64,000 nucleotides of DNA from Hymenobacter mucosus (GTDB taxonomy: Bacteria > Bacteroidota > Bacteroidia > Cytophagales > Hymenobacteraceae), in contig NZ_FZNS01000001.1 in the NCBI RefSeq assembly GCF_900188255.1, positions 496,001-560,000 on the forward strand. The letters run 5' to 3'. A program made the translations under genes and the position numbers. Positions within the stretch are counted from its first letter, which is position 1. Each line of letters opens with the position of its first letter. The notes beneath the pieces were generated by a model. That model saw nothing but the letters and a program-made list of their open reading frames with translations. It did not search any database and was not told the origin of the DNA. Shown in pieces: positions 1-64,000 of this stretch.

Positions 1-118
1 GAAAGGCAGCGCTTGGATTGAGCGTAAAATTGGCAAAGCTGGAGAGGATATTCTCCGCCGTGTGTTCGGCGTGATTCTACTGGCAATTGCCATCAAGCTG
101 TTTAAATCGAATTTTTAG
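1..118 (+). CDS. C-terminal end of MarC-like membrane protein (partial)
   Basis: Only the last 38 codons are in the window, read from base 2 to a TAG at 116-118. The fragment has a basic, glycine-containing loop (ERKIGKAGEDILRR) followed by a hydrophobic helix (VFGVILLAIAIKLF) and a short charged end. This order resembles the last transmembrane helix of MarC/NAAT family inner-membrane proteins, in which a lgktG-nvl-R-G motif precedes the final helix. The physiological substrate of that family is unclear. The call rests on a short fragment, so another polytopic protein is possible. It runs in the same direction as rnhA downstream. Confidence 0.5.
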   Translation, partial: KGSAWIERKIGKAGEDILRRVFGVILLAIAIKLFKSNF

Positions 119-220
119 GTTCTTGCCTTCAGCTCTCGGCACTACTAAGCAGTAGTGCTATTAAGTAGCTGCTTGGCAAGCCCTGTGGGGCGCACGTCCG
201 CCTTAGACCTGTTTCGTAGT

Positions 221-688
221 ATGATTCATTTGTTTACCGACGGCTCCTCCCGGGGCAATCCTGGTCCTGGGGGCTACGGGACCATTCTGCGCTTTGGCCA
301 GCACGAAAAGGAACTCACCCAAGGCTTCCGACTCACGACCAATAACCGCATGGAGTTGCTAGCGGTGATAGTAGGTCTGGAGGCCATCACGCGCCCTGAG
401 CTACCCATTACAGTCGTCACTGACTCAAAATACGTGGTGGACGCGGTAGAGAAGAAATGGGTATTCAACTGGCTCAATAAGCCCGATTTTGGAAAGAAAG
501 CCAACGAGGATTTGTGGCGGCGCTTCGTGAAAGTGTACCGTCAACGGAACGTACAATTTCGTTGGGTACGCGGCCACAATGGACACCCAGAGAACGAGCG
601 GTGCGACCAACTAGCCGTGCGTAGCGCCACGCAGGGCCCTTTGCTTACGGATGAAGGCTACGAGTTGATAGAGGCCCGACGCGCTTAG
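221..688 (+). CDS. rnhA: Ribonuclease HI
   Basis: Endonuclease that cleaves the RNA strand of RNA/DNA hybrids (R-loops, Okazaki primer remnants) in the cytoplasm. The 155-residue product has the usual length of stand-alone RNase HI and no N-terminal hybrid-binding domain. The four acidic metal ligands are visible: D7 in FTDGSS, E45 in NRMELL, D68 in VTDSKY and D129 in ENERCDQLA, with the mobile-loop histidine H119 in RGHNGHPE. An in-frame ATG exists at 155, but the ATG at 221 places the catalytic DGS motif at residue 7 as in the family, so it is preferred. It is a single gene, followed by about 125 bases of leader region before the AT-rich membrane protein. Confidence 0.95.
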   Translation: MIHLFTDGSSRGNPGPGGYGTILRFGQHEKELTQGFRLTTNNRMELLAVIVGLEAITRPELPITVVTDSKYVVDAVEKKWVFNWLNKPDFGKKANEDLWRRFVKVYRQRNVQFRWVRGHNGHPENERCDQLAVRSATQGPLLTDEGYELIEARRA

Positions 689-815
689 ATACCACTGCCA
701 ATTCTACTGAGTCTCATTGAGAGATACTGACCTTATCTATCATAAGATTAAGTAGCTCGGCGGTATTATTTTAGGTTTCGCCAACATCATATAATAGACT
801 TGCTTTTCTATTAGC

Positions 816-2606
816 ATGCAACAAACCAAATTTCTGTGGATAACAGGATTAATTTCACTTACTGTTATTAGTGTATATCTTACTTTGTTGCTTCAGTCTC
901 ATTCTTACCAAGCATTCCTACGCTTCGCAGATACAGAATATAATAATACATTTTATCACGCTACTCCTTACGTAACAGGCACTACATATTCTATTTTCAG
1001 AGCTTTTCTTTCTATCCTATGTATATGCTCCCTATTTGTATTACTACATGCATGCGCAAAGCGAAACACCATCTACACGGAGTTAGCACACTTACGTAAG
1101 GAAAGTCGTGCAGCACGCCTTGAGCTATTTATTGCATGGAATAGAACGAGTTATAATCAGCGGCTGATAGCACTTCTCTTGGGCAGCAGCGTGCTAATAG
1201 CCAGAATTTTTTATTTTTTCAATTATCCAGTTAGCGATGATGAAATTACATCTTATAATTTCTTCGTCAGTAAAGGCATTACGTACGTTAGTAGTTATTA
1301 CCCCTTGCCGAATAATCATATACTATACAATAGCATTTGCTGGTTTTTTCATCAACTACATGTCAATTTCTACTGGACTAGCCGCTTACCTACTTTGCTA
1401 ATTAGCGGAGCGGGCACTTACCTAGTCTATTTATTGCTACTACGCTTTAGCAATTTTACTATTGCCACATGTGCTGTTTTTATATTTTGCTTCTCTCCAT
1501 ATGGCTTAGAGTACGCATTTGTTGGCCGCGGGTATTTTTTATTATTTTGCTTAGCTAGTATCAGCTTCTTCGCTGGTATACAACTGATCTACGAACCAAA
1601 TAAATACAAGCGTCTTTCTTGGTTTATCATTATAAGTAGCAGTATACTGGGGTTTTATACTGTTCCTACATTCCTGTATCCGTTCTTATCATTACTAGTA
1701 ATCTTAACAATATCATTTGTAAAGCATAAGCGCAAGAATGACATTCTTAACCTCGCAGTAGCTTGCGCTATCATCGCGCTTTGCGGAACATTACTCTACA
1801 CTCCTGTTCTAGCAGTTTCTGGTCTACAGTCACTAATCGGCAATAAGTATGTAGCAGCAAAAAATGCACATGAATTTTGGGCAACATTTCTGCCATTTTA
1901 CTCCTATTCAGAGGGCTTCATTACTGGGCAAGAAAGATTAGGAATTTGGTTTACTGCGTGTCTAATTATCGTTTGTGTTTATGTTCTTCAAACTGAAAAA
2001 TCCAGCAAGCTTAGGTTACTAGGAATAATATCCTGCGCTTATGTACTGTTACCGTTCTTATTTGTCGTAGCGCAGCGTGTGCTAACTCCAGCCCGAGTTC
2101 TATCTTATCGGGTTCTCTTTCTGGCACTTTTGTTTGGAATCTGCTATGATAGATTGAGTAACGTATTATTTCCCTCACGCCGTGTGTGGTTAGTACTCAT
2201 ACCAATAGGCATTTTTCTATATGGGATTTACGGAATATTTCATACGGAGCAACGTATCTATCCGCTGAGGGTAGCGGACCAGCGTATTCATACAGTATAT
2301 CAACTGCTGCACGCCAAAAACTCACGGCGGATACTAGTGAATTCGCGAGACTATGTGCTACTGCTATATCATTATCTCCATCAGCAAGATCCTTCTATAA
2401 TTATCAATACTGAGCCGCAGCCGAGCACTGCCTATGAATATGCTGTTATTGACTACGACAAGCACCCTCCAAATTTTGTAGGCCTGTCTGCTAAGGAAGT
2501 ATATCATGATGGCTATGTGCGCGTCTTCTCTTACCACGTGCAACAGTCAGCAGCACACTTACCTTATCAGCAAATTTTAGAAAAAACCAAATCCGCATAT
2601 CGGTAG
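816..2606 (+). CDS. AT-rich GT-C-like polytopic membrane protein
   Basis: A 596-residue protein with many hydrophobic segments across its length. After two N-terminal helices there is a lumenal-type acidic motif PVSDDEIT (D141, D142, E143), then a LPNNHILYN segment and further helices, the layout of GT-C glycosyltransferases (PMT/ArnT type) that move sugars from polyprenyl-phosphate carriers. The donor and acceptor cannot be told. A hydrophilic tail of about 90 residues follows the last helix. Base composition is strikingly different from the neighbours: sampled lines are about 25-40 percent GC, with many TTA, ATA and AAT codons, while flanking genes are well above 50 percent. No mobile element is visible beside it, but recent acquisition is the simplest reading. 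Confidence 0.6.
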   Translation: MQQTKFLWITGLISLTVISVYLTLLLQSHSYQAFLRFADTEYNNTFYHATPYVTGTTYSIFRAFLSILCICSLFVLLHACAKRNTIYTELAHLRKESRAARLELFIAWNRTSYNQRLIALLLGSSVLIARIFYFFNYPVSDDEITSYNFFVSKGITYVSSYYPLPNNHILYNSICWFFHQLHVNFYWTSRLPTLLISGAGTYLVYLLLLRFSNFTIATCAVFIFCFSPYGLEYAFVGRGYFLLFCLASISFFAGIQLIYEPNKYKRLSWFIIISSSILGFYTVPTFLYPFLSLLVILTISFVKHKRKNDILNLAVACAIIALCGTLLYTPVLAVSGLQSLIGNKYVAAKNAHEFWATFLPFYSYSEGFITGQERLGIWFTACLIIVCVYVLQTEKSSKLRLLGIISCAYVLLPFLFVVAQRVLTPARVLSYRVLFLALLFGICYDRLSNVLFPSRRVWLVLIPIGIFLYGIYGIFHTEQRIYPLRVADQRIHTVYQLLHAKNSRRILVNSRDYVLLLYHYLHQQDPSIIINTEPQPSTAYEYAVIDYDKHPPNFVGLSAKEVYHDGYVRVFSYHVQQSAAHLPYQQILEKTKSAYR

Positions 2607-2641
2607 CGGCAACCTTTAGTTCTTCCCTTTTTCTTTTCGGC

Positions 2642-3364
2642 GTGTCAAACTCCTACTTTCAGTTTAAGCAGTTTCGTATTGAGCAGAGCAACTGCGCTAT
2701 GAAAGTATGCACTGATGCGTGCGTGCTAGGCGCGGTTGCTGGTTTGGAAGGCGCTTCGCGTATCTTGGACATTGGTACTGGTACCGGCTTGTTGGCGCTT
2801 ATGGCTGCTCAACGGGCGCCGGGAGCCTGTATTGAGGCAGTGGAACTTGACCCAGCCGCTGCTATCCAAGCGGCAGCTAATTTCAAGGCTTCTCCCTGGA
2901 CAAACCGGTTGCAACTGCATCCGCAGCCTTTGGCACAGTTTGCAGCTAGTCAACCTCACTCCTTCGACTATATTATCTGCAATCCTCCTTTCTTTCGGGA
3001 TTCACTTCGCTCACCGAGTGCGCAACGTACTACTGCCCGCCATACGGCAGAAGACACCCTCACCTTTACGGAATTAGCGGCTTTCGCAACCAAATTTCTT
3101 ACTCCTGAAGGGCAACTTACGGTGCTACTACCTCCCCCAGAGATGGAGCACTTTGTGCACGCCGCAACAGTTTGTGGATTATGGCCTCGCAACAGAATAG
3201 TACTTGTACATCGTAGGGGCAGCAAGCCGCAACGGCACATCCTGACGTTTACCCGGCGCCCACGCGAAGTGGCCGAGCGAGTATTGCCAATTAAGGCGGC
3301 CGATAGTGATACCTATTCAGAAGAGTTTCAGACGCTGCTTGCTCCGTTTTATCTGCATCTATGA
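2642..3364 (+). CDS. trmN6: tRNA1(Val) (adenine(37)-N6)-methyltransferase
   Basis: SAM-dependent enzyme of the YfiC/TrmN6 family that methylates N6 of A37 in tRNA1(Val). The 240-residue product has the Rossmann motif I DIGTGTGLL (residues 43-51), an acidic ribose-binding position in AVELDP (about 66-71), and the N6-amine methyltransferase motif IV NPPFF (114-118). The N-terminal FKQFRIEQ...MKVCTDACVLG segment is typical of this family. The start is a GTG at 2642, directly before SNSYFQFKQF; no suitable ATG lies upstream. It converges on the acyl-CoA synthetase gene with only 13 bases between the stop codons and no clear terminator in that gap. Confidence 0.88.
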   Translation: MSNSYFQFKQFRIEQSNCAMKVCTDACVLGAVAGLEGASRILDIGTGTGLLALMAAQRAPGACIEAVELDPAAAIQAAANFKASPWTNRLQLHPQPLAQFAASQPHSFDYIICNPPFFRDSLRSPSAQRTTARHTAEDTLTFTELAAFATKFLTPEGQLTVLLPPPEMEHFVHAATVCGLWPRNRIVLVHRRGSKPQRHILTFTRRPREVAERVLPIKAADSDTYSEEFQTLLAPFYLHL

Positions 3365-3377
3365 CGGTAGCGGGAGC

Positions 3378-5018
3378 CTAAGCGGTTTTTATGAGCGCCG
3401 CATCACTTAGACCCAATTCCTGAACAGAATGTTCGCGCATGATAAACTTCTGGATTTTGCCCGTCACCGTCATAGGGAAGTCATCTACAAATTTCCAATA
3501 AGCGGGAATTTTGAAAGTAGCAATGCGCCCCCGGCAGAAGTCACGCAACTCATCGCCCGTTACCGTGCAGCCATCCTTGAGTTTTACCCATGCCATTACC
3601 TCTTCGCCATACTTAAAGCTTGGCACTCCAATTACTTGCACATCAAGTACCGCTGGGTGCTGATAGAGAAACTCTTCTACTTCACGCGGGTACACGTTTT
3701 CGCCGCCCCGCATAATTAAGTCCTTGATGCGGCCCACGATGTTTACGTATCCGTGCTCAGAGATAGTGGCCAAATCGCCCGTGTGCATCCAGCCGGCGGT
3801 GTCAATGGCCGCCCGGGTTGCTTCGGGATTGTTCCAGTAGCCAAGCATAACGGAATAGCCCCGGGTGCATAGCTCGCCGGGCGTACCACAGGGCACTACG
3901 TTGCCCGTTTCGGGGTCTACTACCTTCACTTCCAGGTGTGGATGTACGTGGCCCACGGTACTTACCCGCTGCTCTAGTGGGTCGTCGGGGTAGCTTTGCG
4001 TTGATACGGGTGAGGTTTCCGTCATTCCATAGCAGATGGTGACGTCGCGCATGTTCATGAGTTGCTGCACCCGCTTCATTACTTCTTCGGGGCAGGGTGA
4101 GCCCGCCATTACCCCAGTCCGCAGAGAGGATAAGTCGAAGCTACTGAACGCTGGGTGATCTAACTCGGCTATGAACATAGTGGGCACACCATAGAGTGAG
4201 GTGCAACGCTCTTGCTCCACTGTTTGCAAGGTAACCAATGGGTCGAACGCCTCGCCGGGTACTACCATGCAAGCTCCGTGCGATACGCAGGCCAAGTTAC
4301 CGATAACCATTCCGAAGCAGTGATAGAATGGCACTGGAATGCATACCCTATCTTGCTCCGTATAGCGCAAAGTTTGCCCAATGAAGTAGCCGTTGTTGAG
4401 GATGTTATGGTGGGATAGGGTGGCACCTTTAGGGAACCCGGTAGTCCCGCTAGTATATTGAATGTTGATGGGGTCATCGAACTGTAGCGTGGCTTCGCGC
4501 TCGGCCAGCAGTTTATTGGGTTGAGCATTGCCGCGGGCGAGCAGGTCGTCCCAGTCATCATCCAGTATCAACACGTATTCTAAAGCCGGGCACTGAGACC
4601 GTACCTGCTCCAAAAGAGCTTGGTAGTCCGTCAGACGAAACTTGGCGGCAAGTAGCAGCACGCGGCACCCCGCCTGATTTAAAGCATACTTCAGTTCTTC
4701 GGCTCGATATGCCGGGTTAATGTTAACGAGAATGGCGCCCGCCCGCGCCGCGCCAAACTGCGTCACCACCCATTCGTACCGATTGGGCGACCAAATCCCG
4801 ACCCGTTCTCCAGCTTGCACTCCCAGAGCCAGCAGCCCTTTTGCTAGGGCTCCGGTTTGTTCCCACAGCTCGGCATACGTGGCACGATAGCCCTGCTGGG
4901 CTACCACCAAGGCCTCTCGGTCAGGAAAAAGCGTTACTGTGCGGTGGAGGTTTTCACCAATAGTTTCGCCTAGCAATGGCCTAGTGCTCGTGCCACTGAG
5001 GTAGGAAGATGTGCGCAT
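3378..5018 (-). CDS. AMP-binding fatty acyl-CoA synthetase
   Basis: ATP-dependent ligase of the ANL superfamily that activates a carboxylic acid as acyl-AMP and transfers it to CoA, probably for medium- or long-chain fatty acids. The 546-residue product carries the phosphate-binding motif [11 protein letters not shown] (188-198), the adenylate motif YGMTETSP (330-337), the hinge region around [16 protein letters not shown], and the C-terminal lysine motif TGKIQK that works in adenylation. The sequence is closest in feel to the ACSF2 group of acyl-CoA synthetases. Chain-length preference cannot be read from the sequence. It is transcribed alone; the next upstream minus-strand gene is more than 550 bases away. 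Confidence 0.9.
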
Positions 5019-5580
5019 GAGAACAGAAGATCAAGACCGACAATGCGTATGTAGCAGACCGAAAGAGTTGAAAGTACAGCCTCAGCCCTGGCTATACCAG
5101 CACTGAATCGGAGGTTTTACTATTTCAAACAAACAGCTACTGCGCCTAATCTATTGTCTTGTATTCTGTTGCCAAGCTGAATAGTGGAACCACCAGAGCG
5201 TCCGGTAGTGGATGTCTTTTCCCACAAAAAGCGAGTAGCATACTCGTGTGACGTCAGAACTCAATGGCCCTAAAATAAAAGAGCCGCATCCAAAATAGGT
5301 GCGGCTCCCGTGCAATAGGTGGTGGCGACGGAGCTGGGTCATATACATTGAGCCAGCGGTAGCATATCTCTAAGCAAGTTGATCTATAACCTCGCATTAC
5401 GAGCGAGCGAAATGGCAACCCGAAAAGTAGAATTGTGCTTACCACGTAAATATAAGATGATGAAATTGTTTCCCAATCAAAATGGGAATATTATTTCTTG
5501 CTTTGCTCATTTTGGGACACTACCCTTACCCCGCACGGTAGTAGCGCATGCACTTCATAAGGTTAGAGAATCTAAAGTGT
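5019..5580. other. Gene-free interval of 562 bases
   Basis: No convincing gene is seen. The stretch holds a hairpin with a T-tract on the minus strand (5272-5307) that can end transcription coming from the saccharopine dehydrogenase gene, and AT-rich sequence at 5400-5520. Reading frames of 60-70 codons here show no recognisable protein features. The roughly 270 bases between the minus-strand stop codon and the hairpin could be a long 3' untranslated region or a small RNA; no tRNA or tmRNA fold was recognised. Confidence 0.4.
5272..5307 (-). terminator. Rho-independent terminator, minus strand
   Basis: Eight-base stem gagccgca/tgcggctc (5281-5288 with 5300-5307), an 11-base loop, and a run that reads as TTTTATTTTA on the minus strand at 5280-5271. 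It lies about 270 bases past the minus-strand stop codon of the gene at 5581. Confidence 0.6.
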
Positions 5581-6936
5581 TTACTGCGTAACAGTTTGCT
5601 TGTTTTCTACAAAGTGGATGCCGTACTGAGTAGCTAGCTCGTGCAAGATGGGTTCGTATAACTCGGCGCTGGTAGGAATAACGACTCCACGCTGCGAGAC
5701 ATGTCCTTGCAATAAACGTCGTACGGCTATTCCCACCGGTAAACCAACTGTTTTTGCCATTGCAGTATGAATACTATCATCCCCAAGCACTACTAGGGAA
5801 GATGTGTGGTGGTACAGTACACCACCTAACGTGTACCTGAATAAATGCTGCATCACAATCATATCCTGGTCTGTAGGTTCTAGCTGCCATTTCGCCGTAA
5901 GTAGCCGCTCCAGTAACTGAGCAGGTTTGGCGTTAGCAAGCCCTACGGGAACGTCGGAGAATATACCTAGCCATGCGAGGCGCTGCATCTCCGGCGAGTC
6001 TGGAGCTAAACCTAGGTGCTGGGCCGTACGAGTGGCCAGTGGTAAGGAATGGTCGGCTGCTTGAGGTAGATAGGCCGTTACCAGTTCGGACCAAGTCATG
6101 CTGGCCGCGTTGCCAAGATGTACTGCATCGTCGGTGAGCCCCAGCAGCACCAAAGCGTGCCAGGCGGCGCAATAACCTGGGCGGCGCAGCGTACCGCGCA
6201 AAATCGTTGGAATGTCGTGGAGGCCGTATGGTGCACGGTAGCTCAGCGAATCACGGTTGGCATAGCCTTCGAACTCCCCGTAAGTAGGAATACATAGAAG
6301 CTCTGTGCGAGCAAACAACTGCTGATACGGAATGAAACGGGGCTGTCCGCCCTCCAAGAATTTGGCCGTTCCTTGCCCAGCCAGCACCACATTACGCGGA
6401 TTCCAGGTGAACTTGTAGCGCCACGGGTTGTCGCCTTCCGAGCCAGGGGCCATCAGCCCGCCGCAGTACGACTTAAAGGACAACAGTTCCCCTCCCTGGG
6501 CCCGTACTTCGTCTATTACCTGCATGGCCGACATATGATCGAGGCCAGGATCGAGGCCGCATTCCATTAGTAGGACAAGACCTGCGGCCTGCGCCTGCTC
6601 GTGTAAGGCGTTGATTTCTTCACTCGCGTAGCTGGCCGTTACCAAATGACATTGAAAACGCAGGCAGGCGCGTGCCACCAGCGGATGAAAAAGCGCCGGA
6701 AGCATCGAAATGACTACCTCGGCCTGCGAAATCAACTCTTCCAGGCGGGCATTGTCTTCTACGGCAAAGGGCACGGCCTGCGCATAGGCCGCGTGAGGAA
6801 GTAGCAAGGCGCGCACAGGCGCTGGGTTCACGTCGGCCACAGTTACCTGCCAGCCTTCTGTAGGGGCGTGATGCAACAAGTACTGGAGTAACGAAGAGGC
6901 TGAGCGGCCAGCGCCAAGAAGCAGAATACGGGACAT
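5581..6936 (-). CDS. Saccharopine dehydrogenase family protein
   Basis: NAD(P)-dependent oxidoreductase of the saccharopine dehydrogenase/reductase family, which interconverts saccharopine with aminoadipate semialdehyde and glutamate in lysine metabolism; carboxynorspermidine-type relatives exist. The 451-residue product begins with the dinucleotide-binding motif LLLGAGRSASSLL (about residues 5-17). It continues with DVNPAPVRAL, a second strand with VISMLP, and the family-typical MECGLDPGLDHM segment with SFKSYCGGL downstream. The ATG at 6936 is chosen over the longer frame from 6993 because it puts the Rossmann motif at the N-terminus. It is divergent from cdd, with 195 bases between them. 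Lysine degradation is the likeliest role, inferred from the family only. Confidence 0.85.
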   Translation of the reverse strand: MSRILLLGAGRSASSLLQYLLHHAPTEGWQVTVADVNPAPVRALLLPHAAYAQAVPFAVEDNARLEELISQAEVVISMLPALFHPLVARACLRFQCHLVTASYASEEINALHEQAQAAGLVLLMECGLDPGLDHMSAMQVIDEVRAQGGELLSFKSYCGGLMAPGSEGDNPWRYKFTWNPRNVVLAGQGTAKFLEGGQPRFIPYQQLFARTELLCIPTYGEFEGYANRDSLSYRAPYGLHDIPTILRGTLRRPGYCAAWHALVLLGLTDDAVHLGNAASMTWSELVTAYLPQAADHSLPLATRTAQHLGLAPDSPEMQRLAWLGIFSDVPVGLANAKPAQLLERLLTAKWQLEPTDQDMIVMQHLFRYTLGGVLYHHTSSLVVLGDDSIHTAMAKTVGLPVGIAVRRLLQGHVSQRGVVIPTSAELYEPILHELATQYGIHFVENKQTVTQ

Positions 6937-7131
6937 AGATGCCGAGGAAGGAGAAATGTCAAACAGGAACCAATAATCGGAAAAACCCAGCAACTGTTGG
7001 GCCGCCTACGCGTGCTCCTATCACGCGGTACACAATGCACTCGTGCATCCAAGAAAAAATGGTACATTCACCGCCCCTTTCACTAACCGGGGCCGCCTGT
7101 CGGCGCCGGTGCGTTCTTTTTAGCCCCGCCG

Positions 7132-7629
7132 ATGGCCCAACCGCTCCACCTGACTATCACTGTGGAGGTACTGGCTTCCGAAGCCGACCTAACCCCTGCC
7201 GAAACTGCCACGTGGCAGGCCGCCCGCGCCGCCACGGACCACGCTTACGCGCCTTACTCGCACTTTCACGTGGGCACGGCCCTCCTACTCGACGATGGCA
7301 CGCTGTTCCGGGGTACAAACCAGGAAAATGCGGCTTTCCCTTCTGGTCTTTGCGCTGAACGCACTGCCTTGTTTGGACTAGCCGCCACCCAGCCTGAACG
7401 CCGTATCCTGGGCATGGCCGTAGCCGCCCGTCCCGCCAACGGTGAGTTTGTTGCGGTAACGTCCTGCGGCGCTTGCCGACAAGTGATGGCCGAATACGAA
7501 CACCGCCAGCGCCAAGCTATTCCGCTACTGCTACAGGGCCCAAACGGTAGCATCTACCGATTCAAGTCGCTCTCTGATTTGCTACCCTTGGGTTTCACTC
7601 CTGACGACCTCCCCTCGCCTAATCAATAA
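7132..7629 (+). CDS. cdd: Cytidine deaminase
   Basis: Zinc enzyme that deaminates cytidine and deoxycytidine to uridine and deoxyuridine in pyrimidine salvage. The 165-residue product has the substrate-binding APYSHFHVGTALL segment (about 40-53), the NQENAAFPSGLCAERTA block containing zinc ligand C74 and catalytic E76, and the second zinc motif SCGACRQVMAE with C112 and C115. The pattern with a cysteine rather than a histidine before A-E marks the homotetrameric class. An N-terminal extension of about 20 residues precedes the core. It has the same direction as the esterase gene 127 bases downstream. Confidence 0.94.
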   Translation: MAQPLHLTITVEVLASEADLTPAETATWQAARAATDHAYAPYSHFHVGTALLLDDGTLFRGTNQENAAFPSGLCAERTALFGLAATQPERRILGMAVAARPANGEFVAVTSCGACRQVMAEYEHRQRQAIPLLLQGPNGSIYRFKSLSDLLPLGFTPDDLPSPNQ

Positions 7630-7756
7630 CCATAGGAAGCACAGCTCTTGTGCGGTTTCCTTGGCACCAAGGCTCACCTGTGCTAGTTGGCACTCTGGTG
7701 TACGCACCTTTTGCTGCAGTCCAGCTTGACTTTTCTTTCTCGCTTTTACCTTCCTA

Positions 7757-8425
7757 ATGGCGGCTCAGGAGCATCATTTTTCCGTTACACGTACGGCCCG
7801 ATACTATCAACTGGGAGAATTATCAGCGGCTACCAAGCGGGTATGGTTTGTATGCCACGGATACGGTCAGTTGGCAGCGTACTTCATCCGTCACTTTGCC
7901 CATCTTACCGCAGCTGACCCGGAGTTGGTAGTCATTGCTCCCGAAGGCTTATCGCGCTTCTACCTCCAAGGAACCGGCGGACGCGTGGGTGCTAGTTGGA
8001 TGACGAAGGAAGACCGCCTAACGGAAATAGAGGATTACGTGGCTTACTTAAACCAACTGACCACGGCCACCCTCCCCCTAGCGGCAGCTACTGTACAGGT
8101 TACAGTATTGGGCTTTTCGCAAGGTGCTGCCACGGTGGGGCGTTGGCTGGCTCATGCCTCATTCCGTCCTGCGCATCTCGTGCTTTGGGCCGGGGCTTTC
8201 CCACCAGATATGGAGCCTTTTACTGCTTCTCGATTGCTAGAGCAACTGCCCGTAACACTGGTCTGCGGCACCGATGATGCGTACGTTTCTACCACCGACT
8301 TAGAGCAGCAATACGCCTATCTTTCCAAGGTAGGCACAACGCCTATTGTTATCCGCTTTTCCGGGTCCCATACCCTAGATGCCGACATTTTGCTGCGCCT
8401 CCAAGCAATGGAGAAAGCTCTTTAA
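7757..8425 (+). CDS. Alpha/beta hydrolase, carboxylesterase/phospholipase type
   Basis: Serine hydrolase of the small YpfH/phospholipase-carboxylesterase type. The 222-residue product has an oxyanion-region HGYGQ segment (about 34-38), the nucleophile elbow GFSQGA with S121, a likely acid at D173 or D174 in CGTDDAYV, and the histidine H205 in SGSHTLD. There is no signal peptide, so it should be cytoplasmic. The natural substrate cannot be told. A perfect palindromic terminator follows its stop codon and is shared with the convergent SDR gene. Confidence 0.82.
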   Translation: MAAQEHHFSVTRTARYYQLGELSAATKRVWFVCHGYGQLAAYFIRHFAHLTAADPELVVIAPEGLSRFYLQGTGGRVGASWMTKEDRLTEIEDYVAYLNQLTTATLPLAAATVQVTVLGFSQGAATVGRWLAHASFRPAHLVLWAGAFPPDMEPFTASRLLEQLPVTLVCGTDDAYVSTTDLEQQYAYLSKVGTTPIVIRFSGSHTLDADILLRLQAMEKAL

Positions 8426-8430
8426 CACCG

Positions 8431-8468
8431 AAAAGCCCCGCCATCGTTTAAACGATGGCGGGGCTTTT
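8431..8468. terminator. Bidirectional rho-independent terminator
   Basis: A 38-base perfect palindrome: aaaagccccgccatcg, a central tttaaa, then the exact complement ending in tttt. It sits between two convergent genes (stop codons at 8425 and 8493) and has T-tracts on both strands. Confidence 0.9.
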
Positions 8469-8492
8469 CTACATGGTGTGTGCAAGCACCAG

Positions 8493-9242
8493 CTACTCCT
8501 TGCGAATGGTAGCGGCTGCGCCTTGCGCAGCCGGCAGGATAAGTACCTCAGCAATGTTTACATGGGCTGGGCGCGTTACCATGAATTCAATCAGGTCGGC
8601 TACGTCGCTAGCTCGTAGCGGCTCAAACCCTTTGTATACCGTGGCAGCCCGTTCCTTGTCGCCTTTGAAGCGCACCTCGGAAAACTCGGTTTCTACAGCT
8701 CCTGGATTTACTTCCGCTACCCGAATGTGCTGGGGCAGCAAGTCTAGCCGCATGCCTTTCGTAAGGGCTGCTACTGCAGCTTTGGAAGCACAATAGACGT
8801 TCCCATTGGCGTAGGTTTCGTGCCCGGCAATAGAGCCAATGTTGATGATGTGTCCCGTCTTGCGGCGCGTCATAGATGGAAGCACTGCCCGGCTTACGTA
8901 CAACAAGCCTTTCACATTGCCGTCGAGCATATCATCCCAGTCTTGGGGGTTGCCTTCTTGAATAGGCGATAAGCCGTGGGCGTTACCAGCATTGTTGATG
9001 AGGACATCAATATCCTGGAAAGCAGCCGGTAGGGTTTGTACTGCCGCGTCTACGGCAGCCCGATCTCGCACGTCGAAGGTGAGCAAGTGGGTAGGAACGT
9101 CCCCCAACTCCTGTACCAAGGCCTCCAGCCGCTCGCGCCTACGACCCGTGAGCACCAGTTGGAAACCCGCGCGACCCAGCGCTACTGCTGTGGCCCATCC
9201 AATTCCGGAAGAGGCGCCAGTGATAAAAGCGGTTTTACGCAT
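8493..9242 (-). CDS. SDR family NAD(P)-dependent oxidoreductase (YdfG-like)
   Basis: Short-chain dehydrogenase/reductase. The 249-residue product shows the cofactor motif TGASSGIG (8-15), a basic RRRER segment after beta-2 that favours NADP, the NNAG motif (83-86), and the catalytic S137, Y150 and K154 in the YCASK context. The C-terminal region, including NPGAVETEFSEVRFKGD, resembles the YdfG group that oxidises 3-hydroxy acids such as L-allo-threonine and serine. Substrate is inferred from that resemblance only. The start is 12 bases upstream-adjacent to the end of porT on the same strand, so it may be co-transcribed downstream of ubiE and porT. Confidence 0.88.
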   Translation of the reverse strand: MRKTAFITGASSGIGWATAVALGRAGFQLVLTGRRRERLEALVQELGDVPTHLLTFDVRDRAAVDAAVQTLPAAFQDIDVLINNAGNAHGLSPIQEGNPQDWDDMLDGNVKGLLYVSRAVLPSMTRRKTGHIINIGSIAGHETYANGNVYCASKAAVAALTKGMRLDLLPQHIRVAEVNPGAVETEFSEVRFKGDKERAATVYKGFEPLRASDVADLIEFMVTRPAHVNIAEVLILPAAQGAAATIRKE

Positions 9243-9254
9243 GACAACGCAGAC

Positions 9255-10076
9255 CTAACGGCCCGAATAAATATTTAAGTACAACGTTACGGTGTTGCTC
9301 TTCATGCTCTGAAGGCTTCGGCTGTATACGTCCGTACCAGGTTCCAGGAGGTTTTTCAGGCCGTGTGAAAACCGCAGTTCCGGCGAGAACTTAAAGAACG
9401 GGTAGAACAGATCCAGCCCTACCCCATACTCGACAGCAAAGTCGGAACTAGCGGCCCGCAGCAGGTTCACTTCCGGGTCTTTGCGGCGGTTACCGATGTT
9501 AAAATTTGGGTTTACCCCGCCCACTAAGTACACCCTAGTGTTACGCCGACGCTGTGATTTGAGCTTAAGCAGCAGCGGCATATTCACTTGCGTAGCGCCA
9601 ATTTCTTGGGTGGTGATTTCCTCTGGGTCAGAAGGATACTGCGTGGTATTTTGTGAGTAGCCATACGGCTTAAACTCAATACGTCGCGTCATGAAGCTTA
9701 CCCCAGGGGCAAAGTTGAAGCTGAGGTAGTCCGCTAGCCGAACATCAGCCAAAAAGCCCACCGTGAACCCAGGACTGATGATAGAGTTAGCCGAAACCCC
9801 TTGGCTTGGATACCCCGGAGCTTGCTCAATCTTATAGCGCGAGAAGTTCGGTGCTACGTGCATGCCGAGGTGCAGCGCCCGGCTGTCGTACCCCGGAAGG
9901 TTTTCGGTTGTTACTGATTTTACTTGTCCATTTTTTCCTCTGCTGGCGCTACTACGACTTTTCTTTTGCGCCTCGGCTGCAAAAGGAATAGTAGCAGCTG
10001 CTAATGCCAGCAGAGCCAGCCGGCCTACTTTTGCGCGGTATAGATGGAGCTGATGCCGAACGTGAGGGGTTGCCAT
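9255..10076 (-). CDS. porT: PorT-like outer membrane beta-barrel protein (type IX secretion)
   Basis: The 273-residue protein has a signal-peptide-like N-terminus ([19 protein letters not shown] before QKK), a short lysine/serine-rich stretch, and an amphipathic beta-rich remainder ending in an aromatic barrel strand, as in the OmpA-like/PorT beta-barrel family. PorT is an outer membrane protein needed for type IX secretion in Porphyromonas and Flavobacterium. Its position directly after ubiE matches a gene order common in Bacteroidota, which raises confidence. The only ATG before the signal peptide, at 10076, lies inside ubiE and gives a 52-base overlap, so the signal peptide is encoded in the 3' end of ubiE. 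Translational coupling is plausible. Confidence 0.78.
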
Positions 10077-10753
10077 GCGGGAGTAGTAAAGCCAACCTTT
10101 CGCAGAATAGCCAGAAAATCGGGCCCGTCGGGAAAGGCCTGCACCGATTCGGGCAGGTAGGTATAGGCGGAATTGTCTTTGGAAATCAGTTTACCAAACA
10201 CCGGCAAGATGCGCCGGAAGTAAAAATTGTATGCTTGTTTGAGCGGGAAAGCCGTAGGCTTCGAAAACTCCAGCACCACCAGCTTGCCACCAGGCCGCAA
10301 AACGCGGCGCATTTCGCTGAGGCCTTTTTCTAGGTTCTCAAAGTTGCGCACGCCAAACGAAGCCGTCACCGCGTCGAAGTGGTTGTCAGGAAATGGCAAG
10401 TTTTCCGAATCGCCCAGCTCCAGCTGAATACGGTTAGCAAGGCCTTTTTCCTGGAGCTTGCGGCGACCTACTTCCAGCATACCTTCCGAAATATCCACGC
10501 CTGTTACGTGGGCATCGGGGGAAGCAGCACGCAGCGTTTCAATGGCGAAATCCGCCGTGCCGGTAGCAATATCTAAAATGCGAGCGGGCCGGAGTTGCTT
10601 TAGCTCTCCCACAGCCTTGCGCCGCCAGTAGATGTCAGTACCAACGCTAAGGAAGTGATTCAGAAAGTCATACTTCCCAGCAATGCTGTTGAACATGTGT
10701 GCCACCTGCGACTTCTTGTCGGCGGTGTCATCTTTGTAGGGTACTACGGCCAT
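10025..10753 (-). CDS. ubiE: Demethylmenaquinone methyltransferase
   Basis: SAM-dependent C-methyltransferase (MenG/UbiE) for the last step of menaquinone synthesis, acting at the inner membrane. The 242-residue product has the family N-terminus with [20 protein letters not shown], motif [24 protein letters not shown], the [12 protein letters not shown] motif, [15 protein letters not shown], and the closing [11 protein letters not shown]. The ATG at 10753 is chosen over the frame start at 10819 because it starts ten residues before the conserved block. Menaquinone is the usual quinone of Bacteroidota. The gene's 3' end overlaps porT by 52 bases on the same strand. Confidence 0.95.
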
Positions 10754-10826
10754 AGTGCTTAGTGCGAAGAACGGCAAAACAAAGGCAAAATTGCCTTTTG
10801 ATAACGCCAACCTCCGCATTATGTTG

Positions 10827-10861
10827 AAAAAAAACGGGCCGGACTTGAGGTCCGACCCGTT
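10827..10861 (-). terminator. Rho-independent terminator, minus strand
   Basis: Twelve-base stem with one mismatch (10833-10844 with 10850-10861), a five-base loop, and eight T on the minus strand at 10834-10827. It ends transcription from the PorE-like gene, whose stop codon is at 10884. Confidence 0.85.
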
Positions 10862-10883
10862 TCTAGGAATTTGGTGACGTGGA

Positions 10884-13145
10884 TTAGTCGTTGTCCGTCT
10901 TCACCTTAGTTTTAGAACCATCAGCCTCTTTGGCTTTCGAGTCAATGGTACCGTCTTTGGTTACGGTCTTGCTTTTCTCGTCGTTGGCGCCTTTGGTTTT
11001 CACTTTCACCTTGTCGCTGTCCTCATCTACTTTAGTTTTCACCTTCGTACCGTCGGGCAGTTTGGCTTTGCTCTTGCCCGGCGACAATGGCACCGTAGTA
11101 CGAGTGCTAGTTCCGGAAGTGCCTGTAGTGGTGGTAGAGGTTCCGCCAGTGGTAGCACCCGAGCCAGTAGTACCGGAGTTGAGCTGAGGCATTGTTTCGC
11201 CTTCCTTCAGAATCACACGGAACTCTACGCGGCGGTTTAGCTGCATGTTCTCTGGCGAGTCGTTGGCGGCAGCCGGACGACGCTCACCGTAGCTTACCGT
11301 CACCATGCGGGTCTCACCAATACCTGATTTCTTCAAGTAGTTGTAGGCAGCATCAGCACGGTTCTGACCCAGTACAATGTTGTACTCGTCGGTGTTGCGC
11401 GAGTCGCAGTGGCCTTCGATGGAGATGTTTACCCCGGGGTTTGCCTTCAGGATATTGCTAATGTTGTTCAACTCGCGAATTGACTCCGGCCGCAACTTAT
11501 ACTTGTCGGTATCGAAGTAAATCTTGTTGAACTGAGCAAATGTTGTAGTGTCGATGTAGTCAACGTAGAAGTTCTTCTCGATGATAGTCGAGTCGTTCGT
11601 TGACACGGGCACCGGGAACTCTTGCGTCTCGATGTTTTTGCCATCTCTTGATACTGCCACCTGGTAGGTACGGCCCGAAAGCACACTTACCTGATAGTCG
11701 CCAGTTTCCGGCTTGGTGATGTCGCGGTAGCTCAGAGCCGTTTTATCGGCTTGCGTACCACTGAACACCAATTCTACACCCGAAATTACTGAGCTATCCC
11801 GCTTGGAAATTACCTTACCACGGATAATGGCATTTTTGATGTAGTTGATGGTATAGATGTCTTTTTCACCGTAACCACCAATGCGGTAGGACGACAGATA
11901 CGCATAGCTACCATCAGGGCTGAGGCGGTAGTACGTGTCATCATCGGGCGTGTTCACGGGGTAACCCATGTTTTCCGGACGGCCCCACTTGTTGCCTACC
12001 GAATCCCAATCCGACTTAAAGATGTCGTAGCCACCCATGGTGTTATGACCACGGGAAGAGAAGTACAGCGTCTTACCATCCCGACTCAAATACGGGCTGT
12101 CGTCATCGTACTGCGTGTTGATGACGCTACCTACTGACTTGGGCGAACCCCAGTCGCCACCTTCCTGACGCGTAGCGTAGTAGATGTCTAACGAACCATC
12201 TTCCGAATACTTGCCGGTCGAGAAATAAATAGTGCGACCATCTGGCGTGATGTAGGCGTCTGACTCAAAGGCTTTCGAGTTAACGTTACCGTTTAGCTTC
12301 TTTGGAGACGTCCAGTCTCCGCCCGATTTCTCCGAGTAGAAAATGTCACCATTCTCATCTTGGCGGTACATCAACATCTTGGTGTCGTTATCGAACACTT
12401 GAATGGATGCATCATGGCCTTTGCCGTTTAGCACACCGCTCAACGAACGGGGCTTATCCCATTCATCGTCACCGAGGCGCTTGGCTTCGAAGATGTCTTC
12501 GTAGTATTCACCATCGGAAGCAATGTTGCCTTTGTTCTTGCTATCCGTATTGCCAGCACCAGTTACGTTTTCACCACGCGAGGTGAACAGCAACAGTTTG
12601 TCGTCGTTAGAAATAACAGGGCTGTGCTCTGAGTACTGCGAGTTGATAGTAGGGCCCAAGTTCTTCACGAAGATATCCTTGGGGCTGTTGAACTGCACTT
12701 TTGCGTTCTTGCTATGCTGAATCAGCAGAGCAAGTTCGCGCTTGCGCGTGTCTTTGCTTTTCAGCGTAGCATTGTATGCCTGAAAGTGCGTGATGGCCTC
12801 ATCAAAGTTGTAGTTCAGGTGGTCTACCCGACCTAGCCAGTACTCTACATCCTTTGATACTTTTGGTTTCAGCTTTTGAGCCTTATAAATGTAGTCGCTG
12901 GCCTTTTCTTTGTCGAAAGACATATAAGATATGCCCGCCCGGAACAACGCCAGCGCATTGTTTGGCTCCTTGGCCAACACTTGTTCGTAGTAAGGGATGG
13001 CAGCCCGGTAGTTCTCTTTCTCAAAGAACTTATTTGCAGTCTTCAGCTGTTTACGCGTGCTCTGGGCCAGTGCAGGTTGGGCCATAGCCGCCGTCAGCGC
13101 GAAGGCGCACGAGGCTTTCAATAACCTTCTGACTAAGTTGTCCAT
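10884..13145 (-). CDS. PorE-like TPR/beta-propeller/OmpA protein
   Basis: A 753-residue envelope protein. In order it has a signal peptide (cleaved near ALAQ), TPR repeats (about 25-130: [21 protein letters not shown]), PD40/WD40-like propeller repeats (about 170-410, several DGKTLYFSS-type blades), a carboxypeptidase regulatory-like domain (about 430-510), and an OmpA C-terminal peptidoglycan-binding domain (about 530-645, with [14 protein letters not shown] and [13 protein letters not shown]). This architecture matches PorE of the type IX secretion machinery, which links outer membrane parts to peptidoglycan. A 106-residue tail follows, first Thr/Gly/Ser-rich, then Lys/Asp-rich with KVKTKVDED and KVKVKTKG motifs; it is not part of the PorE core. 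The ATG at 13145 is chosen because it starts the signal peptide. Confidence 0.8.
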
Positions 13146-13481
13146 TGTTGGAGGGGTTAGGGAAATAAGGAGTTGCAAGGAGAAGTTAGAATACCGATTA
13201 CGGGCTGTAAATGCGGTTTTCGGGAAGTTGCCTCTTATACTGAAATTAAGTTCCAGGGTTAAGATAATATGGGCAAATTTGCATCTACCACAAACTGTTT
13301 GTAGGTAATCTGCTCACTTTCCCAAATAGTCAGTTGCCTGAATCTGGTGTATTTACGGGCAAAGATAGTAGTTTTATAATACGACCTTAGCCATATCCAA
13401 TTTCGTACAATACGATACGCAACACATCGAAAAATAGATTTTGGTATTCCTCTATAGTTGAGCTATGCTGTTTAGGCCGCG

Positions 13482-13510
13482 CAAATATAGGTCCACTCAT
13501 TAAACAGCAA
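13482..13510 (-). promoter_or_regulatory. Bacteroidota-type promoter for the PorE-like gene
   Basis: On the minus strand, TTG (13510-13508) is followed after 18 bases by TATATTTG (13489-13482). This fits the Bacteroidota sigma-ABfr pattern TTG-N17-23-TAnnTTTG. It lies about 340 bases ahead of the chosen ATG, so a nearer promoter is also possible. Confidence 0.5.
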
Positions 13511-13558
13511 GTTTTTTCATGAAAAAATTATGCTCGGCAGCCTCCGCATGCAATTGGT

Positions 13559-13566
13559 TACCTTTG
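13559..13566 (+). promoter_or_regulatory. TAnnTTTG box upstream of engB
   Basis: TACCTTTG matches the -7 element of Bacteroidota promoters and lies 20 bases before the engB ATG. No good -33 TTG is seen at the usual distance. Confidence 0.35.
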
Positions 13567-13586
13567 CGTTTCACAACCTGTCGCCA

Positions 13587-14204
13587 ATGAATATCCGGGA
13601 AGCCAAGTTTCTGATGAGTAATACCCGCGTAGAGCAGTGCCCGGCTCCTACGCTACCTGAATACGCCTTCATTGGACGCTCCAACGTAGGTAAGTCGTCG
13701 CTTATTAATATGCTGACGGGCCACAAGGGCTTAGCTAAAACATCTTCATTGCCTGGCAAAACGCAACTTATTAATCACTTTCTTATTAATAATGAGTGGT
13801 ATTTGGTCGATTTACCAGGTTACGGCTATGCCCGCGTGAGCAAAGATGCCCGCGTGAAATGGGGGCGAATGATTAATTATTATTTGCGCCAGCGCGAAAA
13901 CCTTACCTGCGTGTTTGTGCTAATTGATTCGCGCCATGAGCCACAAGCAGTGGATTTAGAGTTTATGGAAATGCTCGGCTCCGAGGGCATTCCATTCGTG
14001 ATGATCTTTACGAAGGCCGACAAACTTTCGGGTACGCGCACGCAACAAAACGTGGCTGATTACTTGCGGAAGATGCAGGAAACCTGGGACGAATTGCCGC
14101 GTCATTTTGTTACGTCGGCGGAAGAAAAGACTGGGCGAGAAGAAGTGATAGAGTTTATTGCGGAAGTGAATCGGCAACTGGCCGAAGAAGGCAGTGATGC
14201 GTAG
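13587..14204 (+). CDS. engB: Ribosome biogenesis GTPase YsxC/EngB
   Basis: Essential GTPase needed for assembly of the large ribosomal subunit. The 205-residue product has G1 GRSNVGKSS (30-38), the G2 region with SSLPGKTQLINHF, G3 DLPGYGYA (75-82), G4 TKAD (142-145), and a G5-like TSA in HFVTSAEEK. The ATG at 13587 gives the typical short N-terminus (NIREAKFLMSNT); an earlier frame start at 13530 would add 19 unconserved residues and is rejected. The following TonB-like gene begins 65 bases downstream on the same strand. Confidence 0.93.
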   Translation: MNIREAKFLMSNTRVEQCPAPTLPEYAFIGRSNVGKSSLINMLTGHKGLAKTSSLPGKTQLINHFLINNEWYLVDLPGYGYARVSKDARVKWGRMINYYLRQRENLTCVFVLIDSRHEPQAVDLEFMEMLGSEGIPFVMIFTKADKLSGTRTQQNVADYLRKMQETWDELPRHFVTSAEEKTGREEVIEFIAEVNRQLAEEGSDA

Positions 14205-14268
14205 ATTGGCCCCGTAATTGCCTAGTTTTCGGCAGTCTCATTTGTACGTTTTGTTCTCTCTTTATTGC

Positions 14269-14736
14269 ATGAAAAAAATTTCCTTCCTGCTAGGTTTTGG
14301 GCTCCTGGCTCTATCGGCCCCAGTCCTGGCGCAAAAAACCAAGGTAAAAGTGAAGGAGGATGCCGCAGCACCCCAATCGGCGCCTGCACCTGATGCACCA
14401 GCCCAGCAAGCTCCGGCTCCGAAGGCTATTCCGGTAGCCGAATATTACGAGGGCGGTCAGGAAGCCATGTATGCCTTCATCGCCAAGGAACTGAAGTATC
14501 CAATTATGGCCCGCCGCAACCGCATTCAGGGTCAGTGTATTGTGAGCTTTACGCTAAATACCGATGGCACTATGTCAGGCATCAAGCTGGTTAAGAACAT
14601 TGGCGGTGGCTGCGGCGAAGAAGCGTTGCGCGTAGTGCGCCTGTTAAAGTTTAACAAGCCCGATTACGCCATCCTGACCAGCCTGCCCATCACGTTTAAG
14701 CTGCCTGCGCCCGGCCAAGCCGCCGCTACTGAGTAA
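14269..14736 (+). CDS. Exported protein with TonB C-terminal domain
   Basis: A 155-residue protein with a signal peptide (MKKISFLLGFGLLALSAPVLAQ), a lysine-rich KTKVKVKED stretch, an Ala/Pro/Gln-rich linker (about 30-50), and a TonB C-terminal domain (about 65-150: YPIMARRNRIQGQCIVSFTL and GCGEEALRVVRLLKF). TonB C-terminal domains usually contact TonB boxes of outer membrane receptors. Here the signal peptide looks cleavable, so the protein would be periplasmic rather than anchored in the inner membrane, as in many single-domain Bacteroidota TonB-like proteins. The KVKVK motif recurs in the tail of the PorE-like protein nearby. The ATG at 14269 is chosen for the signal peptide. Confidence 0.82.
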   Translation: MKKISFLLGFGLLALSAPVLAQKTKVKVKEDAAAPQSAPAPDAPAQQAPAPKAIPVAEYYEGGQEAMYAFIAKELKYPIMARRNRIQGQCIVSFTLNTDGTMSGIKLVKNIGGGCGEEALRVVRLLKFNKPDYAILTSLPITFKLPAPGQAAATE

Positions 14737-14768
14737 CTTCGCACTTTCCAACAATTGCTTTTTTCCTT

Positions 14769-15332
14769 ATGCCCTACGACCTGAGAGAGGTAGCTGCTAT
14801 CAGCGGCATGCCCGGTCTGTACCGCCTGCTGAAGCCTACCCGCGCTGGCGTTATCATTGAAGCCCTCGACGAGAAAGGCACCCGCTCCGTGGCTTCGGCC
14901 CGCAACAAGGTGTCGCTGCTTCACGAAATTTCCATCTATACCCAAGACTACGATCAGACGGTACCCTTGACGGAAGTATTCGACCGGATTCACCAGCAGT
15001 ACGGCACTGCTCTGCCCCTCACCAATAAATCGGATGACCGGGACCTGACGGCCTTCATGGGTACTATCATCCCTGACTATGACCGGGACCGGGTGTACAT
15101 GTCTGACATCAAGAAGCTGGTGACGTGGTATCACACCGTAAGCAGCCGCTTGGAGTACCAGGCACCTGCAACGGAGGATGAAACCACGGCCTCGGCAGAA
15201 GAGCCTTCTGCCGACGAAGCGCTGAGCACAGCTGGTATCATTGCATCCTCTTCGGAAGATGACGCTGCGGGCAACCCAGAAGCTGCAACGGAGAAACCCG
15301 CCAAAAAAGCGGCTAAGAAGAAAGCAGAATAA
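14769..15332 (+). CDS. DUF5606 domain protein
   Basis: A 187-residue cytoplasmic protein. The first 125 residues match the Bacteroidota-specific DUF5606 family: LREVAAISGMPGLYRLLKPT, GVIIEALDEKGTR, LLHEISIYT, and the later DIKKLVTWYH. The function is unknown. The last 60 residues are acidic and low-complexity (EDETTASAEEPSADEA) and then turn lysine/alanine-rich (KPAKKAAKKKAE), a tail seen in some nucleic-acid-binding proteins. It follows the TonB-like gene by 32 bases and may share its transcript. A strong terminator follows. Confidence 0.8.
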   Translation: MPYDLREVAAISGMPGLYRLLKPTRAGVIIEALDEKGTRSVASARNKVSLLHEISIYTQDYDQTVPLTEVFDRIHQQYGTALPLTNKSDDRDLTAFMGTIIPDYDRDRVYMSDIKKLVTWYHTVSSRLEYQAPATEDETTASAEEPSADEALSTAGIIASSSEDDAAGNPEAATEKPAKKAAKKKAE

Positions 15333-15350
15333 TATACCTGCTCTCACATA

Positions 15351-15383
15351 AAAAAGCCTCCTGATGCATTCAGGAGGCTTTTT
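15351..15383. terminator. Bidirectional rho-independent terminator
   Basis: Fourteen-base perfect stem aaaaagcctcctga/tcaggaggcttttt with a five-base loop, T-tracts on both strands. It separates the convergent DUF5606 and fbp genes. Confidence 0.9.
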
Positions 15384-15416
15384 TATTATAAAAAGTAGTG
15401 AAAACCCTGCTAATTA

Positions 15417-16427
15417 TCAGCTAGCGTTGTCTTGCGCGAGGAATTGCTCTGCTTTCTCTACCAATTCCGAGGAGCCAATAAATACAGGGCTGCGCTGGTG
15501 CATCTCGTGGGGCTCTATTTCCAGAATACGGCACCGCCCGCTGGTAGCTTTACCACCGGCTTGCTCCACAATAAAGGCGAGTGGGTTGCACTCGTACATG
15601 AGACGCAGCTTGCCCTGCGGAGCTTTAGCCGATGCGGGATACATGTAAATCCCCCCTTTTAGCAGATTGCGGTGGAAGTCGGCTACCAATGAGCCGATAT
15701 AACGGGCGGAGTAGTTTTGCTCTTTGCAGTAGGCTACGAAGGCAGTGGTCCCGGCCGAGAAGGTTGCCGACGCGCCTTCGTTAATTGAGTAGATAGCGCC
15801 CGTAGCAGGCGTTTGAATATTAGGGTGCGAAAGGAAAAACTCTCCTAGTGAAGGCTCATACGTGAAGCCGTTGACGCCATTGCCCGTGGTATACACCAGC
15901 ATGGTGCTAGAACCGTAGACCACGTAGCCGGCGGCCACCTGATGCGTACCCGTTTGCAAGCAGTCTTGGCGGGTACCCTCGCCTCCCGTGGGCGACACAC
16001 GCCGGTAGATGCTGAAAATCGTCCCGATGCTCACGTTTACGTCAATGTTGGAAGAGCCGTCCAAGGGGTCGATAGCAACAATGTACTTGCCTTGCACATT
16101 GCCCGTCTGAATCACTTCTTCATCTTCCTCGGAGATAATAGTACATACCTCTCCCCCATTACGCAATGCCCGAATAAACCGAATGTTGGCAATAACATCG
16201 AGCTTCTGCTGATCCTCCCCTTGCACGTTGCGGTTGCCATACGCGCCAGCAATATCGATAAGGCCCGAACGGTTTATTTCGCGGTTTACAATTTTAGCGG
16301 CCAAAGCAATGTCGCGCAGCAGTTGCGAGAGTTCCCCCGTTGCGTACGGAAAGTCTTCCTGCTTGCGCATGATAAAGCGGTCTAGGGTAGTACCTACAGG
16401 TAAGGCCAGCTTGTCGGGGTGGTTCAT
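15417..16427 (-). CDS. fbp: Fructose-1,6-bisphosphatase class I
   Basis: Gluconeogenic enzyme that hydrolyses fructose 1,6-bisphosphate to fructose 6-phosphate. The 336-residue product has the metal-binding acidic residues in ISEEDEE (99-105), the signature [22 protein letters not shown] starting at residue 120 (shown in part by DPLDGSSN), and the substrate-binding segments [12 protein letters not shown] and [20 protein letters not shown]. The ATG at 16427 is selected because a conserved N-terminus follows; the longer frame to 16484 adds only a hydrophobic stretch with low-complexity Phe. It is monocistronic. Confidence 0.95.
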
Positions 16428-16489
16428 AGGAAAGACTAAGAAAAAAGGAAAGAAAGTAAAAGCAAAGGAAACAAAACGATACAACAGTC

Positions 16490-16497
16490 CAAAAATA
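16490..16497 (-). promoter_or_regulatory. TAnnTTTG box upstream of fbp
   Basis: Minus-strand TATTTTTG, matching the Bacteroidota -7 consensus, 63 bases before the fbp ATG. No convincing -33 partner. Confidence 0.3.
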
Positions 16498-16601
16498 GCG
16501 TATTTCCTCTAATGGTGCGCGGATTAGTACGTACGGCTGCGGCAAGCCTTGTACCGGCTCTGGAATACGATAGTTATGCTAGGTAAAAAAGTACTTCGCC
16601 C

Positions 16602-16609
16602 TACATTTG
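16602..16609 (+). promoter_or_regulatory. TAnnTTTG box immediately before aspartate kinase
   Basis: TACATTTG ends four bases before the ATG at 16614. If it is a real -7 element, transcription would start at or within a few bases of the start codon, giving a leaderless mRNA. Confidence 0.35.
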
Positions 16610-16613
16610 GGCC

Positions 16614-17900
16614 ATGCAGGAACCGCATCAACTCAAAATTTACAAGTTCGGCGGCGCTTCGGTGAAGGACGCAGCTGCTATTCGTAACCTCCAGCTGATT
16701 GTACGAGAGCACAGCGGGCCGGGTCCCTTGCTGATTGTCGTATCGGCTATGGGCAAGACGACTAATGCACTCGAAGACCTCTTTCACCTAGCCCATGGGG
16801 GCCAGGAATATACCGCACCGTTGGCAGCGCTACGCGCCTTTCACTTGGGCGTGGCAGCGGAGCTTGGCGTAGCCGATATTACTCTGCCCACTGCGCCCAG
16901 CATAGTGGAGCTGCTGGAGCAGCTTGGCGACCGACTAGCTACGATAACTACCGGTGACTACGATAAGCAATACGACCAAGTAGTAAGCTTTGGAGAGCTG
17001 CTGGCCACGCGCATTGTAGCCGCCGCTTTAGAGGCACAGTGGGTTGATTGCCGCCCTCTGATTCGGACGGACCATACCTGGCGGGAAGGCCGCGTAGACT
17101 GGCCCACTACCGAGCGTAGCCTGCGGGCAACCTTGCCCCCTTTATTAAGCAACGGCCCCATCGTAACGCAGGGTTTTCTGGGGGGAACCGCCAGCGGCTA
17201 TACCACTACTTTAGGGCGTGAGGGCTCTGACTACACGGCTGCTATTCTGGCGTACTGCTTGGGGGCACAGGACGTCACTATTTGGAAAGATGTGGCCGGA
17301 CTGCTGAACGCTGACCCCAAAATATTTGCCGATACCGTGCGCTACCCAGAAATCAGCTACCAGGAAACCATTGAAATGGCTTACTATGGCGCTTCGGTTA
17401 TTCACCCCAAAACCATAAAGCCTTTGGCCGTGCGGCATATTCCGCTGCTGGTAAAGTCGTTCGTAGATCCTACGGCAGAGGGCACCAAAATCCATGACTG
17501 CCGCCACGGCCTACTGGCTCCTGCTTATATTCGTAAGGCCGCCCAGTGCTTGATTTCCTTTTCCTCTAAGGACCTTACTTTCATTTCGGAAGAAAACCTA
17601 GAGGTCATTTTTGGGGCGTTGGCTCAGGTACGCCTGAAGATTAACCTGATGCAGAACTCGGCTATCAGCTTTTCCGTGTGCACTGATTTTTCGGCGTACC
17701 GCTTAGAGAAGCTCTTGGACCTCTTGCGCGAGCAGTTCACCATTCATTATAATACCGGCCTGGAGTTATACACCATCAAAAACTACGATACCGCTAGCAT
17801 TCGGCGGATTGCCCAGGACCGGGAGTTGTTGCTGGAACAGCGGACCCGCCAAACATTTCAGTTCGTTTGCCGGGGAAGTTTTAATGAGGTCAGTGCCTGA
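16614..17900 (+). CDS. Aspartate kinase
   Basis: Phosphorylates aspartate at the first step of lysine, threonine and methionine synthesis. The 428-residue monofunctional enzyme opens with the nucleotide motif YKFGGASVKD (10-19), then VVSAMGKTTN. It has FGELLATRIV, the GREGSDYTAAILAYCLGA catalytic block (about residues 202-219), and VIHPKTIKPL. The C-terminal 120 residues form an ACT-like regulatory region (LTFISEENLEVIFGAL, INLMQNSAISFSVC), so feedback control by an end product is likely but its identity cannot be read. It stands alone with a possible leaderless promoter. Confidence 0.92.
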   Translation: MQEPHQLKIYKFGGASVKDAAAIRNLQLIVREHSGPGPLLIVVSAMGKTTNALEDLFHLAHGGQEYTAPLAALRAFHLGVAAELGVADITLPTAPSIVELLEQLGDRLATITTGDYDKQYDQVVSFGELLATRIVAAALEAQWVDCRPLIRTDHTWREGRVDWPTTERSLRATLPPLLSNGPIVTQGFLGGTASGYTTTLGREGSDYTAAILAYCLGAQDVTIWKDVAGLLNADPKIFADTVRYPEISYQETIEMAYYGASVIHPKTIKPLAVRHIPLLVKSFVDPTAEGTKIHDCRHGLLAPAYIRKAAQCLISFSSKDLTFISEENLEVIFGALAQVRLKINLMQNSAISFSVCTDFSAYRLEKLLDLLREQFTIHYNTGLELYTIKNYDTASIRRIAQDRELLLEQRTRQTFQFVCRGSFNEVSA

Positions 17901-18026
17901 TTGGTTACGGGTAAGTAGTAGCAGACAAACCTGCCACCTAATTGCCACTACAGTACCACGTAGGAAGTTGTAGACCGCCAAAACGAAACATTTTTGTCTT
18001 CTGCTACCTTATCCCTCTACCTTTAC

Positions 18027-18041
18027 TGATAATCATTCCTA
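18027..18041 (+). promoter_or_regulatory. Possible Fur/PerR operator half-site
   Basis: TGATAATCATTCCTA contains a perfect TGATAAT half of the 7-1-7 Fur/PerR box followed by ATT of the other half; the right half otherwise matches at only one more position. It lies just upstream of the regulator's own start codon, which suggests autoregulation. Confidence 0.3.
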
Positions 18042-18066
18042 CCTAGTGAGCCTTTCACCCAACCAT

Positions 18067-18510
18067 ATGCACGCATCGGCATCGGCAGTCAATCCGGGAG
18101 CCTTGCGCAGTCGCCTAGCCCAAGCGGGGCTCCGGGCTACCCGGCAGCGGCTGGTTATTTTAGAGAGCCTACTGACCTTGCCTGGCCATCCTACTGCCGA
18201 GCAAGTTCATCGGCATGTAGTAGGCCATTCTCCTTCCATTTCTCTGGGCACAGTATACAAGGCGCTTGATTCCTTTGTAGCGGCTGGCCTTACGCGGCGT
18301 GTAGCCTCAGCCGAGGGAGCTTCTCGCCGCTACGATGCCGATTGCACGGAACACCACCATCTATTCTGCACCGATACACAGGAAATCATTGACTATTGCG
18401 ATCCGCAACTGGATGAACTGATTCGTCAATTTTTTGCGGCGCGCGAACTAGAAGGGTTTCAGCCCCGGTCGTTCTCCTTGCATGTAGTGGGTACTAGGGG
18501 TATGAAATAA
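18067..18510 (+). CDS. Fur family transcriptional regulator, PerR-like
   Basis: Metal-dependent repressor. The 147-residue product has the Fur winged helix (LRATRQRLVILESLL, HPTAEQVHRHV, SLGTVYKALDSFVAAGLTRRV) and the dimerisation-domain metal motif EHHHLFC. Its position 106 bases ahead of a 2-Cys peroxiredoxin suggests a PerR peroxide-sensing role. The structural zinc site is degraded: the usual C-x-x-C reads CTDT, and the C-terminal CxxC is absent because the protein ends at GTRGMK. A GTG at 18046 would add seven residues; the ATG at 18067 is preferred. The peroxide-sensor role is inference from the neighbour. Confidence 0.85.
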   Translation: MHASASAVNPGALRSRLAQAGLRATRQRLVILESLLTLPGHPTAEQVHRHVVGHSPSISLGTVYKALDSFVAAGLTRRVASAEGASRRYDADCTEHHHLFCTDTQEIIDYCDPQLDELIRQFFAARELEGFQPRSFSLHVVGTRGMK

Positions 18511-18566
18511 CGGGCGCACAGCAGGGCACTCAATCTTTTCAGCTCGCTATGCGTACCAGCAAGTAG

Positions 18567-18590
18567 ACAGATCAGCTGATCTGTTTTTCT
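18567..18590 (+). terminator. Rho-independent terminator after the Fur-like gene
   Basis: An 18-base perfect palindrome acagatcagctgatctgt followed by a T-rich run. It ends 27 bases before the peroxiredoxin ATG, so it might attenuate rather than fully separate the two genes. Confidence 0.65.
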
Positions 18591-18616
18591 TGTCCCTCTC
18601 CTCACTACTCCACTTC

Positions 18617-19255
18617 ATGGCAGTTCTAGTTGGCAAACGCGCCCCTTCGTTTAAAGCCACCGCCGTTATTGCCGGCGAATTCGAAGAAGAATTTTCTCTC
18701 GACCGATACTTGGGGAAGAAGCACGTACTCTTCTTCTTCTACCCCGCCGATTTCACGCAGGTGTGTCCCACCGAAATCTTAGGCTTTCAGGATCGGATAG
18801 CCGACTTTGAAGCCAAGGGCGTGGCAGTGGTAGCCTGTTCTACCGATACCCACTTCTCGCACGCAGCCTGGCTGAAAACCGGGCGTGATGCTGGTGGTAT
18901 TGCCGGCATCACGTACCCGCTGGTAGCCGACGCCAGCAAGACTATTTCGGCTAACTACGATGTACTAGGTGGCCACTTCGACTATAACGAAGCCGGTGAA
19001 ATGACCTTTGTCGGGTCGCCGTTGGCTTACCGCGGCTTGTTTCTAATTGACAAGGACGGAATTATCCGCCACCAGGTAATCAATGATGGCCCCCTGGTGC
19101 GTAGCGTGGATGAAGCCATGCGCATGGTAGATGCCCTGCAATACTTTGAGGTGCACGGTGAAGTGTGCCCCGCCAACTGGGAAGAAGGCAAGCACGTGTT
19201 TCCTAACACTGGCGATAACGGCAGTAGCCTTTCTGGTAAAAAGACGGCCTACTAA
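18617..19255 (+). CDS. 2-Cys peroxiredoxin (AhpC/Prx1 type)
   Basis: Thiol peroxidase that reduces hydrogen peroxide and organic hydroperoxides. The 212-residue product has the peroxidatic C50 in FYPADFTQVCPTE and the resolving C184 in HGEVCPANW, so it is a typical 2-Cys enzyme. The C-terminal region after C184 includes GKHVFPNTGDN; YF occurs just upstream at 175-176. The ATG at 18617 is chosen over a TTG at 18590, which lies inside the preceding terminator's T-run. It is probably controlled by the PerR-like regulator upstream. The reductant partner (AhpF or thioredoxin) is not in the window. Confidence 0.93.
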   Translation: MAVLVGKRAPSFKATAVIAGEFEEEFSLDRYLGKKHVLFFFYPADFTQVCPTEILGFQDRIADFEAKGVAVVACSTDTHFSHAAWLKTGRDAGGIAGITYPLVADASKTISANYDVLGGHFDYNEAGEMTFVGSPLAYRGLFLIDKDGIIRHQVINDGPLVRSVDEAMRMVDALQYFEVHGEVCPANWEEGKHVFPNTGDNGSSLSGKKTAY

Positions 19256-19278
19256 CCATAGTCCCGCATGGGTTACAA

Positions 19279-19309
19279 AGCCTCAACCTCAGCTGGTTGA
19301 GGCTTTTTT
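19279..19309 (+). terminator. Rho-independent terminator after peroxiredoxin
   Basis: Ten-base perfect stem agcctcaacc/ggttgaggct with a six-base loop and six T. Confidence 0.9.
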
Positions 19310-19311
19310 CG

Positions 19312-19339
19312 TTTGCCGTTTAGTAAACGCCTATTTTTG
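19312..19339 (+). promoter_or_regulatory. Bacteroidota-type promoter for waaA
   Basis: TTTG at 19312-19315 and TATTTTTG at 19332-19339 with 16 bases between, close to the TTG-N17-23-TAnnTTTG pattern though slightly short. Confidence 0.4.
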
Positions 19340-19359
19340 CCGCCTCTGCTTCCTACCTG

Positions 19360-20676
19360 TTGGCCCTTGGTTCGACTAAATATTTGTTTTGCGGAGCATC
19401 ACCTCTAAGTCCTTTCCTCGAATTGGTTTTCCTATATTCTATAGCCCTGCACCTGTACGGCCTGCTGTTGCAACTAGTGGCGCCCTTGGTGCCGAAAGCT
19501 GCACAGTGGGTAGAGGGGCGCCGCGGCCTCCTGGTTCGCATCCAGCAGGCACTACACGCCGAAACGGCCCCAATTGTCTGGTTTCACTGCGCTTCCCTGG
19601 GTGAGTTTGAGCAGGGCCGCCCCGTCATGGAGGCGTACATGGCTCGCCATCCTCATCACAGGCTGGTCCTGACGTTCTTCTCGCCTTCGGGCTACGAGAT
19701 ACGCAAGAACTGGTCGGGCGCCGACTACGTGTTTTACCTCCCCCTCGACACAGCCGAGAATGCTCGGCTCTTCTTAGCGGCGGTGAAACCTCGCTTAGCC
19801 GTGTTCGTGAAGTATGAATTCTGGTATCATTTCCTCACGGAGCTTGAGCGGCGCCAGGTCCCAACCATCTGCGTATCGGCCATCTTCCGGCCCGAACAGT
19901 CGTTTTTTCGGCCCTGGGGCGGTTTTTTTCGCCGTACCCTTGGCCGCTTCACGCACATCTTCACGCAGAATGCCTCGTCGGTGGAGCTGCTGCGCGCCGT
20001 AGGTCTCACGCGTGCTAGCGTGGCTGGCGACACTCGTTTCGATACGGTAGTTCGTACCGCATCGGTGCCACCCAAGCCTCTGCCCCTGATTGAGGCTTTC
20101 ACCGATGATTGGTCGCCCGTATTCATTATTGGTAGTAGCTGGCCCGAGGATTTGCCTGCCCTCACGCCCTTATTTCGGCAGTACGCCGACCATTTGCGCT
20201 TTGTGGTAGCCCCCCACGAAATCAACGAAACCAATCTGCGCTTGGTGGAGGAAGCGCTTCCCGGCAAGGTTGTCCGTTTCTCCCGGGCTCACCTTGCCAC
20301 CGTGGCCGAAGCGCGCCTCCTGCTAATAGACAACGTAGGCATGCTCAGCCAGCTGTACCGGTTTGGGCATTTTGCTTACGTAGGAGGAGCCTTTGGCAAA
20401 GGCCTGCACAATACGCTGGAGGCAGCAGCATTTGGGTTGCCACTGTTCTTTGGCCCAACTTACCACAAGTTTCAGGAAGCACAAGACTTGGTAGACTTAG
20501 GGTGCGCTTTTCCCATCAAAACAGCCGATGAGCTACTAACAGCTTTTGGCCCGCTCTACCACCGGGAGGAGGCGCGCTTGGCAGTGCAAGACATTAGCCT
20601 CGATTACGTGCACGACCACAGTGGAGCAACTGGTAAGATAATGAGCTGGCTAGAACGTGACGTAGTACAGCCATAA
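19360..20676 (+). CDS. waaA: 3-deoxy-D-manno-octulosonic acid transferase
   Basis: Inner-membrane enzyme that adds Kdo to lipid A precursor (GT30). The product is up to 438 residues. It has an N-terminal hydrophobic anchor (LVFLYSIALHLYGLLLQLV), the GT30 N-domain with WFHCASLGEFEQGRPV, LTFFSPSGYEIRKN, and the C-domain with PVFIIGSSWPEDLPAL, VAPHEINE, FAYVGGAFGKGLHNTLEAAAFGLPLFFGP and KFQEAQDL. No ATG precedes the anchor: the start is TTG at 19360 or, more like other family members, TTG at 19423. It shows that the organism makes Kdo-containing lipopolysaccharide. Confidence 0.92.
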   Translation: MALGSTKYLFCGASPLSPFLELVFLYSIALHLYGLLLQLVAPLVPKAAQWVEGRRGLLVRIQQALHAETAPIVWFHCASLGEFEQGRPVMEAYMARHPHHRLVLTFFSPSGYEIRKNWSGADYVFYLPLDTAENARLFLAAVKPRLAVFVKYEFWYHFLTELERRQVPTICVSAIFRPEQSFFRPWGGFFRRTLGRFTHIFTQNASSVELLRAVGLTRASVAGDTRFDTVVRTASVPPKPLPLIEAFTDDWSPVFIIGSSWPEDLPALTPLFRQYADHLRFVVAPHEINETNLRLVEEALPGKVVRFSRAHLATVAEARLLLIDNVGMLSQLYRFGHFAYVGGAFGKGLHNTLEAAAFGLPLFFGPTYHKFQEAQDLVDLGCAFPIKTADELLTAFGPLYHREEARLAVQDISLDYVHDHSGATGKIMSWLERDVVQP

Positions 20677-20757
20677 GCCCATCTGCTTTGCTCAGCATCT
20701 CAGCCAAGTTTCAACTCCGTATTTCCCCTTACCTCCCACTCCCAACTTCACTTTTAT

Positions 20758-21684
20758 ATGACCGGAATCATCGTTAAGTCGACGGGCTCGTGGTACGTGG
20801 TACGCGAAACGGGCAACGGTCAATTACACCGCTGCCGCTTGCGGGGCAAGTTTAAGCACAAGGGGCTGAAGGTAAGCAATCCGTTGGCCGTAGGCGACCA
20901 GGTAGATTTTACCGTTGAGGAGCAAACGGAAGGCGCGGGCGTCATTCATCATATTGAGCCCCGCCGCAACTACATCATTCGCCGCTCGGTGCACAAAACC
21001 GAGCATGCGCACATTGTAGCCGCCAACATCGACCAAGCCCTGCTGGTTGTGACACTAGCTTCACCCGCTACTTCGTTCGGATTCATCGACCGATTTCTGG
21101 TTACGGCCGAAGCGTACCACATCCCCGTTACGCTCTTGTTCAACAAAACCGACCTGTACGACGAGGACTTAGCCGACTACCAAGAGCAGGTCCTGAAGAT
21201 GTACCAGCGCGTGGGCTACCCCGGGCTACGCTGCTCGGCCCATTCCGGCGAGGGTGTACCGGCCATTGATGCCTTGCTAGATGGCAAAGTATCCCTACTG
21301 TCGGGCCACTCTGGGGTTGGCAAGAGCACGTTGATTAATGTGCTAGTACCGGATTTGGATTTGAAGACGGCTGAAATCAGCGAGTTTTCCGACAAGGGCG
21401 TGCACACCACTACGTTTGCCGAAATGCTGGAAGTACGGCCCGGGACCTACCTCATTGACACGCCAGGCATCAAGGAATTGGGCCTCGTGGATATGAAACC
21501 CGGGGAACTGGCGCACTATTTCCCCGAAATGCGGGCCTTGCTGAATCAGTGCCGCTACCACAACTGCCAGCACACCCACGAACCTGGTTGCGCCGTGCGT
21601 GAAGCCGTAGACAAAGGTAAAATTGCCCTCCCTCGCTACGACAGCTACGTAAGCATGCTGGAAGGCGATGATAACCGGAAATAG
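20758..21684 (+). CDS. rsgA: Small ribosomal subunit biogenesis GTPase RsgA
   Basis: Circularly permuted GTPase that checks late 30S subunit maturation. The 308-residue product has an N-terminal OB-fold (about 1-75), then G4 NKTD (129-132) ahead of G1 GHSGVGKST (183-191) and G3 DTPGIKELGL, the hallmark permuted order. It ends with a zinc-binding region (CRYHNCQHTHEPGC, about 262-275). The ATG at 20758 gives the standard N-terminus. It runs in the same direction as waaA, 81 bases downstream of it. Confidence 0.96.
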   Translation: MTGIIVKSTGSWYVVRETGNGQLHRCRLRGKFKHKGLKVSNPLAVGDQVDFTVEEQTEGAGVIHHIEPRRNYIIRRSVHKTEHAHIVAANIDQALLVVTLASPATSFGFIDRFLVTAEAYHIPVTLLFNKTDLYDEDLADYQEQVLKMYQRVGYPGLRCSAHSGEGVPAIDALLDGKVSLLSGHSGVGKSTLINVLVPDLDLKTAEISEFSDKGVHTTTFAEMLEVRPGTYLIDTPGIKELGLVDMKPGELAHYFPEMRALLNQCRYHNCQHTHEPGCAVREAVDKGKIALPRYDSYVSMLEGDDNRK

Positions 21685-21838
21685 CCTATTCGCGTGCTCA
21701 AAACATCGTATTGCTTTGGGTAGCAGACTTTTTTCAGGCTTGATAGTTACTCGGTAAACCATCATGTCCCGGAGCCTGGGTTCTTTGAACTCTGGCCGCC
21801 ACCTACTACACTCTTCTTTCGCATCTAATTTTTCTTCC

Positions 21839-22720
21839 ATGTCGCACCGCATTGCCTTCCTCGGCCTTGGAAATATGGGCGAGGCCATGGCCGCCAACCT
21901 GCTCAAAGCCGGGCATTCGCTCACGGTATATAATCGCACTGCTAGCAAAGCTGCTGGCCTGCAAGCCCAGGGCGCTACCGTAGCAGCTACACCCACAGAA
22001 GCCGTACAGAACGCCGATTTCGTGTTTACGATGGTAACCGATGATGCCGCCCTTGAAAGCTTGTGCACGGGTCCTGAAGGCTTCTTACCGGCCATGAAGC
22101 CTGGTGCCGTTCATGCATCGTGCAGCACCGTGGCTCCCGATACGAACCGCCGCTTGGCAGAAGCACACGCCCAACACGGCACTTATCTAGTCTCAACGCC
22201 CGTGTTTGGTAAGCCCGACGTGGCTGCTGCTGGCAAGTTGTGGCTGGCTGCCGCCGGCCCCGCTTCTGCCCGGCAGCAACTGCTTCCTCTTTTGGAGGCA
22301 GTTGGTCAGGGTACGTATGAGTTCGGGGACGACCCCGGCGCAGCCAGCACGGTAAAGCTCTGCGGCAACTTTATGCTGGGCGCGGCCATTGAGGCCATGG
22401 CCGAGGCTTTTACCCTGGCGCAAAAAAGTGGCCTTGATCGACAGCAGGTGTACGAGTTCTTCACGAACACGCTGTTCAACATCCCCATCTACAAAAACTA
22501 CGGCAAGCTGGTAGCCGACCGTCGGTACGAACCCGTTGGCGCAGCTCCGGCCATCATTCGCAAAGATTTGCGCTTGGTGTTGGACGAGTCGCGCACATAC
22601 GTAGCTCCTATGCCCTTTGCCAACATCATTCATGACAACCTCTCCATTAGCGTAGCCAAGGGCGAGCAGAATGACTGGGCTGGTTTTGCGGAGCGGGCCG
22701 CCGAGAATGCCGGTTTGTAG
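21839..22720 (+). CDS. NAD(P)-dependent beta-hydroxyacid dehydrogenase
   Basis: Oxidoreductase of the 3-hydroxyisobutyrate dehydrogenase/GLYR family that acts on small 3-hydroxy acids or reduces succinic or glyoxylic semialdehyde. The 293-residue product has the Rossmann motif AFLGLGNMGEAMAANLL (6-22), NRTASKA after beta-2, the VFTMVTDD strand, a sulfate/substrate loop at HASCSTVAPDT, and the catalytic-lysine helix with STVKLCGNFML. The basic residues after beta-2 (NRT) favour NADP. The ATG at 21839 is chosen because it sits four residues before the cofactor motif; the frame upstream is unconserved. Substrate unknown. Confidence 0.87.
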   Translation: MSHRIAFLGLGNMGEAMAANLLKAGHSLTVYNRTASKAAGLQAQGATVAATPTEAVQNADFVFTMVTDDAALESLCTGPEGFLPAMKPGAVHASCSTVAPDTNRRLAEAHAQHGTYLVSTPVFGKPDVAAAGKLWLAAAGPASARQQLLPLLEAVGQGTYEFGDDPGAASTVKLCGNFMLGAAIEAMAEAFTLAQKSGLDRQQVYEFFTNTLFNIPIYKNYGKLVADRRYEPVGAAPAIIRKDLRLVLDESRTYVAPMPFANIIHDNLSISVAKGEQNDWAGFAERAAENAGL

Positions 22721-22741
22721 CGTACAGCTAAGTAGATAGCT

Positions 22742-22781
22742 GCCCGGAAGGAAAACGAGCTATGTCCTTTTCCTTCCGGGC
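22742..22781 (+). terminator. Rho-independent terminator, plus strand
   Basis: Fourteen-base perfect stem gcccggaaggaaaa/ttttccttccgggc with a 12-base loop, followed by a T-rich stretch. Confidence 0.8.
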
Positions 22782-22802
22782 ACTTTGCTTTTTGGAGCAC
22801 GC

Positions 22803-22834
22803 AAAAAAGCCCGACTGAAGCAGCCGGGCCTTTT
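22803..22834 (-). terminator. Rho-independent terminator, minus strand
   Basis: Nine-base stem with one mismatch (22809-22817 with 22821-22829), a three-base loop, six T on the minus strand. It serves the fasciclin gene ending at 22860; T residues on the plus side could make it work both ways. Confidence 0.8.
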
Positions 22835-22859
22835 CAACCAATCAGGAAATCAAAAGGGG

Positions 22860-23504
22860 TTACATGGGGGGCAGCAGCACCCCATCAATCACGTGTGTGA
22901 CACCGTTGCTAGACACCACATCCGCTATTTGCACGGTTGCGGGAGCGTCCTTGCCATTGCTGATCATCACCTTGCCGCCCTGCACAGATATCTTTATTTT
23001 TTCGCCGTTCACGGTCGTCAGTTGCTGCCCATCTTTAAGGTCGGCGGCCAGCAACCGGCCCTGGATTACGTGGTAGGTAAGCACGCCTTTGAGATTTTCC
23101 TTGCTTTCAGGCTTCATCAGGCCAGCTAGGGCTCCCGTGGGCAGCTTATCGAAGGCAGCATTAGTAGGCGCAAAAACTGTGAATGGGCCGGGGCCGCTGA
23201 GTGTGCCGTCAAGCTCAGCCGCTTTCACGGCTTTCACTAGCGTAGTCACGCTGCTGGCCTGCACCGCATTTTGCACGATTGTTTTGTCGGGCGTCATCGC
23301 CACACCGTCCACCAATACACCTTTCGGCTTACCCATCCGAGCCGAGTCCGACATCATGGCCGCAGAATCCACGGTGGGAGTGGTCGTCTCGGTGGTAACA
23401 GTAGCAGTTTCGGTGGTCGAGTTTTCGCCGCAGCTGGTTAAGCCACTGGTAACGATGCCAGCTGACAACAAAGCCAAGGAAGCAGCGCGCAGGTTCTTCT
23501 TCAT
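22860..23504 (-). CDS. Fasciclin domain lipoprotein
   Basis: A 214-residue secreted lipoprotein: signal peptide with a lipobox ending in LTSC (C25), a Thr/Glu-rich linker, and one fasciclin (FAS1) domain at about residues 70-210. The domain carries the H1 motif GPGPFTVFAPTNAAFDKLP and the H2-like end NGVTHVIDGVLLPP, with YHVIQGRL between. FAS1 domains act in adhesion or in binding of matrix polymers; the role here is not known. The ATG at 23504 is chosen because it begins the signal peptide. It is divergent from ppiB, 193 bases away. Confidence 0.9.
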   Translation of the reverse strand: MKKNLRAASLALLSAGIVTSGLTSCGENSTTETATVTTETTTPTVDSAAMMSDSARMGKPKGVLVDGVAMTPDKTIVQNAVQASSVTTLVKAVKAAELDGTLSGPGPFTVFAPTNAAFDKLPTGALAGLMKPESKENLKGVLTYHVIQGRLLAADLKDGQQLTTVNGEKIKISVQGGKVMISNGKDAPATVQIADVVSSNGVTHVIDGVLLPPM

Positions 23505-23621
23505 TGAAGCAGTTAGAAGTTTTGGTAGAGAATAGTGCAAGAAAGTAATTCTGTAAGTGCTACGGTAGTACAGATACGAGAGTAGCTCATCTACTGGATG
23601 TAGGACAGGACGTAATTTGGC

Positions 23622-23629
23622 TACCTTTG
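23622..23629 (+). promoter_or_regulatory. TAnnTTTG box upstream of ppiB
   Basis: TACCTTTG, a match to the Bacteroidota -7 element, 68 bases before the ATG. No well-placed -33 TTG. Confidence 0.3.
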
Positions 23630-23697
23630 CGCCCCCAGCGGCACCCGCTGGGCGGCACTTGCCGTATACTCGCCCGTACCACCCATTTTTCACCCCG

Positions 23698-24159
23698 ATG
23701 AAAACTGCCGAAATCCACACCGCAAAAGGTGTAATGAAAGTGGAGTTCTACGAAAAGGACGCTCCGAACACTGTTAAAAACTTCACTGACCTTGCGAAGA
23801 AAGGTTTCTACGACGGCCTGAAGTTTCACCGTGTAATTCCAAACTTCGTAATTCAGGGCGGCTGCCCTAACACCCGCGAGGGAGCCAAAGGTGCTCCTGG
23901 CACTGGCGGCCCCGGCTACAAAATCGACTGCGAGTTGAGCGGCGACCATCAGTACCACGAACGCGGCGCCCTAAGCATGGCTCATGCTGGCCGCAACACG
24001 GGGGGCTCGCAGTTCTTCATTGTGCACGACCGTCAGAATACGGCTCACCTCGACCGCAACCACACCGTATTTGGTAAAGTGGTAGAAGGCCTGGACGTTA
24101 TCGACCAGATTCGCGCCAACGACGAGATTCAAAAGATTGTAGTAACTGAAGAGGCGTAA
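23698..24159 (+). CDS. Cyclophilin-type peptidyl-prolyl isomerase
   Basis: Catalyses cis-trans isomerisation of prolyl bonds during folding. The 153-residue product is a single cyclophilin domain without a signal peptide, so it should be cytoplasmic. Visible motifs are [19 protein letters not shown] with the catalytic arginine in [26 protein letters not shown], and [17 protein letters not shown]. The ATG at 23698 directly precedes the first conserved strand. A strong hairpin follows the stop codon. Confidence 0.94.
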
Positions 24160-24483
24160 GGTTAGCTTCTCTTCTAGTAGTACTGAGTTTACAAAAGCCC
24201 GCCGGATTTTCCGGTGGGCTTTTGTGCGTTTAAGCTGGTTATTCAACCTCACTTAGGTGTAGCTCAGAACTGTAAACACTTCTACAAAGTCAGAATAAAT
24301 TGTTGCAATACGTTTGTAGTCAATACTATATATAATCACATAGATATACAGAAAGTCTTGACAGCAAGGCAGTTGGTTTTGCTGCGGCACGGGGGCTAAG
24401 TACGTTCGGAGCAACAAAGCCACCTGCTACTGTAGGGCGCTACGCCTGCCTCTATTAGTACACGTAAGATTATCCTATTCTGT
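24160..24483. other. Intergenic interval of 324 bases
   Basis: It contains the ppiB terminator (24191-24225) and then AT-rich sequence with a TACGTTTG box at 24309-24316 on the plus strand that could belong to a promoter for the next two genes. No small gene or RNA was recognised. Confidence 0.4.
24191..24225. terminator. Rho-independent terminator after ppiB
   Basis: Sixteen-base stem acaaaagcccgccgga/tccggtgggcttttgt with one G-T pair and a three-base loop; T-run on the plus strand. Confidence 0.85.
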
Positions 24484-26166
24484 ATGGAAACGTCCTGTAC
24501 TACGCGCCCAGGAGTGCTTGCAGCATTCCGACGGCGCCTACCTGCTTCCTTGCTGAGTGGGGTGACGCTTGTGATCCACATGGTGCTGGCTTCCGGCTGC
24601 AATTACTACTGGCCCCAGCAGCAAACAGCTGACCCCGCTGGGGTAGCTAGCTTGGCCTCGTCTAAGTTATTCCTAGTGCACCAAGGCAATAGCGTGTGGC
24701 AGCTTCAAAATCCGCAGTTGAGCGGCGAGGCTCTACAAGGACAAAAAGCCGACCTAACGTTGGAATTGCGCCAGTATGCTACTCCCATTATAGGTCAGGG
24801 ATTGCGCTACAAGCGTCGTGACAAGCATACGGCCCTGAATCTCGTTCATCTCTACCTTACTGATTCGCATACGTTCACGGGCTCCCAGGTTAGTATTCCG
24901 CTAGCGGACATGCAGCGCTTGGAGGTGATAGAGCGGGATACCGGCAAAACCATTTTTTCTCATGTGCTTGTTGGCGCTGGAGTTGTAGGCGGGGCCTATG
25001 TTATCCTAGGCATCATCGTACTGCTCACCAAGAGTTCTTGTCCTTTCGTGTATGCTTACAATGGGGCGAATTACCAGTTTGTGGGCGAAGCATACGGGGG
25101 TGCCATCTTCGCACCTGCTGAGCGCGACGATTACATGCCCCTACCCAACCTGCAGGCCCAGGGGCAGGACTATCAGCTCAAAATCACGAACGAACTGCGG
25201 GAGCGGCAGTATACCAACGTGGCAGAGCTGTGGTTGGTGCATCATCCGGCGGCTACGTCCGTGTTGATAGACAGCCAGGGTAATATGCACACCATTGGGC
25301 GCCCAATGGCCGCCGTGCAAGCAACTTCCGACGCTGGCACCGACTACACCACCCACCTCGCAACGCGCGACAAGATCGCGCTACTCTTCAACGACGAAAC
25401 GCCTGGCACTGCTCCCAACAGCGTGGTGCTCACCTTTCCGAACCCCACGCAGGCTAGGGCTGGCAAGTTGGTACTACACGCCCAAAACTCCTTGTGGCTG
25501 GATTACCTCTACGGCGAGTTCACAAAGAAATTCGGGTCGTACTACGGCCAGTGGGCCAGCACCCAGCACAACGTACCAGCGCGGGAGCTACGGGAGTGGT
25601 CGGAGCAACAGGGCGTTCCGTTGCGAGTATCCATAGAAACGACGCAGGGTTGGCAACTCGTCGAGCAAATCCAGACGGTAGGCCCCCTGGCGTCGCGCGA
25701 CCTAGTAGTCCCGTTCACGGTGCCGGGCACCACGTCTTCCGGCCCTATTCGCTTGAAGCTGGAAACGGGCTTCATGTTTTGGGAGGTAGACTATGCAGCC
25801 GTTGATTTCAGCGCCGATGCGCCCGTGCACATCGAGAAGCTGACGCCGCACAGCGCCCGCGATGAGCAGGGCCGTGACCAGCGCACGGCCCTCGCCACCA
25901 CCGATAGCCACTACCTCGCCCAAACCCATCCGGGCACCGAGGTGGCCCTGCGCTACCGTGCGGCCAGCACGCCTACGCCAGACCACATGGGCACTACTGC
26001 TTTCCTACATACGCGTGGCTACTACGAGCACATCCGCAACTACGAAGGCCTACCCAACCTGCCAGAGCTGTACTCTTTCCGCAAGCCAGGACGGTTTATC
26101 ACGTTTTCTAAAGACAAGTACCACCAGTCATATCAGGAGCTACACCTAGCAGCCGCTACTCACTAA
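24484..26166 (+). CDS. Unrecognised envelope lipoprotein-like protein paired with radical SAM enzyme
   Basis: A 560-residue protein not recognised as any named family. A hydrophobic stretch ends in a lipobox-like LASGC (C39) after a long basic N-terminus. A second membrane-type segment (VGAGVVGGAYVILGIIVLL) lies near residues 162-180. It is followed directly by a cysteine-containing motif, SCPFVYAYNG, and an aromatic/glycine block with EAYGGAIFAPAERDDY. The remaining 340 residues look beta-rich, with repeated LVVPFTVPG- and LKLETGFMFWEVDYAAVDF-like strands. Four bases separate its stop codon from the radical SAM gene, so the two are almost certainly co-transcribed. The protein may be the substrate, or a membrane partner, of that enzyme; this is inference. 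Confidence 0.55.
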   Translation: METSCTTRPGVLAAFRRRLPASLLSGVTLVIHMVLASGCNYYWPQQQTADPAGVASLASSKLFLVHQGNSVWQLQNPQLSGEALQGQKADLTLELRQYATPIIGQGLRYKRRDKHTALNLVHLYLTDSHTFTGSQVSIPLADMQRLEVIERDTGKTIFSHVLVGAGVVGGAYVILGIIVLLTKSSCPFVYAYNGANYQFVGEAYGGAIFAPAERDDYMPLPNLQAQGQDYQLKITNELRERQYTNVAELWLVHHPAATSVLIDSQGNMHTIGRPMAAVQATSDAGTDYTTHLATRDKIALLFNDETPGTAPNSVVLTFPNPTQARAGKLVLHAQNSLWLDYLYGEFTKKFGSYYGQWASTQHNVPARELREWSEQQGVPLRVSIETTQGWQLVEQIQTVGPLASRDLVVPFTVPGTTSSGPIRLKLETGFMFWEVDYAAVDFSADAPVHIEKLTPHSARDEQGRDQRTALATTDSHYLAQTHPGTEVALRYRAASTPTPDHMGTTAFLHTRGYYEHIRNYEGLPNLPELYSFRKPGRFITFSKDKYHQSYQELHLAAATH

Positions 26167-26170
26167 CGTT

Positions 26171-27418
26171 ATGCAAGCTACTATCCTACCCGACCTACCT
26201 TACTTAGACCATCCTGCACCGGCTACCACCAAAGCATCGGGCCCCGTAACGGTGCCTACCTTGTCGCCTACCATGGTAGCATCGGGGCTACGGCGCGATG
26301 TACTCAACCGCTGCCTAACGCTCGTTGAGACTGGCCTGACTTTACACTACTTGCGCAGCCCCAGCCGCATTCGGCAGGCTGGAGCCGAAGTGCAGGTGCT
26401 GCGGCAAGCGTACTATGGCAATTTACGGGTGCAAAAGGTGGCGCACGTAGCCGGGCGGTATTACCGCGAGTTTCAGACGCCGGGCTGGCCTTCGGTGGCC
26501 CACGCACGCTACGTAGCTACTACCCTACACCGCCTAACACCCTTCCGGCCCGACGCCCATTCCTTGCAAATGGTGTTTCTGGCTATTACCAAGAAGTGTC
26601 CACTTGCCTGCGCCCACTGCTTTGAGTGGGATGCGCTCAACCAACGCGAAAAGCTCACCCTGCCCGACTTACGCCGCATGGTAGCCGAGTTTCAGAGCCG
26701 CCACGTTACCCAAATCTTATTTAGCGGCGGAGAGCCCATGCTACGCGTGCACGATATCCTGGATGTGCTACGCACCGCCCAGCCCGGTACCGATTTTTGG
26801 GTGTTCACCTCGGGCTTTCATTTTACCCGCAAAAATGCGCAGCTACTCAAGCATGCTGGCCTAACCGGCGTATCCATCAGCCTAGACCATCACGACCCTG
26901 CTCAGCACAATGCCTTCCGGGGCTCGCCAGACGCGTACCAACATGCCATAAACGCTGCGCAGTACGCCCACGAAGCTGGGTTGGTAGTGGCCCTCACGGT
27001 GTGCGCCACCCGTGAGTTTACTACCCCCGAAAATCTTATGGCCTACGCCCGCTTAGCCAAGCAACTGGGTGTCACGTTTATACACATACTGGAGCCCCGG
27101 GCCGTAGGTCACTACGCCGGGCAGGTGGTAGACCTAGGCGCTGCTGAACTAGAACTATTGGAAGAGTTCTACCTAAAGCTTAACTATAGCAAGGACTATC
27201 TGGATTGGCCCATTGTGCACTACTACGGTTACCACCAGCGGCGCATGGGCTGCAGCGGAGCCGCCGACCGGTTCTTGTACGTGGACACCGATGGCGATAT
27301 GCACGCCTGTCCTTTCTGCCAGCAGAAAGCCGGTAGCGCCCTCACCGGGGCGCTAGACACTTCCTTAGCCGCCTTGAAGTGCAACGGCTGTAAGGCCTTC
27401 GCGCACGCTCCTATATAA
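26171..27418 (+). CDS. Radical SAM/SPASM domain protein, orphan maturase-like
   Basis: A 415-residue radical SAM enzyme. The [4Fe-4S]-SAM motif CPLACAHC supplies C143, C147 and C150, followed by the GGEP motif (FSGGEPM, 185-191) and a TIM-barrel-like region up to about 340. A C-terminal SPASM-like cluster region has C361, then CPFC (C380, C383), then CNGC (C404, C407). The first 130 residues are an N-terminal extension without recognised domain. SPASM enzymes usually modify ribosomal peptides or proteins, or act as sulfatase maturases. No sulfatase, B12 protein or obvious precursor peptide lies next to it; only the envelope protein four bases upstream and a 26-codon frame downstream are candidates. 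Confidence 0.85.
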   Translation: MQATILPDLPYLDHPAPATTKASGPVTVPTLSPTMVASGLRRDVLNRCLTLVETGLTLHYLRSPSRIRQAGAEVQVLRQAYYGNLRVQKVAHVAGRYYREFQTPGWPSVAHARYVATTLHRLTPFRPDAHSLQMVFLAITKKCPLACAHCFEWDALNQREKLTLPDLRRMVAEFQSRHVTQILFSGGEPMLRVHDILDVLRTAQPGTDFWVFTSGFHFTRKNAQLLKHAGLTGVSISLDHHDPAQHNAFRGSPDAYQHAINAAQYAHEAGLVVALTVCATREFTTPENLMAYARLAKQLGVTFIHILEPRAVGHYAGQVVDLGAAELELLEEFYLKLNYSKDYLDWPIVHYYGYHQRRMGCSGAADRFLYVDTDGDMHACPFCQQKAGSALTGALDTSLAALKCNGCKAFAHAPI

Positions 27419-27450
27419 ACCGACGTTTGGCCCACTAACACGGACGGGCC

Positions 27451-27531
27451 ATGGTATTACTTTATCCAATTATTAGCTGCACGTATTCTTATCGTCTTAT
27501 ACCTGGCTGTGCTGCTGTTGTAGAGAACTAG
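27451..27531 (+). CDS. Possible 26-residue peptide downstream of the radical SAM gene
   Basis: An ATG-started frame of 26 codons ending in TAG, 32 bases after the radical SAM stop codon and before the terminator. The product is hydrophobic with two cysteines (MVLLYPIISC...PGCAAVVEN). It could be a short precursor peptide for the SPASM enzyme, but a frame this short is easily random and no ribosome-binding signal supports it. Confidence 0.15.
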   Translation: MVLLYPIISCTYSYRLIPGCAAVVEN

Positions 27532-27557
27532 TAAGCAACGCCATATGAATTGGAAAC

Positions 27558-27590
27558 AAAACAGCCGCTCCTGGTAGGAGCGGCTGTTTT
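27558..27590. terminator. Bidirectional rho-independent terminator
   Basis: Fourteen-base perfect stem aaaacagccgctcc/ggagcggctgtttt with a five-base loop, between the radical SAM gene and the convergent MoxR-like gene. Confidence 0.9.
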
Positions 27591-27618
27591 AGGTTAGTGA
27601 GTCGAGCCTTCGTAGTGC

Positions 27619-29145
27619 TTATTTGCGCTTACGCTTGCGCGACGATTGGTACTCGTCGTCATCGTCGTCATCGCCAAAGTTTGGCATGGTGAACATCGAC
27701 GACAGCAAGTCCTTGAACTGGGCTCCAGCCGTGAGGCGGTTGCGAGAAATCAGGCTATGCTCGGCCATACCGTGCAAAGCAAACTCCATCCAGAAGTGCA
27801 TGTTGTCCTTACTTAACTCACCGGGTACGCTCTGCTTCACCAAATCCTGCAAACCAGGCACTACGTCCAGCACCTTGCGGTAGTCGTCATCGGAAGCATC
27901 GTGCAGCAGGTCGATGGTGCGCGACCCAAACCAATCCTGTACGGGTTTGTATGGATTGGGCTTGTCGCGCTGCTTTTTGGTTTTCTCGGGGTCGGGGAAG
28001 TAGCTCAGGAACTGGGTGCGCAGAGCCTTGCCCATCAGCTTCTCGGCCACAATACCCGCGCCTTCTTGCTCACCTTCGTACACTAGCTCCACCTTGCCCG
28101 TTACGGCCGGTACAGCGCCCAAGAAGTCAGCAATGCGCACGTAAGTCTGTTTTTCGCCATTGATGAGAGCTCGGCGCTCAGCAGCAGCAATAACTTGCTC
28201 GTAGGCTGAAATAGTGAGACGAGCCGACACGCCCGACTTCGCATCAACGAACTCAGAGCCGCGGGCCTCAATAGCCACTTGTTCTACCAAGTCGTGTACT
28301 ACCTCATTGGTTGTCACCAAGCCGCGCTGCTCCTCCCGGATGCGCGCCTCTTGTTTGGTGATGCGCTTCCCGATTTCAATGCTCTTAGGATAGTGCGTGA
28401 TAATCTGAGCGTCAATCCGGTCCTTCAGTGGCGTTACAATGGAACCACGGTTGGTGTAGTCTTCGGGGTTAGCCGTGAAGACGAACTGGATATCGAGGGG
28501 CAAACGCACCTTGAAACCACGAATCTGGATGTCGCCTTCCTGCAGGATGTTAAACAATGATACCTGAATACGGGCCTGCAAGTCGGGTAGCTCGTTGATT
28601 ACAAAGATGCCCCGGTGGGCTCTCGGAATCAAGCCAAAGTGAATTACGCGCTCATCTGAATACGGCAGCTTCAAGGTAGCAGCCTTAATGGGGTCAGCAT
28701 CACCAATCAAGTCGGCCACCGACACGTCGGGAGTTGCCAGCTTTTCAGTGTAGCGGTCGTCGCGGTGCAACCAAGTAATGGGAGTGTCATCACCCTGCTC
28801 GGCCACGAGGTTACGCGCAAATACCGACAGGGGCTGCATAGGGTCATCGTTCAGCTCCGAGCCAGCTACCACGGGCACGTACTCGTCTAGCAGGCTTACC
28901 AGCAAGCGGGCAATGCGCGTTTTAGCTTGTCCACGCAAGCCGAGTAGGTTAATGTGGTGACCGGCCAAAATGGCCCGCTGCAATTCTGGAATAACGGTTT
29001 CCTCGTAGCCATAAATGCCAGGAAACACATCTTCTTTGCTTTGAAGCTTCTTAATCAAATTGTCGCGCAGCTCCTGCTTCACGGAGCGAGGCTGATAGCC
29101 GGATTGCTTCAGGGCACCGAGGGTGCGGATGTCAGGTTGAGTCAT
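27619..29145 (-). CDS. MoxR/Mg-chelatase-like AAA+ ATPase
   Basis: A 508-residue AAA+ ATPase of the MoxR/ChlI type. The Walker A motif is GLRGQAKT (69-76); the Walker B strand reads GIFVINELPD (179-188), with N-E rather than the usual D-E. Then come the QVSLFNILQEGDIQIRG block and sensor 1 FVFTANPEDYTNRG. The C-terminal 200 residues are helical and end in an aspartate run and a basic RKRKRK tail. Such ATPases work with vWA-domain partners as chaperone-like remodelling pairs; the vWA gene at 30282-31388 on the same strand is the likely partner. Between them lie a plus-strand gene and its terminator, so they are not a simple operon. Confidence 0.85.
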   Translation of the reverse strand: MTQPDIRTLGALKQSGYQPRSVKQELRDNLIKKLQSKEDVFPGIYGYEETVIPELQRAILAGHHINLLGLRGQAKTRIARLLVSLLDEYVPVVAGSELNDDPMQPLSVFARNLVAEQGDDTPITWLHRDDRYTEKLATPDVSVADLIGDADPIKAATLKLPYSDERVIHFGLIPRAHRGIFVINELPDLQARIQVSLFNILQEGDIQIRGFKVRLPLDIQFVFTANPEDYTNRGSIVTPLKDRIDAQIITHYPKSIEIGKRITKQEARIREEQRGLVTTNEVVHDLVEQVAIEARGSEFVDAKSGVSARLTISAYEQVIAAAERRALINGEKQTYVRIADFLGAVPAVTGKVELVYEGEQEGAGIVAEKLMGKALRTQFLSYFPDPEKTKKQRDKPNPYKPVQDWFGSRTIDLLHDASDDDYRKVLDVVPGLQDLVKQSVPGELSKDNMHFWMEFALHGMAEHSLISRNRLTAGAQFKDLLSSMFTMPNFGDDDDDDEYQSSRKRKRK

Positions 29146-29487
29146 ACGGGGAGTGGATTACCGGCTTGCCTACGTATCCGGGCTAGTAGCAGTCTGGTTC
29201 AGGCCGCCGGATTAGTAGTATAACTAGTAAGCCGGGCGGTTGGTTCGGGCAAAATAAAGTATGCTACCGGAAAGATTAAGGTTGTTGATGCCGGGCGTGG
29301 GCAGTTTGGTATCTGTCTGCCCCACGCGGTTGATTCAATATGGCGCGTAGTTCACAACTTGCGGCCGGCTAATCTTTCCGCAAAGCGAAAAAGGCTATGA
29401 AGTAAGGAGGCTTTAAAAGTACGCTGCAAGCTTCAGCCGCTGGCAATAGTAAGCCGGCTACTGTTGTCCCTCTCATTTATTACCCGC
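29146..29487. other. Divergent intergenic region of 342 bases
   Basis: Separates the MoxR-like gene (minus) and the 2H phosphoesterase gene (plus). No promoter match, hairpin or small gene stood out. Confidence 0.4.
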
Positions 29488-30177
29488 ATGAGCCTACAAG
29501 ACCATTATGATGCAATGCGCACAACTGCCTTTTCTCATTTCATACAAGGCAAGGCGGAGCTCGACCCGTTACTTACTTCAGGGGAGGACACCCGCCGGGG
29601 CATTACGTTATTGGCTCGTCCGCCGGGGCATATCCTCGCTACCATTGAGCGCGTTTTAGCTGATTTTCAGAAGCTAGACCCTACTCAGTACTACTACCCT
29701 GCTTCTGACATCCACCTCACCATTCTGTCCATCATCTCCTGTCACAGCGGGTTCACTCTGTCGCAGGCTGACCCAACGGCCTACCAGGACTTAGTGCGCA
29801 CCGTTCTGCGTAAGGCCCGCCCGTTTACCGTTCGCTACACGGGGCTTACAGCATCGCCGGGGGGCATCATAGTCCAAGGGTTTCTGGAAGATGACAGCCT
29901 AGAAAAACTGCGTAGCAAGATTCGGATGGCCTTTCTTAGCTCTGGCTTACAACAATCCATAGACCAGCGCTACACTATCCAAACGGCGCACTCTACTGTT
30001 GTTCGCTTCATAGCGCCGCTCCCCCAGCCAGAGGGCCTTGTTACTGCCCTTCAGAACTACCGGTCCGTGCCTATTGGCTTATTTGAGGTAGACGCGCTTG
30101 AGTTGGTGTACAACGATTGGTACCAACGAGCGGCCAATACGGTACTGCTAGAACACTACTCGCTTACGCCCAACTAA
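29488..30177 (+). CDS. 2H phosphoesterase (2'-5' RNA ligase-like)
   Basis: A 229-residue protein with the two H-x-T motifs of the 2H phosphoesterase superfamily: HLTI (H76) in SDIHLTILSI and HSTV (H168) in QTAHSTVVRF, about 90 residues apart as expected. Family members act on 2'-5' or cyclic phosphodiester bonds in RNA or nucleotides. No signal peptide, so cytoplasmic. The ATG at 29488 is chosen over a TTG at 29464. It sits between a MoxR ATPase and a vWA gene on the opposite strand; a functional link is possible but not shown. Confidence 0.8.
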   Translation: MSLQDHYDAMRTTAFSHFIQGKAELDPLLTSGEDTRRGITLLARPPGHILATIERVLADFQKLDPTQYYYPASDIHLTILSIISCHSGFTLSQADPTAYQDLVRTVLRKARPFTVRYTGLTASPGGIIVQGFLEDDSLEKLRSKIRMAFLSSGLQQSIDQRYTIQTAHSTVVRFIAPLPQPEGLVTALQNYRSVPIGLFEVDALELVYNDWYQRAANTVLLEHYSLTPN

Positions 30178-30197
30178 GCAGCCTGAACGCGGGCGGG

Positions 30198-30257
30198 GCA
30201 TTATAAAAGCCGAGCTACCAAGGTAGTTATACCCTGGCGGCTCGGCTTTTATAATGC
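30198..30257. terminator. Long bidirectional terminator with nested hairpin
   Basis: Seventeen-base perfect stem gcattataaaagccgag (30198-30214) with its complement at 30241-30257, a 26-base loop that contains a smaller ctacc/ggtag hairpin. It lies between convergent genes ending at 30177 and 30282. Confidence 0.85.
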
Positions 30258-30281
30258 AGTTATCGTTTCCTACTGCCGGCG

Positions 30282-31388
30282 CTACACCGACTTGCGGCGG
30301 TTGCGCTTGTAGTCCTCGAAGATCAAGTGGCCTAGTCCTTTCAGACCGCTGTAGTAGGCTTTGCCTTGGTTTACTTCCGTAAATTCTTCCACAAACTGCT
30401 GCAAGTACGGGTCGGAGGCAATCATGAAGGTAGTGATGGGCACCTTAAGCCGGCGGGCCGCTGCCGCTAAGTTCAGCGTCTTGTTGACAACTTTGCGGTC
30501 GAGGCCAAAGCTATTTTTATAATACCCGTTGCCTTCTTTCAAGCAAGTAGGCTTACCATCCGTAATCATAAAAATCTGCTTGTTGGGCGTCTTGCGCTTG
30601 CGGAGCAGATCTAAGGCCAGTTCCAAACCAGCCACCGTATTGGTATGGTAGGGCCCTACCTGCAGGTAAGGCAGCTCTTTAACCTCAATCTGCCAAGCGT
30701 CGTTACCAAATACGATAACGTCGAGGAAGTCCTTGGGGTACTTCTGCTTCACTAGCTCCGACAGGGCCATGGCAACTTTTTTGGCCGGCGTAATGCGGTC
30801 CTCGCCGTACAGAATCATGGAGTGCGAAATGTCGATCATCAGCACCGTGCTGGTCTGCGACTTATGTTCATTTTCGCGTACTTCCAGGTCTCCCTCCGTC
30901 AGGATGAAGCTGTCGCCCTCCATGCCGTGGTTGAGCTGGGCGTTGCGAATAGACTCCGTCATCTGAATTTGGTCCAGGGAGTCGCCGAAGCGGAATTCCC
31001 GCATGTCGGTGCTCAGCTCGTCGCCCTGGCCGGTGTGGGGAGTGCGGTGATTGCCCTGGCCCGACTTCTTCAGCTTGCCAAAGATTTCTTCCAGCGCCGA
31101 GCGGCGAATGTTCTGCTCGCTTTTGGCCGTGATATTGAATGCACCCGGCTCCTGCGGGTCTTCATCGATATACCCTTTCTTCTTCAGGTCTTCAATGAAG
31201 TCGCCCATGCCGTACTCATTATCCGTAAGGCCGTGCTGCTTATCTAGCTCGTTTAGCCACGAAAGAGCCTCACTCACGTCGCCGCTGGTGATGGTGACGA
31301 GCTGCATGAATATCTTAAAAAGGGAGTCGAAGCCTTTCTCGGTCGACTCCTCGGGCGTAAAGTCCCGAAAACGAAAGCCTGCGGACAT
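30282..31388 (-). CDS. vWA domain protein, partner of MoxR-like ATPase
   Basis: A 368-residue protein with an N-terminal helical half (1-175, including a Gly/His-rich stretch GQGNHRTPHTGQG) and a von Willebrand A domain at about 180-360. The metal-ion-dependent adhesion site is complete: DISHS (186-190), a threonine near 249-251 (HTNT) and TDGKP (276-280). No membrane segment or signal peptide. Proteins of this CoxE/BatA-like type pair with MoxR ATPases. The likely partner is the ATPase at 27619-29145, downstream on the same strand but separated by a gene on the other strand and a terminator. Confidence 0.85.
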   Translation of the reverse strand: MSAGFRFRDFTPEESTEKGFDSLFKIFMQLVTITSGDVSEALSWLNELDKQHGLTDNEYGMGDFIEDLKKKGYIDEDPQEPGAFNITAKSEQNIRRSALEEIFGKLKKSGQGNHRTPHTGQGDELSTDMREFRFGDSLDQIQMTESIRNAQLNHGMEGDSFILTEGDLEVRENEHKSQTSTVLMIDISHSMILYGEDRITPAKKVAMALSELVKQKYPKDFLDVIVFGNDAWQIEVKELPYLQVGPYHTNTVAGLELALDLLRKRKTPNKQIFMITDGKPTCLKEGNGYYKNSFGLDRKVVNKTLNLAAAARRLKVPITTFMIASDPYLQQFVEEFTEVNQGKAYYSGLKGLGHLIFEDYKRNRRKSV

Positions 31389-31548
31389 AAATCAAGGGGA
31401 ATGAGTTACCAGAACAACGAGCAGCCGGGCAATGTTCGTTTTCCGCCGGGCCCACGGCGGTAATTGTGCGACTGTCTACCTAAGATAAGTTGTTTTCACT
31501 TTTTGGCTGCTGGGCTGTTATTCTCTAACCTCAACCTTACCTCCCCCA

Positions 31549-31830
31549 ATGAAAGCTATCTGGAACAACACTGTCGTGGCTGAGAGCAATGATACCGTGG
31601 TAGTAGAAAACAACCACTATTTTCCGGCCGATGCTATTAAGCACGAATACTTCGAGGACAGCATTGCAGGTACCACCTGCCCCTGGAAAGGCCGCGCCAG
31701 CTACTACTCCTTGCGCGTAAATGGCGAGCTGAACAAAGATGCCGCGTGGTTTTACCCCGAGCCAAAGGAAGCTGCTCAGCAAATCAAAGGCCGCGTGGCT
31801 TTCTGGAAAGGCGTACAAATTGTGCCGTAG
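31549..31830 (+). CDS. DUF427 domain protein
   Basis: A 93-residue protein that is almost wholly one DUF427 domain: MKAIWNNTVVAESNDTVVVENNHYFP opens it in family style (the first 20 residues are enough to recognise it), then CPWKGRASYYSLRV, AAWFYPEPKEAAQQIKGRVAFW. The fold is a small beta-rich cytoplasmic domain with unknown function. It lies 51 bases before a lipoprotein gene on the same strand. Confidence 0.92.
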   Translation: MKAIWNNTVVAESNDTVVVENNHYFPADAIKHEYFEDSIAGTTCPWKGRASYYSLRVNGELNKDAAWFYPEPKEAAQQIKGRVAFWKGVQIVP

Positions 31831-31881
31831 GCGGCTACAGAGCGGTTATTTGCGTATACTAGCGCATACGCTTCTTTCTAC

Positions 31882-32526
31882 ATGATACCCGCTTCTTTCC
31901 GCTTTCCGGCTGCAGCTACTGTTCTGCTAGCCCTGGCTGCCTGCGACACTACTCGCGACACCATCGTAACATCGTCTCCCTCCGTGGCACTACGCAGCGC
32001 CGAGTCGGGGCAGGTAGACACGGTCACCAGCTTCCGCCGCAGCTTCACCCAGGGGCCCACTCAATACCAAGTGCGCACCATTGGTGAGGGCAGCCTGCGG
32101 TTGCTTACCGTGCGCACTTTGCTAAACGGGCAGGAAATAGGTACGCTGCGCGACACCCTTGATGGAGAAGTGCAGGACGCTGCCCTGGCTTCCCTCAGCG
32201 GCCAAACTAACCCCGAGCTGTTGGTTTTTGTGCGTAGCGCCGGCAGTGGTTCCTATGGGTCGGTGTACGGGTATTGGTACGCCGAACAAGGCATGAACCG
32301 CTTGCCCGCACTGCCTGAGCTACCCGATCCGGCCGCTCAGGGGTACCAGGGCCAGGACACCTTCCGTATTGAGGGCAAGGAGCTCCTTCGCTCGTTTCCG
32401 GTGTACCGTCCAGCTGATGCCAACTGCTGCCCTTCGGGTGGACGGCGTACCGTTCGATATACCCTGCCCACCCGCGCCCGCGGGTTTCAGCAAGTACCAG
32501 CTACTAAGACTACTACGCGTTCCTGA
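31882..32526 (+). CDS. Lipoprotein, tandem paralogue A
   Basis: A 214-residue protein with a signal peptide ending in a lipobox (LALAACDTTR). Unrecognised family. It shares a layout with the next gene: CDTTR after the lipobox, an SFxRxxTQGxxxYxVxTxG segment, an asymmetric middle with a PELLVFV strand, and the block GYQGQDTFRIEGKELLRSFPVY near the C-terminus (represented here by GQDTF and RSFPV). Probably a periplasmic or outer-membrane-attached protein. The cysteine pair NCCPSGG near the end is absent in the paralogue. Confidence 0.7.
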   Translation: MIPASFRFPAAATVLLALAACDTTRDTIVTSSPSVALRSAESGQVDTVTSFRRSFTQGPTQYQVRTIGEGSLRLLTVRTLLNGQEIGTLRDTLDGEVQDAALASLSGQTNPELLVFVRSAGSGSYGSVYGYWYAEQGMNRLPALPELPDPAAQGYQGQDTFRIEGKELLRSFPVYRPADANCCPSGGRRTVRYTLPTRARGFQQVPATKTTTRS

Positions 32527-32731
32527 GCTACCAAGGGCCTTCTCCGGAATCTTTTGCACGCAGATGGGTTACAATATCCATTCAGGTATATTAATCAATA
32601 TGTAACAGGAAAAATACAACTCAATTCTGTTACTTGCGTTACCTACAGCTAGTCTCTCTCCCGGGACTTCGTAGTATGTACAACCCCGTGTAGTCTTACC
32701 TCGGCCCTTCCTAAAATTTCCCCTTTTCTAT

Positions 32732-33355
32732 ATGCTTACTTCTCAGCTTCACCGTCTCCTGCTTGCTTCCGGCATGATTGCAGCGCTGTCTGCCTGCGAC
32801 ACTACGCGTCCCGTAGCCAGCGAATCTTCTTCCGCCGATAATGTGTCGTCGCCTACCGTCGAGGCTTCAGATGTAAGCTTTGACCGGGAAGTAACGCAAG
32901 GCAACTATCGGTTCGCGGTTAAGACCTTTGGTTCACAGCCTCAGCGGATAGTTAGCATTCGTTCTTACCGCGGCGCTGCCCAAACTATCGACCCACTACG
33001 GGTTGACATTATGGGTGCCGTTACCAACGTAGCCTCTGGTGATTTGAACGGCAACGGCAAGCCTGAGCTCTATATCTTCACGGACAACAAGAACACCAAC
33101 GGCGGCCTGTACGCCTACGAGTTTGGCGAGCGGGGCTACACCCCCATCACTAACCCTGGTACACCGGCTGGGGCGGCAGGTGCTGGTTACAGCGGCCAAG
33201 ACACGTACCAGATCAGCGGCAATACGCTTACCCGTACGTTCCCCGTAACGCCGGCTGAAAATGCTACCACTCCCGCGGGCAACCGTACCGTAGAGTACAC
33301 GCTTGATCCTAGTGGCAAGCTAGTAATGAGCCGTTCTACCGATAGCCCTAACTAG
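32732..33355 (+). CDS. Lipoprotein, tandem paralogue B
   Basis: A 207-residue lipoprotein (lipobox IAALSACDTTR). Paralogue of the preceding gene, with the same CDTTR start, DREVTQGNYRFAVKTFG and YSGQDTYQISGNTLTRTFPV segments. The middle includes DLNGNGKPELYIFTD, which resembles an FG-GAP/VCBS-type calcium loop with D, N, N and E side chains. Function unknown; the shared C-terminal block may be the core domain. A terminator follows. Confidence 0.7.
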   Translation: MLTSQLHRLLLASGMIAALSACDTTRPVASESSSADNVSSPTVEASDVSFDREVTQGNYRFAVKTFGSQPQRIVSIRSYRGAAQTIDPLRVDIMGAVTNVASGDLNGNGKPELYIFTDNKNTNGGLYAYEFGERGYTPITNPGTPAGAAGAGYSGQDTYQISGNTLTRTFPVTPAENATTPAGNRTVEYTLDPSGKLVMSRSTDSPN

Positions 33356-33392
33356 TAACTCCATTACCCAATATCACTGCTGTAGCTTACAC

Positions 33393-33426
33393 AAAAGCCC
33401 CCGCTCCTTACGGTGCGGGGGCTTTT
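33393..33426. terminator. Bidirectional rho-independent terminator
   Basis: Twelve-base perfect stem aaaagcccccgc/gcgggggctttt with a ten-base loop, between the convergent lipoprotein and desaturase genes. Confidence 0.9.
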
Positions 33427-33457
33427 ATTTGGTATAACCTCCTGGATTGGTAGCTAT

Positions 33458-34435
33458 CTACTCAATCCACTTGAACTTGTATTCCAGCTTGGGCACCGGC
33501 ATCCGGTCGGCTACGCGGCGCAAGCGGTTTGGTAAGGCCGTAATGTAGTCGCGGGCTTTTTCGGCGGCGCCGTTCAGGCCCGTAATCTGCTCGATCTTCC
33601 AGTCCTTAATCAGCGTTTCCAGAATATCGGTGTAGTCTTGGCTGGTGTATACTCCCAAGCGCTGGGCGGCATCGGTGAAGTGGCCAAATGTTTTGCCCAT
33701 CTCTACGCCTAGCTCACGCATGTAGTGAGCGGGCATCACGATTTTCTTGCGCATCATGTCCTCGAAGGCCAACATCATTTCTGAAGGGTCTACTTCAAAG
33801 ATTTTCTCAACGAACGTCTTGTAGACACGAGCATGGCGGGTTTCGTCGCCGGCAATCATACCGCAAATTTTCGACAGCTGATCTTCCCCGGCTTTCCGGG
33901 CCAGTGTACCTACCCGGCGGTGCGAGAGGTTGGTAGCCATTTCCTGGTAGCTCGTGTACACGAATGCGCGGTAAGGGTCGTGAGCGGTACCCAGATCAAA
34001 ACCGTCGGCAATGAGATATTGAGTGCTCACCTCAAACTCGCGCATGTTTACGCGGCCCGAGAGGTAGAGGTACCGGTTGAGCAAGTCGCCGTGGCGGTTT
34101 TCTTCGGCCGACCAGCCCCGAATCCACTGCGCCCAGCCGTTGTCACGGTCCCGATTCAGGTCATCGAGTTCGTGAAACCAAGCTTCATAGTTGGGTAGAG
34201 CCTCCTCCGTAATCGTATCGCCAATGAGGACGGCCAGCAAATCGTAGCTGAGCTCTTTGGCGCGCTCACGCAGGATTTTCACCTCATCAAAAAACGTATC
34301 GACACGGGAATCGGGCAGAAAGTCAGATGGTTGCCAGCTGCCTTCCACGCTTTTTAGAAAGGTCCCAATGTTTTCTTTCACAAAAGACTCCATATGCTGG
34401 AGAACTTCTGCACGGGAGGTGACACTTGCAATCAT
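33458..34435 (-). CDS. Acyl-ACP desaturase, ferritin-like di-iron type
   Basis: Soluble di-iron enzyme that introduces a double bond into acyl chains bound to acyl carrier protein. The 325-residue product has the two E-x-x-H iron-binding motifs, EENRH (in WSAEENRHGDLLNRY) and DETRH (in GMIAGDETRHARVYKTF), each on a long helix. The TSYQEMATNLSHRR helix supplies another ligand between them. Length and motif spacing fit the plant-type stearoyl-ACP desaturase family (PF03405). The ATG at 34435 is chosen because it begins the family-like helix. It is isolated from other lipid genes. Confidence 0.92.
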   Translation of the reverse strand: MIASVTSRAEVLQHMESFVKENIGTFLKSVEGSWQPSDFLPDSRVDTFFDEVKILRERAKELSYDLLAVLIGDTITEEALPNYEAWFHELDDLNRDRDNGWAQWIRGWSAEENRHGDLLNRYLYLSGRVNMREFEVSTQYLIADGFDLGTAHDPYRAFVYTSYQEMATNLSHRRVGTLARKAGEDQLSKICGMIAGDETRHARVYKTFVEKIFEVDPSEMMLAFEDMMRKKIVMPAHYMRELGVEMGKTFGHFTDAAQRLGVYTSQDYTDILETLIKDWKIEQITGLNGAAEKARDYITALPNRLRRVADRMPVPKLEYKFKWIE

Positions 34436-34547
34436 GGCGGTGCGGAGTAGGGAAAAAGGAGAATTCTGGCTCAAATGTATGTATTCACTACCCCGCATTC
34501 CGCGAAATAAGTCCCAATACCCCCCTATAAAATTTTGGCCTTAGGAG

Positions 34548-36173
34548 CTATTTCACGTCTTCTACCCAAGCTTTATACGCCTGCGGGCCGACTTCAGGGG
34601 CGCGTTGCAACCGCACGTGGGGCTGCTGAGTTTGGCGCCGTAGAGCTAGCTGACGGTTAAGTAGCGCTGCCCCCTCCGGCGAAAGAACCCAAGCTACGTG
34701 GGGTTGCTCTGCCAAACGGCGCATACTAGTAGTAAAGTCACGCGTGTCCGTGAGGGCGTGGCGAAGCACGGGCTGCGACGGATCGAGGGTGGGCCAGCCG
34801 GCTATTCCTAACAAATGGCCCTGAGTTGGCACTAGATGCTCCTGGAAAGGCGAGGCCGATTTATACGTTTCCTCAACGATATCTGACACCAAGATGCCTC
34901 CTCGCACTTTACCAAAAAGTAGGCGCTGCCGCTCATGGTTGCGGCTTCTTTCAGCGCTGAGCACCACCCGCCGGTGGCTGGTTTTGTACGCGTAAGGTAC
35001 GGCAGCTACCAATAGCAGCACCAACAACAGCAGTGCCGACCGCAACGGAAAGCGGGCGGCGGGCTGCAGGCAGAAGATAAGGTTGCCGAGAACCCAGAAA
35101 TCCAGTACGGGGAGGGCGAGGCGGGGCGGCAGCTTCAACCCTACCCCCAGGCCTACTACAACAATTGCAAACGCCAGCTGTACTACCCAAAATACCCCCC
35201 GCGGCTGCCCACTCCGCCACGCAACCAGGCAGGTACCCACCAGCAGCAGCAACAACGGAAAATAGTCGCGCCCGAGTTGCAGTAGCAGGTTACGCAGCTT
35301 GGGCAGTGCCGTGTGCTCTACAAAGTAAGGCAAGTGAACGGGGGTAGCCCGGTTGAAAAAAGCCTCGTTGATAAGCGTGGAGTCGCCTACCATCCAGTGG
35401 TGCGTTAGGGCTAGCCCTAAGCTGTCGGGGGCAGATAGTGGGCGGGCGGGCGGGGCCGTGAGGTGGAAGTCGTTTAGGTTTGACTTCAGCACATCGAGGC
35501 GGCGGTACGTAGCGGCGGCATCAGAACGGGTGAAGGTAACAAGCAGCCCTGCTACCACTGCAAAGCCTGCCGCTGAGGCCAAGATGGGTACCGCCCGTCG
35601 CTGCGCTAACCACCAGGCACCAGGTGCCACGACCAGCAGCGCTAGTACGGCGGCGCTGGGTCGTATCAACCACGCCAGTGCGAAGGCCAGCAGCCCCAGA
35701 ATAGCAGCTTTCCGTCCAGGCGCTCGTTGCGCGGCATATAGCAAGCCAACGCCAGCGAGCAGCACGGGGATGCGCACGTAGCTAAACCAAAAGCCGTGCT
35801 CCAGCCACGCAACTTCAAACAACAGCGTGCTGCACACCAGCACCCAGCCCATAGACAGTCTGGTACTCAACACCTTATCGAGCACAGCAAACAATAGGAC
35901 GGTAGCAACTACCAGCAGGCCATAGAGCGTAAGCCCATACCACGGCACTGCGGGCGCCGTGGTGTAGAGCCAGGCCCAGAGTGCCGCGTAGCCATGAAAG
36001 TACAGGTGCAAGTCGGTGACGGGGGACGCCGCCGATACACCCCGCAGCAACGCCACAATCGTTAGGTCGTCGTTGGTTTCGTAGTAGCACCCCAGCAGCA
36101 GGCCATTACCCGCCAAGCATAGCAGCGGCAAGAGCAACATGATAAAACGACGGGCCCGGCCAGAAAAGGTCAT
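34548..36173 (-). CDS. Polytopic membrane protein, GT-C-like
   Basis: A 541-residue integral membrane protein with about ten or more helices. After the first helix is an acidic motif YETNDDLTIV (D35, D36), positioned like the catalytic aspartates of GT-C glycosyltransferases, and a second helix pair (PWYGLTLYGLL). The C-terminal 150 residues are soluble. No donor or acceptor is evident and sequence similarity to the two neighbouring GT-C genes is low. The ATG at 36173 is chosen because the upstream frame is unconserved and hydrophilic. It is divergent from the next gene. Confidence 0.6.
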   Translation of the reverse strand: MTFSGRARRFIMLLLPLLCLAGNGLLLGCYYETNDDLTIVALLRGVSAASPVTDLHLYFHGYAALWAWLYTTAPAVPWYGLTLYGLLVVATVLLFAVLDKVLSTRLSMGWVLVCSTLLFEVAWLEHGFWFSYVRIPVLLAGVGLLYAAQRAPGRKAAILGLLAFALAWLIRPSAAVLALLVVAPGAWWLAQRRAVPILASAAGFAVVAGLLVTFTRSDAAATYRRLDVLKSNLNDFHLTAPPARPLSAPDSLGLALTHHWMVGDSTLINEAFFNRATPVHLPYFVEHTALPKLRNLLLQLGRDYFPLLLLLVGTCLVAWRSGQPRGVFWVVQLAFAIVVVGLGVGLKLPPRLALPVLDFWVLGNLIFCLQPAARFPLRSALLLLVLLLVAAVPYAYKTSHRRVVLSAERSRNHERQRLLFGKVRGGILVSDIVEETYKSASPFQEHLVPTQGHLLGIAGWPTLDPSQPVLRHALTDTRDFTTSMRRLAEQPHVAWVLSPEGAALLNRQLALRRQTQQPHVRLQRAPEVGPQAYKAWVEDVK

Positions 36174-36373
36174 GCCGCAAGTTATTGTTTCTAGTACTTG
36201 CGCAGACGTAGCAGTGGCTTCTACTCCCCAGGAAAAGCTTACGCGTTTCGCTGAGTCGAATACTTTGCGCATTACTCTGGCCGTTCGATGGCCCGTTGCT
36301 ATTCCGCTGGCTTGTGAAATAGGAATGACTGCCCAGACCACAATTTGCATTTCGTCGACGCCGGTCCTGCCCG

Positions 36374-36381
36374 TAGCTTTG
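36374..36381 (+). promoter_or_regulatory. TAnnTTTG box immediately before the GT-C gene
   Basis: TAGCTTTG ends five bases ahead of the GTG start at 36387, an arrangement like that of aspartate kinase in this window; would give a leaderless message. Confidence 0.3.
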
Positions 36382-36386
36382 CCAAC

Positions 36387-38039
36387 GTGACCCGCTATTC
36401 TACCCGCCTGGCCGACTGGACCTTCCTGTTTGTGGCCGTATTTACAGTTGCGTATTTTCTACTAACCCACGAAGGGCTGTATGCGCTAGATGATTACTTC
36501 TATTCGCGCTATGCTCATCAGGTGCTTACTGGCACGTTTCAGCTAGCCCCCGATCCGGAAGGCTTGCTTCATGACCCGTTGAAAGAGCGCCCCCTGATTT
36601 TTGGGCCCGTGGCATTGTGCTACGCGTTGTTCGGTATCAATATCATCAGCACGACCCTTTGGCCGCTGCTTGCTACGCTGGGCTGCGCGGGCATTCTCTG
36701 GAAGCTATACCGCCGAGATGAGCCCCTAGTAGCGGCCACGGCCATGCTGCTACTCGGGCTGCACTACTTCACCCTCAACCTCACCAACTACCTCTACCCC
36801 GACAACATTCTGATGTTCTGGTGCTTGGCTGGAGCCGCCACCTTGCTCACTGGCCGCCACCGGCCACGCAACGGTGTCGCCTGGGGCGTGGGGTTTGCAG
36901 TGTTGAGCTTTGCCGCTCTCCTCAGCAAAGAAACCATTACTTATTACGTACCCTTCTACCTCGCCGTGCTGGGATGCGATGCCTACCGGCGCAAAAATGG
37001 GAGGTTCTGGCTAGCAGCTGTTGGTAGTGGAACCGCTTTGTTGGCTGGCTACCTAGCTTTCTATCAGATATTCACGAATGACGCATTCTACCGCATTCAC
37101 CTGATTGAGAATACCAACAATTTCCTCAAGGAGGGCAACTACCTAGAGGGCAACCACAGCGCCCTGCTAGCGCGCCTGACCTGGCAGCCTTTCACGTTCT
37201 TTCTAGGTATTGGGCTAGGCCCACTACTTGTACTAGCCGGTCGAGCCTTGTTTCCCGACAACGTACCTAGTGAGCCAGACCGGCAGTTTTGGCTGGGACT
37301 GGGTTTTAGCGCGCTAGCATTTTACTGGTTAGGTAGCACGTCTATCAGTCAGTATAACCCCATCACCCTACTGCCCCGTATGACCACGCCCTTGCTCCCA
37401 CCACTGGCCCTGGCGGCGGGGTTTGGCCTTCGCCAGCTACTACAAACGGGGCGCGGACTGGGCCTGGTGGGCCTGCTACTCCTGGCGGGCGGTGGGTGGC
37501 TGCACAACAGCTTGTCGGTGCTCTACGGTGGATTGGGACTCTGCTTCGTGGGTTTAGCCCTGGCTCTGCGGTGGCAACGGCGGCCCGCTTGGCTGCAACT
37601 AGGCGCCCCTGCTTTAGTAGGCTGCACGCTGGTAGTGCTAGCCGGCAGCCTGGCCCTGCGGCCCACTTATTTTATGACCAAGCCCTCCGTATCGGCCCAC
37701 TTTGCCCAGGAGCGCGTTATTCGGCGGCAACTCCAAGCGCCGGCGCGGGGAGTGGTATTTGTGGATGACTACCTAATTGGCAACTACGACTTTTACTATG
37801 GCTACCGTGTGCCTGCTGGCTTGCAGTACCGCCGCTACTGGGCCCGCGACTCCGTGCGCTTAGCTCCCGGGCAGCGCGCATGGCTGCTACTCAACCGCAG
37901 CACTTTAAGCAACGATGAGCTAACCCGCAAGCTTATTCGCTACTCCCCCGATTCAGTACTAAGCTGGTACCCTCGGCGGCACCTGCTGGCCCATGATGGC
38001 CAAGTAGAACTGTACCAAGTAAAGCTCGCCTCGCAGTAG
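36387..38039 (+). CDS. GT-C type glycosyltransferase, paralogue 1
   Basis: A 550-residue polytopic protein of the PMT/ArnT-like type, expected to transfer a sugar from a polyprenyl-phosphate donor on the periplasmic face. An N-terminal helix is followed by the acidic motif LYALDDYFYSRY (D35, D36), then GLHYFTLNLTNYLYPDN, LLSKETITYY, YWLGSTS and a soluble C-terminal part with FVDDYLIGNYDF. The start is GTG at 36387 (a TTG at 36345 would add 14 residues). It is about half identical by eye to the gene at 39066, with a 59-bp tract that is identical at the DNA level. Confidence 0.75.
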   Translation: MTRYSTRLADWTFLFVAVFTVAYFLLTHEGLYALDDYFYSRYAHQVLTGTFQLAPDPEGLLHDPLKERPLIFGPVALCYALFGINIISTTLWPLLATLGCAGILWKLYRRDEPLVAATAMLLLGLHYFTLNLTNYLYPDNILMFWCLAGAATLLTGRHRPRNGVAWGVGFAVLSFAALLSKETITYYVPFYLAVLGCDAYRRKNGRFWLAAVGSGTALLAGYLAFYQIFTNDAFYRIHLIENTNNFLKEGNYLEGNHSALLARLTWQPFTFFLGIGLGPLLVLAGRALFPDNVPSEPDRQFWLGLGFSALAFYWLGSTSISQYNPITLLPRMTTPLLPPLALAAGFGLRQLLQTGRGLGLVGLLLLAGGGWLHNSLSVLYGGLGLCFVGLALALRWQRRPAWLQLGAPALVGCTLVVLAGSLALRPTYFMTKPSVSAHFAQERVIRRQLQAPARGVVFVDDYLIGNYDFYYGYRVPAGLQYRRYWARDSVRLAPGQRAWLLLNRSTLSNDELTRKLIRYSPDSVLSWYPRRHLLAHDGQVELYQVKLASQ

Positions 38040-38098
38040 AGTATTGCCTTACAAACAGCCCATCACTCTTATTTCCACTAGCTCACAATAGCTGGTGC

Positions 38099-38908
38099 TT
38101 ATTTCTGCCAAAAACGCATTTCCAGGGAGATGCGAGTTTCGTCGGGGTTGAGGTTGACGGCCCCGCCGTGGAGCAAGTAGGGCGAAAACAAAAGCACCTG
38201 CTCGGCGCCTGGGTTCGGGCGAATAAGCTGCAGTTCGGTGGGTGAACTAGTCACACCAGGTACTGTGTAGGTGGCCCCATTGTATACAGCACCGCCCTGG
38301 GTGCGGCCGGTGCGGCTTTCGGGCCACCAGTGGCTTCCCGGCACCAAGCTCAGCGAAGATTGCGGCGTGCTGCCACATACGGGCACATATATATTGATGC
38401 AGTCATCATAATCAGGCAGCCATACGTCACGATGCAGTGGGTTATTGTCGGATCGGCCCGGGCGTACCAAGCGCAAGTGAAATACCTCTAGCTCCTCAAA
38501 CGGGTTGTGGGCCTGCACCGGTCGGCCACACAGCTGCGCCACGCGGGCCTCTACTGCCGAGACTGGTACGGGCAGGCGCACCTGCTGAATTTCTTTAAGC
38601 TGCTGCACCACGGCTAAGTGCCGGGCCTGGTCGTCGCCGATAAGGTGATGGTAGGCCGTCATGGGCGCATGGGCGGGTACTGGCAAGCCGGTGGCACGCA
38701 CGGCCTCGCGCACCAGTTCTTCCAGACCTGCTCGCAGCCTTTCCTGCTCGGGAACTGCCAGAAAAGGAGCTACCACATAACCAGTGTCGGCCCAGGCTGT
38801 GCCCGCAGTCAGGTCAAGGCTACTGGCTAGTAGTACCCGGTCGTCGGGCATCTGTACCTCGCCGTCAATCTGGTAGTGAATTTCACGCTCGTTTATGCGG
38901 GCTTTCAT
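38099..38908 (-). CDS. Phytanoyl-CoA dioxygenase-like 2OG-Fe(II) oxygenase
   Basis: A 269-residue non-haem iron enzyme. The iron ligands fit H159-x-D161 in LHRDVWLP and H247 in YLLHGGAVN, with the 2-oxoglutarate-binding arginine at R259 in DETRISLEM. The N-terminal 100 residues are helical. PhyH-family enzymes hydroxylate diverse small molecules, including sugars and lipids. It is located between two GT-C paralogues on the opposite strand, so a role in tailoring a glycan or lipid is possible but unproven. The ATG at 38908 (or the ATG one codon upstream at 38911) starts the mature-type sequence; no signal peptide is evident. Confidence 0.78.
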   Translation of the reverse strand: MKARINEREIHYQIDGEVQMPDDRVLLASSLDLTAGTAWADTGYVVAPFLAVPEQERLRAGLEELVREAVRATGLPVPAHAPMTAYHHLIGDDQARHLAVVQQLKEIQQVRLPVPVSAVEARVAQLCGRPVQAHNPFEELEVFHLRLVRPGRSDNNPLHRDVWLPDYDDCINIYVPVCGSTPQSSLSLVPGSHWWPESRTGRTQGGAVYNGATYTVPGVTSSPTELQLIRPNPGAEQVLLFSPYLLHGGAVNLNPDETRISLEMRFWQK

Positions 38909-39065
38909 CATGCAAGGTAGGGCTGGAAGAAAGATGCAAGGTAGCCAAAAGCGCTGTTTTGGGAAGATACAGGCCAAGCACCTTTTGCCAGCGGCGTGCT
39001 AGTTGGTGGGTCCGTGGTTACCTTTCCAGTCCGTTTCTTCTCCTGCTTTGCCCGCTGCCATCCAC

Positions 39066-40703
39066 TTGCGCCGACTATCCCTGCCCACGGTTACGCTGCT
39101 CATCGTCGGCCTCTTTACAGTTGCGTATTTCTTTCTCACGCACGAAGGCATCTACGACTACGATGATTATACCTACGCCCGCTACGCCCATCAGCTAGCC
39201 ACGGGTACGTTTGTACCCGCCCCGCCCCCAACTCACCCCGACCACACCCCCCTGCATAACCGCTGGCTGGTGTTTGGGCCCGTGGCGTTGTGTTACAAGC
39301 TATTCGGCGTCAATATCTTCAGCACTACTCTCTGGCCCCTGCTGGGCACACTAGGCAGCGTAGGGCTGATATACGCGGCTTACCGCCACCGGGCGCCGGT
39401 AGCTGCCAGCGCCTCAATGCTGCTACTCGGGCTGCACTACTTCACCCTCAACCTCACCAACTACCTCTACCCCGATAATGTGCAGCTGTTTTTTGCAATG
39501 GCTAGCGCCACTGCCCTCTTACTGGGGCGGCGGAGCAAACCAGCCAAGGCCGCAGCCTGGGGCGGGGGCTTTGCTTTGGCAAACTTTGCGGGCCTGCTCA
39601 GCAAGGAAACCATTGTGTACTACTTGCCTTTTTACCTGGTGGTTTTAGCCCGTGACGTAAGGTGTCGCCACCACGGCCGTTTTTGGGGGGCAGCCGTGGC
39701 AACGGGGGCCGTAGTACTGGTTGCCTACCTAGGATATTATTCCTGGGTTGCCGATGATGCCCTGTATCCTTTTCACGTAGTAGAGCACACCAACGAAGCC
39801 CGCAAGTACCACAGCTACGCTCTGGGCCGCACCGATTTGCTGGCTCGCATTACCTGGCAGCCACTGGCATTGCTAGTAAGCACAGGCCTAGGCACGGTGA
39901 TGTTGCTAGCCGGGCGGGCTGTAGTACAGTGGCGGCGCCCCACGGACCCAGAAATGCGCTTCTGGTTAGCCCTGGCGGGTAGCTCTCTGGCATTCTACTG
40001 GCTGGGCAGCACTTCCCTCACCTATTACAACCCCAATTCCTTGCTACCTCGTATGCTAACGCCATTGCTGCCGCCTTTGTGCTTGGCGGCAGGCTTCGGG
40101 TTGGAGCAGTATTGGCGCACGGGCCGCGGCGGCCAGTGGCTAGCAGTGGGGTTCCTGGCGGCAGCAGCGTGGCTTCACAACAGTCTATCTATTGCGTATG
40201 CGGTGCCGGGGCTGTTTCTAGCCTTGGTGGCCGGACTTACCCCAGGAACTGAGCGTCAGGGCAACTGGTGTCAGCCCGGCTCCCAAGTCTTCGCTCGAGG
40301 CATGTTGCTGGTGCTAGGACTGAGCTTAGCCTTACGCCCTGCATACTTCATGACCAAGCCCAGCCGCTCAGAGTATACAGCTCAGCACCGGCTCCTGCAG
40401 CGGGAACTGCGCGGCGCGGCAGGCGGTATAGTATTCGTCGATGATTTCTTAGTGCGCAACTTCGATTTTTCTTACGGCTTTGCTGTACCCCACGGCCTGC
40501 AGTTCCTCCCCTACAACTCCTACGATACAGTGAAGGCAACTCCTGCCCGCCCTGCGTGGCTTTTGCTTAATCGTGCCACTCTACGCAACGACGATTTAGT
40601 TCCAAGCATCATCTCTTACTCCGCCGAGCAGGTACTGGCTCCGTTTCCGCAGCGCCAACTCGTTGCCCACGACGGGGCCGTGGAACTATACCGAGTAAAG
40701 TAA
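39066..40703 (+). CDS. GT-C type glycosyltransferase, paralogue 2
   Basis: A 545-residue polytopic protein and paralogue of the gene at 36387. Same order of motifs: FTVAYFFLTHEG, acidic motif DYDDYTYARY (D33, D34), GLHYFTLNLTNYLYPDN, LLSKETIVYY, FYWLGSTSL, then a soluble tail with FVDDFLVRNFDF and ending AHDGAVELYRVK. No ATG precedes the first helix; TTG at 39066 aligns best with the paralogue, although the open frame extends to 39003. Expected to use a lipid-linked sugar at the outer face of the inner membrane. The acceptor is unknown. Confidence 0.75.
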   Translation: MRRLSLPTVTLLIVGLFTVAYFFLTHEGIYDYDDYTYARYAHQLATGTFVPAPPPTHPDHTPLHNRWLVFGPVALCYKLFGVNIFSTTLWPLLGTLGSVGLIYAAYRHRAPVAASASMLLLGLHYFTLNLTNYLYPDNVQLFFAMASATALLLGRRSKPAKAAAWGGGFALANFAGLLSKETIVYYLPFYLVVLARDVRCRHHGRFWGAAVATGAVVLVAYLGYYSWVADDALYPFHVVEHTNEARKYHSYALGRTDLLARITWQPLALLVSTGLGTVMLLAGRAVVQWRRPTDPEMRFWLALAGSSLAFYWLGSTSLTYYNPNSLLPRMLTPLLPPLCLAAGFGLEQYWRTGRGGQWLAVGFLAAAAWLHNSLSIAYAVPGLFLALVAGLTPGTERQGNWCQPGSQVFARGMLLVLGLSLALRPAYFMTKPSRSEYTAQHRLLQRELRGAAGGIVFVDDFLVRNFDFSYGFAVPHGLQFLPYNSYDTVKATPARPAWLLLNRATLRNDDLVPSIISYSAEQVLAPFPQRQLVAHDGAVELYRVK

Positions 40704-40733
40704 AAGGTCAGTAGCGAAGAACTGATAGTCTTT

Positions 40734-41684
40734 TCAACTGCACCGCCAACGGCTCCAACGTGCCAGTAGCTGATCAAGAGCAGAAAGATGGCGGGTTTGA
40801 GATAACAGATCCGCCAACTGTACGGCGTGCTGATGGTTACCGTGGCGTACGCACTGGCGCATCTCCCAGCGCAGGCGCACGGCCAGGGCCTCGCACTCAG
40901 CAGCAGTTCGACACAGTGCCAAGGCTTTACGGCAGGTAGCTAAGGTAGAGTCCAGGTGCGGGTCGCCGGGACGATAGGCGGTGCGCGACATGGCCTGCGG
41001 GTGCTTACGCTTCTGCGTGGTTACGGCGTCGAGGAACTGGAAATGCCAGTCGCGCGCGGCCCGCACCCAGAAATCAAAGTCCTCGTAGTACAGCGTTTCA
41101 TCGTAGCCGCCCAAGGCATCGAGGGTAGCGCGGCGCATGAGCATGGTAGGCGTGCTGATAAAATAGCGCCGCAACACTTCAGCAAACACCTCTCCCGATG
41201 CTGGCTGTGGGTGCAACCTGTTCCCTTCGCGCCGAATGTGAAAGCGCAAGTGGCTTCCCTGCTCGTCAATTAGTTCGGCATCGGAGTACAGTACTCCATA
41301 GTGCGCAGGCAACTGTTGAAATAGCGCCACCTGCTGGGTCAGGCGTGAGGGTAGCAGCACATCATCAGTGGCGAAATCCACCAAATATTCGCCCGCCGAC
41401 TGCCGGTAGCCTAAGTTGAAGGCACGACATAAGCCAATATTCTCGGGTAGTAGATGAAGCTGCCAGTGAGGCTGCTGCGCCGCATACTCTTGTAAGATAT
41501 TGGGGCTACAATCGGTACTACCGTTGTCGATAAGAATGACTTCTACCTGCGGATAGGTTTGAGCCAAGATGGAGTTGAGGGCGTGGCGCAGAAAGGGTGC
41601 ATGGTTGTGGCAGGTGGCTACAATACTTACTAAAGGCAGGCCAGCGGCCGGAGAAGAGCAGGAACTAGCGGAAGCATTAGCCAT
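40734..41684 (-). CDS. Glycosyltransferase family 2
   Basis: A 316-residue GT-A enzyme. The N-terminal part has VSIVATCHNHAPFLRHALNSILAQ (shown in part), DNGSTDCSP, the D-x-D-like FATDDVLLP, and MRRATLDALGGYDETLYYEDFDFWVRA with the acceptor-side E-D. The C-terminal 100 residues are helical and arginine-rich. It is the last gene of a minus-strand operon: its ATG is three bases downstream of the flippase stop codon. The transferred sugar is unknown; the setting suggests surface glycan or O-antigen assembly. Confidence 0.85.
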   Translation of the reverse strand: MANASASSCSSPAAGLPLVSIVATCHNHAPFLRHALNSILAQTYPQVEVILIDNGSTDCSPNILQEYAAQQPHWQLHLLPENIGLCRAFNLGYRQSAGEYLVDFATDDVLLPSRLTQQVALFQQLPAHYGVLYSDAELIDEQGSHLRFHIRREGNRLHPQPASGEVFAEVLRRYFISTPTMLMRRATLDALGGYDETLYYEDFDFWVRAARDWHFQFLDAVTTQKRKHPQAMSRTAYRPGDPHLDSTLATCRKALALCRTAAECEALAVRLRWEMRQCVRHGNHQHAVQLADLLSQTRHLSALDQLLARWSRWRCS

Positions 41685-41687
41685 GGA

Positions 41688-42986
41688 TCAGCGGCGTAGA
41701 TAGGTCCGAAAATAGACTACACTGCCTAGTAGCATCAGCCCAAAGCGGGCAGCATGCGCCAATGAAGCTCCCAGCAGTCCGTAACGCGGCAGCAACCCAG
41801 CCAACAACGCTGCATAAAGTACCGCCGAGCCGGCCTGCACAGCTACGTAATGTCCTACCCGGGCCTGCACCATCAGTAGAAACAGTAGCATCCAGGTAAG
41901 AAACTTAGCCCAGTCGCCAATCAGTTGGGGGGCCAGAAGGAAGCCAGCCGTGGCAAAATGCTGGTCGAAGAGCAAGGGCAACAGCCAGCCGCGTAGCAAC
42001 CACAGCAGCCCAAACCCGAATGCCAGCAAGCCGGCCAATCCTAGCAGCACTGTGCGCACCAGCAGACGCTGCCGCGCGGGGTCGGCACTCAGGGCAGCCA
42101 GGCGCGGATAGTACACGCTGCTCATCACGGCCGAAAACACCATGGTATAGTTGTCGGAGAGTTTGGCTACGGCCTGCCAAAGGTCGGTTTGCCCGAGTCC
42201 AACCTGTCGGATCAGTATTTCGCGCAAACTGAAATCCACACTTTTCCCAAACAGCAGCACGCTCAAGGCCATCAGTAGAAAGCGCCCCAGCGTACGCACA
42301 GCTTGGCGGCTAATACGCCCACGCAGCTGAGGCAGCAGACCTACCCGGCGCGCTACCACCACGGTGGGTGCCAGCGTCAGGCCTTGAGCCAATAGGTAGG
42401 CCAGCAGCGCTGTCGGCACCGAACCGTCGAGCAGGAGTACGGCCCCTACTGCGGTTGGCCCTAGCAGGCTGAGCAGTACGGTGAGTCCCACGTAGGCCTG
42501 AAGCTGCCCGGCCGCCAGCAGCATCGAAATTAGGAAGGCATGCCCCGTTAATAGCCCTAGCCCCAACCCAAACAGCGCCATCCAGCCAATGCCTACCTGG
42601 AACACGCCCACTAACGGAGCCGGCGCAACCAATAAAACCAGCATGCCCAGCCCAAGAGCAGCCCCGTTGAGTACCACCCCGGCCCCGAGCCACCCCCGGT
42701 AACGACCCGAGCCGGGCCGCAACGGGGCTAAGTATTTCACCAGGCCCACGTGCACTCCGTCGTTGGGCAGGGTGGTAAACAGAGACATCAGGTTTTGGAA
42801 GTGGGCCAGCAGCGTAAGTCCCCCTGGCCCGCCGTATACGGCCAGCAGTTTGTTGAGTACCAGAGCGCCACCGGCGCGGGCCAGCACGGCCACTCCCGAG
42901 CCCACCGACCCGCGCAGGAAACGCCCGAGCACAGCAGCACGGGTTTCGGGCTGGGTGGCAGGCGTATCGGGGTTAGCAGGCAGCAT
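41688..42986 (-). CDS. Wzx-like polysaccharide flippase
   Basis: A 432-residue membrane protein with about 12-14 hydrophobic segments, of the MOP/Wzx superfamily, expected to flip a lipid-linked oligosaccharide across the inner membrane. The N-terminal block NKLLAVYGGPGGLTLLAHFQN is close to WzxE/O-antigen translocases (reported here only by GGPGGLTLLAHFQN). The ATG at 42986 is chosen over one at 43034 that would add 16 residues of less conserved sequence. It lies in the operon order FemAB/GNAT-like protein, flippase, GT2. Confidence 0.82.
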   Translation of the reverse strand: MLPANPDTPATQPETRAAVLGRFLRGSVGSGVAVLARAGGALVLNKLLAVYGGPGGLTLLAHFQNLMSLFTTLPNDGVHVGLVKYLAPLRPGSGRYRGWLGAGVVLNGAALGLGMLVLLVAPAPLVGVFQVGIGWMALFGLGLGLLTGHAFLISMLLAAGQLQAYVGLTVLLSLLGPTAVGAVLLLDGSVPTALLAYLLAQGLTLAPTVVVARRVGLLPQLRGRISRQAVRTLGRFLLMALSVLLFGKSVDFSLREILIRQVGLGQTDLWQAVAKLSDNYTMVFSAVMSSVYYPRLAALSADPARQRLLVRTVLLGLAGLLAFGFGLLWLLRGWLLPLLFDQHFATAGFLLAPQLIGDWAKFLTWMLLFLLMVQARVGHYVAVQAGSAVLYAALLAGLLPRYGLLGASLAHAARFGLMLLGSVVYFRTYLRR

Positions 42987-43048
42987 TAGGAGAACTGTAG
43001 CCAGGAAAAGCTGATGGGAATGAATGGGCAGCACCCAGTGCTAGTTTA

Positions 43049-44122
43049 CTACTTCTCAAACGTCAGCTTCAGGCTTAGCACACCACCCAAGTGGCGCTTA
43101 AACTGCAGCAAGGAGTAGTTGGGGCCCTCCGGCAGCATAGAGGTGCCCAAATCGAGCAAGCGCATGCCGCTAGCTTGACCAAAGGCGTGCAGACCGGCGT
43201 TGAGCAGTACTACCGGGCTGAAGCTATTATATGCCAGCGGACTAGCGGGGTAAAAGTTATATAGCACTCCATCATTTACTTGGAGGGCTACCGTCAGAGC
43301 GGCCCACTCGCCGTCGGCATCCCGCACCGAGAAAAGAAAGTAGTGCTGTGGAAACAATCGAAACAGCTCCTGCAGGCGCTCTAGCGACAACGACAAGGTC
43401 TGGCCTTTCTCCCGGCGGCAACGAGCCAGGAACTCGTAGGCCAAGGGTAGCAGCAGCGGCGTTTCCTGCTCAAAACGGAAGCCGTGCTGCTCGCACTTCC
43501 GTAGGCGCCGCCGCTCCGAAGGGTGCAAGTGGGCCCGAAAATCCTGGTGTAGGGGCAGGTGGTTATTAAGCTCGGCGGTTGCAATATGGTAGCCCCGCTG
43601 CGTGAAAGCCTGCGTAAGCAGGGCGCTGCCCGCCTCATCGTAGCAACAGGGGTAGTTGCGTACTTGCACCTGCTGCACCCCGCGCCGGCTCATCTGCTCG
43701 TCCACTAGTGCAATGAAAGCATCTACCACGGTAGCAGACAAACCCGGCGCTAGTTGTGCGCTACCAAAGGGTGCTTGCCAAGGACTACGTGCCTGGTGCC
43801 CAGCAGCATCCAAAAACACGTGAAGCTGGGCTACGGTGCGCCCTAGGCGTTGGTCCTCCAGGTAAAACGTGAGCCGCTCGCCGGGAGCTGGCTGTAGGGC
43901 TAGGTGGGCGGGCGTGAGGTAGAGAAAAGAGCTAAAGGCTGTCGGCAACACGGGTTCTACTGGGCTACCCACGCAGCACCGCACCGCGTAATGACCCTCT
44001 TCTAAGGGCAAGGGCAGCAAGGCGGGAGTAGAAGCGGCAGTATCCAATGGAAAATGGAGTAGGTGCAACGGGCAGAGGACGAAAGTACGAGGAAAAGCGC
44101 CATTCGGCTTACGCTTTAGCAT
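43049..44122 (-). CDS. GNAT/FemAB-like acyltransferase
   Basis: A 357-residue cytoplasmic protein with a C-terminal GNAT-type acetyltransferase domain (BioF2/FemAB-like, PF13480 style). Visible are the strand-helix block with REKGQTLSLSLERLQELF, an AALTVALQVNDGVLYNFYPAS core and the closing LDLGTSMLPEGPNYSLLQFKRHLGG signature (given in part by LDLGTSMLPEGPN). Such enzymes acylate amino sugars or build peptide bridges. Being first in an operon with a flippase and a GT2, it probably modifies a glycan precursor; the acceptor is inference. Confidence 0.75.
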   Translation of the reverse strand: MLKRKPNGAFPRTFVLCPLHLLHFPLDTAASTPALLPLPLEEGHYAVRCCVGSPVEPVLPTAFSSFLYLTPAHLALQPAPGERLTFYLEDQRLGRTVAQLHVFLDAAGHQARSPWQAPFGSAQLAPGLSATVVDAFIALVDEQMSRRGVQQVQVRNYPCCYDEAGSALLTQAFTQRGYHIATAELNNHLPLHQDFRAHLHPSERRRLRKCEQHGFRFEQETPLLLPLAYEFLARCRREKGQTLSLSLERLQELFRLFPQHYFLFSVRDADGEWAALTVALQVNDGVLYNFYPASPLAYNSFSPVVLLNAGLHAFGQASGMRLLDLGTSMLPEGPNYSLLQFKRHLGGVLSLKLTFEK

Positions 44123-44322
44123 AAACTAGCGCGCTTCCCATCCCCACAATGAGATGCTATATATTGCGCTGGTACGCTCGTTACGCCACTGACTGCTTAC
44201 GTTTGCAACTCTTCTGGCAAGCACTCATGTGGAGGGGTGGCTAACAACCCGCCGGCATAACTCCACAACGTTTTGGAAGCCAACACTCGTACATTACACG
44301 TATTACCTCTGCTCGCCCTTGC

Positions 44323-45522
44323 ATGCACTCCCCTACTTCTGAGCCGACTTCTCCCCCTGCGCATCCGAACCTGGCCGAAGACGAATTGACGCAGACACAT
44401 CCGAACCTGGCCGACCGCGCCGCTACCCGCCAAGCGCACGAACAGGCCGTGGGCTCCCGGCCGGGCACGCTCATTGTGCGCGAGAATGCGCTGAAACCGC
44501 GCCTGTTTCTGATTTCTTACAACGACCAAATCATTGCGGATCGGGAGTATCACGACTATGGTGCCCTGTTTGCTTTTGTGCAGGAGCACCCCGACCACAA
44601 GCACTGGATTGATGTGCGGGGGTACGGCGACCTGGGCTTGATGCAGCGCATTCAGGATGACTTTAAGATTCATCCGCTGATGATGGAGGACGTGCTCAAC
44701 GACTACCAGCGCGCGAAGGTGGAAGAAACCGACCACGGCTTGTTTTTGGTATCCCGCATGACGGAGTTCACGAACATGCTGGACATCGACGACGATCAGC
44801 TGTCCATCTTCACTGGCCCGAACTACGTCCTCTCTTTTCAGGATGACTACGAGGACTGCCTGAATGCCGTGCGCATGCGCCTGCTTTCCACCCGCAGCAC
44901 CATCCGGCGGCGTACCCCGCTGTACTTAGCCTACGCCCTCACCGACGTAGTCTTGGACCACTACTACCCGACTATGGCGGCCATCGGCGACTATATTGAG
45001 ACGCTGGAAGACCGTATCCTCACCGGCCGCTCCGACCGACGACTTCTTAACCGCATCCTGCACATTAAGAAGGACATCATCCGCTTTCGACGCCTAGTGT
45101 ACCCTGAGCGGGAGAAGATTTCCGAAATTCTGCGTATGCCAGAAGAAGTAGTACCAGAGGACATTAAGGCCTACTTCAAGGACTGCTACGACCACGCAAT
45201 TCAAGCCCTCGACTTAGCCGAAACCTACCGCGAAACGGTGAGCAGCCTCGTGGACCTGTACATGTCGAACCAAAGCAACCGCATGAATGAAGTAATGAAA
45301 GTGCTGACCATTATTAGTAGCATTTTCATTCCCCTGAGCTTTGTGGTAGGCTTGTACGGCATGAACTTCCAGCGTGAGGGGCCCGATGGGCGCATCAACT
45401 ACCTTAACATGCCGGAGCTATACAGTCCGTGGGGTTACCCGGTATTGCTGCTCATCTTATTCCTTATTGTTGTTTTCCAGCTCGTGTACTTCTACCGTAA
45501 AGGCTGGCTTACTAATCGGTAA
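44323..45522 (+). CDS. corA: Magnesium/cobalt transporter CorA
   Basis: Pentameric inner-membrane channel for Mg2+ or related divalent cations. The 399-residue product has a cytoplasmic funnel domain (about 60-330, with DYQRAKVEETDHGLFLVSRM and a long helix with LNRILHIKKDI) and two C-terminal transmembrane helices with the selectivity motif YGMNF (about 347-351). The periplasmic loop is longer than usual (QREGPDGRINYLNMPEL). The N-terminus holds an 11-residue repeat HPNLAEDELTQ then HPNLAD, due to a 17-bp direct repeat at 44362-44378 and 44398-44414. Confidence 0.93.
   Translation: MHSPTSEPTSPPAHPNLAEDELTQTHPNLADRAATRQAHEQAVGSRPGTLIVRENALKPRLFLISYNDQIIADREYHDYGALFAFVQEHPDHKHWIDVRGYGDLGLMQRIQDDFKIHPLMMEDVLNDYQRAKVEETDHGLFLVSRMTEFTNMLDIDDDQLSIFTGPNYVLSFQDDYEDCLNAVRMRLLSTRSTIRRRTPLYLAYALTDVVLDHYYPTMAAIGDYIETLEDRILTGRSDRRLLNRILHIKKDIIRFRRLVYPEREKISEILRMPEEVVPEDIKAYFKDCYDHAIQALDLAETYRETVSSLVDLYMSNQSNRMNEVMKVLTIISSIFIPLSFVVGLYGMNFQREGPDGRINYLNMPELYSPWGYPVLLLILFLIVVFQLVYFYRKGWLTNR
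44362..44414 (+). repeat. 17-bp direct repeat in the corA N-terminus
   Basis: Two perfect copies of catccgaacctggccga at 44362-44378 and 44398-44414, 36 bases apart (12 codons, in frame). The copies translate as HPNLAE and HPNLAD. Probably a small in-frame duplication. Confidence 0.9.
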
Positions 45523-45548
45523 GGCCCAAGCACTCTACCCATCGTCGT

Positions 45549-45600
45549 ACCCCCACAAAAGGCTTTGTCATTCTCCGGAATGGCGGTCTTTTGTGGGGGT
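45549..45600. terminator. Hairpin after corA, probably a bidirectional terminator
   Basis: Twelve-base perfect stem acccccacaaaa/ttttgtgggggt (45549-45560 with 45589-45600), with an inner cattc/gaatg hairpin at the loop. It lies between the convergent corA and propeller-protein genes; a strong T-run is missing. Confidence 0.55.
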
Positions 45601-45677
45601 GTAGTGGAAAAACAGATGATAAAACGGTAGGACGCCCTTGCTGTCTTTGGCTTACACCTTGCTTACGCTAGAAGTAA

Positions 45678-48413
45678 TCAGTTCAGCTTAAGATCAGTAC
45701 GGCGCAAATCGGCCCCTACCACTCGGAATAAGTAGTACGTAGCAGCCGAGGCATCGTACCCGAGGCCAACAGAAGGCGCCGTGTTGTCAAAGGGCTGCCC
45801 TCCTACCAGGCGGAAACTGGCATCGTAGAGGTAGGATTTGCCGGGGCCCGTTTCAGTGAGTACGTATACCTGCCGCCCCGACCCAAAATCGAAAAACTGC
45901 ACCGGCTTGGGGGCCGACGTCACGAAGGTTTGGGCCAGCAACTGCTTGCCCGCTGGGCTAAACAGAGTGAGGCGCCCACCATCTTCCCGGGCTACTACGT
46001 ATGAGCGGTTTTGCTGGTCGGGAACGAGGCGGAAAGTGCTGGTCCGGCTCCACGTTCCTACCCGGTTGCGGGCTACTACGTCGCCACTCAAGTTGAAGGT
46101 CACCCGCTCGCCATGCTGGGTTACTACCGTAACCCGACTCCGGCGTAGCGTGGGGCCCGTTTCTGCGAGGCCCCCGCCTTGTAGGCGCGCGCCCATGCTG
46201 ATGGGGAAGCCCGGGTATACGCCGCCGGCTTGGTCATACGCATACACGTAGCCATTTTCCAGCAGCACCACAATCACATCGCGCCCGCCCACGCTGAGGT
46301 AATGCGGCGGTGCGGCCAGCCGAAACTCTAGCTGCCGGGGCTGCCAGCCGGGGTAGCTGCGGCCCTGAGTATCGTAAAGAAACAAATTGCCGCTGCCCCC
46401 AGCTATTAGCAAGCGCGTCGCCTGCCGGCCCTCCACCGGCGACACCGTGAAAGAGGTTGCCAGCACCGTATCCGGCAGGTTGAGTGGGAAGTTAGGACGG
46501 CGCTGGCCTTGCCCGGTGTAGCCAAACACCTGATTGTTGGTGGCCACTAGGTAGCCAGTGCCGCCGGGCAGCCGGTAGGGCGCGCCAACCACTGGCCCCG
46601 GTAATGTATCAGACCAGGCCACAGCATTGTCGGGTGTCACGTAGTGCAGTACGAAGGCGGTATCCTGCACTAATACGCCCGGGAGGCGCGTGCCACTCAC
46701 AGGCACTAAGGTGGGAGCTCCTAGCAGTGGGGTTTTGAAAGCAAGCACCCCACCTGTGCTATTGGGAGTTTGGGGGCTAGCAATGGCAGGGCCCACGGCC
46801 GGATGGCGCAGCACCAAATGAGTGAAATACTGCGCGCCTGCTTCACTCTCGTTGGTAGCGGGCACCCATTGCAGGGCAACCTGCGGAAAGCGTTTAAATA
46901 GGGTTTCGTTGCGCAGCAAACCCGCACGGCGCTCTTCCTGCAAGCCTCGCAGCAGGAGGTTCCAGGCATTGCGAGTATCCAGAAGTACGCTGAGCCGGGC
47001 CAGGGGCTGGGTATCTTGCAGGAAGGCTACCTGCGTAGGCGACCGGCTCCATACCTCCCCAGCGGCTACATCCAAAAGGTACTGCCGAAGAGCATTCACA
47101 TCGGCCCCGAACACCACGTAGTTGCCCACTTGGGCTACCACCGGCTGCGGGAAGCCCTCAAACAACGACCCGAGCAGGCGCTGAGGCAGTTCGGGCGTGC
47201 CGGTCTGGTGTAGCTGGTAGGGACCTACTTTCTCGAAGGACGGGCTGGCGCCGGTGGCACGGCGCAGCTTCCCCAGCAGTATTCCTACGCGCGTAGGGTC
47301 GGCGCACCATGCTACGGCTAGCTTGCCGGGCCGCACCCGCGCGGTGGGAGTAGCTAGATAACATAAGGCCACTTCCTGGCGCAGTTGCACGGCGATACTG
47401 TCGATGAGGCCTCCCGTAAGGGCCCCTATTAAGTCGGTAGGGGCCACTGCAGGACGGTTTGCGCGCAAGGCAGTGGCCTGCCCTAGGCCTAAGTGCACCA
47501 ACAGGGCTGTGCGTAAGGGCAATACCTCAGCCATGTGTAAGCGCTGGCTTGGTTGCCCGCGCAGGCGCTGATGCAGGCTACCCCGGGCTGGCTCGGGGTT
47601 GGCAAAGCCATTCAGCACGATTTTGTTGCCGGCCAGCTTCATCTGCACCATCTCCTTGCTAGCCAAGCCAGCGGCTTCCGTAAGATCGGCACCCAGCTCA
47701 GCCCGGAAGAAGACCCCCAGGAACTGAGGTAGTCGCTGCTGGTTCAGCAGTACGGTGGCATCTACGTCCTTAAGGCGAAAGAAATCAGTGCTTTGAAACT
47801 GCGCAATTACTGTCGGCTGCTCAGGATGCTCTAGGCGGCGGGCTACATCTTCTACCAGCTTGGGGCTGGCGCTCAGCAGCAAATGGTTGCGGTAGTTCAT
47901 CACCGTCAGGCCCTCCCCCGTCTGGCGCACCCGCACCCGCGTAAGCTGCTGGTCGTGGTAGTCGCGGGTGGTTACTAAGTAGCGGGGGTCACGCTCGAAA
48001 GCTTCCAGCAAGCCGCGTATTTGCCGGTACTGTCGCACACTGCTGATGGGTACCTGAAACAACACGTCGAAGCGGCCGGGCCCGGTTACGTGCAGGGAGG
48101 TAAGCACTTGTTTGCGACCTAAAAACCGAAGTACCACGTTCCGGCCGCCCGCCAAGCTATCTGCCAAAGCCAAGTTGTCTTCTACCTGCTGGAAGTATCG
48201 TACCGCCGTGAGGTTATCCCAGAGCTGGGTTTCCTTTAGGTGCCGTACCAGGGTAGGGTGGTCGCGCGTGACGGCTACCAGCACAGCATCGTCGGGCACC
48301 AGGGCCCAGGGGTCTACGGGCACTCGCGCTACGGTGCGGCGGTAGTACACGTAGGATCCTAGCGCTGTGAAAACCAGTAGAGCCGTGAAAAATACGAGTA
48401 CGCGTTGCGACAT
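45678..48413 (-). CDS. Large anchored protein with C-terminal propeller-like domain
   Basis: A 911-residue protein, not recognised with confidence. One N-terminal transmembrane helix (VLVFFTALLVFTALGSYVYY) anchors it, followed by DPWALVPDDAVLVAVT, a start typical of DUF3352-type periplasmic proteins, and a large alpha/beta region to about 600. The last 300 residues form repeated blades with Y-V-Y-D/A and PGFP or YPG motifs (FLYDTQGRSYPGWQP, YAYDQAGGVYPGFPI, YLYDASFRLVGGQPF), a beta-propeller pattern like PQQ-type repeats. The ATG at 48413 starts the anchor helix. A structural or surface-processing role is conceivable but unknown. Confidence 0.6.
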   Translation of the reverse strand: MSQRVLVFFTALLVFTALGSYVYYRRTVARVPVDPWALVPDDAVLVAVTRDHPTLVRHLKETQLWDNLTAVRYFQQVEDNLALADSLAGGRNVVLRFLGRKQVLTSLHVTGPGRFDVLFQVPISSVRQYRQIRGLLEAFERDPRYLVTTRDYHDQQLTRVRVRQTGEGLTVMNYRNHLLLSASPKLVEDVARRLEHPEQPTVIAQFQSTDFFRLKDVDATVLLNQQRLPQFLGVFFRAELGADLTEAAGLASKEMVQMKLAGNKIVLNGFANPEPARGSLHQRLRGQPSQRLHMAEVLPLRTALLVHLGLGQATALRANRPAVAPTDLIGALTGGLIDSIAVQLRQEVALCYLATPTARVRPGKLAVAWCADPTRVGILLGKLRRATGASPSFEKVGPYQLHQTGTPELPQRLLGSLFEGFPQPVVAQVGNYVVFGADVNALRQYLLDVAAGEVWSRSPTQVAFLQDTQPLARLSVLLDTRNAWNLLLRGLQEERRAGLLRNETLFKRFPQVALQWVPATNESEAGAQYFTHLVLRHPAVGPAIASPQTPNSTGGVLAFKTPLLGAPTLVPVSGTRLPGVLVQDTAFVLHYVTPDNAVAWSDTLPGPVVGAPYRLPGGTGYLVATNNQVFGYTGQGQRRPNFPLNLPDTVLATSFTVSPVEGRQATRLLIAGGSGNLFLYDTQGRSYPGWQPRQLEFRLAAPPHYLSVGGRDVIVVLLENGYVYAYDQAGGVYPGFPISMGARLQGGGLAETGPTLRRSRVTVVTQHGERVTFNLSGDVVARNRVGTWSRTSTFRLVPDQQNRSYVVAREDGGRLTLFSPAGKQLLAQTFVTSAPKPVQFFDFGSGRQVYVLTETGPGKSYLYDASFRLVGGQPFDNTAPSVGLGYDASAATYYLFRVVGADLRRTDLKLN

Positions 48414-48746
48414 GCAGAACTGCAAAAGGGCGGGCAACAAAGGTAAGCGGCTGTAGGGAATGCACACAGTCTGGGGCCCACCCCTCCTATAACGCAACCG
48501 GCACCTACTTGGCTACATTTCTCGCGTCACTACCTGATGGTGGTACCAGCCCGTTGCCCAACGCGGGCAAGCCAAGGGTTCCTCAGCTAGCGGCTCACCA
48601 GCGTCCTTTCAGGCGGCTTTAGTAGGCGGGAGAGAGTAGCATGCAGGCTCGGTGCTGTGTTTTGCCAGCGTATTCGCTTGACTACAGGCCTGCCTGGGTG
48701 CTTTTCTTTTCTATCTTCCGGCCCTGTAACTCCTCTACTTCCCTTT
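48414..48746. other. Divergent intergenic region of 333 bases
   Basis: Lies between the propeller-protein gene and the permease gene. It contains a minus-strand TACCTTTG box (48438-48445). No gene, RNA or strong hairpin was recognised in the rest. Confidence 0.4.
48438..48445 (-). promoter_or_regulatory. TAnnTTTG box upstream of the propeller-protein gene
   Basis: Minus-strand TACCTTTG, 24 bases before the ATG at 48413, with no clear -33 TTG. Confidence 0.35.
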
Positions 48747-50240
48747 ATGTCCGAAAAACAAGGCCATTTTCAACGGGCCATCACGCTGTTCGACGCCGTC
48801 ATGATTGTGACGGGCAGTATGATTGGCTCCGGTATCTTTATTGTGTCGGCCGACATTGCGCGCCGGGTAGGCTCGGCCGGGTGGCTGCTCGTCGTGTGGC
48901 TGGTCACGGGCTTTATTACCTTGGCCGGGGCCATTAGCTACGGCGAGCTATCCTCCATGTTCCCAAAAGTAGGCGGGCAATACGTGTACCTGCGCGAGGC
49001 CTACAACCGCCTAGTAGCCTTTCTCTATGGCTGGACGCTGTTCTTAGTTATTCAGACCGGCGTAATTGCAGCCGTGGCCGTGGCCTTTGCCCGCTTCACG
49101 GGCGTGCTCTTCCCGAGTTTATCGGAAACCAACGTATTGCTGGAGGTGCGCAACATTCCGGGGCTGGGTACCTTCACGTTCACCACCGTACAGCTACTAG
49201 CCATTCTGCTGCTGGTGGGCCTCACCTACATCAACTCGCGGGGGGTGCGCTCGGGCAAGCTCATTGCCAACATTTTCGGTAGCACCAAGCTGGTAGCCCT
49301 AGGCTTGTTGATTCTGCTGGGCCTGGCCCTAGGTATCAATGAGCAGGCCGTCAGCCTCAACTTCCACGATATGTGGCGGGCCGTGAGCTACGATGCCCAG
49401 GGCAACGCTTCGCCCCTAACCACGTCGGCCCTGATTACGGCCATCGGCCTGGGTATGACGGGCTCCCTCTTCAGTTCCGATGCCTGGAATAACATTGGCT
49501 TCTCGGGCGACGAAATTGTGAAGCCGGAGCGCACCATTGTCATGAGCATGGCCCTGGGAACAGGTATTGTAACCGCCCTTTATATTCTGATCAACGTGGT
49601 GTACCTGCTGGTGCTTCCACTTCACGGCGACCCTACCGCTACCGATGTGGCAGGCCGGGGTATTATGTACGCCGCCAACGACCGGGTAGCTACTGCCGTG
49701 GTCGAGAGTATTTTGGGTAAAGTAGGCGCCTACTTCATGGCGCTGCTGATTATGATTAGCACGTTCAGCGCCGACAACAGCATTCTGCTTTCGGGCGCCC
49801 GCGCTTACTACGCCATGGCTGCCGATGGCCTGTTCTTCCCGGGTATGGCGAAGCTCAACAAAGCTGGCGTACCTGGGGTAGCGCTCTGGGCCCAATGTGG
49901 CTGGGCCTGCCTGCTCTGCCTCACGGGGTCTTACGGTCAGCTGCTCGACTACGTGATGTTCTCAGTAATTCTGTTTTACGTCATTACGATCATCGGCATT
50001 TTCGTGCTGCGCCGCACCCGCCCGGAGGCTCCGCGCCCCTACCGCGCCTGGGGCTACCCCGTGTTGCCCTTGCTCTACGTGGTGCTGGCCCTGGCTTTCT
50101 GCGCAATTCTGCTGTTCGACCCAGAAAAAGGACCACAAGCCCAACGCGGTTTGCTGCTGGTAGCCCTTGGTATCCCAGTGTTCTTCCTGTTTGGCAAGCG
50201 CTTCGCCCGGGTTGAGCCCCCACAGGAAGATACCCTCTAG
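48747..50240 (+). CDS. APC family amino acid permease
   Basis: A 497-residue inner-membrane transporter of the amino acid-polyamine-organocation superfamily with about 12 helices. Family motifs: MIVTGSMIGSGIFIVSADI (about 18-36), LAGAISYGELSSMFPKVGGQYVYLREA (represented by GELSSMFPKVGGQ) and the FSGDEIVKPERTI segment between helices 6 and 7. The ATG at 48747 is chosen because helix 1 begins 14 residues later. The amino acid transported cannot be read from the sequence. A terminator follows, shared with the convergent gene. Confidence 0.88.
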   Translation: MSEKQGHFQRAITLFDAVMIVTGSMIGSGIFIVSADIARRVGSAGWLLVVWLVTGFITLAGAISYGELSSMFPKVGGQYVYLREAYNRLVAFLYGWTLFLVIQTGVIAAVAVAFARFTGVLFPSLSETNVLLEVRNIPGLGTFTFTTVQLLAILLLVGLTYINSRGVRSGKLIANIFGSTKLVALGLLILLGLALGINEQAVSLNFHDMWRAVSYDAQGNASPLTTSALITAIGLGMTGSLFSSDAWNNIGFSGDEIVKPERTIVMSMALGTGIVTALYILINVVYLLVLPLHGDPTATDVAGRGIMYAANDRVATAVVESILGKVGAYFMALLIMISTFSADNSILLSGARAYYAMAADGLFFPGMAKLNKAGVPGVALWAQCGWACLLCLTGSYGQLLDYVMFSVILFYVITIIGIFVLRRTRPEAPRPYRAWGYPVLPLLYVVLALAFCAILLFDPEKGPQAQRGLLLVALGIPVFFLFGKRFARVEPPQEDTL

Positions 50241-50269
50241 CTAGGTTCAACTAGTAATATTGGTAGCAA

Positions 50270-50307
50270 CAGAAAGCCCCGCTGGAATACTCCAGTGGGG
50301 CTTTCTG
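50270..50307. terminator. Bidirectional rho-independent terminator
   Basis: Seventeen-base stem cagaaagccccgctgga/tccagtggggctttctg with one G-T pair and a four-base loop. Lies between the convergent permease gene and the regulatory-domain gene. Confidence 0.85.
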
Positions 50308-50335
50308 TTGGTGGCGACGGCGCTATACGTAGCGT

Positions 50336-51025
50336 TTACTTCCGACGGCGCCGACCCATATTCTCGCTCGGCAGCAGCGTTACGGTTAGCGGCTGGGTGC
50401 CATGCGGCCGCACCTCGTGGTCTTGATACCCGCCGTAGCCATATACCAGGGTATTATCACCGGCTGAGGCTTCTAGGGTGTAGTTACCGTTGGCATCGGT
50501 GCCCGTTGCCTTACGCGAGCCTTTCACCATCACGGTGGCACCAGCCAGGGGGCGGCCATCTTCATCCAGAATACGACCCGAGTACGTCACATTCTCGGGG
50601 GTAGCCTCCGCGGCTGGGGCCGCGGCTGGCACGGGCTCTATTTCAATTTCTGAGGTAGCAACCGATGCGGTAACGGGTGCAGCAGGAGTTGCTGCCGTTG
50701 CTGGGTGGACAGCCAGCCTGGGCGTTTCCTCCGGCTCATCGGCATCCTCTGCTTCATCCGTTGGCGTTTCGGCCGCGGAGGCGCTTTCGGCAGGGAGGCG
50801 GCTGGCCGTTACGGTAGCGTCGCCTAGCTCAATACCGGGCATGGCATTCACAATCTGCCGACTAGCTTGGGCAGGCAACATAATGTAGCCCGCAATTACC
50901 AGGGCTAACAACGCGCCTACTATCATTGCCAGGCGGCTGTTGCCCGAGGATAAGTCTTCCTCTTCTGGCAATAGGTTGCCGTTGGCTTCCTTTGACTCTA
51001 CTGGAGTAGTTTTATTAGCATTCAT
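50336..51025 (-). CDS. Membrane-anchored carboxypeptidase regulatory-like domain protein
   Basis: A 229-residue protein: hydrophilic N-terminus, one transmembrane helix (MIVGALLALVIAGYIML, about 34-50), an Ala/Glu/Pro-rich linker (about 80-150), and a C-terminal carboxypeptidase D regulatory-like (CarboxypepD_reg) beta-sandwich with SGRILDEDGRPLAGATVMVKG and DANGNYTLEA. Such domains are also found in TonB-dependent receptors, where they sit at the N-terminus. Here it is at the periplasmic end of a single-pass protein. It ends RRRRK. The ATG at 51025 places the helix properly; function unknown. Confidence 0.75.
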   Translation of the reverse strand: MNANKTTPVESKEANGNLLPEEEDLSSGNSRLAMIVGALLALVIAGYIMLPAQASRQIVNAMPGIELGDATVTASRLPAESASAAETPTDEAEDADEPEETPRLAVHPATAATPAAPVTASVATSEIEIEPVPAAAPAAEATPENVTYSGRILDEDGRPLAGATVMVKGSRKATGTDANGNYTLEASAGDNTLVYGYGGYQDHEVRPHGTQPLTVTLLPSENMGRRRRK

Positions 51026-51222
51026 ACTGGGTAAAAAGGATGACAAAGAGGGGAACTTGCAGGTAAGTGTCTGAAGAGAATAATAAAAGCGTAGTATTTC
51101 TCTGACTTCGTTATGGATGTGATAGTAATTGCTAAAGATAGTTGAGGTTCCAAGCAAAATCCTAACTCGCTTCTATTTATCATATTAGCAATTAGGCACC
51201 TGTCTATGCTGATAAGCGCAAA

Positions 51223-51252
51223 AAAGCCTCGCTCCTACCGGAGCGAGGCTTT
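51223..51252 (-). terminator. Rho-independent terminator, minus strand
   Basis: Thirteen-base perfect stem aaagcctcgctcc/ggagcgaggcttt with a four-base loop and T-run on the minus strand. It ends the transcript of the small protein gene at 51282. Confidence 0.85.
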
Positions 51253-51281
51253 CACAAAGTATTAGGAAGTAACCAGATTGG

Positions 51282-51632
51282 TTAGTCTTCTACGGGCTTG
51301 GCAGGTCCTTTGGTAGTAGACTCACCAAACTCCTGGTCGCGGGTACGCAACTGGTGGTCCAGCTCTACACTACCTTCTACGCCAAAGCCAGGGCCGCTGC
51401 CCTGCTGGGTGTCGTTATGGTCGTTGCCGCCCTGAGGTACGCCTTCGGCGCCACCAATGTGGAGATTTTCTAGCTGGTCCATTTGGCCAGAACGCTGGGT
51501 GGTTCCGCCTGGGCCCTGACTACGATGAGCGGAGGCGTCGTCTTCCGACTTGCCATTGCTTACCAGTTCCTTAAACTCTTTCTCTTCACGCTGTTGCTCG
51601 TCCTGGGAAAAGCCTTCGTTATTGCTAGCCAT
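51282..51632 (-). CDS. Small hydrophilic low-complexity protein
   Basis: A 116-residue protein rich in Gly, Gln, Glu, Asp, Ser and Asn, with no hydrophobic segment and no recognised domain. Its composition resembles stress-related hydrophilins. The start ATG at 51632 fits a terminator at 51223-51252 that follows the stop codon, which supports it being a real transcribed gene. Function unknown. Confidence 0.65.
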   Translation of the reverse strand: MASNNEGFSQDEQQREEKEFKELVSNGKSEDDASAHRSQGPGGTTQRSGQMDQLENLHIGGAEGVPQGGNDHNDTQQGSGPGFGVEGSVELDHQLRTRDQEFGESTTKGPAKPVED

Positions 51633-51871
51633 ATGGGCGGGGATTTAGTAGTGGGTATGGTTTGATTTACGCGCTACTGGGCGGGAAGTTGAGTGTCGAG
51701 CGTAAAAAAGCTACTTTCTCAGTCCCCGGAAGCGCCACGCTAGCTCATCCAAGCTTGGGCAGTGTACGTATGAAACGCCGGGCCGCTTCCTTGTGGCTTC
51801 GAAGGCCGGTCGCAACCTTTTTTCCTTCACCTTTGCAGGGCGGCCGGCCCGGCGGCGGTTCTCACTCGCTT

Positions 51872-53206
51872 ATGCAACTTGTTATCATCGGCAATGGCAT
51901 CACTGGCGTTAGCTGCGCCATTACAGCTCGCCGCCTGCGCCCAGATGCCCACATTACCTTGGTATCAGACGAAAGTCCCTACCATATTTCGCGACCAGCC
52001 CTGATGTATGCGTACCTGGGGCACCTGCGCGCTCAGGACCTGAAACCGTATGCCGACTGGTTTTGGGCCGAGAATGCCCTGGAACTGGTGCACGCCACGG
52101 CTATGCGCATTGCGCCGGCCCAGCGGCAGGTAGAACTTAGTACCGGCGCAGTTCTCTCCTACGATAAGCTGGTGGTGGCCGCTGGTTCGGTAAGCCGATT
52201 TGCTGCCTGGCCCGGGCAAGACCTGGAAGGCGTGCAAGGCCTTTACAGCTTGCCCGATTTGGAGCGTATGCACCGCAACACGCATGGAGTGCAACAAGCC
52301 GTAGTAGTGGGTGGAGGCCTCATCGGTATCGAGCTTGCTGAAATGCTTCACTCCCGTGGTGTTAGCGTTACCATGCTGGTGCGTGATGAGCACTACTGGG
52401 GCTCGGTGCTGCCTCCGCAGGAAGCAGCTTTGGTGCAGGGCCAGCTTGATGCTCACCACATTCGCGTGCAGTACAGCACAGAGCTTACCGGAATTCTGGG
52501 TGATACCCAGGGCCGCGTGCGGGCCGTAGTCGCCTCCGATGAACAGGAAATTCCCTGTCAGTGGGTAGGCTTGGCTACGGGCGTAACGCCCAACCTTGCG
52601 CTAGCGCAAGCTTCCGGCTTAGAAACCGACCGGGGCATTTTAGTTGACCGCTACCTGCAAACTAGTCAGCCCCACATTTATGCCGCCGGCGACTGTGCCC
52701 AGCACCGGGAGCCAGTGGCCAATGAGGTAGCTATTGAGCAGTTGTGGTACACGGGCCGCAACCAGGGCGAAACCATTGCGCATACCGTGTGCGGAGAGCC
52801 GAAACCTTACCAGCGGGGACCGTGGTTTAACTCGGCCAAGTTCTTTCAGCTTGAGTACCAAACCTACGGCAGAGTGCCCGCCCGCGCCTTACCCACCCAG
52901 GAGCACTCCTTTTGCTGGCAGCATCCGGCGGGCACGGCCTTGCTCCGCATCAACTTCCGCGCCGATAGCACACTGGCAGTAACGGGAATGAATGCCCTGG
53001 GCCTGCGCCAGCGTCACGACACCTGGGACCAGTGGCTACGTGCCGCTACGCCTGTAACTGAGGTGTTGGCTGCGCTGGGGGCCGCTAACTTTGACCCGGA
53101 GTTTTTCCGCCAGCACGAGCCGGCCATCGTACAGGAGTTTAATCGGCAATTTCCGCAGTACCCTGTTGCCTTGCGGCGCCGTAAAGGCTTGTTCTCGTTT
53201 ATGTAA
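51872..53206 (+). CDS. FAD-dependent NAD(P) oxidoreductase
   Basis: A 444-residue pyridine nucleotide-disulfide-type flavoenzyme. The FAD motif is VIIGNGITG (4-12), the NAD(P) motif is VVVGGGLIGIELAE (144-157), and the closing FAD motif is YAAGDCA (about 272-278). No redox-active CxxC disulfide is near the FAD motif, so it belongs with NADH oxidase/rubredoxin- or ferredoxin-reductase types rather than thioredoxin reductase. The ATG at 51872 puts the FAD motif at the N-terminus. It is followed by a small His-tailed membrane protein and a polyferredoxin-like protein on the same strand, which suggests electron delivery to them. Confidence 0.82.
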   Translation: MQLVIIGNGITGVSCAITARRLRPDAHITLVSDESPYHISRPALMYAYLGHLRAQDLKPYADWFWAENALELVHATAMRIAPAQRQVELSTGAVLSYDKLVVAAGSVSRFAAWPGQDLEGVQGLYSLPDLERMHRNTHGVQQAVVVGGGLIGIELAEMLHSRGVSVTMLVRDEHYWGSVLPPQEAALVQGQLDAHHIRVQYSTELTGILGDTQGRVRAVVASDEQEIPCQWVGLATGVTPNLALAQASGLETDRGILVDRYLQTSQPHIYAAGDCAQHREPVANEVAIEQLWYTGRNQGETIAHTVCGEPKPYQRGPWFNSAKFFQLEYQTYGRVPARALPTQEHSFCWQHPAGTALLRINFRADSTLAVTGMNALGLRQRHDTWDQWLRAATPVTEVLAALGAANFDPEFFRQHEPAIVQEFNRQFPQYPVALRRRKGLFSFM

Positions 53207-53311
53207 TCTCCCGCGGCTCCAATAAGCGCGGGCTGGGGCAGTCCAACTCCATGTTTCGGCTGCTACTTGCTGCCTCGCCTTCTTTCTTGCTCTTTCGCTT
53301 ACCTACCTACT

Positions 53312-53542
53312 ATGGATCTTTCCAAACTCTACCGCCTCAATGCCCTCAATAGCTTCCAGTACATTGCGCTAGTGGGGGTAGTAATGAGCGCAGGCGCCCA
53401 GTTGGTTATTCGGCTGCTGGGCCAGCCCCAACCCAACGGCTACAATTACCTCTACCTCTGCTGGCTTGTGCTGTATATTCTGGGTTCTCTGCTTAACCTG
53501 TTTGGTAAGCCCGACGACCATCACCACCACCATCATCACTAA
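53312..53542 (+). CDS. Small two-helix membrane protein with native His7 tail
   Basis: A 76-residue protein: short N-terminus, transmembrane helices at about 16-36 and 44-64, and the C-terminus GKPDDHHHHHHH (H70-H76). A run of seven histidines in a native gene can bind nickel, copper, zinc or cobalt. Its position between a flavoenzyme and a polyferredoxin-like protein suggests membrane anchoring or metal handling for that module. Not recognised as a named family. The ATG at 53312 begins the two-helix region. Confidence 0.7.
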   Translation: MDLSKLYRLNALNSFQYIALVGVVMSAGAQLVIRLLGQPQPNGYNYLYLCWLVLYILGSLLNLFGKPDDHHHHHHH

Positions 53543-53564
53543 CAGAGGCCTCCTCTCACAACTT

Positions 53565-53591
53565 AAGCAAGCCAGTATACACTGGCTGCTT
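53565..53591 (+). terminator. Hairpin between the His-tail and polyferredoxin genes
   Basis: Eleven-base stem with one bulged base (aagca-a-gccagt/actggc-tgctt), four-base loop, before a moderately T-rich stretch. It may be a weak terminator or attenuator; the two genes are only 73 bases apart. Confidence 0.35.
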
Positions 53592-53614
53592 GCGGTTTCT
53601 TTGCTTTCCCACCT

Positions 53615-55027
53615 ATGTCTTCTCCTACCCTATCGGCGGCCCCCACTACCCCGGTTTCTCCTGCCGAAAAGCTCACCCTCACCGTTATTGGGCTAGGGTT
53701 GCTGGCCCTACTGCCCGCTACCTTCGATGCCGACCCCTGGCGGGCGCAGCTGTTCTTTTACGTAGCGTTGGGGCTGGTTAGCGCAGGCACGCTGGTGTGG
53801 GCAGCGCGCACCTTTGGCCGTCGGCCCGCCGGAGTGCAGCAAGACAACTTGTGGCAGCGGAGTAGTACGGGCCGGGGCGCAGTGGCTTGGCTGACGGCTC
53901 TGGTGCTCACCGGCTTTTATGTGATTCTCTACTGGTTTAGCAGCCCCGATGAACACGGCAACTTTGGCGTACTCAACAACCTAGTGCACGCCCTCGACCC
54001 GCTCAGCCAGGTCTTGCGCAACCGCCCCGCCGACCAGTGGTTTCTCTACGGCACGTTTTACACCCTAGCCGTACTGGTAATGGGAGGCCGGGCCCTGTGG
54101 AAATACCGCCACTCGCCCTACCAGCGTATCCGCACCGTATCGGTGATGTTCTTTCAGTTGGGGTTTGCCTGGCTGCTACCGGGGCTACTACTGGCCTTGC
54201 AAAAACCAGAATACTACTTTAGCTACTTCTGGCCCCTGAAATACGACTACCTGTTTCCGGGCACCGTGAGCTACTTACTACAGGATGGCGGCCCCGGCTT
54301 GGGTGTGTTTCTTATCTTCTGGGGCGTGGTGATGTCGTTTGTGGGAACCCCGATCCTCACTTACTTCTTCGGAAAACGCTGGTACTGCTCCTGGGTGTGC
54401 GGCTGCGGGGGCCTCGCCGAAACGGCCGGCGACCCTTACCGCCACCTTTCCGACAAAAGCCGCGGCGCCTGGCGCTGGGAGGTTCGCCTCATCTATCCTA
54501 TTCTAGTTCTAATTGTACTGGTTACGGCCCTGCTGTGGCTAGGGGCAGCGGGCGTGCTCCCAGCGTGGTTTACCACGGCGCGCCCTTCCCAGTTTTCCCT
54601 TGTCACCAACCTTAGCCCTGTTGATGGCCTCGGAAAAATCTACGGGTTCTTTATTGGCTCCATCTTCTCCGGGGTGATTGGCGTCGGCTTTTACCCCTTG
54701 CTGGGCAACCGGGTGTGGTGCCGTTTTGGGTGCCCCATGGCGGCTTACCTGGGCTTGCTCCAGAAACACTTTTCCCGCTTCCGCATTAGCACCAATGGCG
54801 CCCAGTGCATTTCCTGCGGCAACTGCTCCAACGTGTGCGAAATGGGCATCGATGTAAAGCAGTACGCTCAGCGTGGCGAGCCCATCATTCGGGCCTCTTG
54901 CGTAGGCTGCGGAATGTGTTCTACTGCCTGTCCTCGCGGCGTACTCAACTTGGAAAACGGCCCGCGTGAAGGCCGCTACCAGGCCAGCCCCCTCATTCAC
55001 GCCGATAGCCTGCGCATCTTGTCTTAA
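53615..55027 (+). CDS. Polyferredoxin-like membrane electron-transfer protein
   Basis: A 470-residue membrane protein with about eight helices and iron-sulfur sites. Cysteine motifs: CSWVCGC (C258, C262, C264) and CRFGC (C369, C373), typical of the NapH/NosR/CcoG-like membrane ferredoxin family. Near the C-terminus are two 4Fe-4S ferredoxin motifs, CISCGNCSNVC (C398, C401, C404, C408) and CVGCGMCSTACP (C429, C432, C435, C439). It probably moves electrons between the membrane and a soluble partner; the flavoenzyme upstream is a candidate donor. The redox partner downstream is not in the window. Confidence 0.85.
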   Translation: MSSPTLSAAPTTPVSPAEKLTLTVIGLGLLALLPATFDADPWRAQLFFYVALGLVSAGTLVWAARTFGRRPAGVQQDNLWQRSSTGRGAVAWLTALVLTGFYVILYWFSSPDEHGNFGVLNNLVHALDPLSQVLRNRPADQWFLYGTFYTLAVLVMGGRALWKYRHSPYQRIRTVSVMFFQLGFAWLLPGLLLALQKPEYYFSYFWPLKYDYLFPGTVSYLLQDGGPGLGVFLIFWGVVMSFVGTPILTYFFGKRWYCSWVCGCGGLAETAGDPYRHLSDKSRGAWRWEVRLIYPILVLIVLVTALLWLGAAGVLPAWFTTARPSQFSLVTNLSPVDGLGKIYGFFIGSIFSGVIGVGFYPLLGNRVWCRFGCPMAAYLGLLQKHFSRFRISTNGAQCISCGNCSNVCEMGIDVKQYAQRGEPIIRASCVGCGMCSTACPRGVLNLENGPREGRYQASPLIHADSLRILS

Positions 55028-55054
55028 TCTGGCTGCTTTGGTATAATAGCCACG

Positions 55055-55102
55055 AAACAGAGCGGGGCCGCCTAGCTGATGCTAAGCGGCCCCGCTCTGT
55101 TT
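55055..55102. terminator. Strong bidirectional terminator
   Basis: A stem of about 22 bases (aaacagagcggggccgc... with its complement) enclosing a short loop, 55055-55102, T-run on the plus side. It lies between the convergent polyferredoxin and hydrolase genes. Confidence 0.85.
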
Positions 55103-55116
55103 GTGTTTTTAGAAAG

Positions 55117-56115
55117 CTACTTGATAAATGCCATCAAGGCTGCTAGAAATTTGGGGGTAGCTTCTAGGTGAGGAATGTGACCTACTCCTGCTATGGGTAC
55201 GAGTTTGGCTCCTTTTATCTTAGTTGCCGTACGCCGCCCAAGCTCCGGGTATTGGCCCATAGTAGCCAGCACGTTGGGGTCCTTAACAAGACCTTTCCCT
55301 ACCACGGTACGGTCCTCCTGACCTATGATAAGCAGCGTAGGCACTTGCACGCGACTGAACTCGTAGCTCACGGGTTGCTGGTAGATCATGTCGAAGGTGA
55401 GGGCATTGGAACGGGCTACCTGCGGAAAATCAGGGTGGCGGGTTTGGGCCGCCAGCGGCAGAAGCCACTGGTCGTGCGCTTTGGGGTAGCCGTGGGGGTA
55501 GTAGGTAGCGTGGTACTTGCGTATGCTTTCTTCCGTGCTCTTCCGCTCGGTGGCCTCGGCCTGGTCCACGGTTTGGAATGGCACTCCCACGCGGTAGTCT
55601 TCCAGCCCAATGGGGTTTTCCAGTACTAGCTTCTCCGTGGCGGCCGGGTACATTAGGGCAAAGCGCGTAGCCAGCATCCCGCCCATGCTATGCCCCACCA
55701 CCACGGCTTTCTGTATCCCAAGAGTATCGAGGATGTGCTTGGTGTTGCGGGCCAACTGGTGGAAGGAGTAATGAATATCGGGCTTGTCAGACTTGCCAAA
55801 TCCAATTTGGTCGGGCACTATCACCCGGAAGCCTGCCGCCGCCAACGCCTTGATGGTTTCGCGCCAGTAGGCCCCGAAGAAGTTCTTGCCGTGCAGCAAC
55901 ACTACCGTACGTCCATTGGCGCGGGCCGTGGGCGCTACGTTCATGTACGCCATGCGCAGCTTTTGCCCTTCCAAGGTGAGGGGCAGATACGCTACAGGGT
56001 ACGGATACTCATACCCATCAAGGGTGGCATTAAGAGAATTAGGAACTACCGCCTGAGCAGCGGCTGACCACGTACAGGCCACCGAAATTAGGAGCAAAAA
56101 CAAACAGCGCAGCAT
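55117..56115 (-). CDS. Exported alpha/beta hydrolase
   Basis: A 332-residue hydrolase with a signal peptide (MLRCLFLLLISVACTWSAAAQ). Catalytic residues: nucleophile S in VVGHSMGGMLA, acid likely D in IGQEDRTVVG and histidine in VGHIPHLEA. An oxyanion segment HGKNFFGAYW comes early. The overall pattern resembles haloalkane dehalogenase/epoxide hydrolase-like alpha/beta enzymes. Substrate unknown; periplasmic location is expected. Confidence 0.85.
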   Translation of the reverse strand: MLRCLFLLLISVACTWSAAAQAVVPNSLNATLDGYEYPYPVAYLPLTLEGQKLRMAYMNVAPTARANGRTVVLLHGKNFFGAYWRETIKALAAAGFRVIVPDQIGFGKSDKPDIHYSFHQLARNTKHILDTLGIQKAVVVGHSMGGMLATRFALMYPAATEKLVLENPIGLEDYRVGVPFQTVDQAEATERKSTEESIRKYHATYYPHGYPKAHDQWLLPLAAQTRHPDFPQVARSNALTFDMIYQQPVSYEFSRVQVPTLLIIGQEDRTVVGKGLVKDPNVLATMGQYPELGRRTATKIKGAKLVPIAGVGHIPHLEATPKFLAALMAFIK

Positions 56116-56240
56116 CTAGAAGCTAGGGTAAGTGAGCCGTTTCGTACGCAAATGCCCGCAGAAAGGCTGCAACCGTGCGCGTACCAGCCAATGTAGCACC
56201 CAGTTTGCGGGGCATGGGCACGCAGGCTATACTGCTGGGC

Positions 56241-56801
56241 TTAGTCAGGCGTTTCGGGGGTACGCTGGCGAATTAGCAGCTCAATGGTGCGGGTGTCCTC
56301 GTCGCTCCAAATGACACTGCGCACGTTTTCAAGGTCAACCACCGTGTGCCCGTCCGGCTCCCCGTACTGGGTGTAGATGGCCAGCAGCAATTCGTCTTCC
56401 GTGAGGCGCTCCACGTAGCCGTAGAGGTCGTTGTCGGTCAACATATCCAGGAAGATTAACTGCCGCACTTCCTGGGCCCGCTGCAACAAGGCCGCGATAC
56501 TGAGGTACTGGTTTTCCAAGCCGTCGGGGGCGGCGGGCAGGCCGTACACAACCTCCGGGTTGTGCTCCTTAAACTCAATCAGGCGAACGTATCGGTCGTC
56601 GAAGTGTCCTTGCGAAACGGTGTGCAGGCTGATGGTGCGTACTCCCGTCAGCAACCCCTGCCGCGTGATGGTGCGCAGTACCACCAAATCGGGGTTGTGG
56701 CTCAGCACATAGCCCAAAAACATGCCGCCGCTGGTTTGCAGGGCTACTACGCGCCGGTTGCGTTGGGCGCGCTGTAGCATATCCAATAATAAAGCTCCCA
56801 T
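56241..56801 (-). CDS. Protein of unknown function with two Sm-like repeats
   Basis: A 186-residue cytoplasmic protein, not recognised by name. Two similar segments are visible: residues about 17-60 (VVALQTSGGMFLGYVLSHNPD...GLLTGVRTISLHTVSQ) and about 115-165 (IFLDMLTDNDLYGYVERLTED...VVDLENVRSVIW). Each looks like a short five-stranded Sm/Hfq-like barrel with G-Y-V after the first loop. No RNA-binding motif can be proven. The ATG at 56801 comes 21 bases after the hairpin at 56822-56850, which terminates the gene before it on the same strand. Confidence 0.6.
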   Translation of the reverse strand: MGALLLDMLQRAQRNRRVVALQTSGGMFLGYVLSHNPDLVVLRTITRQGLLTGVRTISLHTVSQGHFDDRYVRLIEFKEHNPEVVYGLPAAPDGLENQYLSIAALLQRAQEVRQLIFLDMLTDNDLYGYVERLTEDELLLAIYTQYGEPDGHTVVDLENVRSVIWSDEDTRTIELLIRQRTPETPD

Positions 56802-56821
56802 ATAGTACTGATGATGTAAAA

Positions 56822-56850
56822 ATGCCCGGCCGCTACAAACGGCCGGGCAT
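56822..56850 (-). terminator. Rho-independent terminator, minus strand
   Basis: Eleven-base perfect stem atgcccggccg/cggccgggcat with a seven-base loop and a T-run on the minus strand; ends transcription from bcp. Confidence 0.8.
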
Positions 56851-57002
56851 CAAAACTACTCAGAGATTCTTCGAAATAGACGAGCTAGGCGGATTTTGTG
56901 GGGGCTGTTTCTGCTGCTACGCTGGCTGCCACCGCTATACTACTACTTACGGAAGCGGCGCAAACACCCCCTTGCGGCAGATGGTCGGCACCAAAGTCAG
57001 TA

Positions 57003-57458
57003 TTACGCCCGCAGGCCTTGCAGTACCTCCTTGGCTTGGGCCACGTGGTCGGTAGCGCGGCTCATAGAGTTGAAGATGTATTGGATACGCCCCTCTGGGT
57101 CAATCACAAAGGTTACGCGCCCGGGCAACAGCCCAAGTAGAGCACGGGGTACCTCGTACAGCTTACGCACGCTGCCGCCCGTATCGGCTAACAAGGGAAA
57201 GGGCAGCCGGTGCTTCTGAGTAAACTTCTGGTGAGAGGCTTCGCTGTCGGAGCTGATGCCTACTACCTCGGCTCCCAGGTCCTGAAAATCCTGGTACTGG
57301 TCGCGGAACGAGCAGGCCTCGGCCGTGCAGCCTGGCGTGTCATCTTTGGGGTAGAAATAGAGCACTAGGCTGCGCCCGCGTTGCTCGCTGAGCCGGAAGG
57401 TAGCGCCGGTAGTGGTGGTGAGGGTAAAGTCGGGGGCTTGGTCGCTGATTTGGAGCAT
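57003..57458 (-). CDS. bcp: Thioredoxin-dependent thiol peroxidase Bcp
   Basis: Peroxiredoxin of the BCP/PrxQ group that reduces peroxides with thioredoxin. The 151-residue product has the core FYPKDDTPGCTAEACSFRD with peroxidatic cysteine in PGCTAEAC; the second cysteine five residues later (C in EACSF) is the typical BCP resolving cysteine. The ATG at 57458 is chosen because it starts a compact BCP domain (MLQISDQAPDFTL); the frame extends to 57611 but adds unrelated sequence. It is minus-strand, divergent from the GT2 gene. Confidence 0.92.
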   Translation of the reverse strand: MLQISDQAPDFTLTTTTGATFRLSEQRGRSLVLYFYPKDDTPGCTAEACSFRDQYQDFQDLGAEVVGISSDSEASHQKFTQKHRLPFPLLADTGGSVRKLYEVPRALLGLLPGRVTFVIDPEGRIQYIFNSMSRATDHVAQAKEVLQGLRA

Positions 57459-57632
57459 GGGAAGAAGCTGGTTAAGGCAGGAATGTAGGGCAGAAAACGC
57501 CATCGGGCCCGGAATGTTCAGCTTTGAGCGAGGCGATGCCGGCCCATCACCGCCGACCGTGCATCTTTGTTGCTCCATACACCTCCGGAGTACCCGCCGC
57601 TCCCCTCCCACTTCGCCTCCCTGCCGCTACCC

Positions 57633-58340
57633 ATGCCTGCTACCCAGCCCCCGCTTATTGATGTTATCATTCCGGCCTACAACGAGGAGAAGTCCATTGC
57701 CAACGTGCTGGCTGAAATTCCGGCTGGCTTGGTGCGGGAGGTGATGGTGGTGGACAACAACTCAACCGACCGCACCGGTGAAGTGGCTGAGGCAGCTGGT
57801 GCCACCGTGCTTCGGGAGAACCGCCCTGGGTATGGCTACGCCTGTTTGACTGGTATGGCGCGCTGCTTTGGGCGCCCTGCCCCCGAGCAACCCGATATTA
57901 TTGTGTTTCTGGATGGTGACTACTCCGACTACCCCGAGGAAATGACGGCATTGGTGGCGCCCATTCTGCGCGGCGAGGCCGACATGGTGATTGGCTCGCG
58001 GGCCCTTGGGCAGCGGGAAGCCGGCTCCATGCTACCCCAGCAGATTTTTGGCAACTGGCTGGCTACTAGCCTACTGCGTCGTCTTTACGGTGCCCAGTTC
58101 ACCGACTTGGGGCCTTTCCGGGCCATCCGCCGCGAGGCCTTGCAGCGCATTAATATGCAGGATACTACCTACGGCTGGACGGTAGAAATGCAGCTGAAAG
58201 CCGCTCGACTGAAGCTACGCAGCGTAGAAGTGCCCGTACGCTACCGCCGACGCATTGGCATTTCCAAGGTTTCGGGCACCGTGAAGGGCACGCTGGGCGC
58301 AGGCTACAAGATTCTCTGGACCATTTTCCGGTATTTGTAA
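57633..58340 (+). CDS. Glycosyltransferase family 2, DPG/dolichol-phosphate-sugar synthase-like
   Basis: A 235-residue GT-A enzyme like dolichyl-phosphate-glucose/mannose synthases, which make polyprenyl-phosphate sugars. Motifs: VIIPAYNEEKSI, VVDNNSTDRT, FLDGDYSDYPEE with the D-x-D, and ADMVIGSRALG. The short length and lack of TM segments place it as the donor-making step. The ATG at 57633 begins the domain. It precedes a large cellulose synthase-like GT2 and a GT-C protein, so a single glycan-building pathway is likely. Confidence 0.86.
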   Translation: MPATQPPLIDVIIPAYNEEKSIANVLAEIPAGLVREVMVVDNNSTDRTGEVAEAAGATVLRENRPGYGYACLTGMARCFGRPAPEQPDIIVFLDGDYSDYPEEMTALVAPILRGEADMVIGSRALGQREAGSMLPQQIFGNWLATSLLRRLYGAQFTDLGPFRAIRREALQRINMQDTTYGWTVEMQLKAARLKLRSVEVPVRYRRRIGISKVSGTVKGTLGAGYKILWTIFRYL

Positions 58341-58403
58341 GTTTGAGTTGCCGCGCTGGCTGCTTCACTGTTTACCTGTTCTTCATGTGCTTTTCTTACC
58401 CTG

Positions 58404-59870
58404 ATGCTGATAGTTGAACTTCTGCTCGTGGCGCTTTACGGGCTATGTCTGCTGTTCATCCTCAGCTTCAGCCTCACGCAATTTCACCTCACCCGCTTGG
58501 CGCGGCAGGCGTATCAGCAGCCCGCGGCGCCGGCACCGCCCGCGCCGGCCGCGTGGCCCCGCGTGACGGTGCAGCTCCCCATCTATAATGAGTTGTACGT
58601 GGTCGAACGCATCATCGACGCCTGCGCCGCCCTCCGCTATCCTACCGACCGCCTACACCTGCAAGTCCTCGACGATTCTACCGACGAAACGGTGGCCCTG
58701 GCAGCCGCGCGCGTGGCACACTACCGAGCCCAGGGCCTGCGCATCGACCATGTGCGGCGCCCTACCCGGGAAGGATTTAAGGCGGGTGCGCTACGCCACG
58801 GCCTAGAGCAGACCGATGGTGAGTTCATTGCTATTTTCGACGCCGACTTTGTGCCCGAGCCGGACTTCCTGCGTCGCACTATTCCGCATTTTCAGGACGC
58901 CCATACGGGTGTGGTACAAACCCGGTGGGGGCATCTCAATGAAGAATATTCTCTACTGACAGAGCTACAAGCCTTTGGCCTGAACGCTCACTTCTACGTG
59001 GAGCAAGTAGGGCGCACCGCCGGTGGCCACTTTATCAACTTCAACGGTACCGGCGGCGTGTGGCGACGTACCTGCATTGAAGATGCCGGGGGATGGCACG
59101 CCGACACGCTGACCGAGGATCTGGACCTGAGCTACCGGGCCCAGCTGCGGGGCTGGCGCTTTCGCTACCTCCCCCGCGTGGTGGCCCCCGCCGAGCTGCC
59201 CGCCGCCATGGACGCTATCAAGTCGCAGCAGTTCCGTTGGACCAAGGGAGCCGCCGAAACGGCCCGCAAGCACCTAGGGCAAATGTGGCGCTCGGGGCAG
59301 CCTCTTAGTACCAAAGTGCACGCCACTTTTCACTTGCTCAACAGCTCCGTGTTCGGGGCCATTTTGCTGATGGCGGTGCTAAGTGTACCCCTCGTATTTG
59401 TGCGGGCCGATTTGCCAGCGCTACGCCCCGTGTTCCAACTGGCCTCGGTGTTTCTACTGGGCTTTGTACCTCTCACGTACTATTACTACACCTCCTGGCA
59501 GCTCGCCACCCACGACCGGAAGCCTACTGGTTGGTTCCTGATGCGGTTTATTCTGTTTTTATCGGTCATGATGGGGTTGTCGTTGCACAATGCTCGGGCC
59601 GTGTGGCTGGGCCTGCGTCGGCAGCCCTCGGCCTTCGTCCGCACGCCCAAGCTGGGACTAGTGCGGCGGCAGGGTCCGTGGCAGGGACGGCGCTACCACA
59701 CCAGCCGTCTCAGCGGCCTTACCTTGCTGGAGGGTGGGCTTACGCTGTATTTCCTGTCTGGACTGGTGGCCGGGCTCTACTACCAAGACTTTGGCCTGTT
59801 CCCGTTTCATTTGATGCTTACTGGGGGCTTTGGTATCGTTTTTTACTACTCGGTTCGTCATCGTCGCTAA
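58404..59870 (+). CDS. Cellulose synthase-like glycosyltransferase family 2
   Basis: A 488-residue processive-type GT2: N-terminal helix (about 1-24), the GT-A catalytic domain with QLPIYNELYV, VLDDSTDET (DD at 90-91), FDADFVP (146-148), TRWGHLN, the TEDLDLSYR acceptor motif and the QQFRWTKGA motif (about 272-280) that binds the growing chain. Four or more C-terminal helices follow. The product polymer or glycolipid is unknown. It is 63 bases downstream of the DPG-synthase-like gene and 41 bases upstream of the GT-C gene. Confidence 0.86.
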   Translation: MLIVELLLVALYGLCLLFILSFSLTQFHLTRLARQAYQQPAAPAPPAPAAWPRVTVQLPIYNELYVVERIIDACAALRYPTDRLHLQVLDDSTDETVALAAARVAHYRAQGLRIDHVRRPTREGFKAGALRHGLEQTDGEFIAIFDADFVPEPDFLRRTIPHFQDAHTGVVQTRWGHLNEEYSLLTELQAFGLNAHFYVEQVGRTAGGHFINFNGTGGVWRRTCIEDAGGWHADTLTEDLDLSYRAQLRGWRFRYLPRVVAPAELPAAMDAIKSQQFRWTKGAAETARKHLGQMWRSGQPLSTKVHATFHLLNSSVFGAILLMAVLSVPLVFVRADLPALRPVFQLASVFLLGFVPLTYYYYTSWQLATHDRKPTGWFLMRFILFLSVMMGLSLHNARAVWLGLRRQPSAFVRTPKLGLVRRQGPWQGRRYHTSRLSGLTLLEGGLTLYFLSGLVAGLYYQDFGLFPFHLMLTGGFGIVFYYSVRHRR

Positions 59871-59911
59871 GCCGCTTGCCTAGCTATTGTATTCGCTTAG
59901 CCGAGCACCCC

Positions 59912-61348
59912 ATGGGCCCCACGCCACACCACACCACTCCTGCTAATCAGCCGCGGCCCCACTCAAGCATAATTTGCTGGCTGCTCGTGCTCCTTGCTGT
60001 GGCAGCCTACGGAGGCCTTGCTTACTACACCCCACGCCACCACTTTGGGCAGCTTCTTGGGTTAATGATGCTAGCGTTTGGAGCGTATGCTGGGTTGTGG
60101 CGGGCTCGGATTTCCCTGCGGGTAGGTCTAGCAGTAGCGCTAGGTGTGCGCCTACTGTGGCTACCAGCCCTGCCCGCCTTCTCCGATGATTACTACCGTT
60201 TCCGTTGGGACGGCCTATTGGTAGCCCACGGCCTAAGCCCGTTCCAGTACCGGCCCGACGAGCTTCTTCGCCCGCTTTCTCTCCCAATTTCTCCTTCCGA
60301 CACCGCGGCCCAACAGTCTGAACTCTCCCCAACGGACTTGCGCCCAGTTCTAAGCGTACGGGAGGAATTGGGAGAACTGTACAGCAAGCTCAACTCACCG
60401 CATTACTATTCCGTGTATCCGCCGGTGTGCCAGGCTGTTTTTGGGGTGGCGGCCTGGCTTTTTCCCAGCAGTGCCCTGGGGTTTGTGGTGGTACTACGGC
60501 TGGTGGTACTAGCCGCCGAAATAGCTACGGCGGTTCTCCTTTTGGCCTTACTGCGCACCTTACGATTGCCTACCCGCCTGGCCCTCCTGTATTTACTCAA
60601 CCCCTTGGTAGTGGTAGAGCTTACTGGCAATCTGCACTTTGAAGCCGTAGTCATTACTTTCCTGCTCTTGATGTTTTGGCTGCTGGGCAGGAACCGCGTA
60701 GGGCTGGCGGGTGGCGCACTGGGCTTGGCCGCCGCCGCCAAGCTCTTGCCCCTACTGGTGGTACCTCTATTGGTACGGCGCCTTGGTTGGAAGCAATTTG
60801 TAGTATTTGGCAGCGTGGCAGGCGGAGTGTTGCTTCTGCTGTTTGTGCCATTCCTATCCGCCCAACTGCTATCCAACATTGGCCGTAGCCTCAACCTGTA
60901 TTTCCGCAACTTCGAGTTCAATGCCAGCGTGTACTATCTGCTGCGGCCCATTGGAGAGTGGCTAACTGGTTGGAATCAGATTGCCCGTATTGGGCCTGCG
61001 CTGGCTCTTACTACGGCAATAGGTAGTTTAGCATTGGCCGGTTTAGAACAGACTCCTTCCTGGCGCACACTATTTACAAGCGCGCTGGGCCTGCTCACGC
61101 TCTACTTCCTACTGGCCACCACTGTGCACCCGTGGTATCTCACCCCATTAGTGGCGCTGAGTATTTTCACCCGATTTCGCTACCCGCTGGTATGGTCGGG
61201 CCTGGCGGTGCTATCGTACGCTACCTACCAAACAGCGGCCTATACCGAAAATCTCTGGCTCGTAGCTTTGGAGTATGCCGGAGTGGGTACCATGCTACTT
61301 TGGGAACTGCGGCGAGGTTCCCTAACTCCTACTGTACGGGCAGTGTAG
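59912..61348 (+). CDS. GT-C type mannosyl-/glycosyltransferase
   Basis: A 478-residue polytopic GT-C protein (PMT_2/GT87-like) with about ten helices. The catalytic acidic motif FSDDYYRFRWDG (D92, D93) follows the second helix, then YSVYPPVCQAVFGVA and ALLYLLNPLVVVELTGNLHFEA. It likely uses a polyprenyl-phosphate sugar made by the first GT2. The ATG at 59912 is chosen because the frame upstream overlaps the preceding gene. Its 3' end overlaps the convergent lipoprotein gene by 20 bases. Confidence 0.8.
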   Translation: MGPTPHHTTPANQPRPHSSIICWLLVLLAVAAYGGLAYYTPRHHFGQLLGLMMLAFGAYAGLWRARISLRVGLAVALGVRLLWLPALPAFSDDYYRFRWDGLLVAHGLSPFQYRPDELLRPLSLPISPSDTAAQQSELSPTDLRPVLSVREELGELYSKLNSPHYYSVYPPVCQAVFGVAAWLFPSSALGFVVVLRLVVLAAEIATAVLLLALLRTLRLPTRLALLYLLNPLVVVELTGNLHFEAVVITFLLLMFWLLGRNRVGLAGGALGLAAAAKLLPLLVVPLLVRRLGWKQFVVFGSVAGGVLLLLFVPFLSAQLLSNIGRSLNLYFRNFEFNASVYYLLRPIGEWLTGWNQIARIGPALALTTAIGSLALAGLEQTPSWRTLFTSALGLLTLYFLLATTVHPWYLTPLVALSIFTRFRYPLVWSGLAVLSYATYQTAAYTENLWLVALEYAGVGTMLLWELRRGSLTPTVRAV

Positions 61349-62291
61349 TAGCGGCATTTTCCCCTACCGAATCAGTGGGCCGAGTGGCAGATGGAGTTTG
61401 GGGCCAGTAGGCGTAGCGCCGTACTTGCTTCAAGGACAAGGTGCGGCCGTCCCAAGTAGTTTGCCGCAACAGCAGGTTAGGATATTCCTTGGCAAACCAG
61501 TATACGTTCTGCTTCTGCGGGGCCAGGGCAACAACTACCCGCCAGGCGGGCTGGGGGGCATCGGTGGTGAGGGCTTCTTCTACCCGTATGCGAGCTTGGT
61601 ACAGCACGGGCACGTTGGCTTGGCTGGTTTGCTGTAGCTCGTAGATGGGCGATGTGAAGCTAAGGTTGGGAGCAAAACGCAGGCTGCGCAACGTATAGGG
61701 CAGCGCATCTTCAAATAGCACTTCGCGGCGTAGCTGGCGCCGCCCGGCCCCCTGCCCATCCCAATAAGAGTTATAGGCTTGGGTATACTGGAGCCCATCA
61801 TCGGTAATAGCCTTAAAGGTATTGCCACACCACTCCTGCGACGAGGTGGTGAGTTTGTGCAGCATGGCCGGCTGGTCGCGCCGGAAGAATAAGGAGGTTA
61901 GAAAATGGTAGGGGTAGCTGTCGGTTGGGATGGCGCAGAACTGGTTTACTTTCATCACCGGAAAGTTGTCCTTACGCTGGTAGTCGTCGGTCTTGACGTT
62001 GTAGTGCTGGTTGAATTCCTCCTTAACCGTAATTTGCGTGTGCTCGAACTGGCGGGGCTCACCATCCACTACCCGAGTGGCGGCATAGGTTGCTACTTCG
62101 GCCTTGCCGTCCTCCCACAGCCTATCCATGGCCCACTGCTGCCGAAATACGCCCCCGCGGTGCGTCAGCACGTTGTCGGTAGGTACGTATGGTTTTGGCG
62201 CTACTTTCTTTTTGCTGTCGGAAGAGCAACCCGTCAGGCACGTAGCTACTACTACACTACCAAGAAGGGCCACATGTGAGGGAAGGTACAT
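61329..62291 (-). CDS. Lipoprotein of unknown function
   Basis: A 320-residue protein with a lipobox (TCLTGCSSDSKKK). The mature part starts with a lysine-rich linker and then an alpha/beta domain with WAMDRLWEDGKAEVATYAA, VKTDDYQRKDNFPVMKVNQFCAIPTDSYPYHFLTS (partly quoted as YPYHFLTS) and SSQEWCGNTFKAI. This resembles Bacteroidota lipoproteins that are often mislabelled as septum formation inhibitor Maf; they lack Maf motifs. The stop codon overlaps the GT-C gene by 20 bases in a convergent arrangement. Function unknown. Confidence 0.65.
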   Translation of the reverse strand: MYLPSHVALLGSVVVATCLTGCSSDSKKKVAPKPYVPTDNVLTHRGGVFRQQWAMDRLWEDGKAEVATYAATRVVDGEPRQFEHTQITVKEEFNQHYNVKTDDYQRKDNFPVMKVNQFCAIPTDSYPYHFLTSLFFRRDQPAMLHKLTTSSQEWCGNTFKAITDDGLQYTQAYNSYWDGQGAGRRQLRREVLFEDALPYTLRSLRFAPNLSFTSPIYELQQTSQANVPVLYQARIRVEEALTTDAPQPAWRVVVALAPQKQNVYWFAKEYPNLLLRQTTWDGRTLSLKQVRRYAYWPQTPSATRPTDSVGENAATTLPVQ

Positions 62292-62364
62292 ACGCAGAAT
62301 AGACGGCAGTAGGAATACTGCCCCCTAACATACGCGGAAACTGCACCCCAGTGTTGCACCCAAC

Positions 62365-62961
62365 TTACGTACCCGCACCACGCCAGGCAGCCAAATCAGC
62401 GGCCGTGTCCACGTCTCGCAACTCGGGGAGCAAATGAACCTGGAGGTGTAAACGAGTAGCATCCGCCAGCGTATCATGGCGCACCGAATCGGTGCTCCAT
62501 TGCTTATGCAAGAACAAATCGGGCCACAGCTGCTTCATTCCCAGCAGGTAGTAGCCGCCGTCCGTAGCTGGGCCTAGCACAAGATCGTGGGTGGTAAGGG
62601 CCGCGTACGCTTCCGTGAGGTGAGCTGTAGTAAGGCCCGGGCAGTCGGTACCAATGATAACAACTTGGGTGGCACCCTCGGAAAAGGCGTGCGCAAACGC
62701 CGTGTGCATACGGTGGCCTAAGTCGCCGGAGGGCTGGGGCCTCACTTCATACCCCTGCCAGGGGTCGGTGCGGTCGGCGGTGGGACCTGCTTCGGCTAGC
62801 CACAGCCATTTGCGGGCAGAAACTGGCGCGGCCACTGTCTGGGTATGCGCCAGCAATTCCCGGTATACGGCTAGGGCGGCTTTATCTCCAATTCCGGCAG
62901 CTAGGCGGGTTTTCACTCGCCCTAGCTCGGGGTAGCGGGCAAACATCAACAGGTGTTTCAT
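62365..62961 (-). CDS. DUF2064/TIGR04282 family glycosyltransferase
   Basis: A 198-residue GT-A-like protein of the DUF2064 family, known as the TIGR04282 arsenosugar biosynthesis glycosyltransferase. Motifs: MFARYPELGRVKTRLA, IGTDCPGLT, and GPATDGGYYLLG. The start at 62961 is chosen because the preceding frame is unconserved. It is 14 bases downstream of the rhodanese gene on the minus strand, and both run in the same direction as the partial CxxC peroxidase-like gene at 63796. Confidence 0.85.
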   Translation of the reverse strand: MKHLLMFARYPELGRVKTRLAAGIGDKAALAVYRELLAHTQTVAAPVSARKWLWLAEAGPTADRTDPWQGYEVRPQPSGDLGHRMHTAFAHAFSEGATQVVIIGTDCPGLTTAHLTEAYAALTTHDLVLGPATDGGYYLLGMKQLWPDLFLHKQWSTDSVRHDTLADATRLHLQVHLLPELRDVDTAADLAAWRGAGT

Positions 62962-62975
62962 ATAAACAAAGCCGC

Positions 62976-63542
62976 CTACTCGTAAGCCGCTGTTCCACTT
63001 TTGAGCCAGGGCCGCCACAGCACCGAGTACGGATGCACCTTCGTAGTAACGCCCTGACTATTGTAAACCGGAAGACCATCGTTTACCCACTGAAAGATGC
63101 CGCCGTACAAGTTTTGCACGTTTTGAAAACCCAGGGCGCGCAACTGGGCTCCTACTTGCTCGCTTCGGGCCCCTACGCTACAGTACACCACCACGGGGCG
63201 CGTGCGCGGCACGTCCTGAAAGTCAGTGGCTTTAAAGGAATCAAAGTCTACTAGTTGGGCGCCTTGCAAGTGGCTTACCTGGTACTCGGCGGGAGTACGC
63301 GTATCCAGTAGCAACACGCTGGTTGGTGCTTGGCGCAGAGTAGTGGCAAGCGAGGCCGGCCGCACGGTGGGAACTGTCTGCTTGTACAACACGCTCAACA
63401 TTCGGTCGTAAGCCGTCATGGTCAGCTCTTTTCCAGTAGGTTTCTGCCCGCAAGCGCCAGTGCTTAACGCGACTAGCAATAGCATGGCTCCCACCACGCG
63501 GCATCCGGTTCTAGTTCTATATTTCACGACTTTCGTAGTCAA
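62976..63542 (-). CDS. Rhodanese-like lipoprotein
   Basis: A 188-residue protein: signal peptide with lipobox (ALSTGAC, about residue 30), then a rhodanese domain at about 65-160. The active-site loop is VYCSVGARSE with the catalytic cysteine, and the CH2A-type LLLDTRTPAEYQVSHLQGA (partly quoted) precedes it. Such proteins move sulfur or bind anions; location is periplasmic. It lies upstream of a DUF2064 glycosyltransferase, a pair recurrent near arsenosugar genes. The start at 63542 precedes a basic N-terminal region; a later ATG is possible. Confidence 0.82.
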   Translation of the reverse strand: MTTKVVKYRTRTGCRVVGAMLLLVALSTGACGQKPTGKELTMTAYDRMLSVLYKQTVPTVRPASLATTLRQAPTSVLLLDTRTPAEYQVSHLQGAQLVDFDSFKATDFQDVPRTRPVVVYCSVGARSEQVGAQLRALGFQNVQNLYGGIFQWVNDGLPVYNSQGVTTKVHPYSVLWRPWLKSGTAAYE

Positions 63543-63795
63543 TCGTCTCTATTTGCGCCTCGTGGGCTTCTCCCCACAGGCAGGGTAGCTCCGGCCGGGT
63601 TACCTACTCCGGCTTACTTCACGAGAACACCACCCATGCTGCGGCAAGTTTCTACTGCGCGTGGCGAGGTGCTATAAAAGGCGGCTAGCTCGCAAGGGCT
63701 GGGAGCAGAAGAAATAATTCATTCCAAGCCAGCGGCGGCGAGCGACGGTGCGCAACAACGTTGTGTGGCGTTGACCTTCACTCGCCGCGCTCTGC

Positions 63796-64000
63796 TCACA
63801 TGGTCATTTCTTTGGTCTTGTTCATCATCTGTACGCCATGCACTAGCACAGCACCACCTTTGATGGCGGCGGCTACGTGCACTGCCTCCATCATCTGAGC
63901 CTCATCGGCGCCTTTTTGTAGGGAGTCCGAGGTGTAGGCATCAATGCAGTAGGGACATTGCACGGCGTGCGCCACGGCCAGAGCAATAAGGGCTTTTTCG
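63796..64000 (-). CDS. AhpD-like/carboxymuconolactone decarboxylase-family protein (partial)
   Basis: Incomplete at the window's right edge. The visible 67 codons end in TGA (63798-63796) and have the active-site motif QCPYCIDAYT with a CxxC and the helix QMMEAVHVAAAIKGG, then LVHGVQMMN. This pattern fits the arsenosugar biosynthesis-associated peroxidase-like protein of the carboxymuconolactone decarboxylase family. Its N-terminal half lies beyond the window. Same strand as the rhodanese and DUF2064 genes, so a continuing operon is likely. Confidence 0.78.
   Translation of the reverse strand, partial: EKALIALAVAHAVQCPYCIDAYTSDSLQKGADEAQMMEAVHVAAAIKGGAVLVHGVQMMNKTKEMTM

Follow-up and report, generated by a model that had tools for sequence, protein, structure and literature searches.

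A stretch of 64,000 nucleotides of Hymenobacter mucosus DNA (hereafter, the window) contains a real and conserved two-gene module that consists of a gene for a lipoprotein-like envelope protein and, directly behind it, a gene for a radical SAM/twitch-like enzyme. The lipoprotein-like open reading frame (ORF; 24484..26166, + strand) encodes 560 amino acids and the enzyme ORF (26171..27418, + strand) encodes 415. We put at about one half the probability that these proteins constitute a dedicated module of enzyme and substrate, in which the enzyme modifies the lipoprotein before its export; we infer both the role of the lipoprotein as substrate and the timing of the modification. The enzyme falls within a known radical SAM kind and has an unusual putative partner. 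A literature search, which had most subscription journals outside its reach, found no published description of the pair.

The last base of the lipoprotein stop codon is 26166 and the enzyme gene begins with an ATG at 26171, which leaves an intergenic gap of 4 bases. The first-pass annotation of this DNA had described a 560-residue protein with a lipobox and a hydrophobic segment, with a radical SAM enzyme encoded four bases downstream, and this description is borne out by the two ORFs, by an ASGC lipobox with its cysteine at C39, and by a hydrophobic segment at approximately residues 161–179. The genes are similarly close at most linked loci: they overlap or are separated by 30 bases or fewer in 20 of 24 linked loci, with a median gap of 5 bases and overlaps of up to 17. 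The gap count comprises 24 loci and the search for small ORFs described below comprises 25; L093/L195, L096, and L099 are in neither, and L197 is only in the latter. Upstream of the pair in the window lies a cyclophilin gene, and downstream lies a gene for an AAA-type ATPase on the opposite strand. Each of these genes is found near the pair in only 4 of 28 linked loci, which indicates that neither is part of the unit. This count of neighbors covers the loci in which an enzyme scoring above 200 bits is present among the gene calls, and leaves out L099 and L197, where the enzyme was not called.

A scan of 150 genomes of the family, H. mucosus included, detected a full-length lipoprotein in 21 genomes and a full-length enzyme in the same 21. 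In all 21 the enzyme gene is directly downstream of the lipoprotein gene on the same strand. Remote relatives of the lipoprotein (26 percent identity) occur in two further genomes, G076 and G128. The one exception is an Adhaeribacter draft genome (G039, the same record as L102; 78 percent complete) that contains a broken enzyme lacking approximately residues 100–271, with no lipoprotein match in the sequence around it. Fisher’s test gives p ~1e-24 for the co-occurrence when the broken enzyme is counted against it and the kinship of the genomes is ignored; the pairing is far beyond chance, though related genomes are non-independent samples. Across the phylum, an enzyme scoring above 200 bits is present in 7 of 296 genomes and the lipoprotein adjoins it in 7/7, including a genome (G331) in which the order is reversed, with a divergent enzyme upstream of a divergent lipoprotein. 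The tight coupling claimed at first therefore holds, and the genes of this subfamily are not found mostly apart.

Named genomes gave a similar picture. Among the best 80 of 569 candidates, the 12 best loci (L091–L102) are orthologues of the enzyme with 41–68 percent identity, and a full lipoprotein gene stands directly upstream in 10 of them; one of the remaining loci has the C-terminal part of a lipoprotein at a contig end and the other is the broken exception noted above. These 12 loci, of which two repeat genomes of the family scan (L093 = G134, L102 = G039, as judged by contigs of equal length whose coordinates or scores match), come from Hymenobacter, Flavisolibacter, Niastella, Ferruginibacter, Lentimicrobium, Adhaeribacter, Bacteroidetes, and Chitinophagia, and the nearest named orthologues (61–68 percent identity) are those of Hymenobacter. 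The next match in the same set is a Pirellulales enzyme with 31 percent identity (L103), and neither around it nor around the 67 loci below was a relative of the lipoprotein found (best E 2.9). Across 34 pairs, divergence of the lipoprotein follows that of the enzyme closely (r 0.96; 0 of 2000 permutations), a correlation that would also come from shared ancestry alone.

The enzyme is a member of the radical SAM superfamily. It matches PF04055 with 76.2 bits against a cut-off of 29.5, and the CX3CX2C cluster motif that had been noticed earlier (C143-x3-C147-x2-C150; 26597..26620, + strand) is invariant in 37/37 aligned homologues. PMC6231123 defines the SPASM motif by seven cysteines (CX9-15GX4C-gap-CX2CX5CX3C-gap-C) that hold two auxiliary clusters, and the twitch domain as a truncated SPASM domain with one. 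The C-terminal region of the window enzyme (27251..27391, + strand) conforms to the CX9-15GX4C pattern with C361-x13-G375-x4-C380, followed by C383 (C380-x2-C383) and C407. Among 32 enzymes linked to a lipoprotein, C361, C380, and C383 are kept in 32 and C407 in 31. The first-pass annotation had counted five SPASM-type cysteines; that count does not stand, as C404 is not conserved. Four conserved C-terminal cysteines provide only one auxiliary-cluster site, and the domain is thus to be classed, from its sequence, as twitch-like rather than SPASM. PF13186, the SPASM model, has no match in the window enzyme at 0.01 and is matched at that threshold by 8 of the 37 aligned members. An additional cysteine in the radical SAM core region, C278 (27002..27004, + strand), is kept in 32/32 linked enzymes as well as in the G331 enzyme and lies outside the known cluster motifs. 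It is speculative, but possible, that C278 acts as a hydrogen donor.

A confident predicted model of the enzyme (mean pLDDT 89, pTM 0.89) has its best match among solved structures in SkfB (Z 27.3; rmsd 2.8 over 291 residues), followed by SuiB (Z 23.7), BlsE (23.3), viperin-like enzymes (22.9 or below), and anSME (21.5). The N-terminal region is predicted to form helices at residues 39–61 and 64–81, a short hairpin, and a helix at 109–122; Pfam detects no PqqD-type (RRE) domain in the enzyme. Seventy-nine NCBIfam models match the enzyme at E values up to 1. The best gives 77.4 bits where its cut-off is 500, and not one of the best 25 of the 79 comes near its own cut-off. Membership in a characterised family, which the first pass had named as a point against its proposal, is accordingly not indicated, and none of the characterised families checked appears to claim the enzyme.

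The SkfB-type peptide maturases share with the window enzyme a radical SAM barrel and a one-cluster, twitch-like domain. In contrast to SkfB, the window enzyme has no precursor peptide that could be found and no RRE by Pfam, its putative substrate is a 560-residue protein, and identity in the structural alignment is 17 percent. The SkfB model TIGR04403 (cut-off 300) is absent among the best 25 of the 79 models that match the window enzyme. The last of these 25 scores 38.9, and the G331 relative scores 54.5 on TIGR04403. TIGR04133 (rSAM_w_lipo) is similar by name, which denotes a radical SAM enzyme whose gene neighbors that of a putative lipoprotein. The window enzyme is not a member, however, with 58.7 bits against a cut-off of 425 over residues 127–303 only. 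The partner lipoprotein of TIGR04133 is TIGR04134; the lipoproteins described here match no NCBIfam model (0/51 at 0.01). Viperins (PADLOC pVip) match with 48.4 bits over positions 2–127 of a 257-position model, which corresponds to the shared barrel and does not make the enzyme a viperin. The best precedent for the proposed mechanism is anSME, a radical SAM enzyme that acts on a large exported protein. Its substrates, the sulfatases, carry a motif of the CxPxR or SxPxR type. No such motif (C/S-x-P/A-x-R) is conserved in the adjacent protein or through 32 linked lipoproteins, in which two single occurrences lie at other places. Despite the structural match, anSME differs in having two auxiliary clusters (PMC6231123), where the window enzyme has one site.

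The lipoprotein, the probable substrate, has full-length orthologues in the 21 family genomes named above. From its N-terminus it comprises the lipobox cysteine C39 (24598..24600, + strand), a small mixed domain, a glycine-rich hydrophobic helix, an SCP motif, and beta domains. The sequence shows the signal peptide and lipobox expected of a bacterial lipoprotein. C39 is kept in 34/34 linked and 19/20 unlinked members of the alignment, and we consider the protein to be probably lipidated and located at the outer membrane. The helix (residues 154–181; 24943..25026, + strand) is apparent from hydropathy and from the predicted model, where it forms a single 28-residue helix in a part of modest confidence; it may span the membrane. 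The motif S185-C186-P187 (25036..25044, + strand) follows shortly after. Residues ~271–445 (25294..25818, + strand) form a predicted beta-sandwich, or jelly roll, that resembles carbohydrate-binding modules and the ligand-binding domains of Eph receptors (Z 9.7 to 11.8 among the 50 matches listed, mostly with 107–139 residues aligned at 3.0–3.9 Å) in a structure comparison that covered mainly residues 259–447. This match reflects a common arrangement only and says nothing of function. A Foldseek search with the whole model found nothing that matched over the full length (query TM 0.18 or below among the 50 matches listed), a sequence search of solved structures gave noise only (best E 0.27), and the genome of H. 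mucosus contains no paralogue at 0.001.

That the envelope protein was unrecognised, as the first-pass annotation stated, is correct insofar as none of 51 aligned members matches Pfam or NCBIfam at 0.01. It is no orphan, however, having many relatives, most of them without the enzyme. The sequence relationships place it in a Bacteroidota superfamily that has no Pfam or NCBIfam model. Relatives occur in 52 of 296 phylum genomes and an enzyme above 200 bits in only 7 of these 52, which ties the enzyme to this lipoprotein subfamily and indicates that the wider superfamily needs none. The superfamily includes close relatives of the same layout and others of ~515–650 amino acids, many of which have FGSCPT instead of SSCPF. 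Still other relatives are open frames of ~1150 amino acids that have in common with the lipoprotein mainly ~120 residues around SCP; these are FG-GAP/UnbV_ASPIC type proteins, and the one that was scanned has FG-GAP repeats and a weak UnbV_ASPIC match. None of the genomes that encode them has this enzyme at more than 200 bits.

We searched the lipoproteins for a site that the enzyme might modify. The SCP cysteine, which had been suggested as the target, is present in 34/34 linked and 20/20 unlinked lipoproteins and in 3/3 inspected FG-GAP type proteins. Unlinked members are those with no enzyme in the surrounding stretch, with flanks of ~7 kb for most and 1.5 kb for L030 and L031; L181 and L182 among them are from the same genome. 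The linked group does not include L093 (a duplicate of the G134 record), L096 (truncated at a contig end), or L183 (another lineage), and the lipoprotein counts do not include the FG-GAP proteins. Where the enzyme is absent, a site that it makes need not be conserved, and since SCP is conserved there, it is not supported as an enzyme-specific site. The cysteine could still be the target in linked lipoproteins, with nothing in these data pointing to it. Nineteen positions separate linked from unlinked lipoproteins, a pattern that follows the split between clades. In the only contrast available within a single clade, the G331 lipoprotein (with enzyme) and its relative in G288 (no enzyme nearby) each keep 7 of the 19; Y217 and P524 set one of the two apart, and Q242 and A458 the other. 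These positions are thus rejected as site markers and Y217 remains a guess. A CX3C motif precedes SCP in 13 of 19 unlinked members and in none of the 32 linked ones; 6 unlinked members are without it, and it is no rule.

The genes around the pair were compared across loci. Just one gene adjoins the pair directly and in a constant position across several genera; it encodes a secreted protein of ~265 amino acids (c5), the end of which resembles an outer-membrane barrel. It may form a barrel, as judged from sequence, and two tested copies gave no Pfam match at 0.1. Copies scoring at least 138 bits occur in 11 of the 150 family genomes, always directly upstream of the lipoprotein gene and all among the 21 linked genomes. 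Weaker matches, nearly all to the first 85–100 residues, are common elsewhere: at 1e-8 some match exists in 100 of 150 genomes. The window’s genome has none at that threshold. At other loci a different secreted protein (c6) is encoded within four genes of the pair (5 of 28 loci), and the one copy tested matches the outer-membrane barrel family PF13568 (27.2 against a cut-off of 27). A small lipoprotein-like gene (c7) adjoins relatives of the lipoprotein without enzyme in 6 loci. Among ORFs of 18 amino acids or more within 500 bases on either side of the pair, none is conserved through the set of 25 loci, which agrees with the original remark that no clear precursor peptide is adjacent. The largest recurrent group consists of parts of c5 (5/25 loci). 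Next come two groups of 4 from one set of loci, namely the end of the cyclophilin gene and an ORF out of frame; one group has 3 members and the rest are pairs. An adjacent precursor peptide was rejected accordingly.

Together, these findings suggest a model in which the radical SAM/twitch enzyme, which would be cytoplasmic, acts on newly made and still unfolded lipoprotein rather than on a small leader peptide. The modification would occur in the cytoplasm, the compartment that supplies SAM and reducing power, and would precede processing of the signal peptide. Close coupling of the genes would favor contact between the enzyme and its unfolded substrate. Export through the lipoprotein pathway would then bring the modified lipoprotein to the outer membrane, and in many genomes it may work there with the barrel-like partner. 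The reaction may be redox-neutral or may form crosslinks; with C278 as hydrogen donor it would be redox-neutral and resemble epimerisation. That the two best folds among solved structures, SkfB and SuiB, are peptide maturases argues for a maturase, although BlsE and the viperin-like enzymes lie within 1 Z of SuiB, and the lack of a conserved precursor ORF at the 25 loci argues against a classical peptide product. Against a maturase speak the failure of any residue to mark the enzyme-linked lipoproteins, the universal SCP cysteine, the majority of superfamily members without enzyme, and the lack of a leader or recognition domain identifiable by Pfam. More tentative, with odds that we place below even, is the fuller version in which a residue of a full-size (>500 residues) outer-membrane lipoprotein is rewritten by a twitch enzyme with a barrel partner and no leader peptide, with C278 as the possible hydrogen donor.

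The main rival explanation, which we regard as unlikely but worth weighing, is that the enzyme has a small molecule or lipid as its product or substrate, which the lipoprotein and barrel partner bind or move at the outer membrane. The nearest relatives of the enzyme outside the pair, which are more distant ones, are encoded beside a GMC oxidoreductase (G188, G406; L231, L232) or a KAS III-like gene (G169, G320; L229, L230), contexts that suggest small-molecule chemistry in the wider enzyme family. The fold matches to BlsE and viperin-like enzymes (Z ~22–23 for the latter) and the likeness of residues 271–445 of the lipoprotein to carbohydrate-binding modules are in line with such a role. In 6 of 28 loci, one of the four nearest genes belongs to a further family (c3), which by its start sequence looks like a short-chain dehydrogenase. 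However, c3 occurs at varying places and on either strand, as would a common family, and the single fixed neighbor is c5. Modification of a barrel-like protein such as c5, c6, or one of their relatives, with the lipoprotein as scaffold, is improbable: c5 is directly upstream in 11 of the 21 linked genomes and at this strength in no other of the 150, but the window’s genome lacks it, as do 10 of the 21, and none of the 21 lacks the lipoprotein. We give slightly less credence still to a peptide maturase whose small precursor is encoded elsewhere in the genome, with the lipoprotein serving export or immunity. SkfB, the best fold match, is a RiPP maturase, which favors this idea, and the absence of a conserved small ORF at the 25 loci counts against it. 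That the genes adjoin by accident, through shared descent or common regulation and with no function in common, is hardly credible, for even with the non-independence of related genomes the pair is patchy in the family yet never split among full-length copies, none of the 150 family genomes has either full-length gene alone, the order is reversed in G331, and the pair spans Hymenobacter, Flavisolibacter, Niastella, Ferruginibacter, and Lentimicrobium (among the best 80 of 569).

Protein modifications by radical SAM enzymes are known mostly for short peptides or for a few enzymes such as sulfatases. The new post-translational modification system that the first-pass annotation envisaged is plausible. 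If the enzyme does modify the lipoprotein, this dedicated lipoprotein maturase would widen the reach of radical protein chemistry to include the cell surface of the very common phylum Bacteroidota, and it would provide a first handle on a lipoprotein superfamily for which neither Pfam nor NCBIfam has a model.

Downstream of the pair, the minus strand of the window (27619-31388) encodes an AAA-type ATPase that matches Mg_chelatase/AAA_5 and a protein containing a VWA domain. The genes for these two proteins flank an ORF that lies on the opposite strand and has a sub-threshold match to 2'-5' RNA ligase. A lipoprotein-like ORF (31882-32526) matches PliI, a periplasmic lysozyme inhibitor, with a score that barely exceeds the cut-off.

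In a divergent pair from another genome (L183:5217-9430), the gene order is reversed such that the enzyme precedes the lipoprotein, which is followed by c62, a secreted protein that we infer to be a barrel. The related locus L179 contains the lipoprotein and c62; the enzyme was not found nearby. At six loci that harbor a lipoprotein relative without the enzyme (L171, L172, L174, L175, L177, and L181), a conserved small lipoprotein-like gene lies directly 3' of the relative. Its product is ~170-190 amino acids in length and contains the motif ARFPQGI or a close variant. The domain bearing the lipoprotein's SCP motif also occurs in open frames of ~1150 amino acids at L085, L087, and L089. A Pfam scan of one of these, L085, revealed FG-GAP repeats and a weak match to UnbV_ASPIC; no Pfam model covered the SCP portion.

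The radical SAM core region of the enzyme contains an invariant non-cluster cysteine, C278 (window 27002-27004). Alignment of enzyme homologues revealed that C278 is present in relatives linked to a 3-oxoacyl-ACP synthase (KAS) III-like gene, but absent from those linked to a GMC oxidoreductase. The KAS III-like gene adjoins the related radical SAM gene in two genomes that belong to the same genus (L229:7074-9242 and L230:5533-7881). The GMC-linked relatives are radical SAM/twitch genes, each heading a four-gene cluster (L231:6964-10409 and L232:6958-10440) that also encodes two unknown proteins and the GMC oxidoreductase, within which a scan of L231 identified a ferredoxin-like stretch. This four-gene cluster may constitute an undescribed small-molecule pathway.
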